Assembly: GCF_013267195.1 (NCBI RefSeq)
Contig: NZ_CP053941.1
Location: 2,418,001 to 2,482,000 of the forward strand
Length of the DNA stretch: 64,000 nucleotides
Source of the DNA: Halorubrum salinarum
Lineage (GTDB): Archaea > Halobacteriota > Halobacteria > Halobacteriales > Haloferacaceae
Direction: 5' to 3'
The notes under the pieces are model-generated. The model had not been told where the DNA came from, searched no databases, and saw only the letters and a program-made list of their open reading frames with translations. Below, piece by piece: positions 1-64,000 of this stretch. Position numbers and translations under genes: made by a program. Position 1 is the stretch's first letter; the number at the start of each line of letters is the position of its first letter.

Positions 1-1586
1 CGCTCTTTCAGCGCCGCGCGGTCGATCTTCGAGGGCCCCGAGGTCGGCATCTCGTCGACGAAGGCCAGCTCCTTCGGCACCGCGTACCGGGCGACCCGCG
101 AGGCGAGGTGCGACTCCACGTCGCCGAGCGTGAGCGACTCGTCGCCGACGAGGATCGCCTTCCCGACCGTCCCCCACCGGTCGCTCGGGACGCCGATCAC
201 GACCGCCTCCTCGATCCCCGGGTGATCGGTGAGCGCGTCCTCGACCCGGGGCGGGTAGACGTTCTCGCCGCCGGAGACGAACATGTTCTTCTTCCGCCCC
301 TCGATGTGGTAGTAGCCGTCCTCGTCGACGCGCGCGAGGTCGCCGGTCGACACCCAGTCGCCGAACGTCTCGGCGGTCTCAGCCGGCTCGTTCCAGTAGC
401 GGTCGGCCGCGGCCGGGCCCGCCAGTTCGAGTTCCCCGACCGTCCCGTCGGGGACGGGGCCGTCCTCGTCGACGACGCGCGCGTCGACCGCGAGCGCCGG
501 CACGCCGACGCTGGCGGTCTTCTCCTGCGGGAACCCGTCGGGCATCGCGAAGTTGTTCGGCCCGCACTCGGTGAGCCCGTACCCCTGCGATATCTCGACG
601 CCGCGGTCGCGCCACGCCGCGATGACGCTCTCCCGACAGGGGCCGCCGCCGCTCTTCACGAACCGGAGCGAGGAGAGGTCGGTGTCCTCGAACTCGTCGT
701 GGCGGGCCATCATCCGCAACACGGCCGGCACCGCGACCAGCGTCGTCGCCGACTCGCGCTCCACGTCGCGCAGCACGCGGCCGGGGTCGACCTCCGGACT
801 CAGCAGGATGCGCCCGCCCATCTGGAAGAAGGGGACCGTGAGCACGTTCCACCCGCCGGTGTGGAACATCGGGAACACCATCGGGGTCACGTCGTCCTCG
901 CGGAGCCCCCAGGCCGTGATCGTGTTGAACGCGTTCCAGCGCATCGCGCCGTGGCTGATCACCGTCTCCTTCGGCGTCCCCGTCGAGCCGCCGGTGTGTA
1001 AGAAGAGGTGCGGGTCCGCGAGCGACACCTCCGCGGTCTCGACCGGCGACCCGTCCGCGGGCAGGTCCCGCGTGTACGACCGCCACGCGTCGTCGCCGTC
1101 GGTCGGGATCGACCTGACGGCCGGCTCGACGTCGGCGCGCTCCAAGGCGTCGATGACGTCGCCCTCGAACGGGGTCTCCACGAGGAGGAGTTCCGGGTCG
1201 ACCGTCCCCAACACTGCCGACAGGTCGCGCTCCGCGAGCCGGTGCGAGAGCGGCGCGAGGACGGCGCCGGTCTTGCCGGTCGCGAAGAACAGGTCGACCA
1301 GCTCGACGCGGTTCCGCGAGACGACGGCGACGCGGTCGCCCGCCTCGACGCCGATCTCGCGGAGGAACCGAGCGGTGCGGTTGGCGCGCTCGTCCAGTTC
1401 GGCGTACGTGTACTCGGCGTTCGCGGCCGTGTCGGTGACCGCGACGCGGTCCGGCGAGAGCCGCGCGCGCCGCGCCGACAGCGAGCCGACCCACTCGTAC
1501 GCCCGGTCGCCGTGCGGGTGCGGTCGCGGGTCGGCACCGCTCTCCGCCGCGCGGTCGTCGCCCCGCGGGTCGTCTCCGGTCGCCAT
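1..1586 (-). CDS. AMP-forming acyl-CoA synthetase, 3' end cut by window edge
   Basis: Class I adenylate-forming enzyme, expected to activate a carboxylic or fatty acid with ATP and then form a CoA thioester. The P-loop-like motif TGGSTGTPKE lies near residue 195, the adenylate-binding GYGLTE near 335 and the hinge region STGDLARVDEDGY near 413; GRKKNM follows. About 528 codons are visible and the last ones read toward the conserved C-terminal lysine region (TSGPSKIDR), so only a few residues are missing. ATG at 1586 lies 1 nt after the stop of the hydrolase gene upstream, so the two are probably one transcript. Substrate cannot be read from the sequence; medium- or long-chain fatty acid is the usual annotation for this family. 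Confidence 0.9.
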   Translation of the reverse strand, partial: MATGDDPRGDDRAAESGADPRPHPHGDRAYEWVGSLSARRARLSPDRVAVTDTAANAEYTYAELDERANRTARFLREIGVEAGDRVAVVSRNRVELVDLFFATGKTGAVLAPLSHRLAERDLSAVLGTVDPELLLVETPFEGDVIDALERADVEPAVRSIPTDGDDAWRSYTRDLPADGSPVETAEVSLADPHLFLHTGGSTGTPKETVISHGAMRWNAFNTITAWGLREDDVTPMVFPMFHTGGWNVLTVPFFQMGGRILLSPEVDPGRVLRDVERESATTLVAVPAVLRMMARHDEFEDTDLSSLRFVKSGGGPCRESVIAAWRDRGVEISQGYGLTECGPNNFAMPDGFPQEKTASVGVPALAVDARVVDEDGPVPDGTVGELELAGPAAADRYWNEPAETAETFGDWVSTGDLARVDEDGYYHIEGRKKNMFVSGGENVYPPRVEDALTDHPGIEEAVVIGVPSDRWGTVGKAILVGDESLTLGDVESHLASRVARYAVPKELAFVDEMPTSGPSKIDRAALKE

Positions 1587-1587
1587 C

Positions 1588-2394
1588 TCAGGCGACCCCG
1601 CCGAGGAACGACCGGACTCGCTCGTTGACGCGCTCGCGCTCCTCGACGAAGAAGAGGTGCGGCCCGCCCTCGAACCGCTCGACCTCGGCGTGCGGGAGCA
1701 GCTCCGCCAGGAGGTCGGCGTTCTCGACCGGGAGGACGCGGTCCGCGGTCCCGTGGAGGACGAGCGTCGGCACGGACAGGTCGTCGAGCCGGTCGCTCGC
1801 GTCGAACGCCGCCACCGCGGCCGCCTGCGCCTCCCGGCCCGTCGGCGTCGCGTCGCCCGCGAGCCGCCAGTCGACGATCCGGTCGACGAGGTCGGGCTCG
1901 CGCTCGTAGAATCCGTCCGAGACGGCCGGTTCCATCAGGTAGCGGATCCGTTCCCGGGGGTCGGCGTCCTCGGGCGCCGAGAAGATGTGTTCTTGGACCG
2001 CCGGCGGCGTCGGCGTCGCCTCGTCGCCGCCGGGCGACGTACACAGCAGCGTCAGCGACGCGACCCGGTCGTCGGCGAGCGCCAGTTCCTGCGCGATCAT
2101 CCCGCCCATCGACGCGCCGCAGACGTGGGCCGCGTCGACGCCGCGGTCGTCGAGGACCGCGGCCGCGTCGGCCGCCATCTCGGCGACCGTGTACGGCCCC
2201 TCGGGCACGTCCGAGTCCCCGGTGCCGCGGTTGTCCGGACGGAGCACCTCGTAGTCGTCCGCCAACGTCTCGGCGAGCCACCGCCACATCCACCGGCCGT
2301 ACCCGAGGCCCTCTAAGAGTAGCACGGTCGGTCCGTCGGGGTCCCCGTCGACGGCGTAGTCGATCGCCACGCCGTCCCGTGTCACGCTTGGCAT
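1588..2394 (-). CDS. Alpha/beta hydrolase
   Basis: 268-residue alpha/beta hydrolase fold protein. The nucleophile elbow GASMGG puts Ser at 95, the acid is Asp218 in HGTADR and the base His246 in GGPHLFF, so the triad is complete. DNRGTGDSD near 54-62 is the typical strand-4 loop. The start MPSVTRDG (ATG at 2394) is chosen because homology begins there; the frame stays open far upstream only through GC-rich antisense sequence. It sits directly upstream of the acyl-CoA ligase, so an ester or thioester hydrolase in the same acyl pathway is likely (inference). Substrate unknown. Confidence 0.85.
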   Translation of the reverse strand: MPSVTRDGVAIDYAVDGDPDGPTVLLLEGLGYGRWMWRWLAETLADDYEVLRPDNRGTGDSDVPEGPYTVAEMAADAAAVLDDRGVDAAHVCGASMGGMIAQELALADDRVASLTLLCTSPGGDEATPTPPAVQEHIFSAPEDADPRERIRYLMEPAVSDGFYEREPDLVDRIVDWRLAGDATPTGREAQAAAVAAFDASDRLDDLSVPTLVLHGTADRVLPVENADLLAELLPHAEVERFEGGPHLFFVEERERVNERVRSFLGGVA

Positions 2395-2547
2395 AGCAGG
2401 AACGACCACGGGGTCCTCCATCAATCCGGGCGTTAACGTTTCAACCACCCTCGCCCAAGCGGGCGTTTTTCGCCGATTCACCGCTGCCTCGGGACCCCCG
2501 AACGCTCGCGGGCACACACTCAAGTCCGTCGGGGATGACTGCCACGC

Positions 2548-3858
2548 ATGGATACCGCCAACTTCCTCTTCGTCTCGGCCGACGCGGCGCTGATAACCGA
2601 CCTGGCCTGGCAGGTCCACCGCGAAGGCCACGACGTGAAATACTACATCGAAGCCGAGAGCGACCGCGAGATCGGCGACGGGTTCGTCCCGAAGACGGAC
2701 GACTGGCGCGCGGACGTGGAGTGGGCGGATGTCGTCGTCTTCGACGACATCTGGGTCGGTTCCGACGTCGGGACGGGCGAACTCGCAGAGGAGCTCCGTG
2801 AGAAGGGGAAAGCCGTCGTCGGCGGGACGCCGAACACCGACCGCCTCGAAGAGGACCGCGGCTACGCGATGGAGGTCCTCGAAGAGAACGGTGTGAACAC
2901 CGTCGAGCACCACGTCTTCGACAGCTTCGACGCGGGGATACGGCACGTCCGGGAGCACCCCGCCCCGTACGTGATCAAACCGCTCGGCGAGGTCCAGAAC
3001 GTCAAGCGCTTGCTGTACGTCGGGAACGAGGACGACGGGAGCGATGTCGTCGACGTGTTGACGGCGTACAAGAAGGCGTGGGGGCACCGCATGAAGGGGT
3101 TCCAGCTCCAGCGAAAGGTCGAGGGCGTCGAAGTCGCTATCTGCGGGTTCTTCGACGGGAACGAGTTCATCGACCGGGTCAACTTCAACTTCGAGCACAA
3201 GAAGCTGTTCCCCGGCAACATCGGTCCCTCGACCGGTGAGATGGGTACCTCCATGTTCTGGGCGGGGCGGAACCGACTCTTCGAGGAGACCCTCGGGAAG
3301 ATGGAGGGGTGGCTCGCCGACGAGGGGTACGTCGGGAGCATCGACATCAACTGTATCGTCAACGAGACCGGCATCTACCCGTTGGAGTTCACGCCGCGGT
3401 TCGGGTACCCGACCATCGCGCTTCAGGAGGAGTCTATCGAGTCGTCGACGGCCGCGTTCTTCCGTGACCTCGCGCGCGGCGACAAGCCGGAGGTAGCGGT
3501 TCACAACGGGTATCAGATCGCCGTGCGAGTCGTCCTGCCGCCGTTCCCGTTCGACGACGAGAAGACGTACGACGAGAACTCGCGGAACGCGGCCGTCGTC
3601 TTCCAGACCGACGACCGCGAGGGGATCCACTTGGAGGACACGAAGCGGGTCGACGGCCAGTGGCGCGTCGCCGGCGAGAGCGGGATGCCAATCGTCGTCA
3701 CCGGGAAAGGCGAGACGATGGGGGCGGCGCGCGAGCAGGCGTACGGCCGGATCGACGACATCGTGATGCCGAACCTGTACTACCGCGACGACATCGGCGA
3801 GCGCTGGATCGACGGCGACGGCGACCGCCTCCAGGCGTGGGGGTACCTTGGGCCGTGA
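2548..3858 (+). CDS. PurD-like ATP-grasp protein (phosphoribosylamine-glycine ligase family)
   Basis: 436 residues. An N-terminal Rossmann-like domain (NFLFVSADAALITDLAWQ) is followed by an ATP-grasp region with RLEEDRGYAMEVLEENG, PYVIKPLGEVQNVK (ATP-binding Lys), and the metal-ligand segment GSIDINCIVNETGIYPLEFTPRFGYP near 265-290. The organisation matches GARS/PurD, the enzyme that joins phosphoribosylamine and glycine in purine synthesis. However, the N-terminal GxGGREH-type signature of housekeeping PurD is absent, so this may be a paralogue with another carboxylate-amine ligase activity. It is transcribed alone, divergent from the hydrolase gene. Confidence 0.75.
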   Translation: MDTANFLFVSADAALITDLAWQVHREGHDVKYYIEAESDREIGDGFVPKTDDWRADVEWADVVVFDDIWVGSDVGTGELAEELREKGKAVVGGTPNTDRLEEDRGYAMEVLEENGVNTVEHHVFDSFDAGIRHVREHPAPYVIKPLGEVQNVKRLLYVGNEDDGSDVVDVLTAYKKAWGHRMKGFQLQRKVEGVEVAICGFFDGNEFIDRVNFNFEHKKLFPGNIGPSTGEMGTSMFWAGRNRLFEETLGKMEGWLADEGYVGSIDINCIVNETGIYPLEFTPRFGYPTIALQEESIESSTAAFFRDLARGDKPEVAVHNGYQIAVRVVLPPFPFDDEKTYDENSRNAAVVFQTDDREGIHLEDTKRVDGQWRVAGESGMPIVVTGKGETMGAAREQAYGRIDDIVMPNLYYRDDIGERWIDGDGDRLQAWGYLGP

Positions 3859-3935
3859 GCCCGGAACGGCGCCGGACTCGCTGACACCGGTCGCCGCTTC
3901 GGCGGCTCGGCGGAGCCGGCCCTCGCCCTCCACGA

Positions 3936-3943
3936 CTTTTTAA
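3936..3943 (+). promoter_or_regulatory. TATA box of the MBF1 gene
   Basis: The run ACTTTTTAACGG (about 3933-3944) lies 25-30 nt before the ATG at 3967, the normal spacing for a leaderless haloarchaeal transcript. Confidence 0.6.
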
Positions 3944-3966
3944 CGGTCCGGACCACTACACGGGGT

Positions 3967-4521
3967 ATGCCGAAGTATTCGACGGGCGGCGGCGGCGGCG
4001 GCGACGACGGCGACGCGTGCGAGCTCTGCGGCCGCGAGACCGCGGACCTCCGGAAGGCGACGGTCGCCGGCGCGAAGCTGCTCGTGTGCTCGAACTGCCG
4101 CCCCCACGACGACGCCGGGAACGCGCCCAGCGGTGGGTCACGCGGCGGGAGCGCCGGCGGCAGCCCCGGGGGCGCCGGCGGCGGCTCCGGCTCGGGCGCG
4201 ACCGAGAGCCGGAAGAAGGAGCTCGCCCGCAAGCAGGCGAAGATGTACGACTCCGCGACCGGCGACTCGAAGCGCTGGGAGGAGGAGGGGACGAGCTACG
4301 AGGCGGACCGCCTCCCGTACCTCGTCTCCGGCTACGGCGACGTGGTCACCGAGGCGCGGCAGGACGCCGGGCTGACGGTCGAGGAGGTCGCCGCCGAGCT
4401 GGAGGTCGACGAGGACGACCTGCTCGCGGTCGAGGACGGGCGCGCCGCGACCGCCAACGTGGGCGGGTCGGTCGTGCGAGCGCTCGAAGAGCGGTTCGGC
4501 ATCGACGTCGTCGACGAGTGA
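3967..4521 (+). CDS. mbf1: Archaeal multiprotein bridging factor 1 (zinc ribbon + HTH)
   Basis: 184 residues. An N-terminal zinc ribbon uses C18/C21 (CELC) and C41/C44 (CSNC). A long Gly/Ser-rich linker (about 55-85) follows, then a basic segment and a C-terminal Cro/XRE helix-turn-helix from about residue 120 (GYGDVVTEARQDAGLTVEEV). This is the layout of archaeal MBF1, a coactivator-like protein that in archaea associates with translation or transcription machinery. The unusually glycine-rich linker is typical of halophile versions. Monocistronic, with its own TATA box. Confidence 0.88.
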   Translation: MPKYSTGGGGGGDDGDACELCGRETADLRKATVAGAKLLVCSNCRPHDDAGNAPSGGSRGGSAGGSPGGAGGGSGSGATESRKKELARKQAKMYDSATGDSKRWEEEGTSYEADRLPYLVSGYGDVVTEARQDAGLTVEEVAAELEVDEDDLLAVEDGRAATANVGGSVVRALEERFGIDVVDE

Positions 4522-4585
4522 CCCGCGCCGTCCCACCCGTCGCCGGGTCGACCCCGCGGACCGCGCGGGACGCGAGGCGCCGGGC

Positions 4586-5788
4586 ATGAAGGCAATCAAG
4601 GACAGCGTCCACGGCCACGTCAGGCTCGGCGACCTCGCGACCGACCTCGTGGACACGCCGGCGTTCCAGCGGCTGCGACACATCAAACAGCTGTCCACGG
4701 TCCGCCTGGTGTACCCGTCCGCGAACCACACGCGGTTCGAGCACAGCCTCGGCGTCTACCACCTCGTGCGCCGCGCGGTCGAGGGGTTCGACCTCGACGC
4801 CGACACCGCGGCGCACGTCCGCGCGGCGGCGCTGCTCCACGACGTGGGCCACGGGCCGTACGGCCACCAGACCGAGGGGATCATCCGGCGCGCGACCGGC
4901 CGCGACCACGACGACGTCGCGTGGCTCCTCACCGACGCGGACCGCGAGGTGTGTCAGGTCCTCGAACGGAACGGGCTCGACCCCGAGCGCGTCGCCGCGC
5001 TGATCGACGGCGAGGGCGCGCTCGGCCCCCTCGTCTCGGGAGAGCTCGACGTGGACCGGATGGACTACCTCGTGCGCGACGCCCACCACACCGGCGTTCC
5101 GTACGGCACCGTCGACACCGGTCGGCTCGTCACCGAGCTCCGGCTGATCGGCGGCGACGGCCCCGGCGAGTCAGCCGACCTCGTCTTGGCCGAGGGGAAC
5201 GTCGCCACCGCCGAGAGCCTGCTCGTCGCGCGGTCGCTGATGAACGCCGTCGTCTACCGCCACCACGTCTCCCGGGTCGCCGGCGCGATGCTGGAGCGCG
5301 CCTGCGAGCGGTACCTCGACCGCACGGGCACCGAGGTGGAGGCGTTCCGCGAGATGGCCGACCACGACCTCCTCGTCGAGCTCCGCGACCGGGTGCCGGC
5401 GCTCGGCGAGCGCATCGAGCGCCGCGACCTCTACAAGCGCGCGGTCTGGGCGGGGATCGACGAGGTGCCCGCGGGGACGGTCGACGCCGGCCGCGCCGAG
5501 GAGCGGGCGGCCGAGCGCGAGATCGCCGACGCCGTCGGGATCGACCGCGACGCGGTGATCGTCGACATCCCCTCGCGGCCGGCCCTCAAGGAGTCCGGGT
5601 CCGCCGTCGTCGTCGACGGCGTCCCGCAGCGGCTGGAGGACGCATCCGAACTCGTCGCCGGGCTCCGCGCCGCCGAGCGCCGCCGCTGGACGCTCGGCGT
5701 CTACTGCCCGGCCGAACGCGTCGAGCCGGTCGCCGACGCGGCGCGGGACGTGCTCGGACTCCGGGCCGCCGGGCGGCCCTCCGCCTGA
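4586..5788 (+). CDS. HD-domain phosphohydrolase (dGTPase-like), copy 1
   Basis: 400 residues. N-terminal HD domain with the metal ligands His53 (FEHSLGVYH), His85-Asp86 (LLHDVGHGPYGH) and the later Asp in ELDVDRMDYLVRDAHHTGVPYGT. The family resembles archaeal and bacterial dNTP triphosphohydrolase-like HD proteins; the real substrate is not evident. The C-terminal half (from about 270) carries the conserved ERRDLYKRAVW block. A clear paralogue lies at 6378 and a divergent universal stress gene sits between them, suggesting a local duplication. Confidence 0.85.
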   Translation: MKAIKDSVHGHVRLGDLATDLVDTPAFQRLRHIKQLSTVRLVYPSANHTRFEHSLGVYHLVRRAVEGFDLDADTAAHVRAAALLHDVGHGPYGHQTEGIIRRATGRDHDDVAWLLTDADREVCQVLERNGLDPERVAALIDGEGALGPLVSGELDVDRMDYLVRDAHHTGVPYGTVDTGRLVTELRLIGGDGPGESADLVLAEGNVATAESLLVARSLMNAVVYRHHVSRVAGAMLERACERYLDRTGTEVEAFREMADHDLLVELRDRVPALGERIERRDLYKRAVWAGIDEVPAGTVDAGRAEERAAEREIADAVGIDRDAVIVDIPSRPALKESGSAVVVDGVPQRLEDASELVAGLRAAERRRWTLGVYCPAERVEPVADAARDVLGLRAAGRPSA

Positions 5789-5840
5789 ACCCCGCGCCCG
5801 GCACCGTCGAGACGCCCGACCGACGGCGCCCGCCGCGGCC

Positions 5841-6245
5841 TCACTCCGCGCCCGGCCCCGGGACCGCCAGCACCGGCCGGTCCGCGTTCAACACCAGCGC
5901 CTGCGTCGTGCTGCCGAAGACGGCCTTCCCGGCCGGGCTCCGCTTCCGGCCCGACACGCAGATGAGGTCGGCGTCGACGTCGTCCGCGGCCGCGAGGAGC
6001 TCCTCGCTCGGGTCGCCGCTGGCCTCGTAGTGGACGCAGTTGATACCGGCGTCTTCGAGGATCTCTCGGGCGCGTCGCACGGTCCCGAGCTGGTGGACCG
6101 ACGCGCCCTCCGGGTTGTCCTGGAAGACGTGACAGAGGTGTGCGGTCACCTCGTCGGGGTCGCCCGGCAGGCCGACGACGGCTTCGGCCTGTGCGCGCGC
6201 CCGCTGCTCCTCGTCGAGTCCGATCGCGACTAACACGTCGTACAT
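5841..6245 (-). CDS. Universal stress protein UspA family
   Basis: 134 residues, one Usp domain: the N-terminal strand MYDVLVAIGLDEEQ, then a helix-rich middle, then DADLICVSGRKRSPAGKAVFGST, which matches the GxxxxG..GS nucleotide-binding loop, and a C-terminal strand RPVLAVPGPG. The start at 6245 is fixed by homology and by the TATA box 25-30 nt upstream; a longer in-frame reading to 6344 adds non-homologous residues. Its promoter and leader match those of the Usp gene at 20427. Role in stress physiology is inferred from the family only. Confidence 0.88.
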   Translation of the reverse strand: MYDVLVAIGLDEEQRARAQAEAVVGLPGDPDEVTAHLCHVFQDNPEGASVHQLGTVRRAREILEDAGINCVHYEASGDPSEELLAAADDVDADLICVSGRKRSPAGKAVFGSTTQALVLNADRPVLAVPGPGAE

Positions 6246-6276
6246 ACGCGACGGTTCGCGCGGTCGGGTAATAAAT
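6246..6276 (-). promoter_or_regulatory. usp promoter with leader shared with 20877-20907
   Basis: Read on the minus strand the region has a TTTATTA TATA element (6269-6275) followed by GAACCGTCGCGT directly before ATG. The Usp gene starting at 20876 has the same TATA and the same GAACCGTCGCGT block, although the bases between differ. Confidence 0.6.
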
Positions 6277-6377
6277 CGCGCCACGGATTCGCGGCCACCG
6301 AAAGCGGGTCGCGGCGAGGGCGAGACCGCGTCGCGGAGACTCACAGCCTTTTATCGGAAGCCGCCGAAGGCGAACGC

Positions 6378-7640
6378 ATGATCACGGTCAAGGACACCGT
6401 CCACGACCACATCGAGATCGACGGTGTCGCCGCGGACCTCGTCGACACGCCCGCCGTCCAGCGGCTCCGGCACGTCAAACAGCTCGGCACGGTCCAGCTC
6501 GTCTACCCCTCCGCGAACCACACGCGGTTCGAGCACAGCCTCGGCGTCTACCACCTCGCGAGCCGCGCGCTCGACCACCTCGGGATCGAGGGGACCCGCG
6601 CCGACCGCATCGAGGCGGCGGCGATGCTCCACGACGTGGGGCACGGGCCGTTCAGCCACAACCTCGAGTCGCTCACGCACCGCCGGACCGGGAAATACCA
6701 CGACGACGTCGACGAGCTGCTGGCGACGGGCGCGGTCGGCGACGTGCTGCGCGACCACGACCTCGACCCGGACCGGATCGCCGGGATCGTCGCCGGCGAG
6801 GGGCCGTACGCCGGGCTCGTCTCGGGGGAGCTCGACGTGGACCGGATGGACTACCTCGTGCGCGACGCCTACCACACCGGCGTCCCGTACGGCACCATCG
6901 ACACCGAGCGGTTCGTCCGCGAGCTGACGTTCGTCGAGCGCGACGAGATCGCCGACAACGGGGGGGCCGACCGCGAGGGGCCGGAGCTCGTCTTGGACGA
7001 GGGGAACGTCCAGACCGCCGAGAGCCTGCTTTTGGCCCGGGCGCTGATGAACCCGGTCGTCTACACCCACCACGTCGCGCGCATCTCGAAGGCGATGCTG
7101 CGCCGCGCCGCGAGCGAACTCCTCGACGCGACCGCGACGACGGCCGCCGAGCTGCGCCGGATGGACGACCACGACTTCCTCGTCGCGATCCGCGACTGCC
7201 GCGCGACCGCCGAGCTGTCCCGTCGCTACGACGAGCGCGACCTCTACAAGCTGGCGGTGTGGGCCGAGTACGACGACGTCCCCGACCGCGTCCACGAGGC
7301 GGACCACGCCGCGGAGACCGCCCTCGAACGCGAGATCGCCGCGGAGGCGGGCGTCGCCCGCGACCACGTGATCCTCGACGTGCCCCTGGAGCCGACGATG
7401 CGCGAGTCCACCGCGCGCGTCACCGTCAACGGGGATATCCGACGCCTCGAACGCCAGTCGCCGCTCGTCTCCGCGCTCCGGACCGCGCAGCGCAACCAGT
7501 GGCGCCTCGGCGTGTACGCCCCCGAGCCGGCGACCGACCGCGTCGGCCGCGCGGCCGCGGAGGTGCTCGGCCTCGATCCCGACGGGCTCGTGACCGAGGT
7601 GCGCGGCGCGATGCCGACGACGCTCGACGAGTTCGAGTGA
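6378..7640 (+). CDS. HD-domain phosphohydrolase (dGTPase-like), copy 2
   Basis: 420 residues, a paralogue of the gene at 4586. The motifs are at identical positions: FEHSLGVYH (His53), MLHDVGHGPFSH (His85, Asp86) and ELDVDRMDYLVRDAYHTGVPYGT. The C-terminal block ERDLYKLAVW is also shared. This copy has extra residues around 195 and at the C-terminus (VRGAMPTTLDEFE). Intact metal ligands argue that both copies are active. Expected activity is hydrolysis of a (deoxy)nucleoside phosphate; the family covers several substrates, so no specific one is assigned. Confidence 0.85.
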   Translation: MITVKDTVHDHIEIDGVAADLVDTPAVQRLRHVKQLGTVQLVYPSANHTRFEHSLGVYHLASRALDHLGIEGTRADRIEAAAMLHDVGHGPFSHNLESLTHRRTGKYHDDVDELLATGAVGDVLRDHDLDPDRIAGIVAGEGPYAGLVSGELDVDRMDYLVRDAYHTGVPYGTIDTERFVRELTFVERDEIADNGGADREGPELVLDEGNVQTAESLLLARALMNPVVYTHHVARISKAMLRRAASELLDATATTAAELRRMDDHDFLVAIRDCRATAELSRRYDERDLYKLAVWAEYDDVPDRVHEADHAAETALEREIAAEAGVARDHVILDVPLEPTMRESTARVTVNGDIRRLERQSPLVSALRTAQRNQWRLGVYAPEPATDRVGRAAAEVLGLDPDGLVTEVRGAMPTTLDEFE

Positions 7641-7671
7641 GGTTTATCCGCCCGCCGGGCGACGTGCCGCC

Positions 7672-8448
7672 GTGACCGACGCGCACCGCGAGAACCGTCG
7701 GCTCTGGAACGAGTGGAGCGACGCGTTTCAGGCGCTGTGGAACGCCGAGACCGACACCGATCCGCCGCCGGTCCCGACGCCGTTCGACCCGGACGGGCAC
7801 GCGGCGACCGGCCCCGAGTTCCCGCCCTCGGCCGAGGGCGAGGCGGTCGTCGAGCTGGGCTGCGGCGGCGGCCAGGGGAGCGTCGGCACGGCGCTCGCGG
7901 GCGCCGACCGCGTCGTCGGCGTCGACATCTCCGAGGATCAGCTCCGCCACGCGCGGCGCCTCCGCGACCACTACGGCGTCGACGCGCGCTTCGTCCAGGG
8001 CGACGTGACTCGCCCGCCGCTGGCGAGCGACGCGTTCGACCTGGCGTTCTCGGAGGCCGCGTTCCAGCTGGTGGCGGACGTAGAGGCCGCGGTGCGCGAG
8101 GCGCGCCGCGTCCTCCGACCGGGCGGCACGTTCTACCTGGCCGTGATGCACCCGTTCCGAGAGCTGATCGACCCGGACGACGGCGCGCCGCGCCGCGGCT
8201 ACCACGCGCCGCCGCGCCGCGAGATCGAGATCGACGAGTCGTACGACGCGGACTTGGTCGCGTTCGACCGCACCGTCTCCGACCTCCACCGCGCCCTCAC
8301 AGACGCGGGGTTCGTCGTCGAGCGCCTCGTCGAACCGGAGCCCGAGGGCGGCGAGACGACGAGCGAGGGCGACGCCGCGGCGGCCGCCGAGCCGCGGGCG
8401 CTCCTCCCTGACACGCTCGGGTTCTGGGCGCGGCTCGACGCGCAGTGA
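7672..8448 (+). CDS. Class I SAM-dependent methyltransferase
   Basis: 258 residues with a GTG start. The SAM-binding motif I is VVELGCGGGQGSVG near 60-73, motif II VVGVDISEDQL near 81, and FDLAFSEAAFQLV matches motif IV; EARRVLRPGGTFYLAV matches the post-motif segment near 143. This resembles the UbiE/Methyltransf_11 group acting on small molecules. The start lies 31 nt after the HD-protein stop, so cotranscription is possible. Substrate unknown. Confidence 0.85.
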   Translation: MTDAHRENRRLWNEWSDAFQALWNAETDTDPPPVPTPFDPDGHAATGPEFPPSAEGEAVVELGCGGGQGSVGTALAGADRVVGVDISEDQLRHARRLRDHYGVDARFVQGDVTRPPLASDAFDLAFSEAAFQLVADVEAAVREARRVLRPGGTFYLAVMHPFRELIDPDDGAPRRGYHAPPRREIEIDESYDADLVAFDRTVSDLHRALTDAGFVVERLVEPEPEGGETTSEGDAAAAAEPRALLPDTLGFWARLDAQ

Positions 8449-8504
8449 GGCCGCCGGCGGACCCGCACCCGTGACGTTTTAACTCGGGCTGGCGACCCCC
8501 CGGT

Positions 8505-9569
8505 ATGTATCTAGAGGGGACGGTCCTGGTCGGTCGCGACTTCGAGCCGGTCGAGGGCCGGGTCGTCGTCGCGGACGGCGAGATCGTCCGGGTCGAGGAG
8601 GCGTCGGTCGAGAGCGGCCGGGTGATACTCCCGGCGTTCGTGAACGCCCATACCCACATCGGCGACTCGATCGCGAAGGAGGCGGGCGAGGGGCTCTCGC
8701 TCGACGAGCTGGTCGCGCCGCCGGACGGGCTGAAACACCGCCTCCTCCGCGCGGCCGACCGCGAGGAGAAGGTCGCCGCGATGGCGCGCACCCTCCGGTA
8801 CATGGAGTCGACCGGCACGGGAACCTTCCTGGAGTTCCGCGAAGGGGGCGTCGAGGGCGTGCGCGTCCTGCGGGACGCGCTCGCGGGCGAGGGAGTCGCG
8901 TTCGGCGCCCGCGCGATCGAACCGGTCGTCTTCGGCCGCGACGACCCCGACGTGCTCTCGGTCGCCGACGGGTACGGCGCGTCCGGAGCCCGCGACGCCG
9001 ACTTCGACGCGGTCCGGGCGGCGGCGCGCGACGCCGGCAAGCCCTTCGGGATCCACGCCGGCGAGCGCGACGCCGACGACGTCAACCCCGCGATGGACCT
9101 CGACCCCGACTTCCTCGTCCACATGGTCCACGCCGAGCCGATCCACCTCGAACGCCTCGCCGACCGGGGGACCCCCGTCGTCGTCTGCCCGCGGTCGAAC
9201 CTCGTGACGAACGTCGGCGTGCCGCCGATCCGCGAGCTGGCGGAGCGCACCACCGTCGCGCTCGGCACCGACAACGTGATGACCGACTCGCCGTCGATGT
9301 TCCGCGAGATGGAGTTCGCGGCGAAGCTCGCCGACCTCCCCGCCCGGGAGGTGCTGCGGATGGCGACCGCCAACGGCGCCGAGATAGCCGGGCTGAACCG
9401 CGGCGTGGTCGAGCCCGGCGCCGACGCCGACCTGCTCGTCCTCGACGGCGACTCCGACAACCTCGCCGGCGCGCGCGACCTCGTCCGCGCGGTCGTCAGG
9501 CGCGCCGGACAGGCCGACGTGTCGCGGGTCGTGATCGGCGGCGAGACGGTCGTCCCGCGCGGGGACTGA
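8505..9569 (+). CDS. Amidohydrolase, cytosine-deaminase/chlorohydrolase-like
   Basis: 354 residues. The metal site NAHTH (His49, His51) follows the beta-sandwich strand VILPAFV. FGIHAGE near 185, FLVHMVHAE near 204-212 and LGTDN near 260 supply the remaining His and Asp ligands of a mononuclear metal-dependent amidohydrolase. The C-terminal GADADLLVLDGDS closes the sandwich domain. It probably deaminates or hydrolyses a cyclic or amide substrate; which one is not visible. A TATA-like TTTTAAC (about 8475) precedes the leaderless ATG. Confidence 0.83.
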   Translation: MYLEGTVLVGRDFEPVEGRVVVADGEIVRVEEASVESGRVILPAFVNAHTHIGDSIAKEAGEGLSLDELVAPPDGLKHRLLRAADREEKVAAMARTLRYMESTGTGTFLEFREGGVEGVRVLRDALAGEGVAFGARAIEPVVFGRDDPDVLSVADGYGASGARDADFDAVRAAARDAGKPFGIHAGERDADDVNPAMDLDPDFLVHMVHAEPIHLERLADRGTPVVVCPRSNLVTNVGVPPIRELAERTTVALGTDNVMTDSPSMFREMEFAAKLADLPAREVLRMATANGAEIAGLNRGVVEPGADADLLVLDGDSDNLAGARDLVRAVVRRAGQADVSRVVIGGETVVPRGD

Positions 9570-9684
9570 GCCGCTCGTAGGGCGCCGTCCGCGTGCCGCT
9601 TTCCCCCGCCACCTTCCCCCTCGCTTTCCGCCGCAGCCTTCCCCCGCCGACGGAGTGAAACCGTTCCCGCCCGTGACCTCTCCT

Positions 9685-10140
9685 ATGACGACCCTCTCGC
9701 TGCTCGCCGGCCTCGCGCTCGGGCCGGTAGTCGGACTCGCCGCGACGCTCGCGATGGACCCGGTGATGGCGCGGCTCCCCGAGGGGACCACGGCGCCGAA
9801 GGTCGCCGCGAGCGTCCTCACCGACACGCCCGTCGACGACGCCCCCGAGCGCTTGGCGACGTGGGTCCACTACGTCGCCGGGGCGGGTTCGGGGCTGCTG
9901 TTCGTCGGCCTCGTCTCAGCGGTACAGGCGGCGCTCGGCGTCGGGGTCGGCGTCGCGCTGCCGGTCACCGGCGTCGCGCAGTTCGCGCTGATGGTCGGTT
10001 TCTTCGCGCTCGTCCCGCTCCCTCGCGCTTCGGGGCTCCCGCGTCAGCGGCTCGGCCCGATCCGTCGCGACTGGGCCGCTTCCGCGGCGGCGTACGTCCT
10101 CGTCGCCGCCGTCGCCGTCGGCGTCGCGACCGCGCTCTGA
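9685..10140 (+). CDS. Haloarchaeal integral membrane protein of unknown function
   Basis: 151 residues with about four hydrophobic segments (roughly 3-22, 58-80, 83-107 and 127-150). ATG at 9685 is preferred: an in-frame GTG ten codons earlier adds only polar residues. I recognise no catalytic motif. It lies alone between the amidohydrolase and thymidine kinase genes. Confidence 0.6.
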   Translation: MTTLSLLAGLALGPVVGLAATLAMDPVMARLPEGTTAPKVAASVLTDTPVDDAPERLATWVHYVAGAGSGLLFVGLVSAVQAALGVGVGVALPVTGVAQFALMVGFFALVPLPRASGLPRQRLGPIRRDWAASAAAYVLVAAVAVGVATAL

Positions 10141-10230
10141 CGCCGCGTCGACGGCGGGACCGCGCCGGTTCCCCGAGCGCCGCGCGCCGGGAGAGAAACG
10201 GTTTAGTCGCTGGCTCCGGCCCGATCCGGT

Positions 10231-10872
10231 ATGCACGCCATCACTCGATCCGGCTGGATCGAGGTCATCTCCGGGTCGATGTTCTCGGGCAAGACCGAGG
10301 AGCTGCTCCGCCGGCTCCGGCGCTCCGAGATCGCCGGACAGTCGGTCGCCGTCTACACGCCCGCGGTCGACGACCGCTACGGCGAGGCGACGATCGGCAG
10401 CCACACGGGCCGCCAGTGGGAGGCGACGGTCGTCGACAACGAGGGCGACGGCCCCCTCGACATCCTCGACGACGACCCGGCCGAGGTCGTCGCGATCGAC
10501 GAGGCGAACTTCTTCTCGGACGCGCTCGTCGAGGTCTGTAACGCGCTCGCGGACCGCGGCAGCCGCGTGATCGTCTCGGGCACCGACCAGACGTTCCGCG
10601 GCGAGCCGTTCGACCCGCTCCCGCAGCTCATGGCGACCGCCGAGTACGTCGACAAGCTCCAGGCGATCTGCTCGGTCTGCGGCGAGCCCGCCTCCCGGAA
10701 CCAGCGGCTCATCGAGGGCGAGCCCGCCCACGTCGACGACCCGACGATCCTCGTCGGCGCCGAGGAGTCCTACGAGGCGCGGTGTCGCGACTGCCACGTG
10801 CTGCTGACCGGCGACCGGCCCGAGGAGGAGCGCCCGTTCGAGAGCGCCGAGGCCGACTCCGCGAACGACTGA
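10231..10872 (+). CDS. tdk: Thymidine kinase (TK1 type)
   Basis: 213 residues. Walker A GSMFSGKTE at 15-23, Walker B/lid segment VVAIDEANFF near 84-93, and the TK1 lasso with a structural zinc site (CSVCG near 148 and CRDC near 186). It phosphorylates thymidine with ATP in the cytoplasm for nucleotide salvage. Length and domain order are typical of the tetrameric type II enzymes. Monocistronic, ATG about 25 nt after a GGTTTAG TATA-like element. Confidence 0.95.
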   Translation: MHAITRSGWIEVISGSMFSGKTEELLRRLRRSEIAGQSVAVYTPAVDDRYGEATIGSHTGRQWEATVVDNEGDGPLDILDDDPAEVVAIDEANFFSDALVEVCNALADRGSRVIVSGTDQTFRGEPFDPLPQLMATAEYVDKLQAICSVCGEPASRNQRLIEGEPAHVDDPTILVGAEESYEARCRDCHVLLTGDRPEEERPFESAEADSAND

Positions 10873-10914
10873 GCCCGCCCCTGACCTCGGCGTCCGGCGA
10901 CGCAGCCGGCCATC

Positions 10915-12096
10915 TCACTCCGGCCGTTTCGCCCGCCGATAGGCCCAGAGATGCCCGTCGCCGCCCGGCAGGTCGATCGGTCGGTACGTCCGGATCAGCG
11001 CCGTCCCGTCGGCGAGCGCCAGCCGCTCGTCGTTCACCGGCGCCCCGGCGTCGACGACGCGCTCGATCCGCGCGACGAACTCCTCCGGGTCGGCGAACTC
11101 CCCGCTCAGGTCGGCGGCGAGTTTCCGGCAGTCGAGCCCGGTGGCGTCCTCCGGGTCGCCGTCGAGGCCGAACAGGTCGAAGAGGCGCTGGTTCACGCGA
11201 ATCACCCGCCTGTCGGCGTCCTCGACGAGCATCCCCACGGGGAGCGCGTCGAGGGCGGTCGACAGCACGGCGTTCGTCCGTTCGATCTCGCGTTTGCGCG
11301 CCGTCTCCTCGGTCACGTCCTCGAACTGCGAGAACACGCCGATCACCGCTCCGTCGGCGTCGGTCACCACCTGGTTGTGCCACGCGCAGCGGATCCGCTC
11401 GCCGTCGCCGCGGACGTTCTCGTTGACGCTCTGGTACCCGCCCTTGTCCGAGAGGAGGTCGCGTTCGAGCGCGGCGACGTGTCGGCGCTCGGACGCGGGC
11501 ACGAACGGGAGCCACGTCCCGCCGAGGAGCTCCGACTCGTCGTAGCCGAGGATCTCCTCCGCGGCGGGGTTCGCCCGAACGATCCGGAAGTCGGCGTCGT
11601 ACTCGATCGTCCCCAGCGGCGACTGCTCGATGAACCGCGAGAGCCGCTCTTCGCTCTCGGCGAGCGCGGCCCGCGACCGGTGCTGGTCGACCGCGTTGCG
11701 GACCCGGTTGGCCAGCACCTCGTACTGGTCGTTCCCGCCGCGCTTCTGGATGTAGTCCGTCGCGCCGGCCGAGATCGCCTCGCTCGCTATCTCCTCGCTC
11801 CCCTTCCCGGTGAACAGCACGAAGGGGACCTCGATCCCGCGGTCGCGGACCCGCTGGAGGAGTTCCAGGCCGTCGGCCTCCGGCATGTCGTAGTCGGAGA
11901 CGACGCAGTCGATCGCCTCGTCGTCGAGCGTCTCCAAGGCGTCGTCCACGTCGGTCTCGGAGGTCACCGCGAACGCCTCGTCGATCCGTTCGAGGTAGGT
12001 CGCGGTCAGGTCGAGGTAGGCCGGGTCGTCGTCGACGTGGAGCACGCGGAGGCTCGACGCGTCCGCCGACCCGGCGTCCGAGGAGGGTCCCGACAT
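10915..12096 (-). CDS. Response regulator receiver with two PAS domains
   Basis: 393 residues. Residues about 15-135 form a CheY-like receiver: HVDDDP acidic pocket, DYDMP phosphoacceptor Asp, FTGKG and the conserved Lys in DYIQKRGG. Two PAS domains follow, from about 150 (SRFIEQSPLGTIEYDADF) and about 275 (LSTALDALPVGMLVEDADR). There is no HisKA or HATPase domain and no DNA-binding output, so the signal must pass to another protein or an orphan kinase. No kinase gene is adjacent. This receiver-PAS organisation is common in haloarchaea. Confidence 0.88.
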   Translation of the reverse strand: MSGPSSDAGSADASSLRVLHVDDDPAYLDLTATYLERIDEAFAVTSETDVDDALETLDDEAIDCVVSDYDMPEADGLELLQRVRDRGIEVPFVLFTGKGSEEIASEAISAGATDYIQKRGGNDQYEVLANRVRNAVDQHRSRAALAESEERLSRFIEQSPLGTIEYDADFRIVRANPAAEEILGYDESELLGGTWLPFVPASERRHVAALERDLLSDKGGYQSVNENVRGDGERIRCAWHNQVVTDADGAVIGVFSQFEDVTEETARKREIERTNAVLSTALDALPVGMLVEDADRRVIRVNQRLFDLFGLDGDPEDATGLDCRKLAADLSGEFADPEEFVARIERVVDAGAPVNDERLALADGTALIRTYRPIDLPGGDGHLWAYRRAKRPE

Positions 12097-12162
12097 GTCA
12101 ACACATATCGTGACTGGTCAAATATACGTTCGGGTCGACCGGCTCGCGGGCGGGCTAGCGGC

Positions 12163-12456
12163 TCACGCCGCGTCCGCGTCGCCACCGTCCGCGTCGTTGC
12201 CCTCCCCGTCGCCGCCCTCCGCACCGTCGTCCTCCGCGTCGCCGCCCTCCGCGGTCGCGAGGCGGAACAGCCCCACGAGCGCGCCGGCCGCCACCAGCGT
12301 TCCCTCGACCTTCGCGGCCGCGTACACCCACTCGCGCGGCTCCGCCTCGCCGGCGTTCCGGTAGAGCGCGCGCGTCCAGAGCGCGACGGCGCGCCGCGGG
12401 GCGACGGCTTCGAGTAGTCCGCCGATTCCGGCCACCAACAGCAGTAGCGCTTTCAT
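12163..12456 (-). CDS. Small membrane protein with acidic tail
   Basis: 97 residues. A hydrophobic segment at about 3-18 and another at about 50-66 are separated by a basic stretch, and the C-terminal 30 residues are almost only Asp, Glu, Gly and Ala. Conserved haloarchaeal hypotheticals of this kind exist, but I assign no function. Start ATG at 12456. Confidence 0.6.
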   Translation of the reverse strand: MKALLLLVAGIGGLLEAVAPRRAVALWTRALYRNAGEAEPREWVYAAAKVEGTLVAAGALVGLFRLATAEGGDAEDDGAEGGDGEGNDADGGDADAA

Positions 12457-12524
12457 ACCGGTCCTTCGACGCCGGTCCTGAAAAGCGGACCGGGGGACCG
12501 GCCCGTGCGGTCTGCCCCGGCCGG

Positions 12525-13148
12525 TCAGTCGTCGGTCACCCGTTCGGCCGCGTCGAGGTAGCGACGGCAGGTCGCGGCCGCCCACTCGCGGACCGCGGGG
12601 TCGTCCGTCCACAGCAGCGCGGCGACCCCCGCGTCGTCGACCAGTCCGACGACGGCGCGGTCGTCGCCGAGCGCCACTGCGACCGGCGAGTCGCCGTCGT
12701 GGCGGTACGCGTCGACGCCGCGGTCGGCGAGCGCGCGCCGGACTACCGGCCCCGTCGCTCCGGCGAGGCGGTCGGCCGCGGCGCCGGTGAACACGACGCG
12801 GGCCTCTCGCGGCGCGACCGCGTCGGACTCGCGCTTCTCTCCTCCGTCCGGATCGTCGCCTCCCGCCGCCAGCGCCGCGTTCAGCCGACGGGCGAGGTCG
12901 GCCTCGAACCGCGGGACGACGGCGACGACGCTCTCGGACTCGCCGACGAGGTCGGCCAGTCGCCGGGCGGGGGTCTCGGTGTCGCCGCTGACCGCGCCGT
13001 CGCCCGGCGATCTGCTCTCGGTCGCCTCGTCGTCCGCCGATGCGCGCCCGCGTTCGAGGAGGTCGACCCGCTCGGGGTCGGCGTCGACGGCGCGTGCCAC
13101 GAGCGACCGGAGGACGGCCGCGGGCGACGCGGAGTCGCCGTCGCTCAC
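12525..13148 (-). CDS. Haloarchaeal hypothetical protein, possible regulatory domain
   Basis: 207 residues, GTG start whose bases overlap the TGA stop of the methyltransferase gene upstream (GTGA), so the two are translationally coupled. The first 80 residues are low-complexity and acidic; the rest alternates short strands and helices and ends with AAATCRRYLDAAERV, a type of ending seen in effector-like domains of haloarchaeal regulators. No helix-turn-helix is obvious. Function unknown. Confidence 0.55.
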   Translation of the reverse strand: MSDGDSASPAAVLRSLVARAVDADPERVDLLERGRASADDEATESRSPGDGAVSGDTETPARRLADLVGESESVVAVVPRFEADLARRLNAALAAGGDDPDGGEKRESDAVAPREARVVFTGAAADRLAGATGPVVRRALADRGVDAYRHDGDSPVAVALGDDRAVVGLVDDAGVAALLWTDDPAVREWAAATCRRYLDAAERVTDD

Positions 13149-13846
13149 GGGTCCGGATCGCCCGCGGCCGCGGAGTCGCCCGCGGCGTCGTCTGCGCCCG
13201 CCGAGTCGCGCTCGTCGCCCGGCCATCGGGCGGGCGCGTCGGGTCGCGGCGGATACGACTGCCGGCCGCCGGTCGACTTCCGCGCCAGCAGCCGCGCCGT
13301 CGCGCGGCGGCGGTCGCCGGGGCGCTCCGTCGTCGTCTCGTCGTAGTAGCGCACGCTCAGTCCGAGCCCGGCGCGGAGCAACTCGTTCGCCGCGAAGCGG
13401 TAGCGGTCGTCGCTCGGTCCCGACGGCGACGGCTCCGCCGAGCGGAGGTGGCCCTCGACGAAGAGGTACCCCCCGGGCGAGAGCGAAGCGACGAGGTCGG
13501 CGAAGCGGTCGAGGGTGTGGAAGTAGCTCATCGTGACGAGGTCGTAGGTCTCCGCCGGGAGTTCGTGCGTCGTCGCGTCCGCTTCGATCGTCTCGATCCG
13601 GTCGGCGACGCCGCGTTCGGCGGCGCGCTCGCGGACGATCCGGAGCCCCTCCGCCGAGGCGTCCAGCGCGTCGACGTCGTAGCCGCGGTCCGCGAGGAAC
13701 ACCGCGTTGCGGCCGGTGCCGGCGGCGACGTCGAGCGCGCGACCGCCGGGCAGCGACGGCTCGTAGGCGCGTAGCACGGGAGACGGCGCCGGCGCGCGGG
13801 GGTACTCTCCCGACGCGAAGCGCTCGTCCCAGTCGGTGTCGGTCAC
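13145..13846 (-). CDS. SAM-dependent methyltransferase (TehB-like)
   Basis: 233 residues, GTG start (TDTDWDERFASGEYPRAP is the conserved N-terminus). SAM motif I ALDVAAGTGRNAVFLA near 37-52, motif II DALDASAEGL near 58, then ETIEADAT and YDLVTMSYFHTLDRF. The C-terminal 40 residues are a disordered acidic tail. TehB-like proteins methylate metalloid oxyanions or small thiols; the true substrate is not evident. The stop overlaps the start of the next gene (12525-13148). Confidence 0.82.
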   Translation of the reverse strand: MTDTDWDERFASGEYPRAPAPSPVLRAYEPSLPGGRALDVAAGTGRNAVFLADRGYDVDALDASAEGLRIVRERAAERGVADRIETIEADATTHELPAETYDLVTMSYFHTLDRFADLVASLSPGGYLFVEGHLRSAEPSPSGPSDDRYRFAANELLRAGLGLSVRYYDETTTERPGDRRRATARLLARKSTGGRQSYPPRPDAPARWPGDERDSAGADDAAGDSAAAGDPDP

Positions 13847-13906
13847 GGTCGCCGTTCGACGCGCCGGGGCGTAAACCTCAGGGGCGCCTCGCCCGGAGTG
13901 GCCCGT

Positions 13907-14419
13907 ATGGACGACGCGACGGACCCCGCCGAGCGCCTGAACGCGCTCCTCGGCGACCGCGACGAGACGCTCGCGACCGCGGAGTCGCTCACGGGCGGCC
14001 TCGTCGGCTCGCGAGTGACGGACGCCCCGGGCGCGAGCGCCTACTTCGACCGCGGCTTCGTGACGTACACATACGACGCCAAGCGCGAGCTGCTCGGCGT
14101 CTCCCGCGAGTCGCTCGACGCGCACGGCGCCGTGAGCGGGCCGGTCGTCCGCGAGATGGCGGCGGGCGCCCGCGACCGGGCGGACGCGGACTGGGCGGTC
14201 GCGACGACCGGTATCGCCGGACCGACGGGCGGGACCGACGAGAAACCGGTGGGGCTCGTCCACTTCGGCGTCGCGCACGCCGCGCCGTGGGGCACCGGGG
14301 AGTCGTTCGTTCGGACCGAGCGGGCCGTCATCGACGGCGACCGCGACGCGGTGAAGCGGGGCGCCGCCGAGCGGGCGCTCGACGCCCTCGTCCGGGTCAT
14401 CGAGGACGTCGACGGGTGA
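13907..14419 (+). CDS. CinA C-terminal-type nicotinamide-nucleotide amidohydrolase
   Basis: 170 residues, a stand-alone CinA C-terminal (PncC-like) domain that would hydrolyse nicotinamide mononucleotide to nicotinate mononucleotide in pyridine-nucleotide salvage. Signatures: LATAESLTGGLVGSRVTDAPGAS near 24-46, FVTYTYDAKRELLGV, and TTGIAGPTGGTDEKPVGLV near 104-122. ATG 13907 is preferred to the upstream in-frame codon. The region between it and the divergent methyltransferase is 60 nt. Confidence 0.88.
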   Translation: MDDATDPAERLNALLGDRDETLATAESLTGGLVGSRVTDAPGASAYFDRGFVTYTYDAKRELLGVSRESLDAHGAVSGPVVREMAAGARDRADADWAVATTGIAGPTGGTDEKPVGLVHFGVAHAAPWGTGESFVRTERAVIDGDRDAVKRGAAERALDALVRVIEDVDG

Positions 14420-14491
14420 GGATGCGACCGGTCGGTCCGCCCGACCTGTGTCACCACCTGCGTTTATCAGGAGACGGCGTGTACTGCCGGC

Positions 14492-14911
14492 ATGATCGAG
14501 CGCGTACTCGTGGCGATGGACGGCTCAGACCTCTCCGAGCGCGCGCTCCGGTACGCGCTCAACGGCCACCCCGACGCCGAGATCACCGTGCTGACCGTGG
14601 TCGGCGGCGCGTCGCCGATGATGGGACAGGCCGCGGGGATCGCGCTGTCGGACGACGGCGAGGACGGGGTCCGCGAGGCCGCCGCGCCGGTGTTCGAACG
14701 GGCGCGGGAGATCGCGGCCGAGTACGACGCGACCGTCGAGACGGCCGTGGAGGCGGGCCGCCCCGCGCGGCAGATAATCGACCGCGCGGAGGAGTTCGAC
14801 GTGGTCGTGTTGGGCACCCACAGCGGGTCGCTGGCCGAACGCCTGTTCGTCGGCAACGTGGCGAAAACGGTGTTCCAGCGGTCGCCGGTGCCGGTCACGG
14901 TCGTGCGGTGA
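14492..14911 (+). CDS. Universal stress protein UspA family
   Basis: 139 residues, single Usp domain: MIERVLVAMDGSDLSERAL at the N-terminus, and VVVLGTHSGSLAERLFVGNVAKTV near 107-130, an ATP-loop variant, followed by the strand VPVTVV. A GTTTATC TATA element lies about 28 nt upstream of ATG. It is not closely similar to the Usp proteins at 5841 and 20427. Confidence 0.88.
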   Translation: MIERVLVAMDGSDLSERALRYALNGHPDAEITVLTVVGGASPMMGQAAGIALSDDGEDGVREAAAPVFERAREIAAEYDATVETAVEAGRPARQIIDRAEEFDVVVLGTHSGSLAERLFVGNVAKTVFQRSPVPVTVVR

Positions 14912-14951
14912 GTCAGCGGGGTTCGGCCGCGATCGGCGTACCCGCCCGTCG

Positions 14952-15155
14952 TCAGTCGATGTACGCGTTGCCGACGACCGCGACGACCAGCGCGGCGATC
15001 ACGATCCACGTGAGGGGCTCGACCGCGAGGAGTCGGATCGGGCGCGCGGCCGACTCCCCGAAGCCGAAGAGGACGCCGCCCGCGAACGCGATCGCGACCA
15101 CGAGCGCGCCGACGATCCCGGCCACGCCGAGCAGCGCGCGGTCCGACGAGTCCAT
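14952..15155 (-). CDS. Small two-helix membrane protein
   Basis: 67 residues with two transmembrane segments (about 7-32 and 47-64). The divergent upstream side carries TACTTAAG, a TATA-like element 22-28 nt before the ATG. Function unknown. Confidence 0.6.
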   Translation of the reverse strand: MDSSDRALLGVAGIVGALVVAIAFAGGVLFGFGESAARPIRLLAVEPLTWIVIAALVVAVVGNAYID

Positions 15156-15215
15156 ACCCGACGTGGGCGTCGGGGCTACTTAAGAAGTGCCCGCGGAGGG
15201 TCGCGACGGGGTCGA

Positions 15216-15289
15216 AGCCAGGGCAGGGATTTGAACCCCGGAAGTCTCGATTACAAGTCGAGTGCATGAACCACCCATGCTCCCCTGGC
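15216..15289 (-). tRNA. tRNA-Thr (anticodon TGT)
   Basis: Minus-strand cloverleaf: acceptor GCCAGGG pairs with CCCTGGC; D arm GCAT/ATGC; anticodon arm CTCGA-CTTGTAA-TCGAG gives anticodon TGT (Thr, ACA codons); T arm loop TTCAAAT. The discriminator base is T (U), as expected for archaeal tRNA-Thr. There is no intron, and CCA is not encoded. Confidence 0.93.
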
Positions 15290-15350
15290 GCGTGCGGCCG
15301 TACTCGGTCCTCCTATGAGTGCGTGTCGCTTTCCGCGAACCCGGCCGGGG

Positions 15351-15938
15351 TCAGCCGCTTTCGTTCGGTGGATCCCCGCTCTCGGCGTCGGGCGACTCGG
15401 CCTCGGAGTCGGTCGACTCGGCCTCGGCGTCGCCCAGCGACTTCGTCAGTTCGACCCGGTGGAGGTCGTAGCCGCGCGCCGCGTAGAACTCCCGGGCGCG
15501 GTCGTTGTCGGCGAGCGCCTCCAGCGCCACGTGTTCGGCACCCGCCTCGGCGAGCTCGGCTTCTGCCGCGTCGAGTAGCGCCGCGCCGATCCCCTCCCCG
15601 CGCCGCTCCGGGACCACGTAGAGGTTGCTGACGGTCCCGCGGACGGCGTCGCGCTCGTAGTCGCCGCGTTCGAGCGAGAAGCCGACGAAGCCGACCGGAT
15701 CGGAGTCACCGTCTCCGCCTCCCTCCGTCTCCGCTTCGGGGGACGGAGTGCGAGCGACGAACAGCTCGCCCGTGACGACCGACTGCGCGACCCACTCGCG
15801 GACGGTCGCGCGGTTCGCCTCGGCGCGGAGCGTGGCGCCGTGCTCTCGCTGCCCGGCCGCGAGCGAGACCCACATGTCGGTGACGGCGTCGACGTCGTCG
15901 GCGGTCGCCGGCTCGACCCGCGCGTCCGACTCGCACAT
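15351..15938 (-). CDS. GNAT N-acetyltransferase
   Basis: 195 residues. The acetyl-CoA motif A is VSNLYVVPERRGEGIGAALLDAAE near 105-128, followed by VALEALADNDRAREFYAARGYD, the usual motif B. An acidic C-terminal tail of about 30 residues ends the protein. ATG 15938 is preferred; a GTG two codons earlier is also in frame. Substrate unknown. Confidence 0.87.
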   Translation of the reverse strand: MCESDARVEPATADDVDAVTDMWVSLAAGQREHGATLRAEANRATVREWVAQSVVTGELFVARTPSPEAETEGGGDGDSDPVGFVGFSLERGDYERDAVRGTVSNLYVVPERRGEGIGAALLDAAEAELAEAGAEHVALEALADNDRAREFYAARGYDLHRVELTKSLGDAEAESTDSEAESPDAESGDPPNESG

Positions 15939-16004
15939 GCGCACGCCTTCGGCTCGCGGTGTGTTGAGGCTGCCGACTGGCGGCTCGCTCGCCTCGACGC
16001 GGGC

Positions 16005-16727
16005 TCAGATCTCGCGGCAGTTCGGGCAGACGGCCTGCCCGTTCGCGGTGACGAGGTCGGGGACGAGCGCGCCGCAGTTCTCGCAGACGCCCTGCGTCGA
16101 TCCCCCGCTCGCGCCGGCGGTCGCGTCGGCGCCGCCGTCGGTGTCGGCGGTCTCGTCCCCCGTCGCGACCGCCGCGCGCTCCGCCGCCTCCGGATCCATC
16201 GTCGCCTCGGCGCGCCGCTCGGCGCCGGCGTCCGCGGCGGGCGCGGTCGACAGCACCGCCCCGTTGGCTCCGGGCTCGCCCGCCGCGGGCTCCTCGCCGA
16301 AGGCCTCGGTGCCGGTGCCCGTCCGCGGCGCGCCCGCGGCGAGCGCGTCGCCGTCCGTGACGACGCCGACGGCCTCCCCGTCCGCGACGGCGACGACGCG
16401 GTCCGCCCCCTCCGCGACGAGGCGCTCCTCGACCGCCGCCAGCGAGTCGTCGGGCGCCACCGCCGGCAGCGGCGGACCCATCACGTCGCCGACGGTGAGG
16501 TCGGCGGGGGCCGGACCGCCGTCCGACCCGCCGGTCGTCGCGTCCAGCAGCGCGTCGAGCGCGTCGCGGGACTCCAGGCGTCCGACCGGCTCGCCCCCGC
16601 GCACGACGACCAGGCAGTTCGTCTCCTCGTCGACCAGCAGGGCGGCCGCCTCCGAGAGCGAGTCCGACTCGCTGACGCCGAGGAACTCGCGATGCATCAC
16701 GTCACGGACCGTGGTGTCTGTTCGCAT
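16005..16727 (-). CDS. CBS-pair protein with C-terminal zinc ribbon
   Basis: 240 residues. Two CBS motifs (about 1-60, TTVRDVMHREFLGVSESDSL; and 77-130, LTVGDVMGPPLPAVAPDDSL) form a Bateman module that usually binds adenine nucleotides. A long disordered Ala/Glu-rich linker leads to a C-terminal zinc ribbon (CENCG...CPNC). Such CBS-zinc ribbon fusions are frequent in haloarchaea; the regulated partner is unknown. A TATA-like CTTTTAG lies about 25 nt upstream of the start. Confidence 0.85.
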   Translation of the reverse strand: MRTDTTVRDVMHREFLGVSESDSLSEAAALLVDEETNCLVVVRGGEPVGRLESRDALDALLDATTGGSDGGPAPADLTVGDVMGPPLPAVAPDDSLAAVEERLVAEGADRVVAVADGEAVGVVTDGDALAAGAPRTGTGTEAFGEEPAAGEPGANGAVLSTAPAADAGAERRAEATMDPEAAERAAVATGDETADTDGGADATAGASGGSTQGVCENCGALVPDLVTANGQAVCPNCREI

Positions 16728-16927
16728 ACGACCCGGATCCGCTCCGACCGGCTAAAAGGTGCCCCCGGTAGCGTTTTATCCGCGCCGGTCGTACATTTGC
16801 GATCGGTTCACACGCCGATCGGTGGACGTGCGACGCGCGGCGGCCCCCGGTGCGTGCGCAGCGGTGACGGTGATCGCACGCCGCGAGGAAAGGGAGCGTT
16901 CAAACCCTCCGGCGTTCGAACTGCGAT

Positions 16928-17626
16928 ATGGCCATTCCCTCGTTCGTGATCGGGATCGCGGGCGGGACGGGCGCCGGGAAGACGACGGTCTCCCGACTCG
17001 TCACCCGCGACCTCGGCGACAGCGTCACCCGGATCCCGCTGGACAACTACTACGAGGACCTCTCGCACCTCGAGTTCGAGGAGCGCCAGGAGGTCAACTA
17101 CGACCACCCCTCGGCGTTCGAGTGGGAGCTGCTGCGGGACCACCTCGAAGCCCTGCTGGAGGGCCAGTCCGTCGAGATGCCCCAGTACGACTTCGAGGTC
17201 CACAACCGGAAAGACGAGCGCGTCACCGTCGAGCCGACCGACGTGATCGTCTTGGAGGGCATCCTCGCGCTGTACGACGAGGAGATAAACGACATGATGG
17301 ACCTCCGGCTGTTCGTCGAGACCGACGCCGACGTGCGGATCCTGCGCCGCATCCGCCGGGACGTGATCGAGCGCGGCCGCGACCTGGAGGGCGTCATCGA
17401 CCAGTACCTCTCGACGGTGAAGCCGATGCACGAGCAGTTCATCGAGCCCTCGAAGAAGCACGCAGACGTGATCATCCCGGAGGGCGCCAACAGCGTCGCC
17501 GTGAACCTCTTAGAGGAGAAGCTCCGCGCCGAGGTCGAGGGCGACGCGGTCCGCAGCTGGGAGCGGGGCAGCCTCGAACAGGAGCTGGGCGAGAAGCGCT
17601 CGCTGGACGTCGACGGCGACGATTAA
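16928..17626 (+). CDS. udk: Uridine kinase
   Basis: 232 residues, P-loop kinase of the uridine kinase/phosphoribulokinase family. Walker A GGTGAGKTT at 12-20; DNYYED, then VNYDHPSAFEWELL and PQYDFEVHNR, are the uridine kinase signatures, and EGILALYDEE is Walker B. RIRRDVIERGRDLEGV is the lid. It phosphorylates uridine and cytidine with NTP in pyrimidine salvage. It converges with the XPB-like helicase across a repeat-bearing spacer. Confidence 0.93.
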   Translation: MAIPSFVIGIAGGTGAGKTTVSRLVTRDLGDSVTRIPLDNYYEDLSHLEFEERQEVNYDHPSAFEWELLRDHLEALLEGQSVEMPQYDFEVHNRKDERVTVEPTDVIVLEGILALYDEEINDMMDLRLFVETDADVRILRRIRRDVIERGRDLEGVIDQYLSTVKPMHEQFIEPSKKHADVIIPEGANSVAVNLLEEKLRAEVEGDAVRSWERGSLEQELGEKRSLDVDGDD

Positions 17627-17710
17627 TCAGTTGGGAACGCGGAGTCGCTGAGCGCGGACGCCGGAACGACCGCATCTATCGCCGAAGCCCAAATTGTTCA
17701 TTCTTCGGCG

Positions 17711-17984
17711 GTCGCTGGCGGGTCGACCGCGAACACCGCCAAAGCCCCAGCCGCGAGGGCGGCGCACGCTCGCTGCGGTCCTCGGTCGCTCACTTCGTTC
17801 GCTCCCTGCGGTCCTTACTTCGCCTGTGCCGCCCTCGCGGCTGCCCCTTTGAGTCCCGCCCCGCACAGCGACCGTGCCTCCTACCTCCCCAGCCTCGTCA
17901 GTCGCCCTCGCTTCGCTTCGGGCGACTGACTCCCTCGCGCGTGCTCCTCGGCCGCGGGGCGGCCTCGTAGGCACGCGCCACCGC
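17711..17984 (+). repeat. Structured dispersed intergenic repeat, copy A
   Basis: The 364-nt spacer between the stops of udk and the helicase holds no gene. It contains a 16-bp perfect inverted repeat (arms 17748-17763 and 17828-17843), an 11-bp perfect hairpin (17897-17907/17920-17930, loop TCGCTTCGCTTC) and an outer GCGCGTGC/GCACGCGC pair (17937-17944 and about 17970-17978). The stretch from about 17850 to 17984 aligns with the reverse complement of 33832-34020, so this is a dispersed family. No reading frame looks coding. Confidence 0.7.
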
Positions 17985-17990
17985 TTTCGA

Positions 17991-19373
17991 TCAACGTCGC
18001 CGGCTCGCCACCCGTTCCTCGGCGGTCTCGGCGCTGACCAGCTCGTAGAGCGTCGCCCGGCCGCCGTCCTCCTTCGGACGGAGTACGCGGCCGAGCCGCT
18101 GGGTGAACTCGCGCTCGCTGCCCGAGCCGGAGAGCAGGACCGCCACGTTGGCGTCGGGCACGTCGACCCCCTCGTCGAGGACGTTCGCGGCGACGACCCG
18201 GCCGTAGGTGCCGTCGCGGAAGCGTTCGAGGATTTCGCGGCGCTCCTTCGCGCCCGTCTCGGCGGTGATCGCGGGCAGGAGGAAGCGCTCGGAGAGGCGG
18301 TAGACGAGGTCGGTGTGGGCCGTGAACACGATGACGCGGTCGTCGCGGTGGCGCTCTAAGATTTCGCCGAGCCGCTCGACCTTGCGGTCGGCGTTCATCA
18401 TGATCTCGCGGGCGTCCTGCTTCGCGAGCAGGGCCTCGCGGGCCGCGGGATCGTTGCCCGAGCGCTTGACGAGCTCCTGGTAGTCGCTGCCGCTCGAAAA
18501 CGTGATGCCGGCGTCGCGCACGTACTCGACGAAGGTGCCCTGCCTCTCGTCGTATCGCTCGCGCTCTTCCGCCGTCAGCTCCACCTCGATCCGCCGGATG
18601 TCGTAGGGCGCGAGGTGGTCGCCCGCCAGGTCGTCAACGTCGAGCGCGTAGACGCGGTCGCCGACCAGGTCGGCGACGACCTCGTGGGCGCCGTCCGGGC
18701 GCTCGAAGGTCGCGGTGAGGCCGAGCCGCGCGGGCGCCGCGAGCAGGCGCGCGGCGTCGCGGTACCCCTCGCCGCCGAGGTGGTGGACCTCGTCGAAGAC
18801 GACGAACTCGAAGGCGTCGCCGACGCCGTCGGCCTTGAGGTACGCAGAGTCGTACGTCGACACCGTGATCGCCTCGCGACGCTGCTCGCCGCCGCCGAAC
18901 CGACCGATCGGGGCGTCGAACTCGCGTTCGAGCTCCCGTTGCCACTGGTCGAGCAGGTCCACCGTGGGGACGATGACGAGTGTCGGGACGCCCAGATCGA
19001 CCATCGCGCGGATCGCGATCACGGTCTTGCCCGCGCCGGTCGGGAGTTCGATCACGCCGCGGTCGTCCGCCTCGTGCCAGGCGTCCAACGCCTCGCGCTG
19101 GTACTCACGGAGGTCGTAGTCCGTCGCGAGCGCGTCCGGCAGCCCCGCCTCGCTCGCGGCGCGGTCGCTCGCGTCGAGGACGCGGTCGTCGACCGAGACG
19201 CCGGCCACCCGGAGCGCCCGCCGGAGTTCGGCGTAGCGGTGCGCGGGCGCCCGGCCGGTCCCGGTCCGGGGGTCGGTCTCCACTCCCGGAAGCGGCGGCA
19301 GCGCGTCGGGCGCGAGGTCGGCGTCCGCGTCGACCCGGATCGTGCCGTCCTCGTAGGTCAGCCGGACGTCCAT
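17991..19373 (-). CDS. XPB/Rad25-like superfamily 2 DNA helicase
   Basis: 460 residues. An N-terminal XPB-like DRD segment (about 1-80) leads to helicase motifs: Q-like LREYQREALDAW, Walker A PTGAGKTV (111-118), motif II DEVHH near 197, motif III LGLTATFERPDG, motif V LDEGVDVPDANV and motif VI QRLGRVLRPKEDGG. DEVHH instead of DEAH is usual for XPB. Archaeal XPB acts with Bax1 nuclease in DNA repair; no Bax1 gene is adjacent. Stop codon at 17991-17993. Confidence 0.88.
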   Translation of the reverse strand: MDVRLTYEDGTIRVDADADLAPDALPPLPGVETDPRTGTGRAPAHRYAELRRALRVAGVSVDDRVLDASDRAASEAGLPDALATDYDLREYQREALDAWHEADDRGVIELPTGAGKTVIAIRAMVDLGVPTLVIVPTVDLLDQWQRELEREFDAPIGRFGGGEQRREAITVSTYDSAYLKADGVGDAFEFVVFDEVHHLGGEGYRDAARLLAAPARLGLTATFERPDGAHEVVADLVGDRVYALDVDDLAGDHLAPYDIRRIEVELTAEERERYDERQGTFVEYVRDAGITFSSGSDYQELVKRSGNDPAAREALLAKQDAREIMMNADRKVERLGEILERHRDDRVIVFTAHTDLVYRLSERFLLPAITAETGAKERREILERFRDGTYGRVVAANVLDEGVDVPDANVAVLLSGSGSEREFTQRLGRVLRPKEDGGRATLYELVSAETAEERVASRRR

Positions 19374-19422
19374 CGCCCGGAGTTGCCGACCGACTTACAA
19401 AGCCCCACCGCCTCGCCCCGGT

Positions 19423-20375
19423 ATGCGCGCGGACGAACTCGACCCGGACCTCGCCGCGGCGATCGACGAGATCGAGTCGCTGGGCCTGCCCGCGTGGAGC
19501 GACCTCTCCGTCGCCGCCGCCCGCGACCTCGAGGACGACCTGTTCTCCGGGCCGCCCGAGCCGCCCGTGGCCGAGGTCCGCGACCTGGCGTTCGACGGCC
19601 CGCACGGCGAGGTGCCGGTGCGGGTGTACCGGCCGGAGACCGCGCTCGACGCGGCCGACGGCGAGCCGAGCCGCGCCCTCGTCCACTTCCACGGGGGCGG
19701 GTGGACGCTCGGGACGCTCGACTCGGTCGACGGCATCTGCCGCGAGCTCGCCGTCCGCGCCGACGCCGTCGTCGTCTCCGTCGACTACCGCCTCGCTCCG
19801 GAGCATCCCTTCCCGGTGCCGGTCGACGAGGCGGCCGCCGCCGTCGCGTGGGTCGCGGAGACGGCCGACGCGCTCGGCGTCGACCCCGATCGGATCGGCG
19901 TCTCGGGCACCAGCGCGGGCGGCGCGCTCGCGGTCGCCGCGTCGCTTCGCGCCGGGGAGTTCGACGAGCCGCCGACCCCCGCCGGCCATTCCTGCTCTAT
20001 CCGATCGCCGGCCACGACTTCGAGACGGACTCCTACCGGGAGAACGCCGACGGCCCCCTGCTCACCCGTGCTGACATGCGGTGGTTCTACGAGCGGTACC
20101 TCCGGAGCCCGGTCGACGCCGCGAACCCCTACGCGGTGCCGCTCCGGGCGGCCCACCTCGGCGACCTGCCCCCCGCGACGGTCGTCACCGCCGGGTTCGA
20201 CCCCCTACGCGACGACGGCGCCGCGCTCGCGGAGCGGTTCGGGCGCGAGGGGACCGCGGTCGAGCACCGCCACTACCCGGCGATGGCGCACGGGTTCTGT
20301 AGCCTCGCCGACCGCGTGCCGACCGCGGAGGCGGCGCTGTCCGCGGTCGCCGAGGACGTGCGAGAACGGTTGTGA
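19423..20375 (+). pseudogene. Alpha/beta hydrolase-3 esterase (HSL family) with a -1 frameshift
   Basis: The first 186 residues (to about 19980) carry HFHGGGW, the oxyanion-hole motif, and GTSAGG, the nucleophile elbow. The frame then changes: LLYPIAGHDFETDSYRENA, FDPLRDDG (acid) and AHGFCS (His) are encoded from about 19990 to the TGA at 20373 in another frame. The phase difference equals one missing base near 19985-19992 in GGCCATTCCTGC. An intact gene would encode about 317 residues. It is either a recent inactivation or a sequencing error. The upstream part alone would run to 20517 with no homology. Confidence 0.8.
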
Positions 20376-20426
20376 GGCGGCCGCGGGGTCAGGGTCGCGT
20401 TCCCGATCCCCGGGCGCCGACTCCGG

Positions 20427-20876
20427 TCAGGCGTCGACGGTCGTCTTCACGATGCTCACGGGCGCGGTCGACTGCCGGGAGACGCGCTCGGTGACGGAGC
20501 CGAGCATCCGTCGGTAGTCGCCGGAGCGCGTCTTCGACCCCATCACCGTGAGGTCCACGTCCGCCTCGTCGACGTACCGGAGGATCTCCTCGTGGGGGAC
20601 GCCGTACCGGAGGGCGGTGACGGTCTCGACGCCGGCCTCGTCCGCGCGGGACGCGACCGCGTCGAGCGCCTCGCGGCCGCTTTCTTCGAGCGTCTCCTCG
20701 GCGCCCTCGGCGCCGTCGACGAACTCGTCGCCGGAGTAGGCGTTCACCACGTCGCTGTCGACCACGTAGAGGACGTGGAGCGTCGCGTCGTAGCGGTCGG
20801 CGGCGTCTATCGCGTGGTCGGTCGCGCGGTCGACGCCGACGCTGCCGTCGGTCGGGAGGAGGACGTTGTCGTACAT
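20427..20876 (-). CDS. Universal stress protein UspA family
   Basis: 149 residues. N-terminal MYDNVLLPTDGSVGVDRATD matches the Usp ATP-binding start, and LTVMGSKTRSGDYRRMLGSVTERVS near 117-141 the phosphate loop; APVSIVKT is the final strand. ATG at 20876 is fixed by homology and by its promoter, which is nearly the same as that of the Usp gene at 5841. Confidence 0.9.
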   Translation of the reverse strand: MYDNVLLPTDGSVGVDRATDHAIDAADRYDATLHVLYVVDSDVVNAYSGDEFVDGAEGAEETLEESGREALDAVASRADEAGVETVTALRYGVPHEEILRYVDEADVDLTVMGSKTRSGDYRRMLGSVTERVSRQSTAPVSIVKTTVDA

Positions 20877-20907
20877 ACGCGACGGTTCGACGGGCGAGCG
20901 AATAAAT
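20877..20907 (-). promoter_or_regulatory. usp promoter with leader shared with 6246-6276
   Basis: TTTATT at 20901-20906 on the minus strand lies 25-30 nt before ATG. The GAACCGTCGCGT block next to the start is the same as in the promoter of the gene at 5841, while the sequence between differs. Confidence 0.6.
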
Positions 20908-21006
20908 CGGTCGCCGATTCTCGACCGGCGCGGTCGCCGGTTCCCGGCCGGCGGCGAGGTGACCGATTCCCGAACGGTTAACACGCTGTGTGCCCCCCGG
21001 ATGCCC

Positions 21007-22632
21007 ATGACCGAGGCCGCGGACCGGATCTTCGTGAACGGGGAGGTACACACGCTCGCGGACCCGGACGACGGCGGCGACGAGGTCGCGGAGGCCGTCG
21101 CCGTGCGCGACGGTGCGGTCGTCAGGACCGGCCGGACCCACGACGTGGAACTGCTCGCGGGCGTCGACACCGACGTGGTCGACCTCGGCGGGCGCGTGCT
21201 CCTCCCCGGGTTCGTCGACGCGCACACCCACCTGACGACCGTGGGGCGGTACCTGGTCCACGCGGACCTCTCCGCGGCCGACTCCCCCGGAGCGGCCGTC
21301 GACCTGCTCGCGGAGCGCGCGGCGGAAGTGGAACGGGAAGAGAGCGACGACGAGGCGGCGGACGAGAGCGGCGTGGCGAGCGACGGCGGCGGGACCGGCG
21401 AGTGGGTGTTGGGCTACGGCTACGACGAGTCGACCTGGGACGAGTCGCGCTACCTGACTCGCGCGGACCTCGACCGCGTCTCGACCGAGCGCCCGGTCGC
21501 GGCGTTCCGCGAGGACATGCACGTCGCGGCGGTCAACGGCGTCGCGCTCGACCGGTTCGCGGACGCGCTCGCCGACGCGCCCGACGGGACGGTGCCGACC
21601 GAGGACGGCGAGCCGACCGGGGTCCTCCTCGAAGCCGCCATCGATCCGATATACCGGGCGGTCGAGCCGGACCGGGAGGAGACCCGCGCCGTCGTCGAGG
21701 CCGCGCTCGACCAGTGCGCCGAGCGCGGGATCACCAGCTTCCACGACATGGTCCGGGACTCGCACGCCCCGCGGGTCTACCGCGACCTCGACGCGGCCGG
21801 CGAGCTCACCGCCCGCGTCCGGATCAACTACTGGAGCGACCACCTCGACGCGGTGCGGGAGGTCGGCCTCGCCACGAACGCCGGGAGCGAGTTCGTCGAG
21901 ACCGGCGCGATCAAGTCGTACACGGACGGGAGCTTCGGCGGCCGGACGGCTCGCCTCTCGGCACCGTACGCGGACGCCCCCGACGAGACCGGGCAGTGGG
22001 TCGTCGACCCCGAGGAACTGGACGAGACGGTCGCGGCCGCGACCGAGGCGGGCCTCCAGTTCACCGCCCACGCCATCGGCGACGAGGCGGTCGACGCCGT
22101 GCTGGACGCCTACGAGGACGCCTCGCGGACCGACGCGGGCGAGGCGCGCCACCGGATCGAACACGTCGAACTGGCCGACGACGACGCGATCGAGCGCCTC
22201 GCGGAGACCGGCGTCGTCGCGAGCGTCCAGCCGAACTTCCTGAAGTGGGCGGGCGAGGGCGGCCTCTACGAGGAGCGGCTGGGCACCGAGCGCACCGCCG
22301 AGACGAACCGCTACCGCGACATGCTCGACGCGGGCGTCGAGCTCGCCTTCGGCTCCGACGGGATGCCGATGGACCCGCTCGTCGGCGTCCACCACGCGGT
22401 CACCGCCCCGGCCGAGGCCCAGCGGCTCACGGTCACCGAGGCGCTGCGCGCGTACACCAGCGGCGCCGCCTACGCCGGCTTCGACGAGGACCGACTCGGG
22501 ACGATCGAACCCGGGAAGCGGGCCGACCTCGTCGCGTTCGACGACTCGCCGTGGGAGGCGTCCGACGCTATCGACGACATCGACGTCGCCCTGACGGTCG
22601 TCGACGGCGAGGTCGTGTTCGACGACCGGTGA
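21007..22632 (+). CDS. Amidohydrolase family 3 (YtcJ-like)
   Basis: About 541 residues. Metal-binding DAHTH follows LLPGFV near 70; FHDMV, a Lys in the KSYTDGSFGG block (near 300), AHAIGDEAVD and IEHVEL supply later active-site His and acid residues; GSDGMPMDP near 445 has the final Asp. The C-terminal GKRADLVAFDDSP closes the sandwich domain. ATG 21007 is chosen because a GGTTAACA element sits about 27 nt upstream; an in-frame ATG at 21001 is possible. Family members hydrolyse amides or N-substituted formamides. Substrate unknown. Confidence 0.85.
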   Translation: MTEAADRIFVNGEVHTLADPDDGGDEVAEAVAVRDGAVVRTGRTHDVELLAGVDTDVVDLGGRVLLPGFVDAHTHLTTVGRYLVHADLSAADSPGAAVDLLAERAAEVEREESDDEAADESGVASDGGGTGEWVLGYGYDESTWDESRYLTRADLDRVSTERPVAAFREDMHVAAVNGVALDRFADALADAPDGTVPTEDGEPTGVLLEAAIDPIYRAVEPDREETRAVVEAALDQCAERGITSFHDMVRDSHAPRVYRDLDAAGELTARVRINYWSDHLDAVREVGLATNAGSEFVETGAIKSYTDGSFGGRTARLSAPYADAPDETGQWVVDPEELDETVAAATEAGLQFTAHAIGDEAVDAVLDAYEDASRTDAGEARHRIEHVELADDDAIERLAETGVVASVQPNFLKWAGEGGLYEERLGTERTAETNRYRDMLDAGVELAFGSDGMPMDPLVGVHHAVTAPAEAQRLTVTEALRAYTSGAAYAGFDEDRLGTIEPGKRADLVAFDDSPWEASDAIDDIDVALTVVDGEVVFDDR

Positions 22633-22728
22633 GGCGGCGGCGAGGAGCGTTTCGACTGACGGGCCGTGAAACCCGCAATCGCTGCCAGAAAACAGTAGTT
22701 ATTAATCGTGTAGTTCCAACGCGGCACC

Positions 22729-22980
22729 ATGGCAGAGATAGCCATCGAGTACGCCGAGGGGAACCGCCTCCGGTCGGAGGCGGAGACCGCCCGACGGCTC
22801 ATCGACGCGTACCTCGGCGACCGCCCCGACGTCGACCGCGTCACGCTCGCTCCCTCCGGAGAGTCCGTCTTCTGTGTCAGCGTCGAAGGCGACCGCATCT
22901 GGTGTACCGATCCCCGCGAGTGGATCGACGCCATGGAGGCGGTGACCGCGGCGCGGAAACGCCTCTCGGAGGTCTCGTAA
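22729..22980 (+). CDS. Small conserved haloarchaeal protein
   Basis: 83 residues, mixed alpha/beta, with two cysteines in FCVSVEGDRIWCTDPREW. A clear AT-rich TATA element, GTTATTAATC (about 22696-22705), lies some 25 nt upstream, supporting this as a real leaderless gene. No known family recognised. Confidence 0.65.
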   Translation: MAEIAIEYAEGNRLRSEAETARRLIDAYLGDRPDVDRVTLAPSGESVFCVSVEGDRIWCTDPREWIDAMEAVTAARKRLSEVS

Positions 22981-23003
22981 CGCTCCCGTCCGTCACTCGC
23001 CCG

Positions 23004-23846
23004 TCACTCGCCCGACTCGCCGTCGCGGGCCGCCCCGTGCGCGTAGACGAACTCACGGAGCAGCTTGCCCGCGACCGCCGCCGCCTGCCCGTCGTCGCGG
23101 TCGTTCACCTCGACGACGTCGAACCCGTCGGCGGCCGGTGCGACGGCGCGCACGAGGTCCCGGACCTCTCGGGGCTCTAAGCCGAACGGCTCCATCGTCC
23201 CCGTTCCGGGGGCGTACCCCGGGTCGAGCCCGTCGATGTCGACGGAGCAGTAGACCGACTCGTCCGCGAAGGCGTCGCCGTCGAGGGCGTCGAGCCATTT
23301 GCGGGCGTCCTCGGGCGCGACGACCTCCACGTCGGCCTCGGCCGCGCGGTCCCACTCCGCCTCGGAGCCGGTCCGGGCGCCGACGATCACCGCGCGGTCG
23401 ACGCCGAGGTCGTCGAGACAGCGGCGGGTGACACAGGCGTGGTTCCACGGGTTCCCGTCGTACGCCTCGCGGAGGTCGAGGTGCGCGTCGACGACGACGA
23501 GTGTGTCAGGTTCCACCGCGTCGACGCCGGCGTAGGTGACCGTGTGCTCGCCGCCGAGGAGGAGGGGGACGGCGCCGTCGTAGACGACGCTCCGCAGTTC
23601 GGCGGCGAGGTGGTCGAGGTACGCCGGCACGTCGTCCCAGGGACGCACGTCGCCGGCGTCGTGGACGCCGAGCGCGGAGAATCGGCTGTCGGTGCGGCGG
23701 TCGTAGTCGTCGTACGTCTCCGCGAATCGCCGGACCCGGTCCGGTCCGAACCGGGCGCCCGGCTGAAAAGTGGTCGTGGCGTCGAGCGGAGCGCCGACGA
23801 CCACGTGGGAAGCAGCTTCGCGGTCGGTCGTCGCCCCGGGGAACAT
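23004..23846 (-). CDS. speB: Agmatinase/arginase family ureohydrolase
   Basis: 280 residues. Manganese-cluster motifs: GGEHTVTY near 98, VVDAHLDLREAY near 118-129 (DAHxD), CSVDIDGLDPGYAPGTGTMEPFG near 203-225 and VVEVNDRDD near 248. The family hydrolyses agmatine to putrescine and urea. The ATG is 5 nt from the stop of the aIF5A gene; in haloarchaea an agmatinase acts in forming the hypusine-type modification on aIF5A, so this one probably serves that pathway (inference from family and context). Putrescine made for other purposes is an alternative. Confidence 0.88.
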   Translation of the reverse strand: MFPGATTDREAASHVVVGAPLDATTTFQPGARFGPDRVRRFAETYDDYDRRTDSRFSALGVHDAGDVRPWDDVPAYLDHLAAELRSVVYDGAVPLLLGGEHTVTYAGVDAVEPDTLVVVDAHLDLREAYDGNPWNHACVTRRCLDDLGVDRAVIVGARTGSEAEWDRAAEADVEVVAPEDARKWLDALDGDAFADESVYCSVDIDGLDPGYAPGTGTMEPFGLEPREVRDLVRAVAPAADGFDVVEVNDRDDGQAAAVAGKLLREFVYAHGAARDGESGE

Positions 23847-23851
23847 GCCGA

Positions 23852-24229
23852 CTACCCGATGATCTTCCGTTGGCCCTCGTAGTCGAGGTACTCGATGTTG
23901 TCGTCCGAGGTGAAGTCCTCGCCCTCGGGGATGCGCATCGTGAACGTGTCGTAGGTGTCTAAGTCCATCACCTGGACCTCGTCACCGCTGACGTTGACGA
24001 CCTGCCCCTGCTTGCGCTCGATGATCGGGACCCACACCTTCGCGTCGACCGGCTGCGAGAGCGAGCGCTTCTTGTCGTCGAAGACGCCCTTCCCCTCGAC
24101 GCGTGCCTTCGCGCTGCCGTGTTTTCCGGGTTTGGCGGTGCTGTAGTGGTTGATCTTACAGGGCGCGTCGTCCATCATCACGTAGCTGCCCTCCTGGAGT
24201 TCGCGAACCTGCTTCTGCTCTCGCGGCAT
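23852..24229 (-). CDS. eif5a: Translation initiation factor aIF5A
   Basis: 125 residues. N-terminal SH3-like domain with the hypusination loop [11 protein letters not shown], where Lys36 is modified, and a C-terminal OB-fold domain ([12 protein letters not shown]). It promotes peptide-bond formation at difficult sequences and depends on deoxyhypusine-type modification. It is the first gene of an operon with agmatinase. A strong TATA box (GTTTATA on the minus strand, 24254-24260) lies 25-31 nt upstream of ATG. Confidence 0.96.
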
Positions 24230-24253
24230 GAACGCCAATTCCCGCGGGGCGGG

Positions 24254-24260
24254 TATAAAC
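24254..24260 (-). promoter_or_regulatory. TATA box of the aIF5A-agmatinase operon
   Basis: GTTTATA on the minus strand, centred 28 nt before the ATG at 24229. It fits a leaderless or near-leaderless transcript. Confidence 0.65.
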
Positions 24261-24406
24261 GGTTTGGAACGCCGCCGGGACGCCCGTCGGAGCGGCGTCT
24301 TCGCGCCCTCACGGTGCGGAGCGCCGGGACCGGGCGCCGGGCGCGACGGACCCTTTTCGGGGAAACACTCAAACCGGATCCGCCGGGATCGTCGGTCGTG
24401 TCTCCG

Positions 24407-25108
24407 ATGGCTTCCCCTCCGCTCGATGCCTCGATTCCGGTCGCCGCGCTCGGCGCCGCCCCGTCCGGCGTCCCGGCCGCGCTCCCGCTGACCGCCGGGA
24501 GGCTCGCCCTCGCCGGCGCGTTCGTGGGCGGCGGTCTCATGATCCTCGGCGGCATCATCGTGTTGGTATACCGCTCGGGCGACGACCGTGTTGACCGCGT
24601 CGCCGACGCGCTCGGCAACGACCTCCCCTCCCCGACCGACGCGCCGGTCCGCGAGGACGCCGGCGTTCCCTCGTCCACCGGGCTCCACGAGGTCGCCGAA
24701 CACGACGACGGCGACCCGGTGTACGTCCCCGTGGTCAGGGTCCCGCTCGCGACGGCCGATCCCGGGAAAGACGGCGTCTACCGCCACGCCGCCCGCGCCG
24801 CGGCGGCGCTCCACGACGAGTTCGACGACGCCCACGTGCGCGGGTACGACGTGGAGTTCGGCCTCGACGACGGGTCGATCGGCGACGTCGGCCGGACGGT
24901 GAAACGCGTCGCCGTGACGCCCGGCCTCGCGGAGCGGCTCCGCGACCCGGACTACGACCACCGCGACCTCCGGAGCGACGTCGAGGCCGGCGACGACGGC
25001 GACCCCGGCGTTCCCCCGGTCGACTGGGGCGACGCGGTGAACTACGCGAACGGGAGCGGGGCGGCCGCGGCCGGCGGCGCGGCGGCGGCGTCGGCCGCGG
25101 CGACGTAG
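24407..25108 (+). CDS. Haloarchaeal single-pass membrane-anchored protein
   Basis: 233 residues. One transmembrane segment at about 31-55 ([22 protein letters not shown]); the rest is a soluble, acidic domain with a [13 protein letters not shown] strand region, and a low-complexity Ala-rich end. ATG 24407 is the first that keeps the hydrophobic segment near the N-terminus. No family recognised. Confidence 0.6.
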
Positions 25109-25124
25109 GGTGCCCCGATCGCGG

Positions 25125-25130
25125 AAAAAA
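25125..25130 (-). terminator. T-rich 3' end of the 25136-26574 operon
   Basis: Six T residues on the minus strand begin 6 nt after the stop codon at 25136-25138, in an otherwise GC-rich context. U-runs act as archaeal terminators. Confidence 0.4.
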
Positions 25131-25135
25131 GCGGT

Positions 25136-25420
25136 CTACGGGTCGAGTTCGTCGACGTACTCCTCCGGCTCCTCGTCGTCGTCCACGTTCCCGTCCGGCG
25201 GGACGAGCTGCCCCGTGTACAGGTAGCTGACGAGGAACATGACGATGAAACCGACGCCGACCGCGGCCGTCGTCCGCACGACGAACGGGAAGTCGACGAA
25301 GTAGAGCGCGCGGTCGGCGATCGCGATGGCGACGGCCGCGGTCACCAGGATCTTCTGCTCGTCGGTCGGGTCGCGGACGAACTCGACCACGTCGTCCTTG
25401 AGGTCGCCGAGCAGGCCCAT
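25136..25420 (-). CDS. Small membrane protein, cotranscribed with aminotransferase
   Basis: 94 residues with two transmembrane segments (about 24-43 and 50-69) and an acidic C-terminal tail. Its ATG overlaps the TGA of the aminotransferase gene by one base (TGATG), so it is translated from the same message. Function unknown. Confidence 0.65.
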   Translation of the reverse strand: MGLLGDLKDDVVEFVRDPTDEQKILVTAAVAIAIADRALYFVDFPFVVRTTAAVGVGFIVMFLVSYLYTGQLVPPDGNVDDDEEPEEYVDELDP

Positions 25421-26574
25421 CAGGCGTCACCCCCGCTCGTCGCGGCCGCGTCGGACGCCGCCGCGTGCTCCTCGATCACGCGGCTCACGCGGTCGAGCCC
25501 GTCTTCCAGCTCCTCGGTCGGCAGCCCGAACCCGATCCGGAACCGGCCCGGGAAGCCGAACAGGTTCCCGGGCGCGAGGACGACGCTCGCCTCCTCGACG
25601 ACCGTCCGGCAGAACGCCTCCGCGTCGTCGAAGCCGCCGGGGACCGTCACGAACGCGTTGACGCCGACCGGATCGAGCCAGTCGAGGCCGTGCTCGTCGA
25701 CCCAGTTCGCGACGCGGTCGCGGTGGTCCGCCGCCAGCTCGCGGTTCTCGGCCAGGATGCGGTCCTCGCGCGCGCCGAGCGCCTGCTTCGCGACGTGTTG
25801 GCCGAACAGGCTCGGCGAGATGGTCGTGTAGTCCTTCCACTGCCACGCGCGCTCGACGACGGGCTCCGGGCCGGCGACCCAGCCGAACCGCAGCCCGGCG
25901 AGCCCGTACGCCTTCGTGAGGCTCGTGGTCGAGATCCCGTGCGCGCCGTAGCTCGCGACCGGCGGCTGCGGGTCCTCGGCGAGCAGGCGGTACACCTCGT
26001 CGCAGAGCAGGTAGGCGTCGCGCTCGACCGCCACGTCGTACACCGCCCGCATCGCCGCCTCGTCGTGGTACTGCCCGGTCGGGTTGTTCGGGTTGTTCAC
26101 GACGATCACGGCGGTGTCGTCGCGGGCCGCGTCGGCGACCGCGTCGGGGTCCAGCTCCCACTCGGGCGGCTCCAGCTCGACGCGCGTCACCTCGCCGAAG
26201 GCGTCGGGGACGGCGTGGAGCGCCTGATAGGTGGGGGTGACAACGACGGCGTGGGTGCCGGAGCCGACGCCGGTCTCCCCGCCCTCCCCGTCGACGGCGG
26301 CCTCGTCGCCGAGCAGCGAGAGGAACGTCAGGAAGTTCGCCTCCTGGGTACCGCACGTGAAGAGGACCTCGTCGGCGGACCGGTCGTAGCGGTCGCCGAC
26401 GGACGCCCGGAACTCGGGGTCGCCGTTCGTCGGGATGACGTAGCCGAGCTTCCCCGGGTCGAGGTCGAACCGACTCGCGTCGAGCGACCGGATGCCGCTT
26501 TCGGCCAGCATGATGTCGGCCTCGTGTTCGTGCTCCGCGAACCAGCGTTCGAGGCCGAACGGGTCGATGCGCAT
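25420..26574 (-). CDS. PLP-dependent class I/II aminotransferase
   Basis: 384 residues, fold type I. VVNNPNNPTGQYHDE near 155 is the aspartate-binding NPTG motif, CDEVYRLL the cofactor Asp/Tyr region, TSLTKAYGLAGLRFGW near 215-230 has the PLP-binding Lys, and RFRIGFG near 360 the substrate-carboxylate Arg. Its N-terminus (MRIDPFGLERW) matches a haloarchaeal group of aminotransferases close to aspartate aminotransferases. Amino-group acceptor and donor cannot be assigned. Overlaps the small membrane gene downstream. Confidence 0.88.
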   Translation of the reverse strand: MRIDPFGLERWFAEHEHEADIMLAESGIRSLDASRFDLDPGKLGYVIPTNGDPEFRASVGDRYDRSADEVLFTCGTQEANFLTFLSLLGDEAAVDGEGGETGVGSGTHAVVVTPTYQALHAVPDAFGEVTRVELEPPEWELDPDAVADAARDDTAVIVVNNPNNPTGQYHDEAAMRAVYDVAVERDAYLLCDEVYRLLAEDPQPPVASYGAHGISTTSLTKAYGLAGLRFGWVAGPEPVVERAWQWKDYTTISPSLFGQHVAKQALGAREDRILAENRELAADHRDRVANWVDEHGLDWLDPVGVNAFVTVPGGFDDAEAFCRTVVEEASVVLAPGNLFGFPGRFRIGFGLPTEELEDGLDRVSRVIEEHAAASDAAATSGGDA

Positions 26575-26688
26575 GGGCGTACTCGGGGAGGCGCGAGGTT
26601 AGGTGCTGTGGTCTCGGGTGCCCGCCCTCGCTCCGATGCGGGCCGCGATCACCGCAACGACTTTCCTCGCCGATCGCGACAGGGCGAC

Positions 26689-27771
26689 ATGGTTCTCAAC
26701 CGGCAGCGGCTGTTGGGCGCGCTGCTCGTCGCGCTCGCGACGCTCGCGGCGGCCGTGCTGGCGGAGGTGCTGCGAACGGTCGTGTTCGCGGTCACCGTCG
26801 CGTACGTCCTCTACCCCCTCCGACAGCGGCTCGTCGGTCGCGGGCTCTCGCGCCGGATCGCGTGCGCCGCCGCCACCGCGGTCGCGTTCGCCGGCGCCGT
26901 GCTCCTCGTGGCGCCGCTCCTGTACGCTCTCTACCGCCGGCGGTCGCAGCTGATCGACCTCCTCGAACGGATCCCGGACGCCGTCCCGATCAGCGTCGGC
27001 GGGTTCGAGACGGTCGTCGACATCGCGCCGTTCGTCGCGGCCGCCGAGGGGTTCGTGCGGGACATCGCGCTCGCGCTCGCGGGCGCGGCGCCCGTGCTCG
27101 TCTTGGAACTCGTCGTGTTCACCTTCCTCGTGTACGGCATCCTCTACCGGCCGGGAGCGGTCGGCACCGCCGTCTTCGGCGTCTTACCTCCCGAGTACCA
27201 CGACATCCCGACTCGGCTCCACGAGCGGACCCGGCGGACGCTGTACTCGATATACGTCCTTCAGGCGGCGACCGCGGCCGGAACGTTCGTCCTCGCGCTC
27301 GTGGTGTTCCGCGTCCTCGGCTACGGCTCGCCGGTCCTGTTGGCCGTGATCGCCGGCGTCCTCCAGTTCATCCCAGTCGTCGGACCGAGCGTCCTCATCG
27401 TCGCCCTCGGCGCCGGCGACGTCCTCGTCGGCCAGCCCGGGCGAGCGATCGCCGTGCTGGTGATCGGCCTCGTCGTCGTCGCCTTCGTCCCCGACGCGGT
27501 GATCCGGACGCGGCTCGCCGGGTGGACCGGGAAGATATCGCCGGGGCTGTACTTCGTCGGGTTCGTCGGCGGCATCCTCACGCTCGGCGCGGTCGGGGTC
27601 ATCGTCGGCCCCCTCGTCGTCTCGCTGCTGCTCGAGGTGATCGACATGCTCACCGAACACGGCGCCGAGTCGGGGTCCGCCGCGCACGAACCCGGCTCCG
27701 TCGCTCACGAATCCGGGTCCGCCGCGCCCGAGGCCCCTTCCGTCGAGGGGCGCGAGGACTCGTCGGACTGA
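26689..27771 (+). CDS. AI-2E family (PerM-like) membrane transporter
   Basis: 360 residues with about seven to eight transmembrane segments, including an N-terminal pair and the block from about 180 to 330. VLQFIPVVGPSVLIV is the signature of the AI-2E/UPF0118 family, and RRTLYSIYVLQAATA is also typical. Family members export small molecules or act as sodium/proton antiporters; the substrate in archaea is unknown. The C-terminal 35 residues are a repetitive, disordered tail. ATG 26689 is the proximal start. Confidence 0.82.
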   Translation: MVLNRQRLLGALLVALATLAAAVLAEVLRTVVFAVTVAYVLYPLRQRLVGRGLSRRIACAAATAVAFAGAVLLVAPLLYALYRRRSQLIDLLERIPDAVPISVGGFETVVDIAPFVAAAEGFVRDIALALAGAAPVLVLELVVFTFLVYGILYRPGAVGTAVFGVLPPEYHDIPTRLHERTRRTLYSIYVLQAATAAGTFVLALVVFRVLGYGSPVLLAVIAGVLQFIPVVGPSVLIVALGAGDVLVGQPGRAIAVLVIGLVVVAFVPDAVIRTRLAGWTGKISPGLYFVGFVGGILTLGAVGVIVGPLVVSLLLEVIDMLTEHGAESGSAAHEPGSVAHESGSAAPEAPSVEGREDSSD

Positions 27772-27846
27772 CCGGCGCCCGATCCACGACCCTCCTCTCC
27801 GCCGCCGGTACCGCTTTCCCTCCGCCGACCGTCATCACGGTATCCG

Positions 27847-29472
27847 ATGCCCCCGACGGATCTCCCCACCGCGGTCGGTGACGCCCCGACGCTCGCTGCG
27901 CGACGCCTCGACGACCTCCCCGAGCGCGTGGCCCGCTCGCGGCCGGCGGACGGCGACGACGCCATCGACGTGTTCGCCCCGGCGACCGGCGAGCGGATCG
28001 GGCGCGTGCCAGCCTGCGACGCGGACGACGTGGCGGCCGCCGTCGACCGCGCGGGGGACGCGCAGGCCGAGTGGGCCGAGACGCCCGCGGCGGAGCGCGC
28101 CCGGGTCGTCGACCGGTTCGGCGACCTCGTCGCGGACCGCCGCGAGGAGCTGCTCGACCTGCTCCAGTTGGAGACGGGGAAGTCCCGGCGCACCGCCGTC
28201 GAGGAGCTGTTCGACGTGCCGACCGGCTGCGCGTACGTCGCGAGCGAGGTGCCGGACGCGCTCGCCGAGGAGCGCCGGCGGGGGGTCGCGCCCGGGATCA
28301 CGACCGCGACGGTTACCCGCGAGCCGGTCGGCGTCGTCGGGGTCATCTCGCCGTGGAACTACCCGCTCACCCTCTCGATGGCGGACGCGATCCCCGCCTT
28401 GGCCGCCGGCAACGCGGTCGTGCTCAAGCCCGACGAAAAGACGCCGTTCGGGGCCCTGCTGCTCTCGGAGCTGCTGGAGGTCGCCGGCCTCCCGGCGGAC
28501 CTGTTCCAGGTGGTCACCGGCGAGGGGCCGGAGGTCGGGCCGCCGCTGATCGACGCGGTCGACTACGTCGCGTTCACCGGCAGCACGTCTGTCGGGCGGA
28601 CGATCGCGGAGCGCGCGGGCCGGAACCTGATCGGCTGCTCGCTGGAGCTCGGCGGCAACAACCCGCTCGTCGTCCTCGGCGACGCCGACGTCGACGAGGC
28701 GGCCCGCGGCGCGGTCCAGGCCTGCTTCTCGAACGCGGGCCAGCTCTGCCTCTCCGCCGAGCGGATCTACGTCGTCGAGTCCGCGTACGACGCCTTCCTT
28801 GACGCGTTCGTCCGCGAGACGGAGGCGGTGACGCTCGGGACGGGGTACGACTACGACGCCGACCTCGGGTCGCTCGTCGACGACGACCAGCTGGCCCGGG
28901 TCGAGTCGCACGTCGAGGACGCCCGCGAGCGCGGCGCCACCGTCGAGACCGGCGGCCGCGCGCGGCCGGACGTCGGGCCCTACTGCTACGAGCCCACCGT
29001 CCTGACCGGCGTCGAGCCCGACGCGACCGTCGCCTGCGAGGAGACGTTCGGGCCCGTCGCCGCGGTGACGCCGGTCCCGGACGCCGACGCGGCGATAGCG
29101 GCCGCGAACGACTCTCACTACGGGCTCAACGCGAGCGTCTGGACCGGGGACCGCGAGCGCGGCGCCGAGATCGCCCGGGAGATCGACTGCGGCACGGTGA
29201 ACGTCAACGACGCGTTCCTCGCCACGTGGGGCGCGGTCGACGCGCCGATGGGCGGGTTCGGCGACTCCGGGCTCGGCCGTCGACACGGGCCGGAGGGGAT
29301 CCGGCGATACACGGAGACGCGGACGGTGGGCGTCTCGCGGGTCGGCCCGCTGACGTTCCCGGAGCGGGTCCCGACCGACTGGTTCGTCCGCGGCGCGTTC
29401 GCGGCGATGGAGGTCGGGCGGCGAGTGAGCCGCGCGGTCGACGCGGTCAGACGGCGCTTCTCGCGCCGCTGA
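27847..29472 (+). CDS. NAD(P)-dependent aldehyde dehydrogenase
   Basis: 541 residues, ALDH superfamily. VISPWNYPLTLSMADAIPALAAGNAVVLKPDEKTP is the NAD-binding start near 165-200; FTGSTSVGRTI the dinucleotide loop near 240; LELGGNNPLVV carries the general-base Glu near 266; NAGQLCLSAERIYV the catalytic Cys near 302. EETFGPVAAV near 397 and the C-terminal GDSGLGRRHGPEGI complete the family set. It oxidises an aldehyde to an acid; succinate semialdehyde is a common annotation for this subgroup but is unproven here. Confidence 0.9.
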   Translation: MPPTDLPTAVGDAPTLAARRLDDLPERVARSRPADGDDAIDVFAPATGERIGRVPACDADDVAAAVDRAGDAQAEWAETPAAERARVVDRFGDLVADRREELLDLLQLETGKSRRTAVEELFDVPTGCAYVASEVPDALAEERRRGVAPGITTATVTREPVGVVGVISPWNYPLTLSMADAIPALAAGNAVVLKPDEKTPFGALLLSELLEVAGLPADLFQVVTGEGPEVGPPLIDAVDYVAFTGSTSVGRTIAERAGRNLIGCSLELGGNNPLVVLGDADVDEAARGAVQACFSNAGQLCLSAERIYVVESAYDAFLDAFVRETEAVTLGTGYDYDADLGSLVDDDQLARVESHVEDARERGATVETGGRARPDVGPYCYEPTVLTGVEPDATVACEETFGPVAAVTPVPDADAAIAAANDSHYGLNASVWTGDRERGAEIAREIDCGTVNVNDAFLATWGAVDAPMGGFGDSGLGRRHGPEGIRRYTETRTVGVSRVGPLTFPERVPTDWFVRGAFAAMEVGRRVSRAVDAVRRRFSRR

Positions 29473-29520
29473 CGGAGCGAATCGAGCCGGCGACCCGGGC
29501 CCGAGGCGCCGGCCGCCGCC

Positions 29521-30111
29521 TCACTCCCCGTCGTCGATCAGGTCGCCGAACACGGAGGCCGCGGTGTCCGGCACGTCGAAGTCGTGGTAGTGCTCGCCCT
29601 TCTCGTTCGAGAGGATGTTGAGCGCGGCGGCCGCGCCGTCGCCCGCGGAGATGACCGCCTGCCACTCCTCGGCGCGGGCCATCGCCCCCGTCGCGTAGGC
29701 GCCCTCGACGCTGGTCTCCATCGAGACGCCGACGCTGACGGTGTCGTCGTCGTCGAACTCGCAGCCCAGCTCCTCCGCGAGGTCGCGGTTCGCGCCCGTC
29801 GCGAGGACGACGTAGTCGGCCTCGTACTCGTCCTCCTCGGTCGTCACGGCGAAGCCGTCGTCGGTCGACTCGACGCCGGTGACCTCCTCGCCCTGGTGGC
29901 GGTCGACGCCGAAGTCGTCGACCTGCTGGCGCGCGGTCGCCATGAACTCGCTGCCGCCGACCGAGCCCACGCCGAGGTAGTTGAACAGGTGCGCCTTGTG
30001 CATCCACGTCCCGTCCGTGTCGAAGAGGACGGTGTCGAGGCCGTTCTTGCTCGCGAACAGTCCGGCGCTCAGTCCGGCGGGGCCGCCGCCGACGATTACG
30101 ACATCTGACAT
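29521..30111 (-). CDS. Small FAD/NAD(P)-binding oxidoreductase, thioredoxin-reductase-like
   Basis: 196 residues. N-terminal FAD site VVIVGGGPAGLSAGLFA (about 4-20), a second Rossmann-type segment YVVLATGANRDLAEELG, and SVEGAYATGAM, the second FAD motif. It is about two thirds the length of full TrxR proteins and has no CxxC redox centre, so it needs a partner or has another role. Three in-frame ATGs are close together (30111, 30120 and upstream); homology starts at 30111. Confidence 0.78.
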   Translation of the reverse strand: MSDVVIVGGGPAGLSAGLFASKNGLDTVLFDTDGTWMHKAHLFNYLGVGSVGGSEFMATARQQVDDFGVDRHQGEEVTGVESTDDGFAVTTEEDEYEADYVVLATGANRDLAEELGCEFDDDDTVSVGVSMETSVEGAYATGAMARAEEWQAVISAGDGAAAALNILSNEKGEHYHDFDVPDTAASVFGDLIDDGE

Positions 30112-30222
30112 GGTCGCCATTTCACCGCGCCCGGGCATAAGGGTTGACGGAAGCGGGGATCGACGCGGCGGGCCGAAACGGACCGGTCGCGGCGTCGACG
30201 CGCCGGCGTTGGATTCGGCGAC

Positions 30223-31101
30223 TTACGCCCCGAAATCACCGAGCGAACCGTCGGGAGCGTCGTCATCACCGTCGTCGCCCTCCCGGCCGTCGTCTCGGTC
30301 GCCCTCCCGGCTGTCGTCCGCTCCCTCGCTCTCCCCGCCGGGCACACCCCACGGGTCGTCCGGGTCGACCGGTTCGACGGCGCGGTCGAGTTCGTCGGCG
30401 TCGTACTCCGTGTCCTCGTCGAGGATCATCGCGAGGCGCTGCCAGCGCGCGCTCTGGTCGTCCTCGCCCTCCGGCCCGACGCGGGCGCCGTGGGTCTTGA
30501 AGAAGCGCGTGCCGCGCCCCCGCTTCGACCCCTCGCCCGTGTGACCGTCGAAGACCGCGTCGAACTCGCCCTCCGGTTCGAGGTCGCCGACGGGGAAGTC
30601 GTGGGCCGGCTCCTCGCCGCGCTCGCGGGCCTCGGCGCGGACCTCGGCGACGGCGGAGAAGTAGGCGTCCGCGTTCGACGCCTCCCGGGTCGAGCGGGCG
30701 CGGGCGGCCGCGAGCGCGGCGTGAATCGCACAGAGGCGCCCCTTCCACGCGTCCGGCTCCCAGCGCTCGGTGGCGAGTTCCTCGTAACGGTCGATCAGGA
30801 GCGCGACCTCGTCGCCCGCCCGGAGGTCCTCGACGACGTAGAGGTTGAGGCGGTCCCAGAGGTTCCAGGCGTACCCGGAGCGGGCCAACTCCCAGGCCGC
30901 CCACGCCGCGACCTCCTCGTCCGAGCGCCGGACCGCCTTCTGGAGGAGGCTGGAGACGACGTACCGGCTGTACCCCCCGTCCGTCTCGTTCGGCTCCTTC
31001 TCCTCGCCGAAGTCGTTCTCGCCCGTCGCGTCCGGCGTCGTCTCGGTCTCGAGGCTCCCGTCCGACCCGAACGTCGCCTGTCTGTCGTCGCCGTCGGCCA
31101 T
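30223..31101 (-). CDS. Protein resembling the C-terminal half of RarA/MgsA, without the AAA+ domain
   Basis: 292 residues. From about 42 to 215 it matches the order of motifs in the post-AAA part of RarA/MgsA/WRNIP1: LLQKAVRRSDEEVAAWAAWELARSG, then LNLYVVEDLRAGDEVALLI, WKGRLCAIHAALAAARARSTREASNADAYFSAV, then AHDFPV and GSKRGRGTRFFKTHG. There is no Walker A or B anywhere, so the ATPase is absent and not merely shortened. The ends are acidic and disordered. RarA acts at stalled forks; a free C-terminal domain could tetramerise or bind a partner. Assignment is by motif pattern only. Confidence 0.5.
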   Translation of the reverse strand: MADGDDRQATFGSDGSLETETTPDATGENDFGEEKEPNETDGGYSRYVVSSLLQKAVRRSDEEVAAWAAWELARSGYAWNLWDRLNLYVVEDLRAGDEVALLIDRYEELATERWEPDAWKGRLCAIHAALAAARARSTREASNADAYFSAVAEVRAEARERGEEPAHDFPVGDLEPEGEFDAVFDGHTGEGSKRGRGTRFFKTHGARVGPEGEDDQSARWQRLAMILDEDTEYDADELDRAVEPVDPDDPWGVPGGESEGADDSREGDRDDGREGDDGDDDAPDGSLGDFGA

Positions 31102-31229
31102 GCCCTCGCTCCCGCCGCGAGCGACTTAACTGCCGCGCGGTGAGCGCGCCGGGAGCGCGGTCCCGGCGGCCGTTCGCGTCGGTCGATCCGGGCCGCGGTA
31201 CGGCGGATCACACCTGCGCTGAAAGGGAA

Positions 31230-31237
31230 CTCTTAAG
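31230..31237 (+). promoter_or_regulatory. TATA-like box of tRNA-Tyr
   Basis: CTCTTAAG centred about 31 nt before the tRNA 5' end at 31265, in a locally AT-richer stretch. Confidence 0.5.
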
Positions 31238-31264
31238 TCGAATCCGGCGGTTATGTTTCGGTAA

Positions 31265-31338
31265 CCGCCCTTAGCTCAGCCTGGTAGAGCAGTCGACTGT
31301 AGATCGACTTGTCCCCCGTTCAATTCGGGGAGGGCGGA
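31265..31338 (+). tRNA. tRNA-Tyr (anticodon GTA)
   Basis: Cloverleaf: acceptor CCGCCCT pairs with AGGGCGG; D arm GCTC/GAGC; anticodon arm GTCGA-CTGTAGA-TCGAC gives GTA (Tyr); T arm CCCCG-TTCAATT-CGGGG; discriminator A. No intron and no encoded CCA. The 3' end is duplicated at 31445-31465. Confidence 0.93.
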
Positions 31339-31465
31339 CTCGTTTTCCAGTCGATTCGTAGCCGAACGTGGTTCGGCTCGATTCCGTCCCCGCGAGCGAA
31401 GCGAGCGGGGAACAGCGGGGTGACCGCAGCGAGACTCGCGCGTATCAATTCGAGGAGGGCGGACT
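31320..31465 (+). repeat. Direct repeat of the tRNA-Tyr 3' end (att-like)
   Basis: Bases 31320-31340 (TCAATTCGGGGAGGGCGGACT apart from its last base inside the tRNA 3' end) recur at 31445-31465 with one mismatch (G to A). Only about 104 nt lie between, with no gene and with a CCCCGC-GAGCGAAGCGA-GCGGGG hairpin (about 31390-31412). This is the pattern left by site-specific integration and deletion at a tRNA, or by a partial duplication. Confidence 0.6.
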
Positions 31466-31560
31466 AAGACAGTCCCCGGAGAGACGCGGCCTCCGGGATT
31501 TTCGCGGCGCTCGAATCGCCGAAGGCTTGACTTCGGTCACGACGTACAGTCTCTGCGAGG

Positions 31561-32217
31561 ATGTCGTTTCCGTCGACGATCGACTGGGACGACCACTGGG
31601 AGGCGACGGACCGAGACGGGTTAGACGAGATGCGTGCCGCCGGCGAGCGAACCGTCGACCGCCTGGAGCGGTTCTTCGACGGCTTCCCTGGGTCGCTGGC
31701 CGACGTCGGCTGCGGGCCGGCGTTCATGCTGTTCGAGGCCGCCGACCGCCACCCCGACGCCGACCTCTACGGATACGACGCGGCCGAGTCAGTCGTTCGG
31801 CGGAACCGAACGATCGCCGCCGAGCGCGAGGTCGACGGCCTGCGCTTCGAGACGGCGCGGCTCCCGGCGTTGGACGTCGACCGCCGGTTCGACTGCGTCA
31901 CATGTATCGCGACGCTCCATTACGTCGCGGACGTCCGGTCTGCCCTCGACGCGCTGTACTCTCGCGTCGCGCCCGGCGGACACCTGGTGTTCAACTACCC
32001 GAACCGGCACACCATGCGAATGTACCGGGAGGACCCGGATACCGACCCCGAGCGGTTCGAACTCGTGCTCGACGGCGAGAACCTCCTCACGTACGAGGAC
32101 ATCGAGGCCACCCTCTCCCGGAGGCCCCGCAGCTTCTGGAAGGCGGTCGACGAGGACGACTGGCGCTCGATCGGTCGGGTGAACCCCTGCGTGATCGTGA
32201 ACAAGCCCGAGGGCTGA
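31561..32217 (+). CDS. Class I SAM-dependent methyltransferase
   Basis: 218 residues. SAM motif I SLADVGCGPAFMLFEAA near 46-60, motif II YGYDAAES, FDCVTCIATLHYV as motif IV and VAPGGHLVFNYPN as the following strand. It lacks close sequence similarity to the other methyltransferases of the window. Its position just after the tRNA-Tyr repeat makes acquisition by integration possible but unproved. Substrate unknown. Confidence 0.83.
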   Translation: MSFPSTIDWDDHWEATDRDGLDEMRAAGERTVDRLERFFDGFPGSLADVGCGPAFMLFEAADRHPDADLYGYDAAESVVRRNRTIAAEREVDGLRFETARLPALDVDRRFDCVTCIATLHYVADVRSALDALYSRVAPGGHLVFNYPNRHTMRMYREDPDTDPERFELVLDGENLLTYEDIEATLSRRPRSFWKAVDEDDWRSIGRVNPCVIVNKPEG

Positions 32218-32281
32218 GCCCGGCGACACGGGACGGCGCCGTCACCGCCCGACTTTTGTCGACGCCCGGCGACGACTGCGT

Positions 32282-32986
32282 ATGAGCGTTGGTTGGCAGT
32301 CGATCGCCGTCGTCGTTCTCCTCGTTCTGCCCGGTTGCGCCGGCGCGCCGGTCCCGGACACGGGCTCCGGCTCGCAGCCCACCGCCCTCGACAGCCCGCC
32401 CGCCAATCCGGACGGCGTCGACCCCGACGACCCGGCCGACACGGCGTGGACGGGCACCGTCGTGCGCGTCGTCGACGGCGACACGATGGAGGTCGAGTTC
32501 CCGAACGGCGAGGTCGACACCGTCCGGCTCCTCGGCGTCGACACGCCCGAGACGAGCGCCGGGTCGACTGCGCCTGGCGAATTCGAGGGGATTCCGGACA
32601 CCGACGCCGGTCGCGGGCACCTCGCAACGTGGGGCGGCGAGGCGTCGGCGTTCGCGGAGTCGGAACTCGCCGGCGAGACGGTTACGGTCGTGACCGGCGG
32701 CGACCGCCGCGGGGGGTACGGTCGCCTGCTCGCGGTGCTGTACGTCGACGGCGAGGACTTCAACGAGCGCCTGCTGACGGAGGGGTACGCGCGGCTCTAC
32801 GACACCGAGTTCGCGAAACGCGACGCGTACGCGGCCGCCGAGGCGGACGCGAGGGAGCGCGGCGTCGGCCTCTGGGCGTTCGACGAGGGCGATTCCTCGG
32901 CGGAGACGAGCGAGGTCCACGGCGCGGACCCCTGGACGCTCCTCCGGTTCGAGGCCGGCGCGACCGCGGCCCCTGTGTCGGCGTAA
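32282..32986 (+). CDS. Staphylococcal nuclease-like lipoprotein (thermonuclease family)
   Basis: 234 residues. The lipobox LPGCAG puts the lipid on Cys20, so the protein is exported and membrane-anchored. SNase domain from about 58: VRVVDGDTMEVEF (catalytic Asp), RLLGVDTPET (Arg and Asp of the active site), and GGYGRLLAVLYVDGEDFNERLL with the second Arg. It would cleave extracellular DNA or RNA using calcium. The C-terminal 30 residues are likely disordered. Confidence 0.88.
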   Translation: MSVGWQSIAVVVLLVLPGCAGAPVPDTGSGSQPTALDSPPANPDGVDPDDPADTAWTGTVVRVVDGDTMEVEFPNGEVDTVRLLGVDTPETSAGSTAPGEFEGIPDTDAGRGHLATWGGEASAFAESELAGETVTVVTGGDRRGGYGRLLAVLYVDGEDFNERLLTEGYARLYDTEFAKRDAYAAAEADARERGVGLWAFDEGDSSAETSEVHGADPWTLLRFEAGATAAPVSA

Positions 32987-33019
32987 CACACTTAAGAGCG
33001 CGCTCGGTACGGTGGTGTA

Positions 33020-33769
33020 GTGGCATCCCGACAGGGCGGGTCGGGGGACGCGGAGCCCCTCGGGCCCGGATCGACGGAGCGTCGGACCGCTTCCACGACC
33101 GCCGCCGCGAGCCGGCAGGCAGACGCGCGGCCCCGGTCCCCGCCGGAGTCGCCGGCGCGCCGCCGCGCTCGGGCCGGGCGAACCGATCGGTCCGCGGACT
33201 ATCGGTCGGTCGACCCGCCGCACGGCGGGGAGGCCGCCGCCCGGACGCCGGAGGACCCGCCGGTCCGGGACCCCTCCCTCTACGCGCTCACCGACCACTT
33301 CCACGAGCGGCTCGAACAGCCCGGTCGGTACGTCTCGACGCGCACCGTGAGCGACGCGATCCGGGAGGGACAACTGCGGTGGAACAGCACCGACGGCTGG
33401 CGGTTCGCCCTCGTCGAGGGGGGCGTCCGCTTCGTCGTGGTCGTGAGCGACACCGAGACGAACTCACCGGTCGTCGTCACCGGCTGGACCGAGGTCGCGG
33501 ACCGCGAGGCCGCGCTCGAAGCGCCGCGGTGGGACGGAGTCGACGTCGACACCATCGCCGTGCGGGCCGCGCTGAGCGAGTCGGCGGCGACGCCGATCCC
33601 CGACCGGATCCGCCCCCGGACCGTCACCCGCCCCTTCGAGGTGGGCGAGCACCGCCTCGAAACCGAACCCGGCGAGCCGTTCGTGCGCTGTACCGACTGC
33701 GGCTGCCGGTTCCGCTCGAAGGAGGGGATCACGTCGCGGCGGTGTCGACAGCGCTCGCCGGGGCGGTAG
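33020..33769 (+). CDS. Haloarchaeal protein with C-terminal zinc finger
   Basis: 249 residues, GTG start preceded by an ACTTAAG element about 25 nt upstream. Residues 1-85 are low-complexity, rich in Arg, Ser and Pro. Residues about 90-190 form an alpha/beta domain (DHFHERLEQPGRYVSTRTVSDAIREG, then GVRFVVVVSDTETNSPVVVTGWTEV) of the kind seen in BrnT/DUF4258-like small domains. The end has CTDCG...RRC. Function unknown; the toxin-like resemblance is weak. Confidence 0.55.
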   Translation: MASRQGGSGDAEPLGPGSTERRTASTTAAASRQADARPRSPPESPARRRARAGRTDRSADYRSVDPPHGGEAAARTPEDPPVRDPSLYALTDHFHERLEQPGRYVSTRTVSDAIREGQLRWNSTDGWRFALVEGGVRFVVVVSDTETNSPVVVTGWTEVADREAALEAPRWDGVDVDTIAVRAALSESAATPIPDRIRPRTVTRPFEVGEHRLETEPGEPFVRCTDCGCRFRSKEGITSRRCRQRSPGR

Positions 33770-33831
33770 CCGGCAGCACTGTTTCTGACCGGCACCCGAT
33801 CTTTCACGCGATTCACGGGCGACCGAGCCGT

Positions 33832-34050
33832 GCGGTGGCGCGCGCCTCCGAGCGACCGCAGGGCGCGAGGAGCGCGTGCGAGGGAGTCGCGAGCGGTGCG
33901 AGGTGCGAGCGGAGCGAGCACCTCGATTGCGAGCGGTGAAACCGCGAGCAGCGAGCGACGAGGTTGGGGAGGCGTGAGGTGCGGTTGCGGTGTGGGGCGG
34001 GCCTCACGACCGGGGCCTTGGAGGTGGTTCCGGTCGATCGCCCGCCGGCA
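33832..34050 (-). repeat. Structured dispersed intergenic repeat, copy B
   Basis: Gene-free spacer of 364 nt between the zinc-finger gene and the second helicase. Its reverse complement aligns with 17711-17984: shared blocks include CCTCCCCAACCTCGTC, GACTCCCTCGCACGCGCTCC and GCGCGCCACCGC, with the same order. It lacks the 16-bp inverted repeat and its loop that copy A has. The hairpin GAGGTGC-GAGCGGAGCGA-GCACCTC (about 33898-33924) sits where copy A has its 11-bp hairpin, with different stem bases. Confidence 0.65.
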
Positions 34051-34133
34051 ACCCATTCCAGTTTCCATGAAGTAACCGACTCGTCCCGTCGGCTGACGCT
34101 ATCCATTTCCGCGTCGCGGCCGAAGCGGCGGTG

Positions 34134-36026
34134 ATGACCGACGACACCGGCGACGACGCCGGCGACGATTCTAGCGAGAACGACGCTGACGACCTCTCGA
34201 TAGACCGCTTCCACGAGGCGCTCGAAGCCGAGGAGCGCCCGGTCGCGACCGCGAGCGAGGTCGCCCGCCGGCTCGGCACGACCCAGGCCGCCGCCCGCGA
34301 CGCGCTGGCCGCGCTCGTCGACCGCGGCGACGTGGACCGGCTGGACGTCGAGGCCGACCCCGTGGTCTTCTACCCGCGCGACTGGGGCGCGCTGGCGAGC
34401 CGCGAGCGCGTCGTAGTCTTCCCGAAGCGCCGCGAGATCGTCGTCGACCGCCCAACGCAGTACACCCGCGCGCGGCTCTCGCAGTTCGCGAACCTCGTCG
34501 ACACCACCGGCACCGAACCGGGAACACGCGGGTACCTCTATCGGGTCCGGCAGGAGGACGTGTGGGCCGCGCCGTTCGACGACGCCGACGGGCTCGTGGG
34601 GGCGCTCCGCTCGGTGCTGCCCCGCCGGTACGACCACCTCGAAGACTGGGTGCGCGACCAGTGGCGGCGCGCGCACCGCTTCCGGCTGTACACCCACGAG
34701 GACGAGTACGTCGTCCTCGAAGCCGCCTCCGAGAACCTGATGGGGAACGTCGCCGACCAGCACCTCGACGACGACCACCTCCGCGCGCCCATCTCGGACA
34801 CGGAGGCGTGGGTCAACGAGGCGGCGGTCGCGGCGGTCAAGCGCGCGCTCTACGACGCCGGCTACCCCGTCGAGGACGACCGCGACCTAGAGACGGGCGA
34901 CCCCGTCGAGATCGAACTCACGACCGACCTCCGCGATTACCAGGAAACGTGGGTGGAGACGTTCCTCGACCGCAAGTCCGGGGTGTACGTCGGGCCGCCG
35001 GGCTCCGGGAAGACCGTCGCCGCGATCGCGACGATCGCCGCGGTCGGGGGCGAGACCCTCATTTTGGTCCCCTCGCGAGAGCTCGCCGAGCAGTGGCGCG
35101 AGGAGCTGCTCGACCACTCCACCGTCGATCCCGCCGACATCGGACTCTACCACGGCGGGACGAAGGACGTCCGCCCCGTGACGATCGCGACCTACCAGAT
35201 CGCCGGGATGGACCGTCACCGCAGCCTCTTCGACTCCCGCGAGTGGGGGCTGATCTGCTTCGACGAGGCGCACCACATCACCGCCCCCGTCTTCTCCCGC
35301 TCGGCCGAGCTACAGGCGAAACACCGGCTCGGGCTCTCGGCGACCCCCGTCAGCGAGACCGGCAGCGAGGAGGAGATATACACCCTGATCGGGCAGCCGA
35401 TCGGCGCCGACTGGGACGCGCTGTTCGAGGCGGGCTTCGTCCAGGAGCCCGAGGTCGAGATCCGTTACGTCCCGTGGCGCGACGAGATGGCCCGCAACGA
35501 GTACGCGGCCGCGGACGGCCGGGAGCGCAGACGCCTCGCCGCCGAGAACCCCGCGAAGATTGAGGAGATCCGCTACCTGCTCGCCGCCCACCGCGACAAG
35601 AAGGCGCTCGTCTTCGTCGAGTACCTCGACCAGGGCGAGGCGATCGCCGACGCGCTCGGCGTCCCCTTCGTCAGCGGCGAGACGCCGCACCACGAGCGCG
35701 CGGAGCTGTTCCGCCGGTTCCGGGCCGAGCGGGAGGATGACGGATCGGGAGGCGACGACGGCGACCTCGCCGCGCTCGTCGTCTCCCGCGTCGGCGACGA
35801 GGGGATCGACCTCCCGAACGCCGAACTCGCGGTCGTCGCGAGCGGGCTCGGGGGGTCCCGGCGACAGGGCTCACAGCGCGCCGGTCGGACGATGCGCCCC
35901 TCCGGCTCCGCGCTCGTCTACGTCCTCGCGACGCGGGGATCGAGCGAGGAGGAGTTCGCCCAGCGGCAGATGCGGCACCTCGGCCGGAAGGGCGTCCGCG
36001 TCCGCGAGACGAACGTCGCCGAGTGA
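34134..36026 (+). CDS. XPB/Rad25-like helicase with N-terminal winged-helix-type domain
   Basis: 630 residues. Residues about 20-80 form a winged-helix-like domain (FHEALEAEERPVATASEVAR RLG region), followed by about 190 residues of unassigned sequence. Helicase core: LRDYQETWVETF, Walker A GPPGSGKTVAA near 287, DEAHH near 380, LGLSATPVSE, VVSRVGDEGIDLPNAELAV, QGSQRAGRTMRPSG. It is a different subgroup from the helicase at 17991, with DEAHH and the extra N-terminus. GTG 34131 is possible; ATG 34134 is used. Probable DNA repair or transcription role. Confidence 0.87.
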   Translation: MTDDTGDDAGDDSSENDADDLSIDRFHEALEAEERPVATASEVARRLGTTQAAARDALAALVDRGDVDRLDVEADPVVFYPRDWGALASRERVVVFPKRREIVVDRPTQYTRARLSQFANLVDTTGTEPGTRGYLYRVRQEDVWAAPFDDADGLVGALRSVLPRRYDHLEDWVRDQWRRAHRFRLYTHEDEYVVLEAASENLMGNVADQHLDDDHLRAPISDTEAWVNEAAVAAVKRALYDAGYPVEDDRDLETGDPVEIELTTDLRDYQETWVETFLDRKSGVYVGPPGSGKTVAAIATIAAVGGETLILVPSRELAEQWREELLDHSTVDPADIGLYHGGTKDVRPVTIATYQIAGMDRHRSLFDSREWGLICFDEAHHITAPVFSRSAELQAKHRLGLSATPVSETGSEEEIYTLIGQPIGADWDALFEAGFVQEPEVEIRYVPWRDEMARNEYAAADGRERRRLAAENPAKIEEIRYLLAAHRDKKALVFVEYLDQGEAIADALGVPFVSGETPHHERAELFRRFRAEREDDGSGGDDGDLAALVVSRVGDEGIDLPNAELAVVASGLGGSRRQGSQRAGRTMRPSGSALVYVLATRGSSEEEFAQRQMRHLGRKGVRVRETNVAE

Positions 36027-36101
36027 GCGGACGCACCGCCTCCGGTCGCGCGCTCCCCGTCGCGTCGAAGGCTTCAACACCCGCTCGGTCGAGTTCGCGG
36101 T

Positions 36102-37808
36102 ATGGACGCGGACGATCCCGCCGACGAGACGCACCCGACCGTCGCCGAGGCGGTCGTCGACGCCATGCTCGACCGCGGCGTCGACACCGTCTTCGGTATC
36201 CCCGGCAAGCAGACCCTCCCGCTTAACCGGGCGCTCGCCGACCGCGACGCGCGGTTCGTCGTCGCTCGCCACGAGACGGCCGTTCCGCACGAGGCGTGGG
36301 GGTACGCCGAGACGAGCGAGCCGGGCGCGATGGCGGCCACCTGCGTCGTCCCCGGGCCCGGCGACACGAACGCGATGAACGGGCTGAAGAACGCCCTGAA
36401 CGACTGCGTCCCGCTGCTCCACCTCGCCGTGGAGACCGAGCGGTCGGTCCGCGGCGGCGACGGCATCCACGAGACGCCGCCCGAGACGTACGACACCGTC
36501 GTCAAGGAGAACGTCCTCGTCGACTCGCCCGCCGGCGCGGTCCCGGCGGTCGTCGAGGCGATCCGCACCGCGCGCGAACACCCGCAGGGACCGGTTCGCG
36601 TCGGGATCCCGAAAGACGTGCTCGCGGGCCGAACCCCCCAACCGGCCGTCGGCGACCGCGACCCCTCGCGGCCGCCGACCGCTCCCCCGGACGCGGTGCG
36701 AGACGCCGCGGACCGCTTGGCCGACGCGGCGTCGCCGGTCGTCCTCGCCGGCGGCGGGGTCAGGCGCTCGGGCGCGAGCGAGGCGCTCCGCTCGGTCGCC
36801 GAGAGTCTGGACGCTCCCGTCGTGACGACGTACAAGGGGAAGGGGACGCTGCCCGAGACGCACCCCCTTTCGGCCGGCGTCCTCTGCGGCGGCGCGAGCG
36901 CGGACCTCCGCGACCTGCTCGCCGGCGCGGACGTGGGCCTCGTCGTCGGCTCCGACCTCGACGCGGTCGCGACCGCCTCGTGGTCCGTTTCCATGCCGGA
37001 GACGCTGATCCACGTCACGCTCGACGGCGACGACGTGGGGTTCGGCTACGACGCCGACCTCGGCGTCGTCGCCGACGCCGACCGCTTCCTGCGCGACCTC
37101 GACGGCGCGCTCGACGAGGAGTCACCGCCGGCCCGCGAGCGCTCCGGCGCCGCGCGCGCCGAGGCCGTCCGCGCGGCCGACCGCGATCGGTTCGAAGCGC
37201 TCTCCGAGGACAGCGGTTCCGACGATCCGCTCCGGTCCGTCGAGGTGCTCTCCGCGGTGCGCGACGCGATGCCCGAGGACGCGGTCGTCACCGCCGACGC
37301 GGGCGGGTTCCGGCTGTGGACGCTCGTCTCCTTCCCCGCCGCGGGGCCGCGGTCGTACGTCAATCCCGGCTCGTGGGCGACGATGGGGACCGGACTCCCC
37401 TCGGCGATCGGGGCCAAGCTGGCGAACCCGGAGCGCGATGTCGTCGCGCTCACCGGCGACGGGGGGCTCATGATGTGCGTCCACGAGCTCCACACCCTGG
37501 CGAGCGAGGGGATCGACGTGACCGTCGTCGCGCTCAACAACGACGACTACGCGATCATCAGCGAGGAGGCGGAGCGCTCCTACGAGTTCCCCGAGGGGAG
37601 CTACGGCTGGGCGGAGACCGGCCTCGACCTCGTCGCGGTCGCGTCCGGGATGGGACTGCCCGCCGAGCGCGTCCGCGAGCGCGACGCGGTCGGCGACGCC
37701 GTCGAGCGCGCCCGGAGTCGGGAGGGGCCGGCGCTCGTGGAGGTCGTCACCGATCCGGGCGAACCGCAGGCAAGCGAGTGGATGACCGGGCCCCGCCCGG
37801 GCGAGTAG
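36102..37808 (+). CDS. Thiamine diphosphate-dependent enzyme (acetolactate synthase-like)
   Basis: 568 residues. PYR domain near 1-170 with the activating Glu in RHETAVPHEA (about 52), central domain near 190-330, and the PP domain with ALTGDGGLMMCVHE...NN (about 440-475), the metal and diphosphate site. It matches the ALS/benzoylformate decarboxylase group. The haloarchaeal group is usually annotated 'thiamine pyrophosphate-binding protein' with unknown substrate. No small regulatory subunit is adjacent, which argues against the housekeeping ilvB. Confidence 0.85.
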   Translation: MDADDPADETHPTVAEAVVDAMLDRGVDTVFGIPGKQTLPLNRALADRDARFVVARHETAVPHEAWGYAETSEPGAMAATCVVPGPGDTNAMNGLKNALNDCVPLLHLAVETERSVRGGDGIHETPPETYDTVVKENVLVDSPAGAVPAVVEAIRTAREHPQGPVRVGIPKDVLAGRTPQPAVGDRDPSRPPTAPPDAVRDAADRLADAASPVVLAGGGVRRSGASEALRSVAESLDAPVVTTYKGKGTLPETHPLSAGVLCGGASADLRDLLAGADVGLVVGSDLDAVATASWSVSMPETLIHVTLDGDDVGFGYDADLGVVADADRFLRDLDGALDEESPPARERSGAARAEAVRAADRDRFEALSEDSGSDDPLRSVEVLSAVRDAMPEDAVVTADAGGFRLWTLVSFPAAGPRSYVNPGSWATMGTGLPSAIGAKLANPERDVVALTGDGGLMMCVHELHTLASEGIDVTVVALNNDDYAIISEEAERSYEFPEGSYGWAETGLDLVAVASGMGLPAERVRERDAVGDAVERARSREGPALVEVVTDPGEPQASEWMTGPRPGE

Positions 37809-37880
37809 CCGCTCCGTTTCACGCTCGGCGTTTCCGAGATCTGAAGCGAACTATATCAGGGTCTGCTCCCGACTGCGCGT

Positions 37881-38372
37881 ATGCGCAACCCGTGGGTCCA
37901 CGACGACGTGCCGGACGACGCCGGCGGCGGATACGACGGTCCCGTCCGCCTGCTGGCGCTGCTCGTGTGGGGGTCGCTGGCCCTCCTCGTCGGCGGGTTC
38001 GTCCTCCTCTCCGGAGCGGGCGTCATAGACCTCGCCGACGGCGGATCGGTGGGCGCGGTCGTCACGGGGGTCGTCGCCGCGCTCGCGCTCGCGCTGGCGC
38101 TCCCGGTCCTGTTGAAGCTGCTCGCGATCTCGCGGGCGCTCGCGCTCCTCGCCTTCCTCGGGACCGGCGCGACCGTCGGCCGGTTCGTGATCGCCCGCGA
38201 ACCGGAGCAGTTCCGGGCCCTGCTCGACGCGCGGGACGCCCTCGCCGAGAACGCCGACTCGATCGGCGGCCTCTTCGACGTCGTCGACTCGATGTCGCCC
38301 GCGGCGGTCGACGCCGGGACGGCGGTGGTCGACGCCGCGGTGACCGCCCTCGTCGCGGTCCCGGCGGCGTGA
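37881..38372 (+). CDS. Haloarchaeal membrane protein
   Basis: 163 residues; about four hydrophobic segments between 22 and 105, then an amphipathic region of about 50 residues. An ATATCAGG-type AT-rich element precedes ATG by about 30 nt. No family recognised. Confidence 0.6.
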   Translation: MRNPWVHDDVPDDAGGGYDGPVRLLALLVWGSLALLVGGFVLLSGAGVIDLADGGSVGAVVTGVVAALALALALPVLLKLLAISRALALLAFLGTGATVGRFVIAREPEQFRALLDARDALAENADSIGGLFDVVDSMSPAAVDAGTAVVDAAVTALVAVPAA

Positions 38373-38482
38373 CCGCGGCTCTCACGGTCCCCCTGTGATC
38401 CAGACGCGCTCGATCGCGTCGCCGATTTTCCCCGAATTCGCCCGGACGTGAGCCTTAACAACACTCGTTGTGAATCCCGCCC

Positions 38483-39547
38483 ATGACGCATCCGAACGAC
38501 GTCGCCGTCGGCATCGTCGGCCTCGGCGGCATCGGGTCCCACCACGCGACGAAGCTGGTCGAGCGCGGCGCGAACCTGGTCGGCGGCATGGACATCGACG
38601 CCGACACCCGCGCGCGGTTCCACGAGGAGTTCGGCCTCCCCGCGTACGAGGACGAGGCGACCCTCTACGACGAGTGCGACGCCGTGCTGGTCACCACGCC
38701 GAACCGCTTCCACGAGGAGTACGCGACCTCGGCCCTGGAAGCCGGCCTCGACGTGCTCTTGGAGAAGCCGCTGGCGCACACGGTAGCGAGCGCCGAGCGC
38801 ATCGCCGACGCCGCCCGCGACGCCGAGGGGTTCTGTACGATCGGGTTCAACAACCGGTTCGCGGAGCCGGTCCGGGTGATCAAACACTACCAGGACGAGG
38901 GGCGGTTCGGGGAGACCACGCACGTCGAGGCGAACTACGTGCGCCGGCGCGGCGTCCCCGGGCGCGGGTCGTGGTTCACCTTCTCCGACGTGGCCGGGGG
39001 CGGCGCGCTCATCGACATCGGCGTCCACGCGGTCGACCTCGCGCTCTACTTCCTCGATCACCCCGAGGTCGTCGAGGTGTCGGGCGAGACGCGTTCGGAG
39101 TTCGGCGGCCGCGACGACTACGCGTACGTCCACATGTGGGGCGACGACGCCGGACCGGAGGGCTTCGACGTCGACGACTCGGCGTCGGCGTTCATCCGCG
39201 CCGCCGATGGCTCCACGGTGTCGCTGGAGGTCGCGTGGGCGACGAACCGCCCGGCGACCGACGAGTTCGTCGTCCGGGGCACCGAGGCGGGCGCGACGTT
39301 CGACCGCGGCAGCGACGACCTCACCGTCCACGAGGCGGGCGTGGGCGGCGGCCACCACCTCACGGACGCGAGCGTGGAGACGCGCGAGGGGGACGCTCAC
39401 GCCGCGGAGCAGGCGACGTTCCTCGAAGCCGTCGCGGCGGGCGAGGCGCCCGCGATCAACACCGTCGAGGAGGGGCTCCGCGTCCAGCGCGTCATCGACG
39501 CCATCTACCGGTCCTCCGAGACCGGCGCGGCGGTCCGACTGGACTGA
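38483..39547 (+). CDS. Gfo/Idh/MocA family NAD(P)-dependent oxidoreductase
   Basis: 354 residues. Dinucleotide site VGIVGLGGIGSHH (7-19), DAVLVTTPNRFHEEY, the EKP motif in VLLEKPLAHTV (Lys near 94) and the GGGALIDIGVHAVDLALYF block near 172-190 with the catalytic His. It would oxidise a hydroxyl of a sugar, inositol or similar compound. The N-terminal sequence follows the haloarchaeal pattern of leaderless ATG after a TTAACAAC element. Confidence 0.9.
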   Translation: MTHPNDVAVGIVGLGGIGSHHATKLVERGANLVGGMDIDADTRARFHEEFGLPAYEDEATLYDECDAVLVTTPNRFHEEYATSALEAGLDVLLEKPLAHTVASAERIADAARDAEGFCTIGFNNRFAEPVRVIKHYQDEGRFGETTHVEANYVRRRGVPGRGSWFTFSDVAGGGALIDIGVHAVDLALYFLDHPEVVEVSGETRSEFGGRDDYAYVHMWGDDAGPEGFDVDDSASAFIRAADGSTVSLEVAWATNRPATDEFVVRGTEAGATFDRGSDDLTVHEAGVGGGHHLTDASVETREGDAHAAEQATFLEAVAAGEAPAINTVEEGLRVQRVIDAIYRSSETGAAVRLD

Positions 39548-39637
39548 CCGCGCCCCGATCGAACCGGTCGGCCGGCTGGCGACGGCCTCCGCGATGGGAA
39601 CCTATTCGGTGCTGGGGGTCGTTCCCGGTGACAACTC

Positions 39638-40840
39638 GTGACCAGCGATCCCGGCCCGACGCCGCCCTCCGAACGCATCACCAGCCTCGACGCCCTCCGG
39701 GGGTTCGCGCTGCTCGGCATCCTCGTCATCAACATCCGGGTGTTCTCGATGCCGGAGCAGACCCTGCTCAACCCCAACGTGTACGGCGACTTCACCGGGA
39801 TCGACTACTGGACGTGGTTCGTCGGCCACGTGTTCGCGCAGTCGAAGTTCATCACGGTCTTCTCGGCGCTGTTCGGCGCCGGCGTCCTCCTGTTCATCGA
39901 GAGCAAAGAGGAGAAGGGCCAAGACGCCGTCCGCCTCCACCTCCGCCGGACCGCGGTGCTGATCGCGATCGGACTCCTCCACGCGTACCTGCTGTGGTAC
40001 GGCGACATCCTCGTCACGTACGGGCTGACCGGGATCTTCCTGCTGTTCGTCCGCGACCTCGACGCGCGGCAACTCGCCGGGCTCGCGGGGATCTTCCTCC
40101 TCTTCGTCCCCGCGATCGAGCTGTTCGCGGCGGTGTCGATCGGCGGGGAGGCGATCGCCGGCCAGTGGATGCCCTCGGAGGCCGCGATACGGCAGCAGGT
40201 GGCCGCCTACCGCGGCGGCTGGCTCGACCAGATGAGCCACCGCGTCGACTCCTCGCTCCAGCGACAGACGAGCGGGTTCATCGGGTCGAGCTTCTGGCGG
40301 GTCGGCGGCGTCATGCTGCTCGGGATGGCGCTGTACAAGCGGGGCGTGCTGACCGGCGAGCGCTCGACCGCGTTCTACCGGCGGCTCGTCGCGGGCGGCG
40401 TCGTCGGCGTCGCGATCGTCGTCGCGGGCGTCGCCTACATCGAGGCGAACGACTGGAGCGCGGGCGCCGCGCTGTACTGGCGGCAGTTCAACTACGTCGG
40501 GAGCCTCCTCGTCGCCGGCGGCTACGTCGGCCTCGTCACGCTGTTCGTCCGGCGGCGCGGCGAGGGGCTCGTGACCCGCGCGCTCGCCGCGGTCGGCCGG
40601 ACCGCGTTCACGAACTACCTGCTCCAGACGGTGATCGCGACGACGATATTCTACGGCCACGGCCTCGGGCTGTTCGGCTCCGTCAGCCGCGTCGAGGCGA
40701 TGGGGATCGTCGTCGCCATCTGGGCGGTTCAGGTGCCGCTCTCGGTGCTCTGGCTGCGGTACTTCCGGTTCGGCCCGGTTGAGTGGGTGTGGCGGACTCT
40801 CACCTACGGGGAGGCGCAGCCGATGCGTCTCAAAGGCTGA
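39638..40840 (+). CDS. DUF418/YeiB-like membrane protein
   Basis: 400 residues, GTG start. LDALRGFALLGILVINIRVFSMP near 16-38 is the DUF418 signature. About ten transmembrane segments follow; the C-terminal RTAFTNYLLQTVIATTIFYGHGLGLFG block is also typical. Family members are probable acyl or other group transporters related to acyltransferase-3 proteins, but none is well characterised. Function inferred at family level only. Confidence 0.85.
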   Translation: MTSDPGPTPPSERITSLDALRGFALLGILVINIRVFSMPEQTLLNPNVYGDFTGIDYWTWFVGHVFAQSKFITVFSALFGAGVLLFIESKEEKGQDAVRLHLRRTAVLIAIGLLHAYLLWYGDILVTYGLTGIFLLFVRDLDARQLAGLAGIFLLFVPAIELFAAVSIGGEAIAGQWMPSEAAIRQQVAAYRGGWLDQMSHRVDSSLQRQTSGFIGSSFWRVGGVMLLGMALYKRGVLTGERSTAFYRRLVAGGVVGVAIVVAGVAYIEANDWSAGAALYWRQFNYVGSLLVAGGYVGLVTLFVRRRGEGLVTRALAAVGRTAFTNYLLQTVIATTIFYGHGLGLFGSVSRVEAMGIVVAIWAVQVPLSVLWLRYFRFGPVEWVWRTLTYGEAQPMRLKG

Positions 40841-40938
40841 CCCGCGCTGCGCCCACTCGGCGCCCCCAGCCAAGCGCGCGTTCTCCGAACTGAGACTCGC
40901 GAGGACACGTTCAACACCCGCCCGCCGAACCTCCCTCC

Positions 40939-41166
40939 ATGACCGGCTTCGACGTTCACGACCACCGCCACGAACTGAAACAGCTCCGCGACTCCGGCCG
41001 GACGAGCCTCTGGGAGAACAAGGAAGCGATGGCGTGTCCCGTGTGCGACGACGTCTTCTCGCGGCTCTTCGTCACGCGGCAGGCGGGAACGACGTTCCCC
41101 GAGAACGACGGCGCGCGGTTCTGTCTGCTCCGCGATGACGACGCGGTGTACCTGTTCAGACACTGA
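40939..41166 (+). CDS. Small zinc-ribbon-like haloarchaeal protein
   Basis: 75 residues: N-terminal DVHDHRHELKQLRDSGRTSL, then CPVCDDVFSRL, a possible metal-binding pair, and one more Cys in RFCLLRDDDAV. Related proteins are widespread in haloarchaea and I assign no function. Confidence 0.65.
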   Translation: MTGFDVHDHRHELKQLRDSGRTSLWENKEAMACPVCDDVFSRLFVTRQAGTTFPENDGARFCLLRDDDAVYLFRH

Positions 41167-41301
41167 GCGCACAGGGGATCAGTTCTGCGGAGCGTCAACC
41201 GCGTTGAAATCCCTTCCGCAGACGCTTACTCGCCTGACACGGCTGGTCGCTGAAGAGTGCGAATTGATCGCTGAGGACCTTCCCGGCTTGAGACGAACCG
41301 A

Positions 41302-41709
41302 CTACGCGCTCGCGGGGGCGCCGTCGGCATCGCCGTCATCGATGAGCGGGTAGTCGATGTGGACTTCGATGCGATCGAACGGGACGACCGGTTGTATCGC
41401 GCCGCCGGGTCCGCCCCCTTCGAGCGTAAGGATACCCAGTACTTCCAGCTGCTTCAGGTCAGAGTGGACGTCAGACACGTCCCTCTCGACGAGCCGCGCC
41501 GCTTCGCGCATGCTCTCGGGAGCTTCCTCGGCGATCGCTCGGATGAGATTCAGGCGGAGCGGCGTGAGACTGTCGACGAAGTCGTCGTAGGTTCCGAACT
41601 GGAGCGTCGCTTTTCCGCCTTGGTCGTCGTCCTCGACATCGTGGACGAACTGGAGTGCGTCCTCACGGAGCTGTTCTCGGTCGCCGACGGTGATGTGGAG
41701 TGTGGTCAT
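41302..41709 (-). CDS. HVO_A0114-type DNA-binding antitoxin-like protein
   Basis: 135 residues. Winged-helix part at about 48-100: LTPLRLNLIRAIAEEAPESMREAARLVERDVSDVHSDLKQLEVLGILTLE, with recognition helix DVSDVHSDLKQLEV; a beta wing and a VHIDYPL end follow. This type of regulator is usually paired with a TumE-like toxin, which here is the frameshifted gene 27 nt upstream. It would bind the operator at 42063-42107 and repress its own operon (inference). Intact, so it may persist as a solitary regulator. Confidence 0.75.
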   Translation of the reverse strand: MTTLHITVGDREQLREDALQFVHDVEDDDQGGKATLQFGTYDDFVDSLTPLRLNLIRAIAEEAPESMREAARLVERDVSDVHSDLKQLEVLGILTLEGGGPGGAIQPVVPFDRIEVHIDYPLIDDGDADGAPASA

Positions 41710-41736
41710 GGTTGGGGTGGGTCAGGTAGTGTTCGA

Positions 41737-42053
41737 TCAGTGCGGTCGGGGTGGGTCGCCGCCGACAACGTTCCAGTACTCGTCCGCACTCGCCCAGAAC
41801 TCGACGAGCAGCTCCTCCATTCCAGGGAACCCGACGCCGTCGAGATCGCCCGCTGCGGTGTGTGTTCGTGTCCCTTGGTATCCTCGTGGGAGTTGTCGTA
41901 CCGGACGAGCGTGAGATCGTCGAGGGTGCCCAGATGGAGGGTGTACTTCCAGCCCGAGGGGTACGTCTCGGTGTCGTCGGTCGGCCGAAGGACGACGTTC
42001 TCGACGAGGCCGGCTTCGACGTGTGTGTACTGGAAGAACGCCTCTGAGGGCAT
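41737..42053 (-). pseudogene. TumE-like toxin with a -1 frameshift
   Basis: Residues from ATG at 42053 read SEAFFQYTHVEAGLVENVV...YDNSHEDTKGHE, a TumE-family start. The family C-terminus HTAAGDLDGVGFPGMEELLVEFWASADEYWNVVGGD is read in another frame that ends at the TGA 41737-41739. The phase difference is one base, lost around 41858-41867 in the CGGTGTGTGTTCGTG stretch, which contains a GT repeat prone to slippage. An intact gene would encode about 105 residues. Stop and antitoxin start are 27 nt apart. Sequencing error remains possible. Confidence 0.72.
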
Positions 42054-42062
42054 CCCTTACGT

Positions 42063-42107
42063 GTTGGGACATCACCCAACGGCATAAGCGTTGGGCAGAA
42101 GTCCAAC
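42063..42107 (-). promoter_or_regulatory. Palindromic operator around the TATA box of the TA-like operon
   Basis: Four GTTGG-type half-sites alternate in direction: GTTGGG (42063-42068), CCCAAC (42075-42080), GTTGGG (42090-42095), CCAAC (42103-42107). The minus-strand TATA-like GCTTATGC (about 42082-42089) lies exactly between pairs, about 30-36 nt before the toxin ATG at 42053. Such placement is expected for autoregulation by the antitoxin. Confidence 0.6.
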
Positions 42108-42197
42108 ACCAAACGGGAACGTCGCCCGTCAGTGAGATCCTCAGTGAATTTTTCTTGTCCGTTAGTTACCGATCTTCAAACAACGGATCCGGCGCAG

Positions 42198-43823
42198 TCA
42201 GTCGTCGCCGACGGGGTCGACGCCGGGGTCCGGGTCGTCGATGTAGCGTTCGGTCCACGTCCCCCGAGAGAACCACGCGACGCCGACCGCCGCGCCGAGG
42301 ACGTTTCCGAGCGCCATCCCGACCCACACGCCGGTCTCGCCCCAGTCGGCCACGAACACGAGGTACGCCACGCTCGCGACCCGGCCGACCCAGAGGGTGA
42401 CGATGGAGATGACCATCGCGGTCTTCGTGTTGCCCGCGCCGCGGAACGCGCCTAAGATTACCTGCGAGACGCCGATGAAGGCGAACTCGACCGAGCGGAT
42501 CCGGACGTAGTCGACCGCGTGGCCGATGGTCGCCGGCGCGTCCGGCACGTCGCCGAGGAACGCCCCGACGATCGGTTCGGTGAACGCCACGGCGACGACG
42601 GCGACGAGGAACATCACGCCCGCGCCCGTCGTGGCGGCGAACTTCACCGCCTTGGCGGCGCGGTCGGCGCGGTCCGCGCCGAGGTTCTGCCCGACCATCG
42701 TGTCGATGGCGCGCCCGAGCCCCATCGCGGGCAGGAAGACGAGCGAGATGAGGCGGTTGCCGAGGCCGTAGGCGGCGACCACCGGCGGCGAGAACGTGAC
42801 GATCATCGCGGTGAGCGTGATCATCGCGAGCGCGCTCGTCGTCTGCTCGACGCTGGACGGGAGGCCGAGCCGGAAGATGTCGCGGATGAAGTCGAGGTCG
42901 GGCGCGAGGTGGCCGAGCGTCACGTCCGGGCCGTAGCCCGTCCCGAAGAGGATCCAGATCCCGATGGCGGTCGCGACGCCCCGCGAGAGGATCGTCGCCA
43001 GCGCGGCGCCCTGGATCCCGATTCCGGTGATTCCGGTCGCCGAGAGCAGGGTCGCCTCCAGCGCGACCGGGTCGAGCGCGGCGACGCCGGGCACCGCGGC
43101 CAGCCACTGGAACAGCGGATTCCCGTCGAACCCGAAGATGAAGAACGGGTCCAGCAGGACGTTCAGGAGGACGGAAATGAACATGACCGCCATCGGCGTC
43201 CGCGTGTCGCCGTAGCCGCGCATCAGCGCCGAGAAGACGAAGAAGCCGAACATCAGGGGGATCCCGGCGAAGATCACCTCCATGTAGTCGGCCGCGAGCG
43301 GGATCACCGTCGCCGCGGTGTCGGCGTCGCTCGGGAGGATCTCCAGGGCCGGCCGGGTGTAGAAGTACCCGCCGATGCCGATGAGCACGGACAGCACCGA
43401 GACGGTGAAGATGGTCTGTCCGGCCACGAGGCCGGCGGACCCGTCGCCGTCGGCGCCCGTGTACTGCGCGACGAGGATCGCCCCCGCGGTCGTGAAGCCG
43501 CCGGCGACCGCGATCAGCAGGAAGATGAGCGGGAACGCGAGGCTGATCGCGCCGACGGCCTCCGCGGAGAGGCGGCCGAGGTAGAGGGTGTCGACGATGT
43601 TGTACGTGACCTGTAGCAGCTGGATGACGACGATCGGCCACGCCAGCCGGAACAGCGGCCGGAGGAGGCTCCCCTCGGTGATCGACTCGTCGTCGAGGGG
43701 GCCGTCGTCGTCGGGACCGCCCGACGGCCCGTCGACGCCGTCGTCCGGCCGGTCGCCGGAGGGGCCGTCGGGGGAACCGTCGGCGGAGGAGCCGTCGGGG
43801 TCGGCAGCGGGCTCGTCGCTCAC
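42198..43823 (-). CDS. MATE family multidrug/metabolite exporter
   Basis: 541 residues. The first about 70 residues are a disordered acidic tail; twelve transmembrane segments follow from LFRLAWPIVVIQLLQVTYNIVDTLYLGRLSAEAVGAISLAFP, the MATE signature start. GRAIDTMVGQNLGADRADRA near 380 and the repeat of the motif confirm the internal duplication. GTG 43823 is chosen because the preceding in-frame sequence is not conserved. It would export cations or drugs using the sodium or proton gradient; the substrate is unknown. Confidence 0.9.
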   Translation of the reverse strand: MSDEPAADPDGSSADGSPDGPSGDRPDDGVDGPSGGPDDDGPLDDESITEGSLLRPLFRLAWPIVVIQLLQVTYNIVDTLYLGRLSAEAVGAISLAFPLIFLLIAVAGGFTTAGAILVAQYTGADGDGSAGLVAGQTIFTVSVLSVLIGIGGYFYTRPALEILPSDADTAATVIPLAADYMEVIFAGIPLMFGFFVFSALMRGYGDTRTPMAVMFISVLLNVLLDPFFIFGFDGNPLFQWLAAVPGVAALDPVALEATLLSATGITGIGIQGAALATILSRGVATAIGIWILFGTGYGPDVTLGHLAPDLDFIRDIFRLGLPSSVEQTTSALAMITLTAMIVTFSPPVVAAYGLGNRLISLVFLPAMGLGRAIDTMVGQNLGADRADRAAKAVKFAATTGAGVMFLVAVVAVAFTEPIVGAFLGDVPDAPATIGHAVDYVRIRSVEFAFIGVSQVILGAFRGAGNTKTAMVISIVTLWVGRVASVAYLVFVADWGETGVWVGMALGNVLGAAVGVAWFSRGTWTERYIDDPDPGVDPVGDD

Positions 43824-43866
43824 TGCCGTAACACGCCGGGGGCGCTCTATCAGGCTTCCGATTCGG

Positions 43867-44943
43867 TTACCCGGCTCCGCCGCCACTCACGTCGCCGCGG
43901 TCGGGCTCGGAGTCGACGCCGCCTCGGGCGGCGCCGTCGCCGGCGGCGTCCGAGCCCGCGCCGTCGCCGATCTCCGACGCGTCTGCCGCCGGCGCGTCGG
44001 GGTCGGCGGCCCGCGGCGCCTCGCTCCCGGCGTCGACGCGGGCGACGCCCGACGTGTCGTCGAAGACGAGGTGCCGGTGCGGGTACGCCATCTCCACGTC
44101 GGCGTCGGCGTCTGCCAGCCGCTCGCGGATCTCGGTGTTCACGTCTGACTGGACCTTCGCGAGCTTGTACGGCTTCTTCACCCAGTACCGCAGCCGGAGC
44201 AGGATCCCGTTGTCGCCGAACTCGTGGAGGCGGCAGTCGGGGCCGGCCATGTACCGCGCCACGCCGATGCGGATGTCGGGCCCGCCGTCGATGACGGCGT
44301 CGCAGTCGCGCGCCGCGCGCTCGATCCGGCGGCGGGCCTCCGGGATGTCGCTCTCGTAGGTGACGAGCACGTCGATAGAGCGGCGGGTCCGCTCGTCTTC
44401 GGCCGAGAGGTTCGTCACGTCGCGCTCGCGCATCGTGCCGTTCGGCACGACGAGGAAGGTGTTGTCGACGGTGAAGATCTTCGTGTAGCGGATCGTGATG
44501 TCCTCGACGAACCCCGCGGTCCCGTCCTCCAACTCGATCATGTCGCCGATCTCGAACGGCTGGTCCGCGAGGACGAACACGCCGTTGATGAAGTTCCCCA
44601 CCAGCGGCGCGAGGACGATACCGATGACAGCGGAGAACACCGCCGTCCCGAGGAGCAGCTCCTCGAACTGGAAGCCGGCCGCGCTGAGGCCGACGAGCAG
44701 GGCGGCCGCGATCGTCCCCGCCCGGACCCCGCGGACGATCGTCTGCGCGACGCTCTGCCGCGACACCCGTTGGGCCACGGGGCGACCGATCAGCCGGACG
44801 AGGAAGTTGGCGAGGACGACGCCCACCGCGACGGAGGCGACCACGGTGAGGAGCCCCGCTCCCGGCAGGTCGGCGAGCCGAGACCCGAGGCCGGCGAGCC
44901 GCGACGCGACGCCGGGGATCGCCGTCGCCTCCGGGAAGACCAT
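43867..44943 (-). CDS. MscS-family mechanosensitive channel, copy 1
   Basis: 358 residues. Transmembrane segments near 27-50, 75-105 and the pore helix region LLLGTAVFSAVIGIVLAPLVGNFINGVFVL near 105-134; then the beta domain with DQPFEIGDMIELEDGTAGFVEDI and FLVVPNGTMRERDVTN, the MscS signature. An alpha/beta C-terminal domain and a long acidic tail complete it. It releases osmolytes on hypo-osmotic shock. A CTTTTTC element about 25 nt upstream of ATG serves as TATA box. A second member is at 57533. Confidence 0.92.
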   Translation of the reverse strand: MVFPEATAIPGVASRLAGLGSRLADLPGAGLLTVVASVAVGVVLANFLVRLIGRPVAQRVSRQSVAQTIVRGVRAGTIAAALLVGLSAAGFQFEELLLGTAVFSAVIGIVLAPLVGNFINGVFVLADQPFEIGDMIELEDGTAGFVEDITIRYTKIFTVDNTFLVVPNGTMRERDVTNLSAEDERTRRSIDVLVTYESDIPEARRRIERAARDCDAVIDGGPDIRIGVARYMAGPDCRLHEFGDNGILLRLRYWVKKPYKLAKVQSDVNTEIRERLADADADVEMAYPHRHLVFDDTSGVARVDAGSEAPRAADPDAPAADASEIGDGAGSDAAGDGAARGGVDSEPDRGDVSGGGAG

Positions 44944-45066
44944 GGAGACCCGCGGACGGCCATCGGAAAAAGCGTTTCTCCCCGCGGACGGCGACCGCGG
45001 GCGCGGCGCCTCGGACGCACCCGCGCCGGGGACAACCACTATGTCGCGGCTGCGCGAACGGAGCGT

Positions 45067-45816
45067 ATGCCTCGACCGTCCGCGGATCCGACGAACCCGC
45101 GGTTCAGCGTCGAACACGACGCCGAACCGGGGGGCGCGCTGATAGCCGGGTTCTCCTCGTTCGGCCTCGCCGGGCTGACCGCCGTCGACTACCTGGTCGA
45201 CGACCTCGGACTGACGGCGACCGGTCACGTCCGCATCGACGGCGTCCCGTCGGTCACGCCGTTCACGAAGGGGACGCCGCGACACCCGATCCGGCTCTAC
45301 GCCGCCCCCGACCTCGACATCACCGTGCTGGTCGCCGAGCAGTTCGTGCCGCCGTTCCTCGGCGAACTGCTCGCCGACGCCCTCCTCGACTGGACGGAGG
45401 CGAACGGCGTCGAAGAGATAGCCGTGCTGTCGGGCGTCCCGGTGGCGCACGGCCCCGACGCGCACCGCACGTTCCACGTCGCCACCGAGGACTACCGCGC
45501 CGCCCGCTTGGAGGGCGGGCCGGACGTCCCCGCGATGGAGTCCGGCTTCCTCGACGGCGCGAACGCGGGGCTGCTGGAACGCGGCCTCGACTCGCCGCTC
45601 GGCGTCGGGGTGTTCGTCACGCCGGTCCACGCGCAGGCGCCCGACGCGGAGGCCGCGGTGCGGCTCGTCGACACGGCGAACGCAGTGTACGACCTCGGGG
45701 TCGACGCGGGCCCGCTGGAGGCGTTCGCGCAGGAGATTCAACGGCGGTACGAGGACCTCGCCGAGCGGATCGAAGAGCGCGAGCCGGAGGGGAGCTACGA
45801 CCGGATGTACATGTGA
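45067..45816 (+). CDS. PAC2 family (proteasome assembly chaperone-like)
   Basis: 249 residues. ALIAGFSSFGLAGLTAVDYLVDDLGL near 24-49 and VTPFTKGTPRHPIRLYAAPDLDITVLVAEQFVPP are PAC2-family features; VLSGVPVAHG and GFLDGANAGLLERGLDSPLGVGVFVTPVHAQAPDAEAAVRLVDTANAVYDLGVD complete the fold. In archaea these proteins help proteasome assembly or act as NTP-independent chaperones of other complexes. Start from ATG 45067. Confidence 0.87.
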   Translation: MPRPSADPTNPRFSVEHDAEPGGALIAGFSSFGLAGLTAVDYLVDDLGLTATGHVRIDGVPSVTPFTKGTPRHPIRLYAAPDLDITVLVAEQFVPPFLGELLADALLDWTEANGVEEIAVLSGVPVAHGPDAHRTFHVATEDYRAARLEGGPDVPAMESGFLDGANAGLLERGLDSPLGVGVFVTPVHAQAPDAEAAVRLVDTANAVYDLGVDAGPLEAFAQEIQRRYEDLAERIEEREPEGSYDRMYM

Positions 45817-45911
45817 GGGGTCGGGCGGCGGGGCGAGGGAGCGAACTCTGAAAACGCGTACAACTCGGCTCATAGTAAAAAGCTATAATCCCCGCCCCCG
45901 ATCGTCTGCCC

Positions 45912-46964
45912 ATGACGGACGACCTCCGGGACACCCTCGACCGCGTCGGGGACCGGTTCAACCTCGGCGAATACGAGATCGACGCGTACCTCGCGGTGTT
46001 GGAACACGGCGAGCTGACGGCGAGCGACATCGCCGACCGGACCGACATCCCGCAGCCGCGGGTGTACGACACGGTCCGGAGCCTCTCGGACCGCGGGCTC
46101 GTCGAGCTCCGCGAGTCCCGACCGATGAAGATCGTGGCCGTCGACCCCGACGACGCGTTCGGCGAGCTCCGCTCGTCGTTCACGGAGATGGTCGACGAGC
46201 TCGAGGCCCGCTACACCGCGCCGACCAGGGAGACCGAGGCGGTGTCGCTCGTGAAGTCGCGCTCGACGATCCTCCGGTACATCGAGGAGGTGATCGAGAA
46301 CGCGGAGTACGAGCTCGCGGTGTCGCTCACGCCCGGCCTCCTCCGGCGGTTCCGGGACCAGCTCGCCGCGAAGGTCGCCGCGGGGGTCAGCGTCGAACTG
46401 CTCGTCACGCCCGCGTCGAACGCGCCCGACCCGGCGGAGTTCGATTACCTCGAGGTCGCGACCATCGCGCGCGCCCGTCGCGGCATCACCACGCCGGTCC
46501 TGGCGGTCGGCGACGGCGAGTACTCCGTGTACGCCACGCAGGACGCGCTGCGCGACGACCGCGAGCGCTACGGCGTCATCTTCAACCGGTCCGCGCTCGG
46601 CTTCCTCGTCTCGGGCTTCTTCGGCACCGTCCTGTGGACGACCGCCGAGACGCTGGCCACCGACGGCGCGGAGCGGCCCTTCCCGCGCCGCTACGCCTCG
46701 ATCCGCCGCGCCGTGAAGGACGTGCGGGAGTTCGACGGCGAGGAGTTCTACGCCACCGTCGAGGGGCGAGACATCGAGACCGGCGAGGAGGTGACGGTGC
46801 GCGGGAAGGTGGTCGACGTCGCGTTCGTCGACACCGAGGAGGTCGCCTCCCTCGTCGTCGAGACCGACGAGGGGCGCGTCGAGATCGGCGGCCGCGTCGC
46901 CGCCTTGGAGGACGTCGAGGGCCAGGAGATCGTGATCGGCCGCGGCGAGCCGCCGGCGCTGTGA
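45912..46964 (+). CDS. TrmB family transcriptional regulator
   Basis: 350 residues. Winged helix at about 10-75: [54 protein letters not shown] coiled linker and a TrmB C-terminal sugar-binding-like domain follow ([32 protein letters not shown]). TATA box CTATAATC (about 45883-45890) lies about 25 nt upstream. ATAGTAAAAAGCTAT (45872-45886) just before it is an imperfect palindrome overlapping the TATA box and could be an autoregulatory site. Neighbouring genes give no clue to the sugar. Confidence 0.85.
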
Positions 46965-47022
46965 GGCGGCCTCCGGGCGCCGCGCGGTCGCCGTTCAAGT
47001 GCGTGCGGTCCGAAGCGCCCCC

Positions 47023-47376
47023 GTGACCGACGACGCGTCCGCCGACGACGACCGGGCGGTACCGACCGTCTCCTGCGAGCGGTGCGGCCGCGAGTGGGAC
47101 CTCGACCGCGAGATCGACGGCCTCGACCCCGGCGGCCACGCGGTCGAGCAGTTCGCGATCGACCACGAGCGCCACACCGGCCACTACCCGGACGACGTGA
47201 CCCCGTGGATCGCTCGGTGCGAGCGCTGCCCGGACGGCGAGCGCTTCCTGGCGGAGCGGCCCGCCCGGCGCTGGGCGCGGACCCACGCGCGGCACGCGAA
47301 CCACCCGGTCCGGCTCGAAGCGCCGAGGGGCGACGACGACCTCGTCGCCCCCGACGGCGACCGAGACGGGTCGTGA
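47023..47376 (+). CDS. Small haloarchaeal protein with two Cys pairs
   Basis: 117 residues, GTG start. CERCG near 18 and CERCP near 69 form a potential zinc site with His residues in HERHTGHYP between them; the C-terminus is basic then acidic. No function assigned. It lies between trmB-like and rnhA. Confidence 0.6.
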   Translation: MTDDASADDDRAVPTVSCERCGREWDLDREIDGLDPGGHAVEQFAIDHERHTGHYPDDVTPWIARCERCPDGERFLAERPARRWARTHARHANHPVRLEAPRGDDDLVAPDGDRDGS

Positions 47377-47397
47377 AGGGCCGACCGCCGGCTCGGC

Positions 47398-48039
47398 TCA
47401 CGGGCCGAGCGCCGCGATGTCAGCGCCGACCGCGGCCCGCGCGTCCGCCGGGTTGGGGTCGCTGTCGGCCAGGTGCGTCCACTCGCAGGCGGACAGCGCC
47501 GCGATCCGCTCCCGGATCGCCGGCCTGTACGGCGCGGCCGACGCGACGCCGTCGCCCGCCCCCCAGACGTCGTCGATGACGGTCCGCGAGTCGATGCGGA
47601 CCTCGACGGCCGCCGGGTCGCAGCGCGCGGCCAGCGCCTCCAGCCCCATGTGGAGCGCGGCGTACTCCGCGACGTTGTTTCCCGCCATGCCGACCGGTCG
47701 CCCCAGCCGGACCGCCGGCTCATCGTCGGTCCGCAACACGGCACCCGCCCCCGCCGGCCCCCGGTTCCCGCGGGCGCTCCCGTCGACGTAGAGGACGACG
47801 GCGCCGTCGTCGGAGCCCCACGAGCCGTGCTCGTCGGCCGGCGGGTCGGCGGCGAGGACCGCCTCGACGGCGGTCCGGATCTCGCCGTCGCCGGTCCCCG
47901 GATCGAACAGGCCGCCGTAGCCGGACACGGCCGCGTCGATCGCGTCGATGGCGGGGCCGATCTCGTACCCGTATCGCGCCAGGACCTCGTCGACACGACT
48001 CGCGAGCGGCGAGAGCCCCTCCGTTGGGAGTCGGTCCAT
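47398..48039 (-). CDS. rnhA: Type I ribonuclease H (RNase HI family)
   Basis: 213 residues. An N-terminal domain of about 75 residues precedes the RNase H fold: VLYVDGSARGNRGPAGAGAVL (first Asp), GNNVAEYAALHMGLEAL (Glu), VRIDSRTVID (Asp) and the last acidic segment LADSDPNPADARA. The extra N-terminal domain is typical of haloarchaeal enzymes. It degrades the RNA strand of RNA/DNA hybrids during replication and repair. Confidence 0.87.
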   Translation of the reverse strand: MDRLPTEGLSPLASRVDEVLARYGYEIGPAIDAIDAAVSGYGGLFDPGTGDGEIRTAVEAVLAADPPADEHGSWGSDDGAVVLYVDGSARGNRGPAGAGAVLRTDDEPAVRLGRPVGMAGNNVAEYAALHMGLEALAARCDPAAVEVRIDSRTVIDDVWGAGDGVASAAPYRPAIRERIAALSACEWTHLADSDPNPADARAAVGADIAALGP

Positions 48040-48174
48040 CACTCTTCCGTCGTCCGGCGCGCTCCCTGTCGATCCATCACCAACGGGTTCGACCGCTGAG
48101 ACAAAAAGGCGCGGGCGCCCCGGCGGCGCGGCCGCGAGCGGAACGACTTCCTCCCCGCCGCGCGTGGCCGTCGT

Positions 48175-49152
48175 ATGGAGTACACGACGCTCGGCGGGTC
48201 CGGGACGAAGGTGAGCCGGATCGGGATCGGGACGAACACCTTCGGCGGCGACGCGGACTGGCACCTCTCGGCCAAGGCGGCGCAGGAGGTCGTCGACACC
48301 GCGATCGACCACGGGATCAACTTCTTCGACACCGCGAACGCCTACAACGCGGGCGAGAGCGAGCGCGTCCTCGGCGAGGCGCTCGACGGGTACGACCGCG
48401 ACCGACAGGTGATCGCGACGAAGGTGTACTTCCAGATGGACGACGAGGACCCGAACTCCGGCGGGCTCTCCCGGAAGGCGATCGAGCAGGAGCTGGCGAA
48501 CAGCCTCGACCGGCTCGGGACCGACGCGATCGACCTCTACCAGATCCACCGCTGGGACGACGAGACGCCCATCGAGGAGACGCTGCGGACGCTCGACGAC
48601 GCCGTCCGCCGCGGGGACGTGCGCCACGTCGGCGCCTCGTCGATGTGGGCCCACCAGTTCGCCGAGGCGTGCCACGCGGCCGAGCGGGGCGGCCGCGAGC
48701 CGTTCGTCACCATGCAGAACCACTACAACCTCGCGTACCGCGAGGAGGAGCGCGAGATGGTCCCCCTCTGCGAGAAGCGGGACGTGGGGCTGATCCCGTG
48801 GAGCCCGCTCGCCCGCGGGTACCTCACGCGGCCGCACGACGAACTGGAGGCGACGGTCCGGGGCGAGACCGACCGGTACCTCCACGAGCGGCTGACGACC
48901 TACGCGGCGAACGGCGGCCGGGAAATAAACGAGCGCGTCGCGGAGCTCGCCGCCGAGAAGGGCGTCAAGATGGCGCAGATCGCGCTGGCGTGGCTCCTCC
49001 ATCAGGACGCGGTCGACGCCCCCATCGTCGGCGCGCGGAAGCCGGAGTACGTCGTCGACGCCGTCGAGGCGCTCGACCTCGACCTCTCCGACTCGGACCT
49101 CGACTGGCTGGCCGAGCCGTACGAGCCGGTGCCGGTCGAGGGCCACAGCTGA
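48175..49152 (+). CDS. Aldo/keto reductase
   Basis: 325 residues. Catalytic residues of the AKR fold: Asp near 47 (HGINFFDTANAYNAGESE includes Asp and Tyr), ATKVYFQ with Lys near 83, and IDLYQIHRWDDETP with His near 123. NPHYN-like region and LIPWSPLARGYLTRP complete the family pattern. It reduces aldehydes or ketones with NADPH; the substrate is not identifiable. Divergent from rnhA with 135 nt between. Confidence 0.93.
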   Translation: MEYTTLGGSGTKVSRIGIGTNTFGGDADWHLSAKAAQEVVDTAIDHGINFFDTANAYNAGESERVLGEALDGYDRDRQVIATKVYFQMDDEDPNSGGLSRKAIEQELANSLDRLGTDAIDLYQIHRWDDETPIEETLRTLDDAVRRGDVRHVGASSMWAHQFAEACHAAERGGREPFVTMQNHYNLAYREEEREMVPLCEKRDVGLIPWSPLARGYLTRPHDELEATVRGETDRYLHERLTTYAANGGREINERVAELAAEKGVKMAQIALAWLLHQDAVDAPIVGARKPEYVVDAVEALDLDLSDSDLDWLAEPYEPVPVEGHS

Positions 49153-49212
49153 CGCGCCCGCGCGGACGCCACATCGACAGCGTATTTACGTCCCGAGCGC
49201 GACCGGTCTGAC

Positions 49213-49677
49213 ATGACGCTCGTCGTGGTCCCCGTCCGGTTCCCTCCCTCGTCGCACTCGGCGGCGACGCTGCGAGAGGCGACCCGCGTCGCCGAGGAGC
49301 GCGACGCGGACCTCACGATCCTCCACGTCGACCTGTACCAGCGCTCCGGGGGCGTCTCGCGCAGCGACCTCAAGCGCGCCGTCGAGGAGCGAATCGGTCG
49401 GGTCGACCGCGCGCGCTACGTCGTCCGCCGCGGCTTCCTCGTCGAGGAGACGATCCTCGAAGAGGTCGTGGCCGAGGGCGCCGACGTGGTCGTCATCGGG
49501 TCGAAGCAGGCCGGCCGGTGGCGGCGGATGGTCCAGAAGCTGCTCTCCGACCCCGACATCGACTCCTTCCTCCGAGGCGAGCTCGACTGTACCGTGATCA
49601 CCGTCGACGCCGACGGCGGGATCACGACCAACGAGGTCGACGACGAGGGCCCGCCCCTGCCGGAGGACGACGACTGA
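49213..49677 (+). CDS. Universal stress protein UspA family
   Basis: 154 residues. Starts with LVVVPVRFPPSSHSAATLREATRVAEERDADLTILHVDL; the C-terminal part has VVVIGSKQAGRWRRMVQKLLSDPDIDSFLRGEL and then CTVITVDADGG. A subgroup of Usp-like proteins with a changed nucleotide loop. Acidic C-terminal tail. Confidence 0.78.
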   Translation: MTLVVVPVRFPPSSHSAATLREATRVAEERDADLTILHVDLYQRSGGVSRSDLKRAVEERIGRVDRARYVVRRGFLVEETILEEVVAEGADVVVIGSKQAGRWRRMVQKLLSDPDIDSFLRGELDCTVITVDADGGITTNEVDDEGPPLPEDDD

Positions 49678-49695
49678 GCCCTCGCGCGGTCCGAC

Positions 49696-50322
49696 CTACT
49701 CGGCTACCTCGTACCGTCGCTCGTACTCGATGACGGTCGCCACCCGGTCGGCGACATCCTCGCCGAACTCGCGCTCGACGACGTACAGCGCCAGGTCGAT
49801 ACCGGAGGTGACGCCGCCCGCGGAGAGCAGGTCGCCGTCGTCGACGACCCGGGCGTCGACGACCTCGGCGCCCGACTCGCGGAGCTCCTCGACCGCCGAC
49901 GCGTGCGTCACGGCCCGGCGGCCGTCGGTGACGCCCGCCTCCGCGAGCAGCATCGAGCCCGTACACACCGAGGCGATCCGGGTGCCGGCCGCGTGGTGGC
50001 CGGCGAGCGCGCGCGGCACGTCGCCCTTCTGCGCCTCCGCCCAGGCGCTCGCGTCCTCGTCGCGCGCGCTCCAGCCGCCCCCGGGGACGACGAGCAGGTC
50101 GGGCGCGTCGGCCGACTCGGGGTCGGGAAGGACTCCGTCCACGCCCACGCGGGTCCCGTGGCTCGCGGTCACCGTCTCGCGCTCGGCGAGCGTGACGTAC
50201 CTGACGCGGCCGGCGCGCTCGCCGTCCGCGGCGGCGTAGCCGAGCGCGTAGTCGAACACCTCGTACGGCCCGATGCCGTCGAGTTCGTCGAACCCGTCGT
50301 ACAGCAGCACGTCGACGTTCAT
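49696..50322 (-). CDS. DJ-1/PfpI family protein
   Basis: 208 residues. The nucleophile elbow is IASVCTGSMLLAEAG, with Cys near 120 and the following Gly/Ser; LLVVPGGGW near 78 supplies the conserved loop. SAGGVTSGIDLALY near 167-180 is typical of the AraC-associated DJ-1 subgroup. Possible glyoxalase, protease-like or isonitrile hydratase activity; which is unknown. Confidence 0.87.
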   Translation of the reverse strand: MNVDVLLYDGFDELDGIGPYEVFDYALGYAAADGERAGRVRYVTLAERETVTASHGTRVGVDGVLPDPESADAPDLLVVPGGGWSARDEDASAWAEAQKGDVPRALAGHHAAGTRIASVCTGSMLLAEAGVTDGRRAVTHASAVEELRESGAEVVDARVVDDGDLLSAGGVTSGIDLALYVVEREFGEDVADRVATVIEYERRYEVAE

Positions 50323-50413
50323 ACCGCTCCGGAGGGCGGCGGACGGTTTGTGCGTTCCCCCTCCGGGAGAGCGAGGTCCCGGCCGCGCGTCGGTCTGAGC
50401 GTTCGACGGGGCG

Positions 50414-51103
50414 TCACTCGTCGTCGAACGCGGCGACGACGCGCTCCATGTCTCCCGCGACGCGCTCCGGGTCGATCCGCTCGCCGCGGTAGGCCCGTTC
50501 GACCACGCCGTCGGGGTTGACGAGCAGGGTCACGACGATGTGGGTGAAGTCGTAGCCCGGGAGGCGGTCGCTCTCCGTCGTCCGCTCGAAGCCGATCCCC
50601 AGTCGGTCTTCGACCACCGCCTTCGCGCGAGCCGGCGTCTCCGGCCGCAGGTAGAGCCAGTTGCCCGCCTCGAGGTCGGCGCCGATCGACTCGGCGTTGT
50701 CGCGGAGCGCCGCCGCGTCGTCGCGCTCCGGATCGAACGTGATCGGGATAAAGTACGTGTCGTCGGTCAGCCCCGCCGCCGCGACGCGGCGCTGTACCGT
50801 CGCCCACTGGCGGAGGAGGATCGAACACTCCGCGGGACAGAACGTGAACACGCCGGTCACGAGGGCGGTCCGGTCGAGCTCGTCGCTGTCGAACGTCTCG
50901 TCCGCGAGGGGAGCCGGCAGCTCGAACGACGGGAGCGGCTGGCCGTACGCGGGATACGCGAGGTCCTCGCTGTCCGCGAGCTGGTCCGACTGCGGATCGA
51001 GCACGACGTCGTCCGGGCTTCCACCGAACAGGCGCGACGTACAGCCCGCGACGGAGCCGGCGGCGGCCGTTCCGACGCCGGCGAGCAGCGTTCGTCGCTT
51101 CAT
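50414..51103 (-). CDS. SCO1/SenC-family copper chaperone (Tat lipoprotein)
   Basis: 229 residues. Tat-type signal KRRTLLAGVGTAAAGSVAGC with lipidated Cys near 21. Thioredoxin fold with the copper ligands CPAEC (CxxxC) near 119-123 and His in YDFTHIVVTLL near 192. It inserts copper into exported enzymes, typically the CuA site of cytochrome oxidase or nitrous oxide reductase. ATG 51103 is preferred to the longer frame. Its promoter carries the motif described at 51137-51156. Confidence 0.88.
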   Translation of the reverse strand: MKRRTLLAGVGTAAAGSVAGCTSRLFGGSPDDVVLDPQSDQLADSEDLAYPAYGQPLPSFELPAPLADETFDSDELDRTALVTGVFTFCPAECSILLRQWATVQRRVAAAGLTDDTYFIPITFDPERDDAAALRDNAESIGADLEAGNWLYLRPETPARAKAVVEDRLGIGFERTTESDRLPGYDFTHIVVTLLVNPDGVVERAYRGERIDPERVAGDMERVVAAFDDE

Positions 51104-51136
51104 ACCCGAGCGAAGGGGCGAGCGGCGCATAACGCG

Positions 51137-51156
51137 TCTGGTGCGATCGACGAACG
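51137..51156 (-). promoter_or_regulatory. Shared nos/copper promoter element (sco)
   Basis: Minus-strand sequence CGTTCGTCGATCGCACCAGA ends 34 nt before the start codon, followed by a weak TATA-like GTTATG. The same element occurs upstream of the genes starting at 52066 and 56830. Contains an imperfect GTTCG/CGNRC dyad. Confidence 0.7.
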
Positions 51157-51208
51157 CGAGCGACCCGGGTCTCGCGGGAGCGAGCGCGCGGCGAGTCGGT
51201 CGCCCGAG

Positions 51209-52066
51209 TCAAAACGGGGTGTAGTACGGGATCGGCGGGTGCGGCAGCGGCACGCCGAGCGTCGCGAGCCCGTGCTGGAGCGGGACGTATCCGAGGGCTA
51301 CGAAGGCGACGCCGAGCACCCGGTGGATCCGCAGCCGCGTTTCGAGACGCATCGACCCGAACACCGTACCGAAAAGCAGCAGCGACGGCACGGTGCCGAG
51401 GCCGAGGGCGCCGAGCGCGACCGTTCCCCCGAGCGCGCTCCCCTGAACGAACGCGTAGAGGAAGGCCGGGTACAGGAGCGGGCACGGGAGAAAGCCGTGC
51501 GCCGCCCCCAGACCGACGATCCGCCAGTCTCCGACCCACGCGTCGACGCGGGCGACGATCCGGTCGCTCACCGCGCTCGCCGCCCGGTCGAACCCCGGTA
51601 TCGGGACGGACTCCAGCCGGAGGCGGAGCGCGTAGCGCGCGCCGACGGCGATGATCACTCCGCCGACGAAGATGCCGGTGAGCGCGTGGACGTCGTCGGC
51701 GACGCCGGTGACCGTCCGCCCCGTGACGAACGCGAGGCTGCCGGCGAGACCGAAGGCCCCGCCGAGGGTCGCGTAGCTCGCCGTGCGTCCGAGGTTGAAG
51801 AGCGCGTGCTGGCGCACCTGGCGGAGGGTGAGGTCGTCGTCTCGCCCGCGACCGCCGCCGGCCTGCCCGGACCGCATCCGATCGGCGTAGGTGGTGACGA
51901 GCGGGCCACACATGCCGAGACAGTGCGCGCCGCCGAGCAGTCCGACGAGCAGGAAGACGCCGAGGCCGAGCGACTCGGTCGCGTACAGGGAGCCGCTCGG
52001 CTCACAGGTCGCCGTTCCGACGGCGTCGACGAGTCGAAGCGCCCCGGTATCGATGAGGACGTCCAT
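51209..52066 (-). CDS. TauE/SafE-like membrane protein with a metal-type GGAHCLGMCGP motif
   Basis: 285 residues with about six transmembrane segments. LVGLLGGAHCLGMCGPLVT near 41-60 and GAAHGFLPCPLLYPAFLYAF near 188-208 are the family cores, each with Cys or His residues in the membrane. Relatives (DsbD-like or CcoS/SenC-linked transporters) move reducing power or copper. The N-terminal Cys in AVGTATCEPS may be part of this. Position between sco and the regulator points to copper handling (inference). Confidence 0.8.
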   Translation of the reverse strand: MDVLIDTGALRLVDAVGTATCEPSGSLYATESLGLGVFLLVGLLGGAHCLGMCGPLVTTYADRMRSGQAGGGRGRDDDLTLRQVRQHALFNLGRTASYATLGGAFGLAGSLAFVTGRTVTGVADDVHALTGIFVGGVIIAVGARYALRLRLESVPIPGFDRAASAVSDRIVARVDAWVGDWRIVGLGAAHGFLPCPLLYPAFLYAFVQGSALGGTVALGALGLGTVPSLLLFGTVFGSMRLETRLRIHRVLGVAFVALGYVPLQHGLATLGVPLPHPPIPYYTPF

Positions 52067-52098
52067 ACCGGATCAACGACCGCAAGGTCGCTAACCGA

Positions 52099-52118
52099 TC
52101 TGGTGTGATCGGCGAACG
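52099..52118 (-). promoter_or_regulatory. Shared nos/copper promoter element (TauE/SafE-like gene)
   Basis: Minus-strand CGTTCGCCGATCACACCAGA ends 33 nt before the ATG at 52066, followed by GGTTAGCG at the TATA position. It matches the sco element in all but three bases. Confidence 0.7.
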
Positions 52119-52165
52119 GGCGCGAGCCCGGTTCACGCCGATCCCCTCGCCCGGCGCCCACGCCG

Positions 52166-52678
52166 TCACCCCTCGGCGTCGAGGAGCGAGTCGACCGTGC
52201 GGACAAAGCGGTCGACGAGCCGGTCGGGCAGCGACGGCGACACCTCGTCGAGGAGCGCGGCCGTCCGGTCCGGACGCGCCAGCGCGACGGTCATCGGCCG
52301 GTCGGGGGACTTCTCGACGATCCCGTGGTCCGCGAGCGTCGAGACGTGCCACGACACCGTGCTCTTCGCGAGGTCGAGGTCACCGGCGAGCGCCGCCGGC
52401 CGGGTTGGGCCGTCGGCGTGGAGCCTGACGACGATCTCGCGGGCCGTCTCCCGCCTGAGAAACGCGAGCGTCCGCCGGTCCCACGGATCGACCGCCGGAT
52501 CGAAGTAGTGCGCGCGCCCGCCGATGCGTTCGACCGCGAGCTCGCCGTCCCGGACGAGCCGGCGGAGGTGGTACTGCGCCTGTCCGGTCGCGATGTCGAG
52601 CTCGCGGCCGATCCGGTTGAAGTGGACGCCGGGGGCGTCGCGGACGTGGCGTCGGATCCTGTCTCTGGTGTCCGCCAT
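52166..52678 (-). CDS. Double winged-helix transcriptional regulator (ArsR/MarR-like)
   Basis: 170 residues, two winged-helix modules. The first (about 5-60) is HVRDAPGVHFNRIGRELDIATGQAQYHLRRLVRDGEL; the second (about 70-125) is LAFLRRETAREIVVRLHADGPTRPAALAGDLDLAKSTVSWHVSTLADHGIVEK. No ligand-binding domain is evident and there are no clustered cysteines. It lies in the middle of the copper/nos block, making it the nearest candidate to read the motif shared by the adjacent promoters (inference). A CTTTTATT element is the TATA box. Confidence 0.82.
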   Translation of the reverse strand: MADTRDRIRRHVRDAPGVHFNRIGRELDIATGQAQYHLRRLVRDGELAVERIGGRAHYFDPAVDPWDRRTLAFLRRETAREIVVRLHADGPTRPAALAGDLDLAKSTVSWHVSTLADHGIVEKSPDRPMTVALARPDRTAALLDEVSPSLPDRLVDRFVRTVDSLLDAEG

Positions 52679-52789
52679 TTTCGGGGGATCGACCTACCCC
52701 CGCTCGGAATAAAAGGCGCCCGTGCGGTCTCTCGCTCTGGGAACGGCGGCGGGGCACGTCTTCTTGTCGGTCGGCTCCCAAGGGCCGGT

Positions 52790-53143
52790 GTGACGCAGTC
52801 GCTCTCGGGGTCGGTGTCGGCGCTCGCCGGATGGTCCGTGGAGGGGTCGCTGCCGATCCTGGCGGTCGTGGTCGCCGCCGGACTCGGGACGAGTCTCCTC
52901 TTCGCCGTCAGCCTCGCCGCCTACCGACGCCGCCGGCAGGCGCAGTACCGACTGATCTCCCTCGCCGTCGGCGCGCTCCTGGCTCGGTCGGTGGTCGGCG
53001 TCGGAACCGTTCTGGGAGCCGTGCCGATGCCGGTCCACCACCTCCTCGCGCACAGCCTGGACTTCCTCATCGCCGCGACCGTCCTCTATGCGGTGTACGC
53101 CCACGCGCCCGGCGCGGTCGGCGACGACGCCGCCTCGGACTGA
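52790..53143 (+). CDS. Small membrane protein divergent from the regulator
   Basis: 117 residues, GTG start, about three transmembrane segments (about 22-45, 60-80 and 88-107), with a His-containing segment VPMPVHHLLAHSLDFLIAATV. Haloarchaeal genes of this type often neighbour winged-helix regulators. Function unknown, though the position within the nos block suggests a link. Confidence 0.6.
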   Translation: MTQSLSGSVSALAGWSVEGSLPILAVVVAAGLGTSLLFAVSLAAYRRRRQAQYRLISLAVGALLARSVVGVGTVLGAVPMPVHHLLAHSLDFLIAATVLYAVYAHAPGAVGDDAASD

Positions 53144-53157
53144 GCCGAGCGACGCGC

Positions 53158-54021
53158 CTACCGGCCGACGCTCCCGCGGAGGCGTTCGACCGCGACGCCG
53201 ACGCGGGGCCCGAACGCGACGGCGGCGACGGAGACGACGGTCCCGCCGACGGTCCACCCGACGAGCGAGGCCACCGCCCGCCCGGTCTGGACGAACCCGC
53301 CCTCCGGCGCGAAGGCGACGCCGATCACGTGCTCGAAGACGAGTCCCCGGAACGCACCGTTCGGGGAGAGCGCGACCGACCCGGCGATCCCGCCCGGCGA
53401 CGCCCCGGCCGACAGCGATCGAAGCACCGCGAGGTCGCCGGCGAGAACGCCGCCGAGCAGCGCGAGGAGGGCGAGCGCGACCGCGCTCCGCCGGCTCGTC
53501 GCGACCGTCGACACCGCCGCCGAGAGCGCGAGGTACGCCGCGCCGAACGGCACGACGAGCGCGATGAAGCGGACGAAAAGCACCGGCGAGTCGACACCGG
53601 CGTGCGTCGCGAAGATGCCCGTGTCCGGCGCGGCGGTGAGCCACACGTAGGCGCCGACGAGCGCGAACGGGCCGCCCACGAGCGCGACGAGCGCGACCGT
53701 CCGGGCGAGCAGCACCCCGAAGACGTACCCGGTCGCGCTCACCGGATACGTCCGGATCACGCTGAGCTCCCCGCTCGCGGCGTCGGCGAACAGCGAGCGG
53801 TACCCGAGCACGACCGCCAGCAGCGGCACAAGCACCTCGGCGGGCAACAGCAGGTCGACGACCGCGGGCACGAACCCGGTCGCGCCGCCGCCCCCGACCG
53901 CGACGAGGCCGGCGAGGACGACAAGCAGCCCGGCAGCGAGAACGGCGTACCCGGGCGTCCGGCGCACCGTGACCAGCTCGCGCCGGAAGACGACCCACAC
54001 GCCGCCGAACGGAGAGTTCAC
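53158..54021 (-). CDS. nosY: NosY-like ABC transporter permease
   Basis: 287 residues with six transmembrane segments. GGVWVVFRRELVTVRRTPGYAV opens the protein, and FVRFIALVVPFGAAYLALSAAVS is an ABC-2-type core. GTG 54021 overlaps the TGA of the ATPase gene (GTGA), so it is coupled to it. With NosF and NosD it forms the NosDFY complex that helps assemble the copper centre of nitrous oxide reductase. Assignment is by context and fold. Confidence 0.82.
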   Translation of the reverse strand: MNSPFGGVWVVFRRELVTVRRTPGYAVLAAGLLVVLAGLVAVGGGGATGFVPAVVDLLLPAEVLVPLLAVVLGYRSLFADAASGELSVIRTYPVSATGYVFGVLLARTVALVALVGGPFALVGAYVWLTAAPDTGIFATHAGVDSPVLFVRFIALVVPFGAAYLALSAAVSTVATSRRSAVALALLALLGGVLAGDLAVLRSLSAGASPGGIAGSVALSPNGAFRGLVFEHVIGVAFAPEGGFVQTGRAVASLVGWTVGGTVVSVAAVAFGPRVGVAVERLRGSVGR

Positions 54022-54815
54022 CGGTCGGACACCCCCGTGACGTGGACCGACTCGGCGTCGGCTCCGCCGCTCTCTCCGCCCTCCTCCGCCCCGCCGCCCG
54101 CGGGCGACGACGCCCCGTCGGTGCCGGCCGCGACCGCGCGGTACAGCGCCGCGACGTCGTCGACCCCCCGCTCGTCGAGGAGGCGCTCGCGGCGCCCGGC
54201 CGCGGCGATCCGGCCGCGGCGGAGGACGACGACCGCGTCGGCGTGGGCGTCGACGAGGTCGAGGTCGTGCGAGCTGACGACGACGGCGGCGTCGTCGCCC
54301 GCCCGCGCCGCCGCGCGGAACGCCCGCTCTCGCATCTCCGGGTCGAGCCCGCTCGTCGGCTCGTCGAGGACGACGACGTCCGGGTCGCCGAGCCTCGCCT
54401 GTGCGATCCCGAGCAACCGCCGCATCCCGCCGGAGAGGTCCGCGACCCGCTTCCCGGCCGCGTCCGAGAGCCCGACCGCCGCCAGCGCCGCGTCGGGGTC
54501 GCCGCCAGCGAGCGCCGCGTAGAACCCGAGGGTCTCTCGGGCGGTGAACCCGTCTCGGAACGGTACCCGCTGCGGGAGGTAGCCGACGCGCTTCTCCGAC
54601 CCCGAGCGCGGACCGCCCTCGGGGTACCGGACCGTCCCCGCGGTGGGTTCGACCGCGCCGCTCAGGACCCCGAGCAGCGTCGACTTGCCGGAGCCGTTGG
54701 GACCGATGACGGCGGTGACGCCCGTCCCGACCGACAGTGAGACGTCGTCGAGCACCGCGACGCCGCCGTAGGTGCGCGTGACGCCGTCGAGCGCCGCGAG
54801 CGTGCGGTCGCTCAT
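54018..54815 (-). CDS. nosF: NosF-like ABC transporter ATPase
   Basis: 265 residues. Walker A GPNGSGKSTLLG near 38-49, Q-loop YLPQRVPFR, signature LSGGMRRLLGIAQA, Walker B VVVLDEPTSGLDP and switch His in VSSHDLDLV. A disordered C-terminal tail of about 45 residues. Overlaps both neighbours by a few bases, typical for a NosDFY operon. It drives transport or remodelling by NosY. Confidence 0.88.
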   Translation of the reverse strand: MSDRTLAALDGVTRTYGGVAVLDDVSLSVGTGVTAVIGPNGSGKSTLLGVLSGAVEPTAGTVRYPEGGPRSGSEKRVGYLPQRVPFRDGFTARETLGFYAALAGGDPDAALAAVGLSDAAGKRVADLSGGMRRLLGIAQARLGDPDVVVLDEPTSGLDPEMRERAFRAAARAGDDAAVVVSSHDLDLVDAHADAVVVLRRGRIAAAGRRERLLDERGVDDVAALYRAVAAGTDGASSPAGGGAEEGGESGGADAESVHVTGVSDR

Positions 54816-56830
54816 CCGGCCCCCTCCGCGGTCGCCGTGGCGTTCCCGTCCGCTCCGGCGGCGGAGCGCCACGACGACTCGACCGGGTCGCCGTCCGACT
54901 CCGCGACGGCGGCGAGCCGGTCGGGGTGATACGGTTCGGCCGCGGGCGCCGGATCGATGATGCTCCCCGAGCGCGCCCCGGGCACGGTCCCGCGGAGCGC
55001 GTCGAGCAGCCGCGCGGCGGGGGACCCACGCACCGTTACCGCGCTCACCGTCCGGTGGAGCGCCCCGTCGACCGGCGACGTCGGGCGGTACGCCCGTTCG
55101 CCAGGACCGCGCGGTCCGACGTTCGCGCCCTCCCAGAAGTTCCCCCGGCCGCCGTCGGCCCACACGCGCAGCGCGCCGGCCCCGGCCGCCGCGTGGTCCG
55201 CGTTGCCGACGAAGTCGTTGGCGACGACCCGACTGGAGGGGACGACCGTCGTCGCCCGCGCCCCGAGCTCGTTGCCGACGACGACGTTGTGCTCGTACAG
55301 CGACCCGCGGGCGCTCGTGGAGAAGCCGAGCTCGTTGTCGACGAGCGTGTTGTAGCCGACGTACGTCCGCGTTCCAGACGCCTGGATCCCCGCGCTGGAG
55401 TCGCGGACGTCGTTGCCGACGATCGCGTTCCCGGCCGGCCGCGTCATCACGGTCACCCCGGCGAACAGCTCATTTCGGAAGACGTTGTCCGCGACCAGCG
55501 CGTCCCCGGTGTACATGAGGTGCGTCCCGTACCGGTTGTCGACGAACGTCGAGTTCCGAACGACGGAGCCGTCGGCGCGGTGGAGGTAGATCCCGTCTCG
55601 CCCGCCCTCGAACCGGCTGTCCGTGACGGTGACGCGCGACTCCATCCCTGTGATGCCCATGAACCCCGCCTGCCACTCGTCGGTCCCGTGGACGACGAGC
55701 CCGCTCGCGGTCGCGTGAGAACCCGATCGCAGCAGGAGCCCGCTCGCGTTCGTGTCCACGACCACCTCGTCGACGACGAGGCCCGGCGCGCCGACGGCCT
55801 TCACTCCGGCGTCGCCGTGGCCGTAGCCGAGCTGGATGTTCGTGTCCCACGTACCGCCCTCCGGGTCCCGGGACTGACGGGCGGCTTCCGGGTCCCGGGT
55901 TCGGTTCCCCGTTCCCGCGATTCGCAGCCCCGTGAGCGCCACGTCGGCCGCGCGGACGGTGACCACCGAGCCGGTGCCGTTGCCGACGATCCGGGTCGCG
56001 GCCGCGTCGCCCCGCCCGGCGCTCGCGCCGGCGATCGTCACGGACCGGTTCACGGTCACCGTCTCCTCGTAGGTCCCGGGCGGGACGCGGACTGTCGTGT
56101 TCGGCGGCGCCGCCGCGACCGCTGCGGAGACGGTGGGGGCGTCCTCGCCGACGACGACGGAGACCGGTCGGTCCGCGCGCCGTTCCGCGGCCGCGAGCCG
56201 CTGGTTCGCCGTCCGCCAGCGGTCCGCGGCGAGCGACCGCACGGTCGCCGCGGAGTCGACGTCGTACGACCGGGTCCGGACCGCCTCCCACCCGACGACC
56301 GACCCGCCGTGGTCGTCGGCGAACGCCGCCGCCGCCTCGCGGCCGCGGAACGGGACGACGACTTCGCCCGACGGCGTCTCGGCGTCGCTGCCGACGACGT
56401 AGAACGCCTCGTCGACCGGCGTCCACCCGCCTGCCCCGCCCGCCGCGAAGAGTCCGGACTCGGTCGTGCCCGGGTCTCGGTGATCGAACGTCTCCACGTA
56501 CGCGACGAGCGGGTAGCCGAACTGTCGCTCGGTCCGCCCGTCTCCGCGCGAGTCGACGAACGAGGCGATCCCGTTGTAGCCGACGACGTACTGGAGCTGC
56601 GAGTAGAACACCTGGACGCGCGGGAGCGTCGCATCGCCCGCCATCAGGGCGTCCGTCTCCGAGGAGAGCCCCAACTCGACCGCGTCCTCGAAGCGCACCG
56701 GCTCGGGGACCGACTCGCTCGGGTCCGCGGCGAACGCGCCCGCGGTCCCCACGGCCGCGAGGGCGACGAGCGCGACGGCCGCGAGACGGAGGCGACGCGA
56801 CTGGGCGGTAGCGGGGTCGAAAACTGCCAC
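54812..56830 (-). CDS. nosD: NosD-like parallel beta-helix maturation protein
   Basis: 672 residues, GTG start. N-terminal signal segment LRLAAVALVALAAVGTAGAFAADP (split by 20 residues) for export, then about 190 residues that include a putative NosL/NosX-like module (FSQ..VVGYNGIASF and FYVVGSDAETPSGEVVVPFRGR), and from about 250 a right-handed beta-helix with repeated NxxxGxxL-type turns (YLHRADGSVVRNSTFVDNRYGTHL). A C-terminal part follows. It binds copper or the enzyme during nitrous oxide reductase assembly. It is longer than most bacterial NosD (about 450 residues) because of the N-terminal extension. Confidence 0.87.
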   Translation of the reverse strand: MAVFDPATAQSRRLRLAAVALVALAAVGTAGAFAADPSESVPEPVRFEDAVELGLSSETDALMAGDATLPRVQVFYSQLQYVVGYNGIASFVDSRGDGRTERQFGYPLVAYVETFDHRDPGTTESGLFAAGGAGGWTPVDEAFYVVGSDAETPSGEVVVPFRGREAAAAFADDHGGSVVGWEAVRTRSYDVDSAATVRSLAADRWRTANQRLAAAERRADRPVSVVVGEDAPTVSAAVAAAPPNTTVRVPPGTYEETVTVNRSVTIAGASAGRGDAAATRIVGNGTGSVVTVRAADVALTGLRIAGTGNRTRDPEAARQSRDPEGGTWDTNIQLGYGHGDAGVKAVGAPGLVVDEVVVDTNASGLLLRSGSHATASGLVVHGTDEWQAGFMGITGMESRVTVTDSRFEGGRDGIYLHRADGSVVRNSTFVDNRYGTHLMYTGDALVADNVFRNELFAGVTVMTRPAGNAIVGNDVRDSSAGIQASGTRTYVGYNTLVDNELGFSTSARGSLYEHNVVVGNELGARATTVVPSSRVVANDFVGNADHAAAGAGALRVWADGGRGNFWEGANVGPRGPGERAYRPTSPVDGALHRTVSAVTVRGSPAARLLDALRGTVPGARSGSIIDPAPAAEPYHPDRLAAVAESDGDPVESSWRSAAGADGNATATAEGAG

Positions 56831-56862
56831 GCGAGTACTTCGATCGCCGGCGACTTAGGGCG

Positions 56863-56882
56863 TCTGGTTCGTTCCTCGAACG
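56863..56882 (-). promoter_or_regulatory. Shared nos/copper promoter element (nosD)
   Basis: Minus-strand CGTTCGAGGAACGAACCAGA ends 33 nt before the nosD start; CCTAAG follows at the TATA position. The dyad GTTCG-N5-CGAAC is perfect here. Confidence 0.7.
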
Positions 56883-56897
56883 CGCCGCTGAACGCGT

Positions 56898-56911
56898 CCA
56901 GAGGGGCTAAG
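56898..56911 (+). promoter_or_regulatory. nosL promoter with the CCAGA end of the shared element
   Basis: CCAGA at 56898-56902, then GGGGCTAAG with the weak TATA-like GCTAAG. Its last A is 33 nt before the ATG at 56935, matching the three minus-strand promoters. The upstream half of the element is not conserved here, apart from a GAACG block. Confidence 0.5.
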
Positions 56912-56934
56912 AGGCAGGTACTCCAAATCTGACC

Positions 56935-57528
56935 ATGACGAAACGCGACCCATCGACTCCAACGCCCGCCAGCTCGATGAGCGTCCCGCGGCGTCGAGTG
57001 CTCGCCGGAATCGCCGCCGCAGGGATCGGTTCCGTCGCCGGTTGCGCCGGCGGTGGGTCGAACTCGATCGCCCCGGTCTCCATCGACGACGACCAGGCAT
57101 GCGACCAGTGCGGCATGATCGTCGCGGACCACCCGGGAACGGTCGGGCAGGTCCACTTCGAGGACGACGAACCGGAGGGCGGTCGCCCGGCGCAGTTCTG
57201 TAGCGCCACCTGTACGTACACGTACCGGTTCGACGCCGAAGACTCCGGGCGCACGCCGCTCGCGACGTTTCTCACCGACTACTCCGCGGTCGAGCAGGAG
57301 GTGTTCGAGGAGGGCGGCGACACGATGTTCTCCTCGCACGTCGACAGCGAGGCGTTCGCCCGCGAGCCCTCCCTCACCGTCGTCGCGCGCAGCGAGGTGA
57401 TCGGCGCGATGGGACCCGACCTGATCCCGTTCAGCGAGAAGGGCGACGTCGAGTCGTTCGTCGCCGAGTACGGAGGCAAGACGATGCCCGCGACCGAGGT
57501 GGACCGCGCGACGCTCGAAGCACTGTGA
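56935..57528 (+). CDS. nosL: NosL-like copper-binding lipoprotein
   Basis: 197 residues. Tat-type signal RRRVLAGIAAAGIGSVAGC with lipobox Cys, then CDQCGMIVADHPG near 56-68, the NosL copper ligands (Cys/Met), and FCSATCTYTY. NosL delivers Cu(I) to nitrous oxide reductase outside the cell. Transcribed divergently from nosD; the intergenic space is 104 nt. Confidence 0.9.
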   Translation: MTKRDPSTPTPASSMSVPRRRVLAGIAAAGIGSVAGCAGGGSNSIAPVSIDDDQACDQCGMIVADHPGTVGQVHFEDDEPEGGRPAQFCSATCTYTYRFDAEDSGRTPLATFLTDYSAVEQEVFEEGGDTMFSSHVDSEAFAREPSLTVVARSEVIGAMGPDLIPFSEKGDVESFVAEYGGKTMPATEVDRATLEAL

Positions 57529-57532
57529 GCCG

Positions 57533-58408
57533 TCAGTCGTCCGCCGTCGCGTCCCGACCGATCTGGTTGACGTTGAGCGAGCCGACGAGTTCGGTGTGGG
57601 GGTACGGGAACCCGATGTCGGCCTCGTCGAAGCGGCGCATGACGGTCTCCGTGAGCGCGTGTTTGACGCCGCCGGCCCCGGTCTCCGCGGGGTCGATCCA
57701 CACACGGAGGTTGAACACGACGGCGGAGTCGCCGAGCGCGGTCAGCGGTGCGGCCGGCTCCGGGTCGGCGAGGACGCCGTCGGTCTTCGCCGCCTCGTCG
57801 AGGAGGATGTCGCGGGCGCGGTCCACATCGGTGCCGTAATCGACCCCGAAGTCGACGGTGACCCGCCGGGTGTCGTTGGCCTGAACGTTCTTGACGACCG
57901 CGTTGGCGAGGTCGCCGTTCGGCACGGTGAGCTGTTCGTTGTCCCACGTGTCGAGCTTCGAGACGCGGAGGTCGATCTCGCGGACGATCCCGCCGTTGCC
58001 GCTCCACTCGATGTAGTCGCCGATCTCGAAGGGCTTGTCCTTCAGGATGAACACGCCGGCGACGAAGTTCTGGACGATGTCGCTCGCCGCGAACGCGAAC
58101 CCCAGCGCGAGCGCGCCGAAGATGGTGGCGAAGGCCCCGAGGATCATCGGGAACCCGGCCACCGTCGCCGCGATGGCGACGGCCGCGAACAGCGCGATCG
58201 CCCCCGCGATGCTGGACGAGAGGCTGACGATGGCCGGCGAGTAGTCGCGCTGGTTCAACACCTGCTTGGTCGTCCTGACGAGAACCGACTTCCCGACGAG
58301 GTAGAGCACGAGGAACGAGACGACGAACGTCACGACGGTCACGGCGAGCGATACCACGGCGGCGGTCGGGTCGGCGAGCAGGCCCGCCTGAAGTAGTTGC
58401 GAAGTCAC
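57533..58408 (-). CDS. MscS-family mechanosensitive channel, copy 2
   Basis: 291 residues. Three N-terminal transmembrane segments (about 18-40, 65-85 and 90-115 with FATIFGALALGFAFAASDIVQNFVAGVFIL), then DKPFEIGDYIEWSGNGGIVREID and LTVPNGDLANAVVKN, the MscS beta-domain core. It is shorter than the protein at 43867 and has no long tail. Osmotic safety valve. Its stop is 5 nt from the nosL stop (convergent genes), so it is not part of the nos set. Confidence 0.92.
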   Translation of the reverse strand: MTSQLLQAGLLADPTAAVVSLAVTVVTFVVSFLVLYLVGKSVLVRTTKQVLNQRDYSPAIVSLSSSIAGAIALFAAVAIAATVAGFPMILGAFATIFGALALGFAFAASDIVQNFVAGVFILKDKPFEIGDYIEWSGNGGIVREIDLRVSKLDTWDNEQLTVPNGDLANAVVKNVQANDTRRVTVDFGVDYGTDVDRARDILLDEAAKTDGVLADPEPAAPLTALGDSAVVFNLRVWIDPAETGAGGVKHALTETVMRRFDEADIGFPYPHTELVGSLNVNQIGRDATADD

Positions 58409-58512
58409 ACCGTCTCCGATCGTCGCCGTTGGAGTTAGATACGGTCGATAAATCGGGCGTGTGGCCTAACGAGCCGAAAAAGAGCGTCCGGCCGACCGAG
58501 TCGCGCCCGGGG

Positions 58513-61500
58513 CTACTCCGCGGCGCCCCACTGCTCGACGCGCTTCGGGCGGTCCGAGACCGCCATCACGTCGAGGTCGTCGCCCGCGTGGTCGAGCGCC
58601 TCCAGCGCCGCCTTCGCGGAGGCGTGCGTCGAGAAGTAGGTGATCTCCTCCTCGACGGCGACCTCCAGCAGGTCGCGCTGGCGCGAGACGATGAGGTCGA
58701 GGTCGCCGCGCTTGGCGGCCTCGATCAGGTCCGTCGCCTCGCTCAGCTCGAAGTGCTCGGCGTAGCCGTCGACGAGCGCCTCGCCCGCCTCGGTCCCCGG
58801 GTCCGGGAACTCCTCGGCCGAGAGGTCGACGACGGCGGTGCCGGACTCCGGGATCGGCTTCCCGGTGGCGTCCTGCGCCTTGTCGTACGCCTTGCCGAAG
58901 GAGGTCGCGGTGCCCATCACCTCGCCGGTGGACTTCATCTCCGGGCCGAGCCGCGGGTCCGAGCCCGGCAGGCGGTCGAAGGGCAGGACGACCTCCTTCA
59001 CCGAGCGGTGCTCGGGGATCTGCTCGTCGGCGTCGAGGTCGGCGAGCGTCAGGTCGTCGGTCATCACCTTCGCCGCCAGCTTGGCGATGGGGACGCCCGT
59101 CGCCTTGGAGACGAACGGGACGGTGCGCGAGGAGCGCGGGTTCGCCTCCAACACGTACACCTCGCTGTCCGCTTCGGGGTCGTCGACGCCCGTCACCGCC
59201 AACTGGACGTTGAGCAGGCCGACAGTGTCGAGCGCGCGGGCGATGTCCTCGGTGACCTCGCGGACCCGCCCGAGGGTCTCGTCGCCGAGCGAGCGCGGCG
59301 GGATCATGCACGCGGAGTCGCCCGAGTGGACGCCCGCGCTCTCGACGTGTTCCATCACGCCGCCGAGCAGCACGTCCTCGCCGTCCGCCACGGCGTCGAC
59401 GTCCAGTTCGACCGCGTCGTCGAGGAACTGGTCGACTAAGATCGGCTTGTCGGGCGAGACGCGGACCGCCTCCTCGATGTACTCCTCTAACTCCGCGTCG
59501 TCCTCGACGACCCGCATCGCGCGCCCGCCGAGCACGTAGGAGGGGCGCACTAAGACCGGGTAGCCGATCTCGTGGGCCAGCTCCAGCGCCTCCGCCTCGC
59601 TCGTCGCGGTGCCGCCCTCGGGCTGGGCGATCCCCAGCTCGTCCATCAGGACGTTGAAGCGGTCGCGGTCCTCGGCGAGGTCCATCGCCTCGACGCTCGT
59701 GCCCATGATCTCGCAGTCGAGCCCGCGGCGCTCGATCTCCGCTTCGAGGGGTTCGCCAACGTTGACGGAGGTCTGCCCGCCGAACTGGACCATCACGCCG
59801 TCGGCGCCGGTCGTCTCGATCACGTCGGCGACCTCCTCGGCGGAGATGGGCTCGAAGAACAGCCCGTCGGAGGTGTCGTAGTCGGTCGAGACCGTCTCCG
59901 GGTTGTTGTTGATCACGTGCGCGTCGATGCCCAGCTCGCGGAGCGCGCGCACCGCGTGGACCGCGCAGTAGTCGAACTCGACGCCCTGCCCGATGCGGAT
60001 CGGCCCGCCGCCGACGACCACGACGCTCTCGACGTCGGGGTCGACGCGGACCTCGTTCGCCGCGCCAGCGGTGTCGGCGCCCTGAAGGAACTCCGGCAGG
60101 CGCGCGGAGTAGTAGTACGGGGTCGAGGCCTCGAACTCGCCCGCGCAGGTGTCGACCTGCTTGTAGGTGCGGTCGGGGACCGAACTCTCGACTTGCCCCA
60201 CGTCGGCGTCGACGCCCCCGGCGGCCGCGACAGAGGCGATCTCCGCGTCGGTGCGGCCGACCATCGCGGCCTCGGTGAAGTCACCCTCGGCGGCCGCGGC
60301 GGTGCCCTCGGCGATGTTCTCGAAGCGCTCGACGTACCAGCGGTGGATGCCCGTCAGGTCGATGACCTCGTCGACCGAGTAGCCGCGGTCGAACGCCTCG
60401 AACATCGCGTACGGGCGGTCCGGGCTCGGCCGTTCGAGGTACTCCGATTCGAGGGTCGCGTCGTCGACCGTTTCGAAGTCGACCGCGGGGTCGTACTCCG
60501 AGGAGCGGAGCGCCTTCACCATGCTCTCCTCGAAGGTGCGGCCGATCGACATCGCCTCGCCGGTGGACTTCATCGCGGTGCCGAGCTCGAAGTCCACGTC
60601 GTCGAACTTGTCGATGGGCCAGCGCGGCACCTTCGTCACCACGTAGTCGATGGCGGGCTCGAAGGCCGCAGTCGTCTCCCCGGTGATCTCGTTGTCGATC
60701 TCGTGGAGCCGCTTGCCCAGCGCGACCTTCGCCGTGACGCGGGCGATCGGGTACCCGGTCGCCTTCGACGCGAGCGCCGAGGAGCGCGAGACGCGCGGGT
60801 TCACCTCGACGACGCGGTACTCGCCGCCGGGGGTGCCGTCGTCGTGCCACGCGAACTGGATGTTACAGCCGCCCTGGATGCCCAGGTCGCGGATCACTTC
60901 GAGCGCCGCGTCCCGCATCTCCTGGTGACCGTCGTCGGGGATCACCTGCGACGGCGTGACGACCGTCGACTCGCCGGTGTGGATCCCCATCGGGTCGATG
61001 TTCTCCATGTTACAGATGATGATACAGGAGTCGTCGGCGTCCCGCATCACCTCGTACTCCAGTTCGACCCAGCCCGCGATGGACTCCGTGATCAGCACCT
61101 CGCTGTTGCGCGAGAGGCGGAGCCCCTTGCGGACGCGCTCGACCAGTTCCTCGAACTCGTCGACGACGCCCGAGCCGGAGCCGCCGAGGGTGTACGTCGT
61201 CCGCGCGATGACGGGGAGACCGCCCACCGCGTCGACCGCCTCCTGGACGCGCTCGCGGAAGGCCGCCTCGTCGAAGTCGGTGACCGACTCGTCGTCGTCC
61301 AAGGAGATGGTGGTCGACTTCGGCACCGGCTGTCCGAGGCCCTCCATCCGCTGGCGGAACAGGTCGCGGTCCTCCGTCGCGTAGATGGTGTCCAGCGGCG
61401 TCCCCATCACCTCGACGTCGTGTTCCTCCAAGATTCCCTCCTCTGCGAGTTCGGCGGTGACGTTGAGCCCGGTCTGCCCGCCGAGCCCCGCGATGACGCC

Positions 61501-61743
61501 GTCCGGCTCCTCGATGCGGATGACCTCCGCGATGGCCTCGGGCGTGATCGGCTCGATGTACACCCGGTCGGCCGTCTCGGGGTCGGTCATGATCGTGGCG
61601 GGGTTCGAGTTCACCAGGACGACGCGGGCGCCCTCCTCCTGGAGGGCGCGACACGCCTGCGCCCCGGAGTAGTCGAACTCGGCCGCCTGTCCGATCTGAA
61701 TCGGTCCGCTGCCGATAAGGAGAATCGTCCGGTCCTCGCTCAT
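58513..61743 (-). CDS. carB: Carbamoyl-phosphate synthase large subunit
   Basis: 1076 residues, full length. Two homologous synthetase halves, each with an ATP-grasp domain: first near 1-400 ([21 protein letters not shown], then [14 protein letters not shown]), oligomerisation domain near 400-550, second half from about 560 ([20 protein letters not shown], then [14 protein letters not shown]), and the allosteric MGS-like end ([26 protein letters not shown]). It makes carbamoyl phosphate for pyrimidines and arginine. carA is not adjacent in the window, unlike the usual carAB pair. It would need the small subunit from elsewhere. Confidence 0.97.
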   Translation of the reverse strand: [1076 protein letters not shown]

Positions 61744-61767
61744 TACGCGGACGGAATACGCTCATCG

Positions 61768-61774
61768 TAATAAG
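61768..61774 (-). promoter_or_regulatory. TATA box of carB
   Basis: Minus-strand CTTATTA lies 25-31 nt before the carB ATG at 61743, fitting a leaderless transcript. Confidence 0.6.
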
Positions 61775-61795
61775 GTCGGCGGTAGAGTACGAATC

Positions 61796-61821
61796 TCGCA
61801 ACAAGTTTGCGATTTTCGCAA
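61796..61821. promoter_or_regulatory. Repeated TCGCAA/TTGCGA half-sites upstream of carB
   Basis: TCGCAA (61796-61801), TTGCGA (61807-61812) and TCGCAA (61816-61821) form two overlapping inverted repeats with spacers of 5 and 3 nt. They begin 22 nt upstream of the carB TATA box, where archaeal activators often bind. The divergent lipoprotein gene starts 123 nt further on, so carB is the more likely target. Confidence 0.5.
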
Positions 61822-61943
61822 GCTACATCCTACCACGGTGGTCGGTACGATACCACACGATCTTCTCGTCGACTCGCCGTCCCGGTGCGCTGAGGCGTCC
61901 ACCACAAGGGGTTTACCGAGATGTCGGAAATTCGGTGAGTGAC

Positions 61944-62954
61944 ATGCGCTGTTCCCGCCGCAGTGCCCTCCGACTGCTCGGCGTCGCCGGCGCCACCGCC
62001 GCCACGGCCGGCTGTCTCAACGCCGGCGACCTCGACGCGTACTCCCTCATCGCGGACGAACTGGACCTGTCGTCGATCGAGCGCCCGTACCTGTGGCCGG
62101 ACCCGACCGAAATCGACGCGGTGACCCGCGTCGACTTCGCGACCGAGGCGAAGGCCGCCTGGCTCTCGGAGCTGTTCGACACGGGCAGCGTGACTGTCAG
62201 ACAGTGGCCCCTGGTCGGCCGCGACCGGTGGGGGACCGAGACGCGACCGCGCCCGACGTTCCTCCGCCGCGACGGCACCTTCTACGAGGTCGACATCGTC
62301 GACGAACGGATCCGCCGACGCGATCGGTGGCACTTCGCGCTCGAACGAGTCGACGAGGCACCGCCGGAGGACGCGACGCTCGACGGGCCGCCGTTCGGCC
62401 TCTCCGACCAAGACGAACGCGTACTGAACGCGGCGCTCGACGCGGTCTACGCGGGTCACGACGGCTTCCTCGGCGACCCCGAGTTCGACGAGCTTCAGAC
62501 CGTCGAGTTCCACCACGGGCTCGACGCGGACGCCAGCGACCTCGTCCCGTCACCGTCGTTCGACTTCGTGGAGTACGAAGACGAGTACTTCCGAGCGGTC
62601 GCCGAGCGTCGGTCCGTCGACGTTCCGGAGTGGACGTACGCGATCACCGAGATCAGCGATTCTCGGAGCGAGTTCACGGCGCACGCGCGCGACGCCATCG
62701 TCGAACGGGACGTGGACGACGCCGGACTCTCGGAGGCCGCAGCCGGCGTCTTGGACGACGCCATCGCCGAGGAGCCGCGTCGCTACGAGGAAGGGGCACC
62801 GCCGTCGGCGGAACTGACCGAGGCCCTCGACGCGCTCGCCATCGCGGACGACCTCGAACCGATCGACAGCTACGACGAGCGCGTCGACTTCCGGAACGTC
62901 GTCGTCGAGTTCCGAGACGACGTCTACCGGTTCGATCTGATAGTCTCGCCGTAG
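61944..62954 (+). CDS. Exported Tat lipoprotein of unknown function
   Basis: 336 residues. Tat signal RRSALRLLGVAGATAATAGC with lipidated Cys near 24. The mature part is acidic with alternating strands; GTFYEVDIVDERIRRRDRWHF and VVVEFRDDVYRFDLIV are examples. I recognise no domain. An in-frame GTG at 61935 is possible; ATG 61944 gives the canonical signal. Possibly species- or genus-restricted. Confidence 0.7.
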   Translation: MRCSRRSALRLLGVAGATAATAGCLNAGDLDAYSLIADELDLSSIERPYLWPDPTEIDAVTRVDFATEAKAAWLSELFDTGSVTVRQWPLVGRDRWGTETRPRPTFLRRDGTFYEVDIVDERIRRRDRWHFALERVDEAPPEDATLDGPPFGLSDQDERVLNAALDAVYAGHDGFLGDPEFDELQTVEFHHGLDADASDLVPSPSFDFVEYEDEYFRAVAERRSVDVPEWTYAITEISDSRSEFTAHARDAIVERDVDDAGLSEAAAGVLDDAIAEEPRRYEEGAPPSAELTEALDALAIADDLEPIDSYDERVDFRNVVVEFRDDVYRFDLIVSP

Positions 62955-63032
62955 GAGAGGAGGTCGGACGACCGTCGGCTCATCGCCCCGAGCGGCGGGC
63001 CGCGGAAGCTCAGCCTCGCGCGGGGACGGCGC

Positions 63033-63257
63033 TCAGGCCTTGAGCCGGTATCGGTACGGCTGCCCCGCGATGACCTCGACCTCGCCGCGCTCGGCTCGCC
63101 GCCCGAGCACCGTGGCGACCCGGTGCGGGCTGCCGATCTCCTCGCACTCGTCGCACTCCTCGACGAGCGCCAGGATCTCCCGCGCCGTCAGCGGCTCGTC
63201 GGCCTCGGCGAGGACGCCGCGGATCCGCTCGTACCGGTCGTATTCACCGGCGCTCAT
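63033..63257 (-). CDS. Small winged-helix-like haloarchaeal protein
   Basis: 74 residues: YERIRGVLAEADEPLTAREILALVEECDECEEIG, then SPHRVATVLGRRAERGEVEVIAGQPYRYRL, which reads as a short winged helix with a C-terminal wing. A CECx-type CDEC pair lies in the middle. Possible DNA-binding protein; target unknown. Confidence 0.6.
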   Translation of the reverse strand: MSAGEYDRYERIRGVLAEADEPLTAREILALVEECDECEEIGSPHRVATVLGRRAERGEVEVIAGQPYRYRLKA

Positions 63258-63398
63258 ACGTCTTACGTACGGTCTCCGAACATATAGGGTTCAGTGAGAC
63301 AGAAGTCGGACGGTTGTCTGACAGCGGGCGCGAGACGCCCGCTAGCCGGCCTTTCGACGGAGTTCCGGTGGGCGTTCGGAACGGCCGTCGACCCGGGA

Positions 63399-63932
63399 TC
63401 AGGCGTACGGGTCCTCGGCCTCGAGGTCGCGCTCCGCGCGGTACTGCTCGACGAACTCGCTCACGTCGAACTCGACCATCTCCCGCTCGAACGCCGACAG
63501 CGCCTCGTCGTCGTCCGCGTGGCTCACGGCGTGTTCCATCAGTTCGACGACCAGCTCGACGACGATCTCGTGGAGCCGGCGGGAGTCGAACTCGGTGACC
63601 CACACCATCGCGTACCCGACGTCCGCGTTCTCGCTGGCGTCGTGCGCGACGACCGCCTCGGGGAACTCCTCCAGGACGACGCCGAGCAGGTGCGGCGTGT
63701 CGAACTCGGGCATCTCCTCGCTGGTGGTGTCGATCGCCTCGCGGAGGACCTCGACGAGGAAGTCCGGGAGGAAGCGCTCGGGCGGGTGAACGTCCATCAC
63801 GACCGCGTGCGTCTCGCCGCAGGCGCACTCGTACTCGCGCATCCCGAGGTCAAGTTCGCCGACGCCGACCGTCTCCCCGCAGGGTAGCTCCAGCGCGTTC
63901 TCGTCGCCGCCGGGGACGCGGGGCTGGGACAT
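63399..63932 (-). CDS. Conserved haloarchaeal protein (DUF5815-like)
   Basis: 177 residues. It starts with a short metal-binding-like segment (LPCGETVGVGELDLGMREYECACGETH, with two Cys pairs), then an alpha/beta domain MDVHPPERFLPDFLVEVLREAID and ends with a helical region. Typical of a small family restricted to haloarchaea. Function unknown. Confidence 0.7.
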   Translation of the reverse strand: MSQPRVPGGDENALELPCGETVGVGELDLGMREYECACGETHAVVMDVHPPERFLPDFLVEVLREAIDTTSEEMPEFDTPHLLGVVLEEFPEAVVAHDASENADVGYAMVWVTEFDSRRLHEIVVELVVELMEHAVSHADDDEALSAFEREMVEFDVSEFVEQYRAERDLEAEDPYA

Positions 63933-63982
63933 GCCTCCGCTTGGTCGCTGTCGAGGTTAAAAGGAGCGGAACGGGTCGGTCG

Positions 63983-64000
63983 CTACTCGACGTGCTCGGA
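63983..64000 (-). CDS. Possible 3' end of a gene entering from the right edge
   Basis: Read on the minus strand, the last bases give S-E-H-V-E followed by a TAG stop at 63983-63985. Only six codons are visible, so the gene cannot be identified or confirmed. Confidence 0.25.
   Translation of the reverse strand, partial: SEHVE

Follow-up and report, generated by a model that had tools for sequence, protein, structure and literature searches.

The 292-residue protein examined here is almost certainly a RarA C-terminal-like collar that has no ATPase. The collar, a domain already known but here separated from the motor, bears a signature of its own. Its gene is real, conserved and under purifying selection: in comparisons with 11 relatives, dN/dS over residues 40-252 is 0.07-0.22. 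Coordinates given without a locus handle are positions in the window, i.e. the whole 64,000-nt stretch of Halorubrum salinarum NZ_CP053941.1 that was analysed, in which the gene occupies 30223-31101 (Table 1).

Homology to the RarA C-terminal domain

The reading frame, on the minus strand, starts with an ATG ending at 31101 and stops with the TAA at 30223-30225, and its translation gives an acidic product (D+E 26%, K+R 11%). Walker A (G....GK[ST]) is absent from the protein and from all 30 haloarchaeal relatives checked, in agreement with the preliminary description, which had noticed no Walker motifs and had also taken the N-terminus to be haloarchaeal, acidic and initiated at a normal ATG rather than left by truncation. 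These points were upheld: the ATG was confirmed, the N-terminal stretch is acidic, and a motif of the form [QR]x[TS][FL]G or QATFR lies within the first 20 residues of 30/30 haloarchaeal relatives. Since this N-terminus is common to the collar family, the protein is not a truncated or broken RarA. At the other end, [GS][ST]LxDF was found in 35/57 haloarchaeal loci and is missing in 22/57; compared with the PIP consensus, the L-x-x-F spacing of GSLGDF might make it PIP-box-like, which is a guess from the sequence.

Table 1. Collar gene, segments of its product and neighbouring genes, in window coordinates.
Feature	Position	Strand	Basis
Stand-alone RarA/MgsA_C-like collar gene	30223..31101	minus	292-aa ORF and translation; relatives; dN/dS
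Residues 7-12, RQATFG, short motif in low-confidence acidic stretch at the N-terminus	31066..31083	minus	motif in 30/30 relatives
Residues 40-139, helical core of the collar with homology to first part of RarA C-terminal domain	30685..30984	minus	hhalign and VIA-align
Residues 140-205, long helix and region aligned with RarA VPxHLR(D/N)A...LGxGxGYxYPHD	30487..30684	minus	hhalign
Residues 185-191, DGHTGEG, DxHTxxG signature of the stand-alone family	30529..30549	minus	motif counts
Residues 206-252, helical C-terminal part kept across the haloarchaeal family	30346..30486	minus	conservation and pLDDT
Residues 285-290, GSLGDF, short motif ending the acidic C-terminal tail	30232..30249	minus	motif in relatives
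Small FAD oxidoreductase, adjoins collar gene	29521-30138	minus	
tRNA-Tyr, adjoins collar gene	31265-31339	plus	
XPB/Rad25-like helicase	34131-36026	plus	weak sub-cut-off HTH matches at N-terminus

Scanned alone against Pfam and NCBIfam with hmmscan, the 292-aa protein gave zero matches at E values up to 10, and a phmmer search of the PDB with the single collar sequence returned nothing usable. Family profiles behaved differently. An hhalign comparison of 19 sequences (the collar protein, 16 other haloarchaeal and 2 phage sequences) with 11 bacterial RarA proteins, which predates the discovery of the viral-contig relatives, gave an E value of 4.1e-8, and one of 22 sequences including 10 viral-contig relatives with the 11 RarA proteins gave 3.4e-16, spanning collar residues 33-205 and E. 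coli RarA residues 242-394. Because single scans are empty while family profiles match, the resemblance to RarA is real but lies below the sensitivity of a single sequence. The preliminary description had proposed a RarA/MgsA C-terminal-like domain and had named the lack of a significant profile match to that family as grounds against it. For the single sequence compared with PF12002 (MgsA_C) there is indeed no match at E values up to 10; for the family, profiles give significant matches to the C-terminal domains of RarA and the predicted fold agrees, so that the assignment itself stands.

Searched against all PDB sequences, the 22-sequence profile matched six at E values up to 10, with E values from 1.7e-10 to 1.2e-7. 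The same six are the only PDB sequences matched by E. coli RarA residues 251-447 at E values up to 0.001, and a RarA profile search of the PDB also ranks them first. The collar and the RarA consensus have a common motif order of SALxKSxRGSDxDAA, SEDVG, APKSN and HLRDA...LGxG. A profile of the 24 haloarchaeal members alone retrieved one RarA fragment from the PDB (E 1.3), ranked under three unrelated sequences. None of these 24 members, the window protein included, reaches PF12002, for which two Microbacterium phage relatives score 15 bits; the collar protein is thus outside the family as delimited by its curated cut-off of 27 bits. Nor is it a full RarA/MgsA/WRNIP1 protein, since it has the C-terminal collar domain and no AAA+ domain with Walker A, which 11/11 RarA sequences have.

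An AlphaFold2 model built from the 24 haloarchaeal sequences had a mean pLDDT of 61.5, and a second one with viral relatives added had a mean of 78.6. In this second model 111 residues reach at least 90, and residues 1-19 fall below 50. In Foldseek searches of the PDB both models matched RarA-type structures first (probability 1.00, all E values above 0.001), and the first 21 rows for the second model all came from RarA-type entries. VIA-align gave the best Z, 14.4, to 2r9g, with an rmsd of 1.9 over 101 residues for the first model and 2.8 over 123 for the second, followed by T4 and RFC clamp-loader collars at Z of about 7 to 9.6. The structure comparison called for in the preliminary description therefore places the predicted model closest to RarA C-terminal structures, and, with no Walker A and RarA structures outranking clamp loaders, the protein is not assigned as a clamp-loader subunit (RFC/DnaX). 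The structural match covers approximately residues 36-160, the stretch to 205 being aligned by sequence only; for residues 140-205 the hhalign alignment reaches E. coli RarA residue 394 and the structural match extends only to about residues 153-174. A RarA counterpart of residues 206-252 was not found, and residues 211-250 of this part have pLDDT values of 87-94 per ten-residue block.

The case for homology rests on the sequence profiles, since the Foldseek E values exceed 0.001 and helical models not infrequently reach Z values of 13-14. A helical protein resembling RarA by chance would account for both the empty single-sequence Pfam/NCBIfam scans and a high Z of the kind frequent among helical models. 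It would not account for a PDB-wide profile search that returns only six RarA C-terminal sequences, with E values down to 1.7e-10 and motifs in register, or for the hhalign E value of 3.4e-16 with RarA, and these two results refute chance resemblance, to which we assign a negligible probability.

Distribution in haloarchaea and viruses

A search of genome contigs yielded 53 loci with collar relatives. At E values up to 0.001 the gene was found in 64/194 Halobacteria genomes, and the absence of a match from the other 130/194 at this threshold implies that haloarchaea can replicate without the collar protein. Among the genomes listed it occurs in 22/22 of the same genus, its own included; the list of genomes without it is ordered by kinship and starts at 'same family', so no same-genus misses are listed. 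One locus (L093, G065:C2:1752647-1752718) has a second match, which covers collar residues 1-24 only and lies some 1.4 kb away from the complete gene.

The surroundings of the haloarchaeal collar gene vary and are poorly conserved. The FAD oxidoreductase occurs in the flank of 27/57 loci and an XPB-like helicase, on either side, in 14/57; the helicase is absent from the flank of 43/57, some of these being limited by contig ends. Four divergent copies (L086, L087, L089 and L090) stand upstream of large, mutually related proteins. These downstream proteins are 618-740 aa long (L086:919-2781, L089:238-2460 and L090:1606-3462, minus strand); the three that were scanned have no clear Pfam family, and two carry TLGKT near the N-terminus. 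Tandem fusions of two collars were found in L086 and L087 and also in viral contigs, e.g. L135. By eye, the fusions at L086:4053-5645 and L087:4172-5551 (minus strand) keep the DxH motif only in the second domain.

With the window protein as query, tblastn found no phage match at E values up to 1, a search of phages at the nucleotide level turned up nothing beyond short stretches of chance-like similarity, and in viral contigs 36 stretches fitted a pattern, of which 0 were confirmed. The window protein nevertheless matches PHROG 16866, a family of 'unknown function', at E 3.6e-7, as do 24/24 haloarchaeal alignment members and the seven viral relatives scanned (E 3.9e-6 to 4.1e-52). All 24 relatives from viral contigs lack Walker A and all 24 have a [DC]xH[TN]-type motif, and of seven further loci from phage records three encode stand-alone collars that have the motif, three encode proteins in which Walker A is present and the motif lacking, and one gave no match. 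By its lack of Walker A and possession of the motif, the window protein belongs to this stand-alone collar family, consisting of PHROG 16866 and the haloarchaeal relatives. Many phage collar proteins bear the name 'AAA-ATPase' in public records. Those of Microbacterium and Arthrobacter phages (L098, L099, L257; matches H12-H31 and H109-H168) are mostly named so, and the KellEzio protein (L257) has no Walker A. In BFVD, predicted structures of giant-virus proteins from pithovirus and orpheovirus (A0A481ZD67, A0A481Z919 and A0A2I2L670, one of them named RarA) match the collar fold with Foldseek E values of 0.0016 to 0.041; only the first two viral rows, one of them a phage 'AAA-ATPase', fall below 0.001.

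The motif [D/C]xH[T/N/S/C]xxG is present in 30/30 haloarchaeal core relatives and in 0/11 RarA proteins. It could be read as part of an active or metal site, with S-x-R (137-139), D185, H187 and G191 making the protein an enzyme or nucleic-acid binder built on a collar; the [D/C]xH pair and the upstream Arg rank among the best conserved positions of haloarchaeal and phage members alike, and the motif is absent from RarA. However, it aligns with the conserved HLR(D/N)A...LGxG of RarA, which suggests a binding or structural role, and no enzyme fold was found, the second half of the protein being barely covered by the structure comparison. We regard an enzyme site as improbable.

In a FastTree phylogeny a node with a support of 1.0 sets the haloarchaeal proteins and that of viral contig L120 apart from phage and RarA sequences; many of the remaining nodes are weak, and the tree does not show which way transfer went. 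Of the viral relatives, L120 has the collar nearest to those of haloarchaea; a type I phosphodiesterase-like gene directly follows it (L120:5881-6663 and 6673-7659, plus strand), and the flank examined contains no glycosyltransferase or ParB gene.

The flanks of the viral collars usually encode a TET-associated-type (TAGT) DNA glycosyltransferase (PF20691), which was found in 21/24 viral loci, the exceptions being L120, L141 (where the collar sits close to the end of a contig of 5.5 kb) and L143. As controls, 80 loci around a related terminase, all of one terminase lineage, were taken, and 75 remained after five shared contigs (L144-L147 and L149) were dropped. One of the 75 has a TAGT glycosyltransferase, and that locus carries a collar too; 29/75 are at least 10 kb long, and 0/29 of these have the enzyme. 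The glycosyltransferase profile had been built from four enzymes (L123, L124, L130 and L099), and without the three training loci that lie in viral contigs the count is 18/21 collar loci. Clustered at 70% identity, the 24 viral collars form 14 groups, 11 of them with the glycosyltransferase. A Pfam scan of 13 neighbouring glycosyltransferases gave 12 matches to PF20691, 7 of them over the cut-off and the weakest at E 0.0067 (L130); that of phage Jayden (L099) had no Pfam match at E values up to 0.01. Two single-protein TAGT scans matched only their own contigs, and three other phage records with a stand-alone collar had no TAGT in the stretch examined (L257, 10.5 kb; L258, 12.3 kb; L100, 4.8 kb). 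ParB was rejected as a specific marker of the collar, 60/75 control loci having it as well.

A TAGT neighbour is thus a frequent but not strict trait of the phage members, and one that the haloarchaeal members do not have. Neither a phage-type TAGT glycosyltransferase nor ParB was found in any of 58 haloarchaeal collar loci, and PF20691 had no match in the whole Halorubrum genome at E values up to 1, so a TAGT link was rejected as the explanation of the haloarchaeal gene at this locus. The same count bears on the idea that the protein derives from a virus or mobile element and was kept by the host, for instance as a decoy or a defence factor against elements whose own DNA replication or modification employs such a collar. 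Stand-alone relatives are common in viruses, divergent haloarchaeal copies stand upstream of large related proteins, and the haloarchaeal proteins group with L120 apart from phages and RarA. Against this, a core copy is present in every same-genus genome among those listed, phage-type partners are lacking at all 58 haloarchaeal loci, and the tree gives no direction of transfer; we consider such an origin of the present function quite unlikely.

RarA in haloarchaea and the putative role of the collar

PF12002 had no match in the whole Halorubrum genome at E values up to 10. E. coli RarA matched 19 places in the genome, every one of them through its AAA part (residues 19-226), and the best of these is the RFC small subunit. 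No full RarA, for which the preliminary description had suggested checking, was therefore detected by either search. Across 194 Halobacteria genomes, PF12002 gave 0/194 matches over the cut-off, and among 148 genomes of the phylum, partly overlapping the 194, none at E values up to 0.001; the same search, applied to 14 control genomes, gave matches in 9 or 10 of them. Two weaker matches occurred among the 194 and were treated as chance, one in G113, where the ORF looks by eye Rieske-like with a helical part, and one in G057. With no RarA detected in the genome or, over the cut-off, in the class, the earlier suggestion that the protein regulates a separate RarA was dropped, because a collar cannot regulate a RarA that is not found in its genome.

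RarA consists of an ATPase and a tetramerization domain (PMC6374455). It works as a tetramer, and members of the RarA family are recruited via SSB or PCNA (PMC8735627). As a whole, the protein is best explained, tentatively and with somewhat less than even confidence, as a stand-alone RarA-type collar working as an ATP-independent adaptor; the adaptor mechanism on its own is plausible but doubtful. The collar would keep the assembling part of RarA, the motor having been lost. Given that tetramerization is the role described for the C-terminal domain of RarA, and that tandem-fused versions of the collar exist, we infer that the protein most likely self-assembles. It may then serve as an ATP-independent scaffold or adaptor at replicating DNA or DNA under repair, where the acidic tails with their short motifs and the DxHT region could bind replisome or repair partners, candidates being PCNA, RFC and RPA, and the collar would thereby tether an activity to replicating or damaged DNA. 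The XPB-like helicase in the flank of 14/57 haloarchaeal loci speaks for such a role; against it count the poor conservation of the neighbourhood, the helicase being absent from the flank of 43/57 loci, the 130/194 genomes in which the gene had no match, and the absence of the terminal motif from 22/57 loci.

Alternatively, the collar might dock on the host clamp loader, joining or competing in the RFC ring and tuning the loading or unloading of PCNA with no ATPase of its own. T4 and RFC collars are its next structural matches after RarA (Z of about 7 to 9.6), and the genome has an RFC small subunit. The collar is, however, clearly closer to RarA than to RFC collars, and some 1.56 Mb separate its gene from that of the RFC small subunit in the Halorubrum genome, so that docking on RFC appears unlikely, and the adaptor reading is preferred.

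A broader proposal would extend the adaptor reading to the viral members. The PF20691 enzyme of T2 and T6 glucosylates already glucosylated cytosines of phage DNA, and gp45, the sliding clamp of T4, is found in co-purification with the T4 alpha-glucosyltransferase, although the share of glucosylation by that enzyme was found not to be set mainly by the gp45 interaction (PMC13216743). By analogy with the T4 alpha-glucosyltransferase-gp45 pair, the widespread [D/C]xHTxxG collar family could serve as an assembly hub that links DNA-acting enzymes with replication: the phage hub would tether the TAGT machinery to newly replicated DNA, and a haloarchaeal lineage might have taken one such hub into its own chromosome, where it would recruit an enzyme of repair or modification. 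This is a speculative extension that we consider rather unlikely.

The ATPase-free RarA collars look like an unrecognised family of DNA-replication helpers, and, judged by titles and abstract openings, no paper among those listed in an open-access library appears to cover it. The molecular function of RarA is described as still unknown (PMC8735627). A conserved collar without a motor separates the role of the collar from that of the ATPase, in an organism with no detected RarA to confuse the results. In addition, a family spanning haloarchaea and phages, and possibly giant viruses, gains a defining motif, and phage genes named 'AAA-ATPase' can be collars without Walker A.

Comparison with known systems

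With the C-terminal domain of RarA/MgsA/WRNIP1 (PF12002) the collar protein has in common the same homologous helical collar and motif order. It differs from these proteins in having no AAA+ domain or Walker A and in possessing DxHTxxG, an extra C-terminal part and acidic tails. The nearest phage families are PHROG 16866, which the protein matches, and PHROG 33349 ('ATPase'); the aligned phage collars are without the QATFG N-terminal tail and most of the C-terminal part, whereas the L120 collar has a tail. Clamp-loader collars come joined to an AAA+ module, and those of T4 and RFC, although similar in fold, are more distant from the haloarchaeal protein than is that of RarA.

Follow-up and report, generated by a model that had tools for sequence, protein, structure and literature searches.

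A 20-nt element found upstream of three genes in a copper-handling block of a Halorubrum-type genome is predicted to be the site of one factor that controls a periplasmic copper/iron regulon in haloarchaea. The factor is probably a member of family PF24266, and probably an activator. The element thus probably marks a haloarchaeal metal-handling regulon that has gone undescribed, together with its likely regulator. Control of copper delivery in haloarchaea is poorly known, and a survey of the Haloferax mediterranei genome identified no regulator that it could tie to copper (PMC9240420). The site is not described in the papers we searched on HVO_0163, DUF7350, copper regulators and haloarchaeal promoter motifs, a search that took in no preprints and few subscription papers. 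The outcome is a site open to experiment, candidates for the regulator and for a membrane sensor, and a list of targets that includes the unknown-function families DUF7405, DUF7350 and DUF7471.

The window, meaning the whole 64-kb stretch of DNA analyzed here, is part of a genome of 3.34 Mb in total. Within it, the 20-mers and their neighboring promoter features are as follows:

51137..51156, minus strand: element before sco, CGTTCGTCGATCGCACCAGA (sequence; PWM 37.8 bits)
51128..51133, minus strand: weak TATA-like hexamer of sco, GTTATG (sequence; kept in Halorubrum orthologues)
52099..52118, minus strand: element before the DsbD_2/TauE-like gene, CGTTCGCCGATCACACCAGA (sequence; PWM 38.1 bits)
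52090..52095, minus strand: weak TATA-like hexamer of the DsbD_2 gene, GTTAGC (sequence; kept in relatives)
56863..56882, minus strand: element before nosD, CGTTCGAGGAACGAACCAGA, with a perfect GTTCG-N5-CGAAC dyad (sequence; PWM 37.7 bits)
56854..56859, minus strand: weak TATA-like hexamer of nosD, CCTAAG (sequence; conserved)
56898..56912, plus strand: CCAGA and GCTAAG of nosL, the nosL core promoter and not an element (CCAGA not conserved, left half absent)

The first-pass annotation had given the 20-mers, strand, spacing and TATA-like hexamers of sco, the TauE/SafE-like gene and nosD, and all are present in the sequence as claimed; the final base of the 20-mer lies at -34 (sco), -33 (DsbD_2) and -33 (nosD) relative to the start codon. 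Pairwise identity among the three promoters is 75-90% within the 20-mer and 35-38% over the 40 nt upstream; these are therefore not copied promoters, and promoter duplication is ruled out as the origin of their likeness. A pattern search of all 3.34 Mb finds the exact pattern CGTTCGNNGANCNNACCAGA three times, always in this block. Likewise, a PWM built from Halorubrum copies and run over the 64 kb returns exactly these three sites (37.7-38.1 bits), with no further site of at least 6 bits. When a tighter pattern is searched with as many as three mismatches, there are 15 matches genome-wide, of which the best two beyond the window lie on a 248-kb plasmid contig (C2), one 33 nt upstream of another sco and the other 32 nt upstream of another nosL. 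Also in this plasmid cluster are separate genes for a DsbD_2 protein, with the element in front, a PF24266 protein and a DUF7471 protein. Rather than being scattered at random through the genome, the element therefore has three exact copies in one block and its next best copies in a paralogous cluster. The shorter form TTCG-N8-ACCAGA occurs at nine sites in the genome, six of them in the chromosomal block and plasmid cluster, where composition alone predicts about two in the genome.

The nosD of the block was found in 49 of 52 Halorubrum genomes. In the loci examined, the element precedes sco, DsbD_2 and nosD; where the cluster is rearranged or lies on a plasmid, it precedes nosL as well. Within the 30-40 nt examined, the spacing to the start codon is 32 or 33 nt in 130/137 distinct Halorubrum sites; outside the genus it is 31-35 nt in 69/78 distinct sites, for which a separate look at 15-75 nt agreed. 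The Halorubrum consensus is cGTTCGannnnCGcACCAGA, followed by TA at +6/+7 after the site, and the middle of the element is variable. The element is thus neither absent from nor shifted in the promoters of related species, being present at 32-33 nt across Halorubrum, and the earlier argument from conserved sequence and position to one probable factor gains a shared, position-locked element that is kept in orthologous promoters.

The divergent nosL had also been read as sharing CCAGA and GCTAAG. These letters are present in the window (CCAGA at 56898-56902), but relatives mostly have CCCGA or CCGGA (consensus TCCNGAGGGnCTAAG) and the TTCG half is absent, so nosL was rejected as a fourth copy. 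The dyad is similarly restricted. Wherever a listed locus has a divergent nosL, the nosD copy forms a perfect GTTCG-N5-CGAAC dyad, with one exception (L092, 4/5 arm matches); it does so in none of the listed nosD loci that lack a divergent nosL. In other contexts the right arm is variable, and positions across the dyad pair as often as independence would predict; most sites are mismatched at pair 4/14, and a general dyad model was rejected. Because the dyad is limited to one context and pairing is at chance elsewhere, the element is in general an asymmetric pair of unlike half-sites, TTCG-N8-ACCAGA, and is made symmetric where it stands between two divergent promoters. At the divergent nosD/nosL promoter, the perfect-dyad site probably serves both genes.

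The geometry of the element suggests how it might act. The site would span about -53 to -34, in contact with the BRE and abutting the BRE/TATA region, with the start codon about 27 nt after the TATA box, as may be expected of a leaderless transcript. The same element and regulator could serve repression, with a protein that covers the BRE, keeps TFB/TBP off and is released on a change in metal or another signal. The half-site ACCAGA does fall at the BRE position (about -39 to -34 relative to the start codon), and the folds nearest to the candidate regulator are those of winged-helix MarR/ArsR-type proteins, which commonly act as repressors. We nevertheless regard repression as unlikely, although it is the most serious of the alternatives. 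The TATA boxes (GTTATG, GTTAGC, CCTAAG) are poor, which fits dependence on an activator, and the distance from site to TATA is locked. Moreover, the GvpE upstream activating sequence (UAS) also spans 20 nt, is bipartite, adjoins the BRE at an essential distance and fails if moved away (PMC4390858), and the element has the same arrangement at a fixed distance upstream of its BRE/TATA. On these grounds we infer, with reasonable rather than strong confidence, an activator in preference to a repressor. Such an activator may recruit TBP/TFB from the site, as GvpE does from its UAS.

A candidate for this activator is encoded within the block itself, which comprises the following genes:

50414..51103, minus strand: sco, Tat lipoprotein, SCO1/SenC copper chaperone (PF02630, E=5.5e-12)
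51209..52066, minus strand: DsbD_2 (TauE/SafE-like, CcdA-type) membrane protein (PF13386, E=3.6e-48)
52166..52678, minus strand: tandem winged-helix regulator of HVO_0163_N type, 170 aa, candidate element binder (PF24266, E=6.1e-34)
52790..53143, plus strand: small membrane protein of family DUF7471, encoded divergently to the regulator, candidate sensor (PF24283, E=8.5e-30)
53158..54021, minus strand: nosY-like ABC-2 permease (PF12679 weak; overlaps nosF; synteny conserved)
54018..54815, minus strand: nosF-like ABC ATPase (PF00005, E=1.2e-24)
54812..56830, minus strand: nosD-like protein, GTG start, in which a NosL-like stretch precedes the NosD domain (PF05048 and PF05573)
56935..57528, plus strand: nosL, divergent from nosD (PF05573, E=5.2e-35)

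The start of sco was taken as 51103 and not 51130, based on the conserved spacing and the MKRR signal. The nosD-like protein scores 162 bits against TIGR04247, under its 300-bit cut-off.

The candidate regulator is a clear member of the haloarchaeal winged-helix family PF24266 (HVO_0163_N), with a Pfam score of 116.4 bits where the gathering cut-off is 31. Its AlphaFold2 model features two winged helices (pLDDT 87.6), and a Foldseek search with this model places MarR/ArsR-type proteins nearest in fold; against NF033788 (ArsR/SmtB) it scores 40.3 bits, under the curated 55-bit cut-off. The protein has no obvious metal site, and no conserved metal-binding Cys is found among the invariant or nearly invariant columns of 42 regulator sequences. 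In the literature on HVO_0163 we found no function, site or regulon for PF24266, the sole match being an acetylome paper. A single chain with two unlike DNA-reading domains would suit two unlike half-sites; the PF24266 protein may thus read TTCG(A) and ACCAGA, 8 bp apart.

The distribution of the element can be compared with that of the regulator across the order. The 26-base form GTTCG-N5-C-N2-ACCAGA-N5-TA is found in 61/392 genomes with very few reversed-control matches, and the 18-base core TTCGA-N4-CG-N-ACCAGA in 231/392 genomes and 68/95 genera with four reversed-control matches; the genomes are related, so such counts are not independent events and overstate independence. PF24266 is present in 332/392 genomes, among them 60 of the 61 that have the 26-base form (Fisher p=2e-4). 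Within Halorubrum, a close regulator orthologue occurs in the 49/52 block-bearing genomes and in no others. Outside the genus, the neighborhoods of 30 PF24266 genes hold 45 PWM matches of at least 13 bits (column-shuffled matrices: mean 0.3, maximum 2), mostly 32-35 nt before starts. In some genera the regulator is kept with no recognizable element near it in the PWM scan of regulator-centered loci (L151, L154, L155), and in Halobacterium salinarum (L284) the regulator and DUF7471 are present at a locus with decayed nosD/nosF and no element.

Since PF24266 homologs repeatedly adjoin the element, the plasmid cluster included, the tandem winged-helix protein inside the block is most likely its binder. 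A different, unlinked regulator might instead bind the element while PF24266 merely travels with the targets, and several copies do lie far from any listed PF24266 gene (G403, G160, G071, G285). Among the non-Halorubrum matches with a listed regulator position, 12/20 are within 7 kb of it. We consider an unlinked binder improbable: PF24266 adjoins the element in chromosomal, plasmid and non-Halorubrum clusters whose other target genes differ, and in the sole genome that has the 26-base form without PF24266, the element match has no gene after it.

To survey the genes that PF24266 would control, 72 proteins translated from the DNA immediately following the element were scanned against Pfam. DUF7405 was detected in 21/72 and DUF7350 in 18/72, the latter with P19-type Iron_transport in 16, alongside NosL (11/72), SCO1 (6/72), NosD (5/72) and one plastocyanin-type (blue-copper) protein; Dyp_perox_C matches were found in 11/72. 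A CopC-CopD fusion follows one further site (L338), its start 23 nt away and so closer than usual. At regulator-centered loci, the element stands before 16/17 sco, 23/26 P19 and 13/19 DUF7405 genes; outside Halorubrum, only 12/26 nosD and 1/10 DsbD_2 genes at such loci have a site of PWM at least 8. Sequence searches of the PDB gave only a low-complexity signal-peptide match for DUF7405 and no match for P19/DUF7350. Judged by their domains, the downstream genes appear to form a periplasmic set for handling copper and possibly iron. With P19 and Dyp-like proteins among the targets, the metal concerned may be iron and not copper.

The system probably responds to the status of copper, or of copper and iron, and the DUF7471 membrane protein perhaps acts as its sensor. 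Its gene lies divergently beside 42/46 Halorubrum regulators, and the motif HHxxxH is present in 134/134 DUF7471 readings gathered, of which at least one (L152) looks wrong-frame. By a guess from this invariant motif, DUF7471 may be the sensor. Extending this, we tentatively propose that DUF7471 and PF24266 could comprise an undescribed two-gene metal-sensing switch, in which the small membrane protein would bind copper (or heme/iron) through HHxxxH and govern a cytoplasmic activator with tandem winged helices; by recognizing TTCG-N8-ACCAGA beside TATA, this activator would control a regulon for copper/iron acquisition and delivery over most haloarchaeal families. This proposal is possible, though we hold it with considerably less confidence than the PF24266 assignment.

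The block had been annotated as one for nitrous-oxide-reductase maturation, an identity that these data contradict. The nosZ of this genome (C1:2899758) is 430 kb from the block and has its own adjoining nosD, 30% identical to that of the block. Nor does nosZ regularly co-occur with the block: it is present in 30/52 Halorubrum genomes as against 49/52 for the block, and nosZ is missing from 19/49 block-bearing genomes, of which 17 have a completeness of 90% or more. The nosDFYL-sco block is thereby separated from N2O reduction, and we caution against annotating it as a nosZ maturation cluster.

The nosD dyad had further been likened to a denitrification site of differing orientation and spacing; the difference stands, and the kinship does not, as nosZ promoters have another motif. 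A CGAAC-N2-GTTCG motif is known from Haloferax denitrification promoters (PMC10062603). This NarO-type motif (CGAACGTGTTCG) is found in 12/30 Halorubrum nosZ loci, and none of the 30 has the element at PWM at least 8. Since some nosZ loci have the one and none has the other, the two motifs coexist in the genus, and within a single genome, on different genes. It is accordingly very unlikely that the element is a NarO-type denitrification or oxygen-response site, even though both contain GTTCG and CGAAC half-sites and nos-type genes are among the targets: the half-site order is opposite, the element lies at about -53 to -34 whereas the Haloferax mediterranei motif sits at -66 to -79 (PMC10062603), nosZ is missing from so many block genomes, and many targets (P19, DUF7405, CopC-CopD) are not denitrification genes. 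Least credible of all is a core-promoter style or chance similarity with no dedicated factor, for while the element overlaps the BRE region and nosL has part of it, its counts are about 150-fold over those of column-shuffled matrices and far above reversed patterns, and most genes lack it, with six of just nine TTCG-N8-ACCAGA sites in the two clusters.

The element can be placed beside three known archaeal systems. The haloarchaeal denitrification motif CGAAYATDKTYG, or NarO-type site (PMC10062603; Hattori 2016, in so far as it is reported there), likewise comprises CGAAC/GTTCG half-sites upstream of nos-type genes. However, it reads CGAAC-N2(to 4)-GTTCG about 66-79 nt before ATG, whereas the element has the reverse order, GTTCG-N5-CGNAC then CAGA, and ends 32-33 nt before the start; the asymmetric ACCAGA half belongs to the element only. 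CopR, the copper-homeostasis regulator of Pyrococcus furiosus, is likewise an archaeal regulator tied to copper homeostasis (PMC7830388); the regulon of the element differs in comprising proteins for delivery and acquisition (Sco, Nos, CopC-CopD, P19). The GvpE UAS of gas-vesicle promoters resembles the element in its length of about 20 nt, its two half-sites with an unimportant or variable spacer, its fixed position next to BRE/TATA (for the element, 32-33 nt to the start with TA at +6/+7), and its overlapping sites between divergent promoters (PMC4390858). The two differ in sequence and in targets, with no gvp genes among the element targets inspected, and GvpE is leucine-zipper-like, whereas the putative activator of the element is a tandem winged-helix protein. 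As an intergenic site with fixed geometry, found in most haloarchaeal families, the element is well suited as a model of activation beside TATA in archaea.

A second cluster in the source genome, with the gene order DsbD_2-sco-PF24266-DUF7471-nosL, is plasmid-borne, and another haloarchaeal nos cluster carries the PF24266 regulator gene twice in tandem, with approximately 1.1 kb between the copies.

G000 contig C2:131 to 137 kb: plasmid DsbD_2-sco-PF24266-DUF7471-nosL cluster (loci L060, L034, L035)
G045:C1:1051388-1053012: tandem PF24266 regulator genes (locus L080)

The plasmid regulator is 76% identical to that of the window, and DsbD_2, sco and nosL are each preceded by the element. Downstream of plasmid nosL lies a transposase-like ORF. 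In the model organism Halobacterium salinarum DSM 3754 (L284), the regulator and DUF7471 are retained, nosD and nosF have decayed, and the element was not found at the locus; the local targets have been lost.

Within the window, the TATA-like hexamer of sco, GTTATG (51128-51133), includes an ATG in the sco reading frame. Gene prediction may for this reason put the start of sco at 51130, which is 27 nt too far upstream; judging by the conserved spacing, the start is at 51103. The window nosD (54812-56830), like that of L184, features a NosL-like stretch N-terminal of its NosD domain. Such NosL-NosD fusions may cause nosL and nosD to be mixed up in haloarchaeal annotations.

Several genomes share the sequence TTCGAACGTCGAACCAGA, located 49 nt upstream of a small, zinc-finger-like 88-aa protein with a weak DUF7410 match. 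Its spacing is different, and it is probably another element.

L344:632-895 and L345:2286-2549: TTCGAACGTCGAACCAGA with the 88-aa protein (plus same-sequence matches in the core-pattern search)

At four loci (L384, L385, L386, L387), elements lie back-to-back between a DUF7405 gene and an unannotated gene for a membrane protein of ~367 aa. This protein carries a HSGTTHAGTPHW motif, its L384 copy has no Pfam match, and it likely represents a new metal-handling family.
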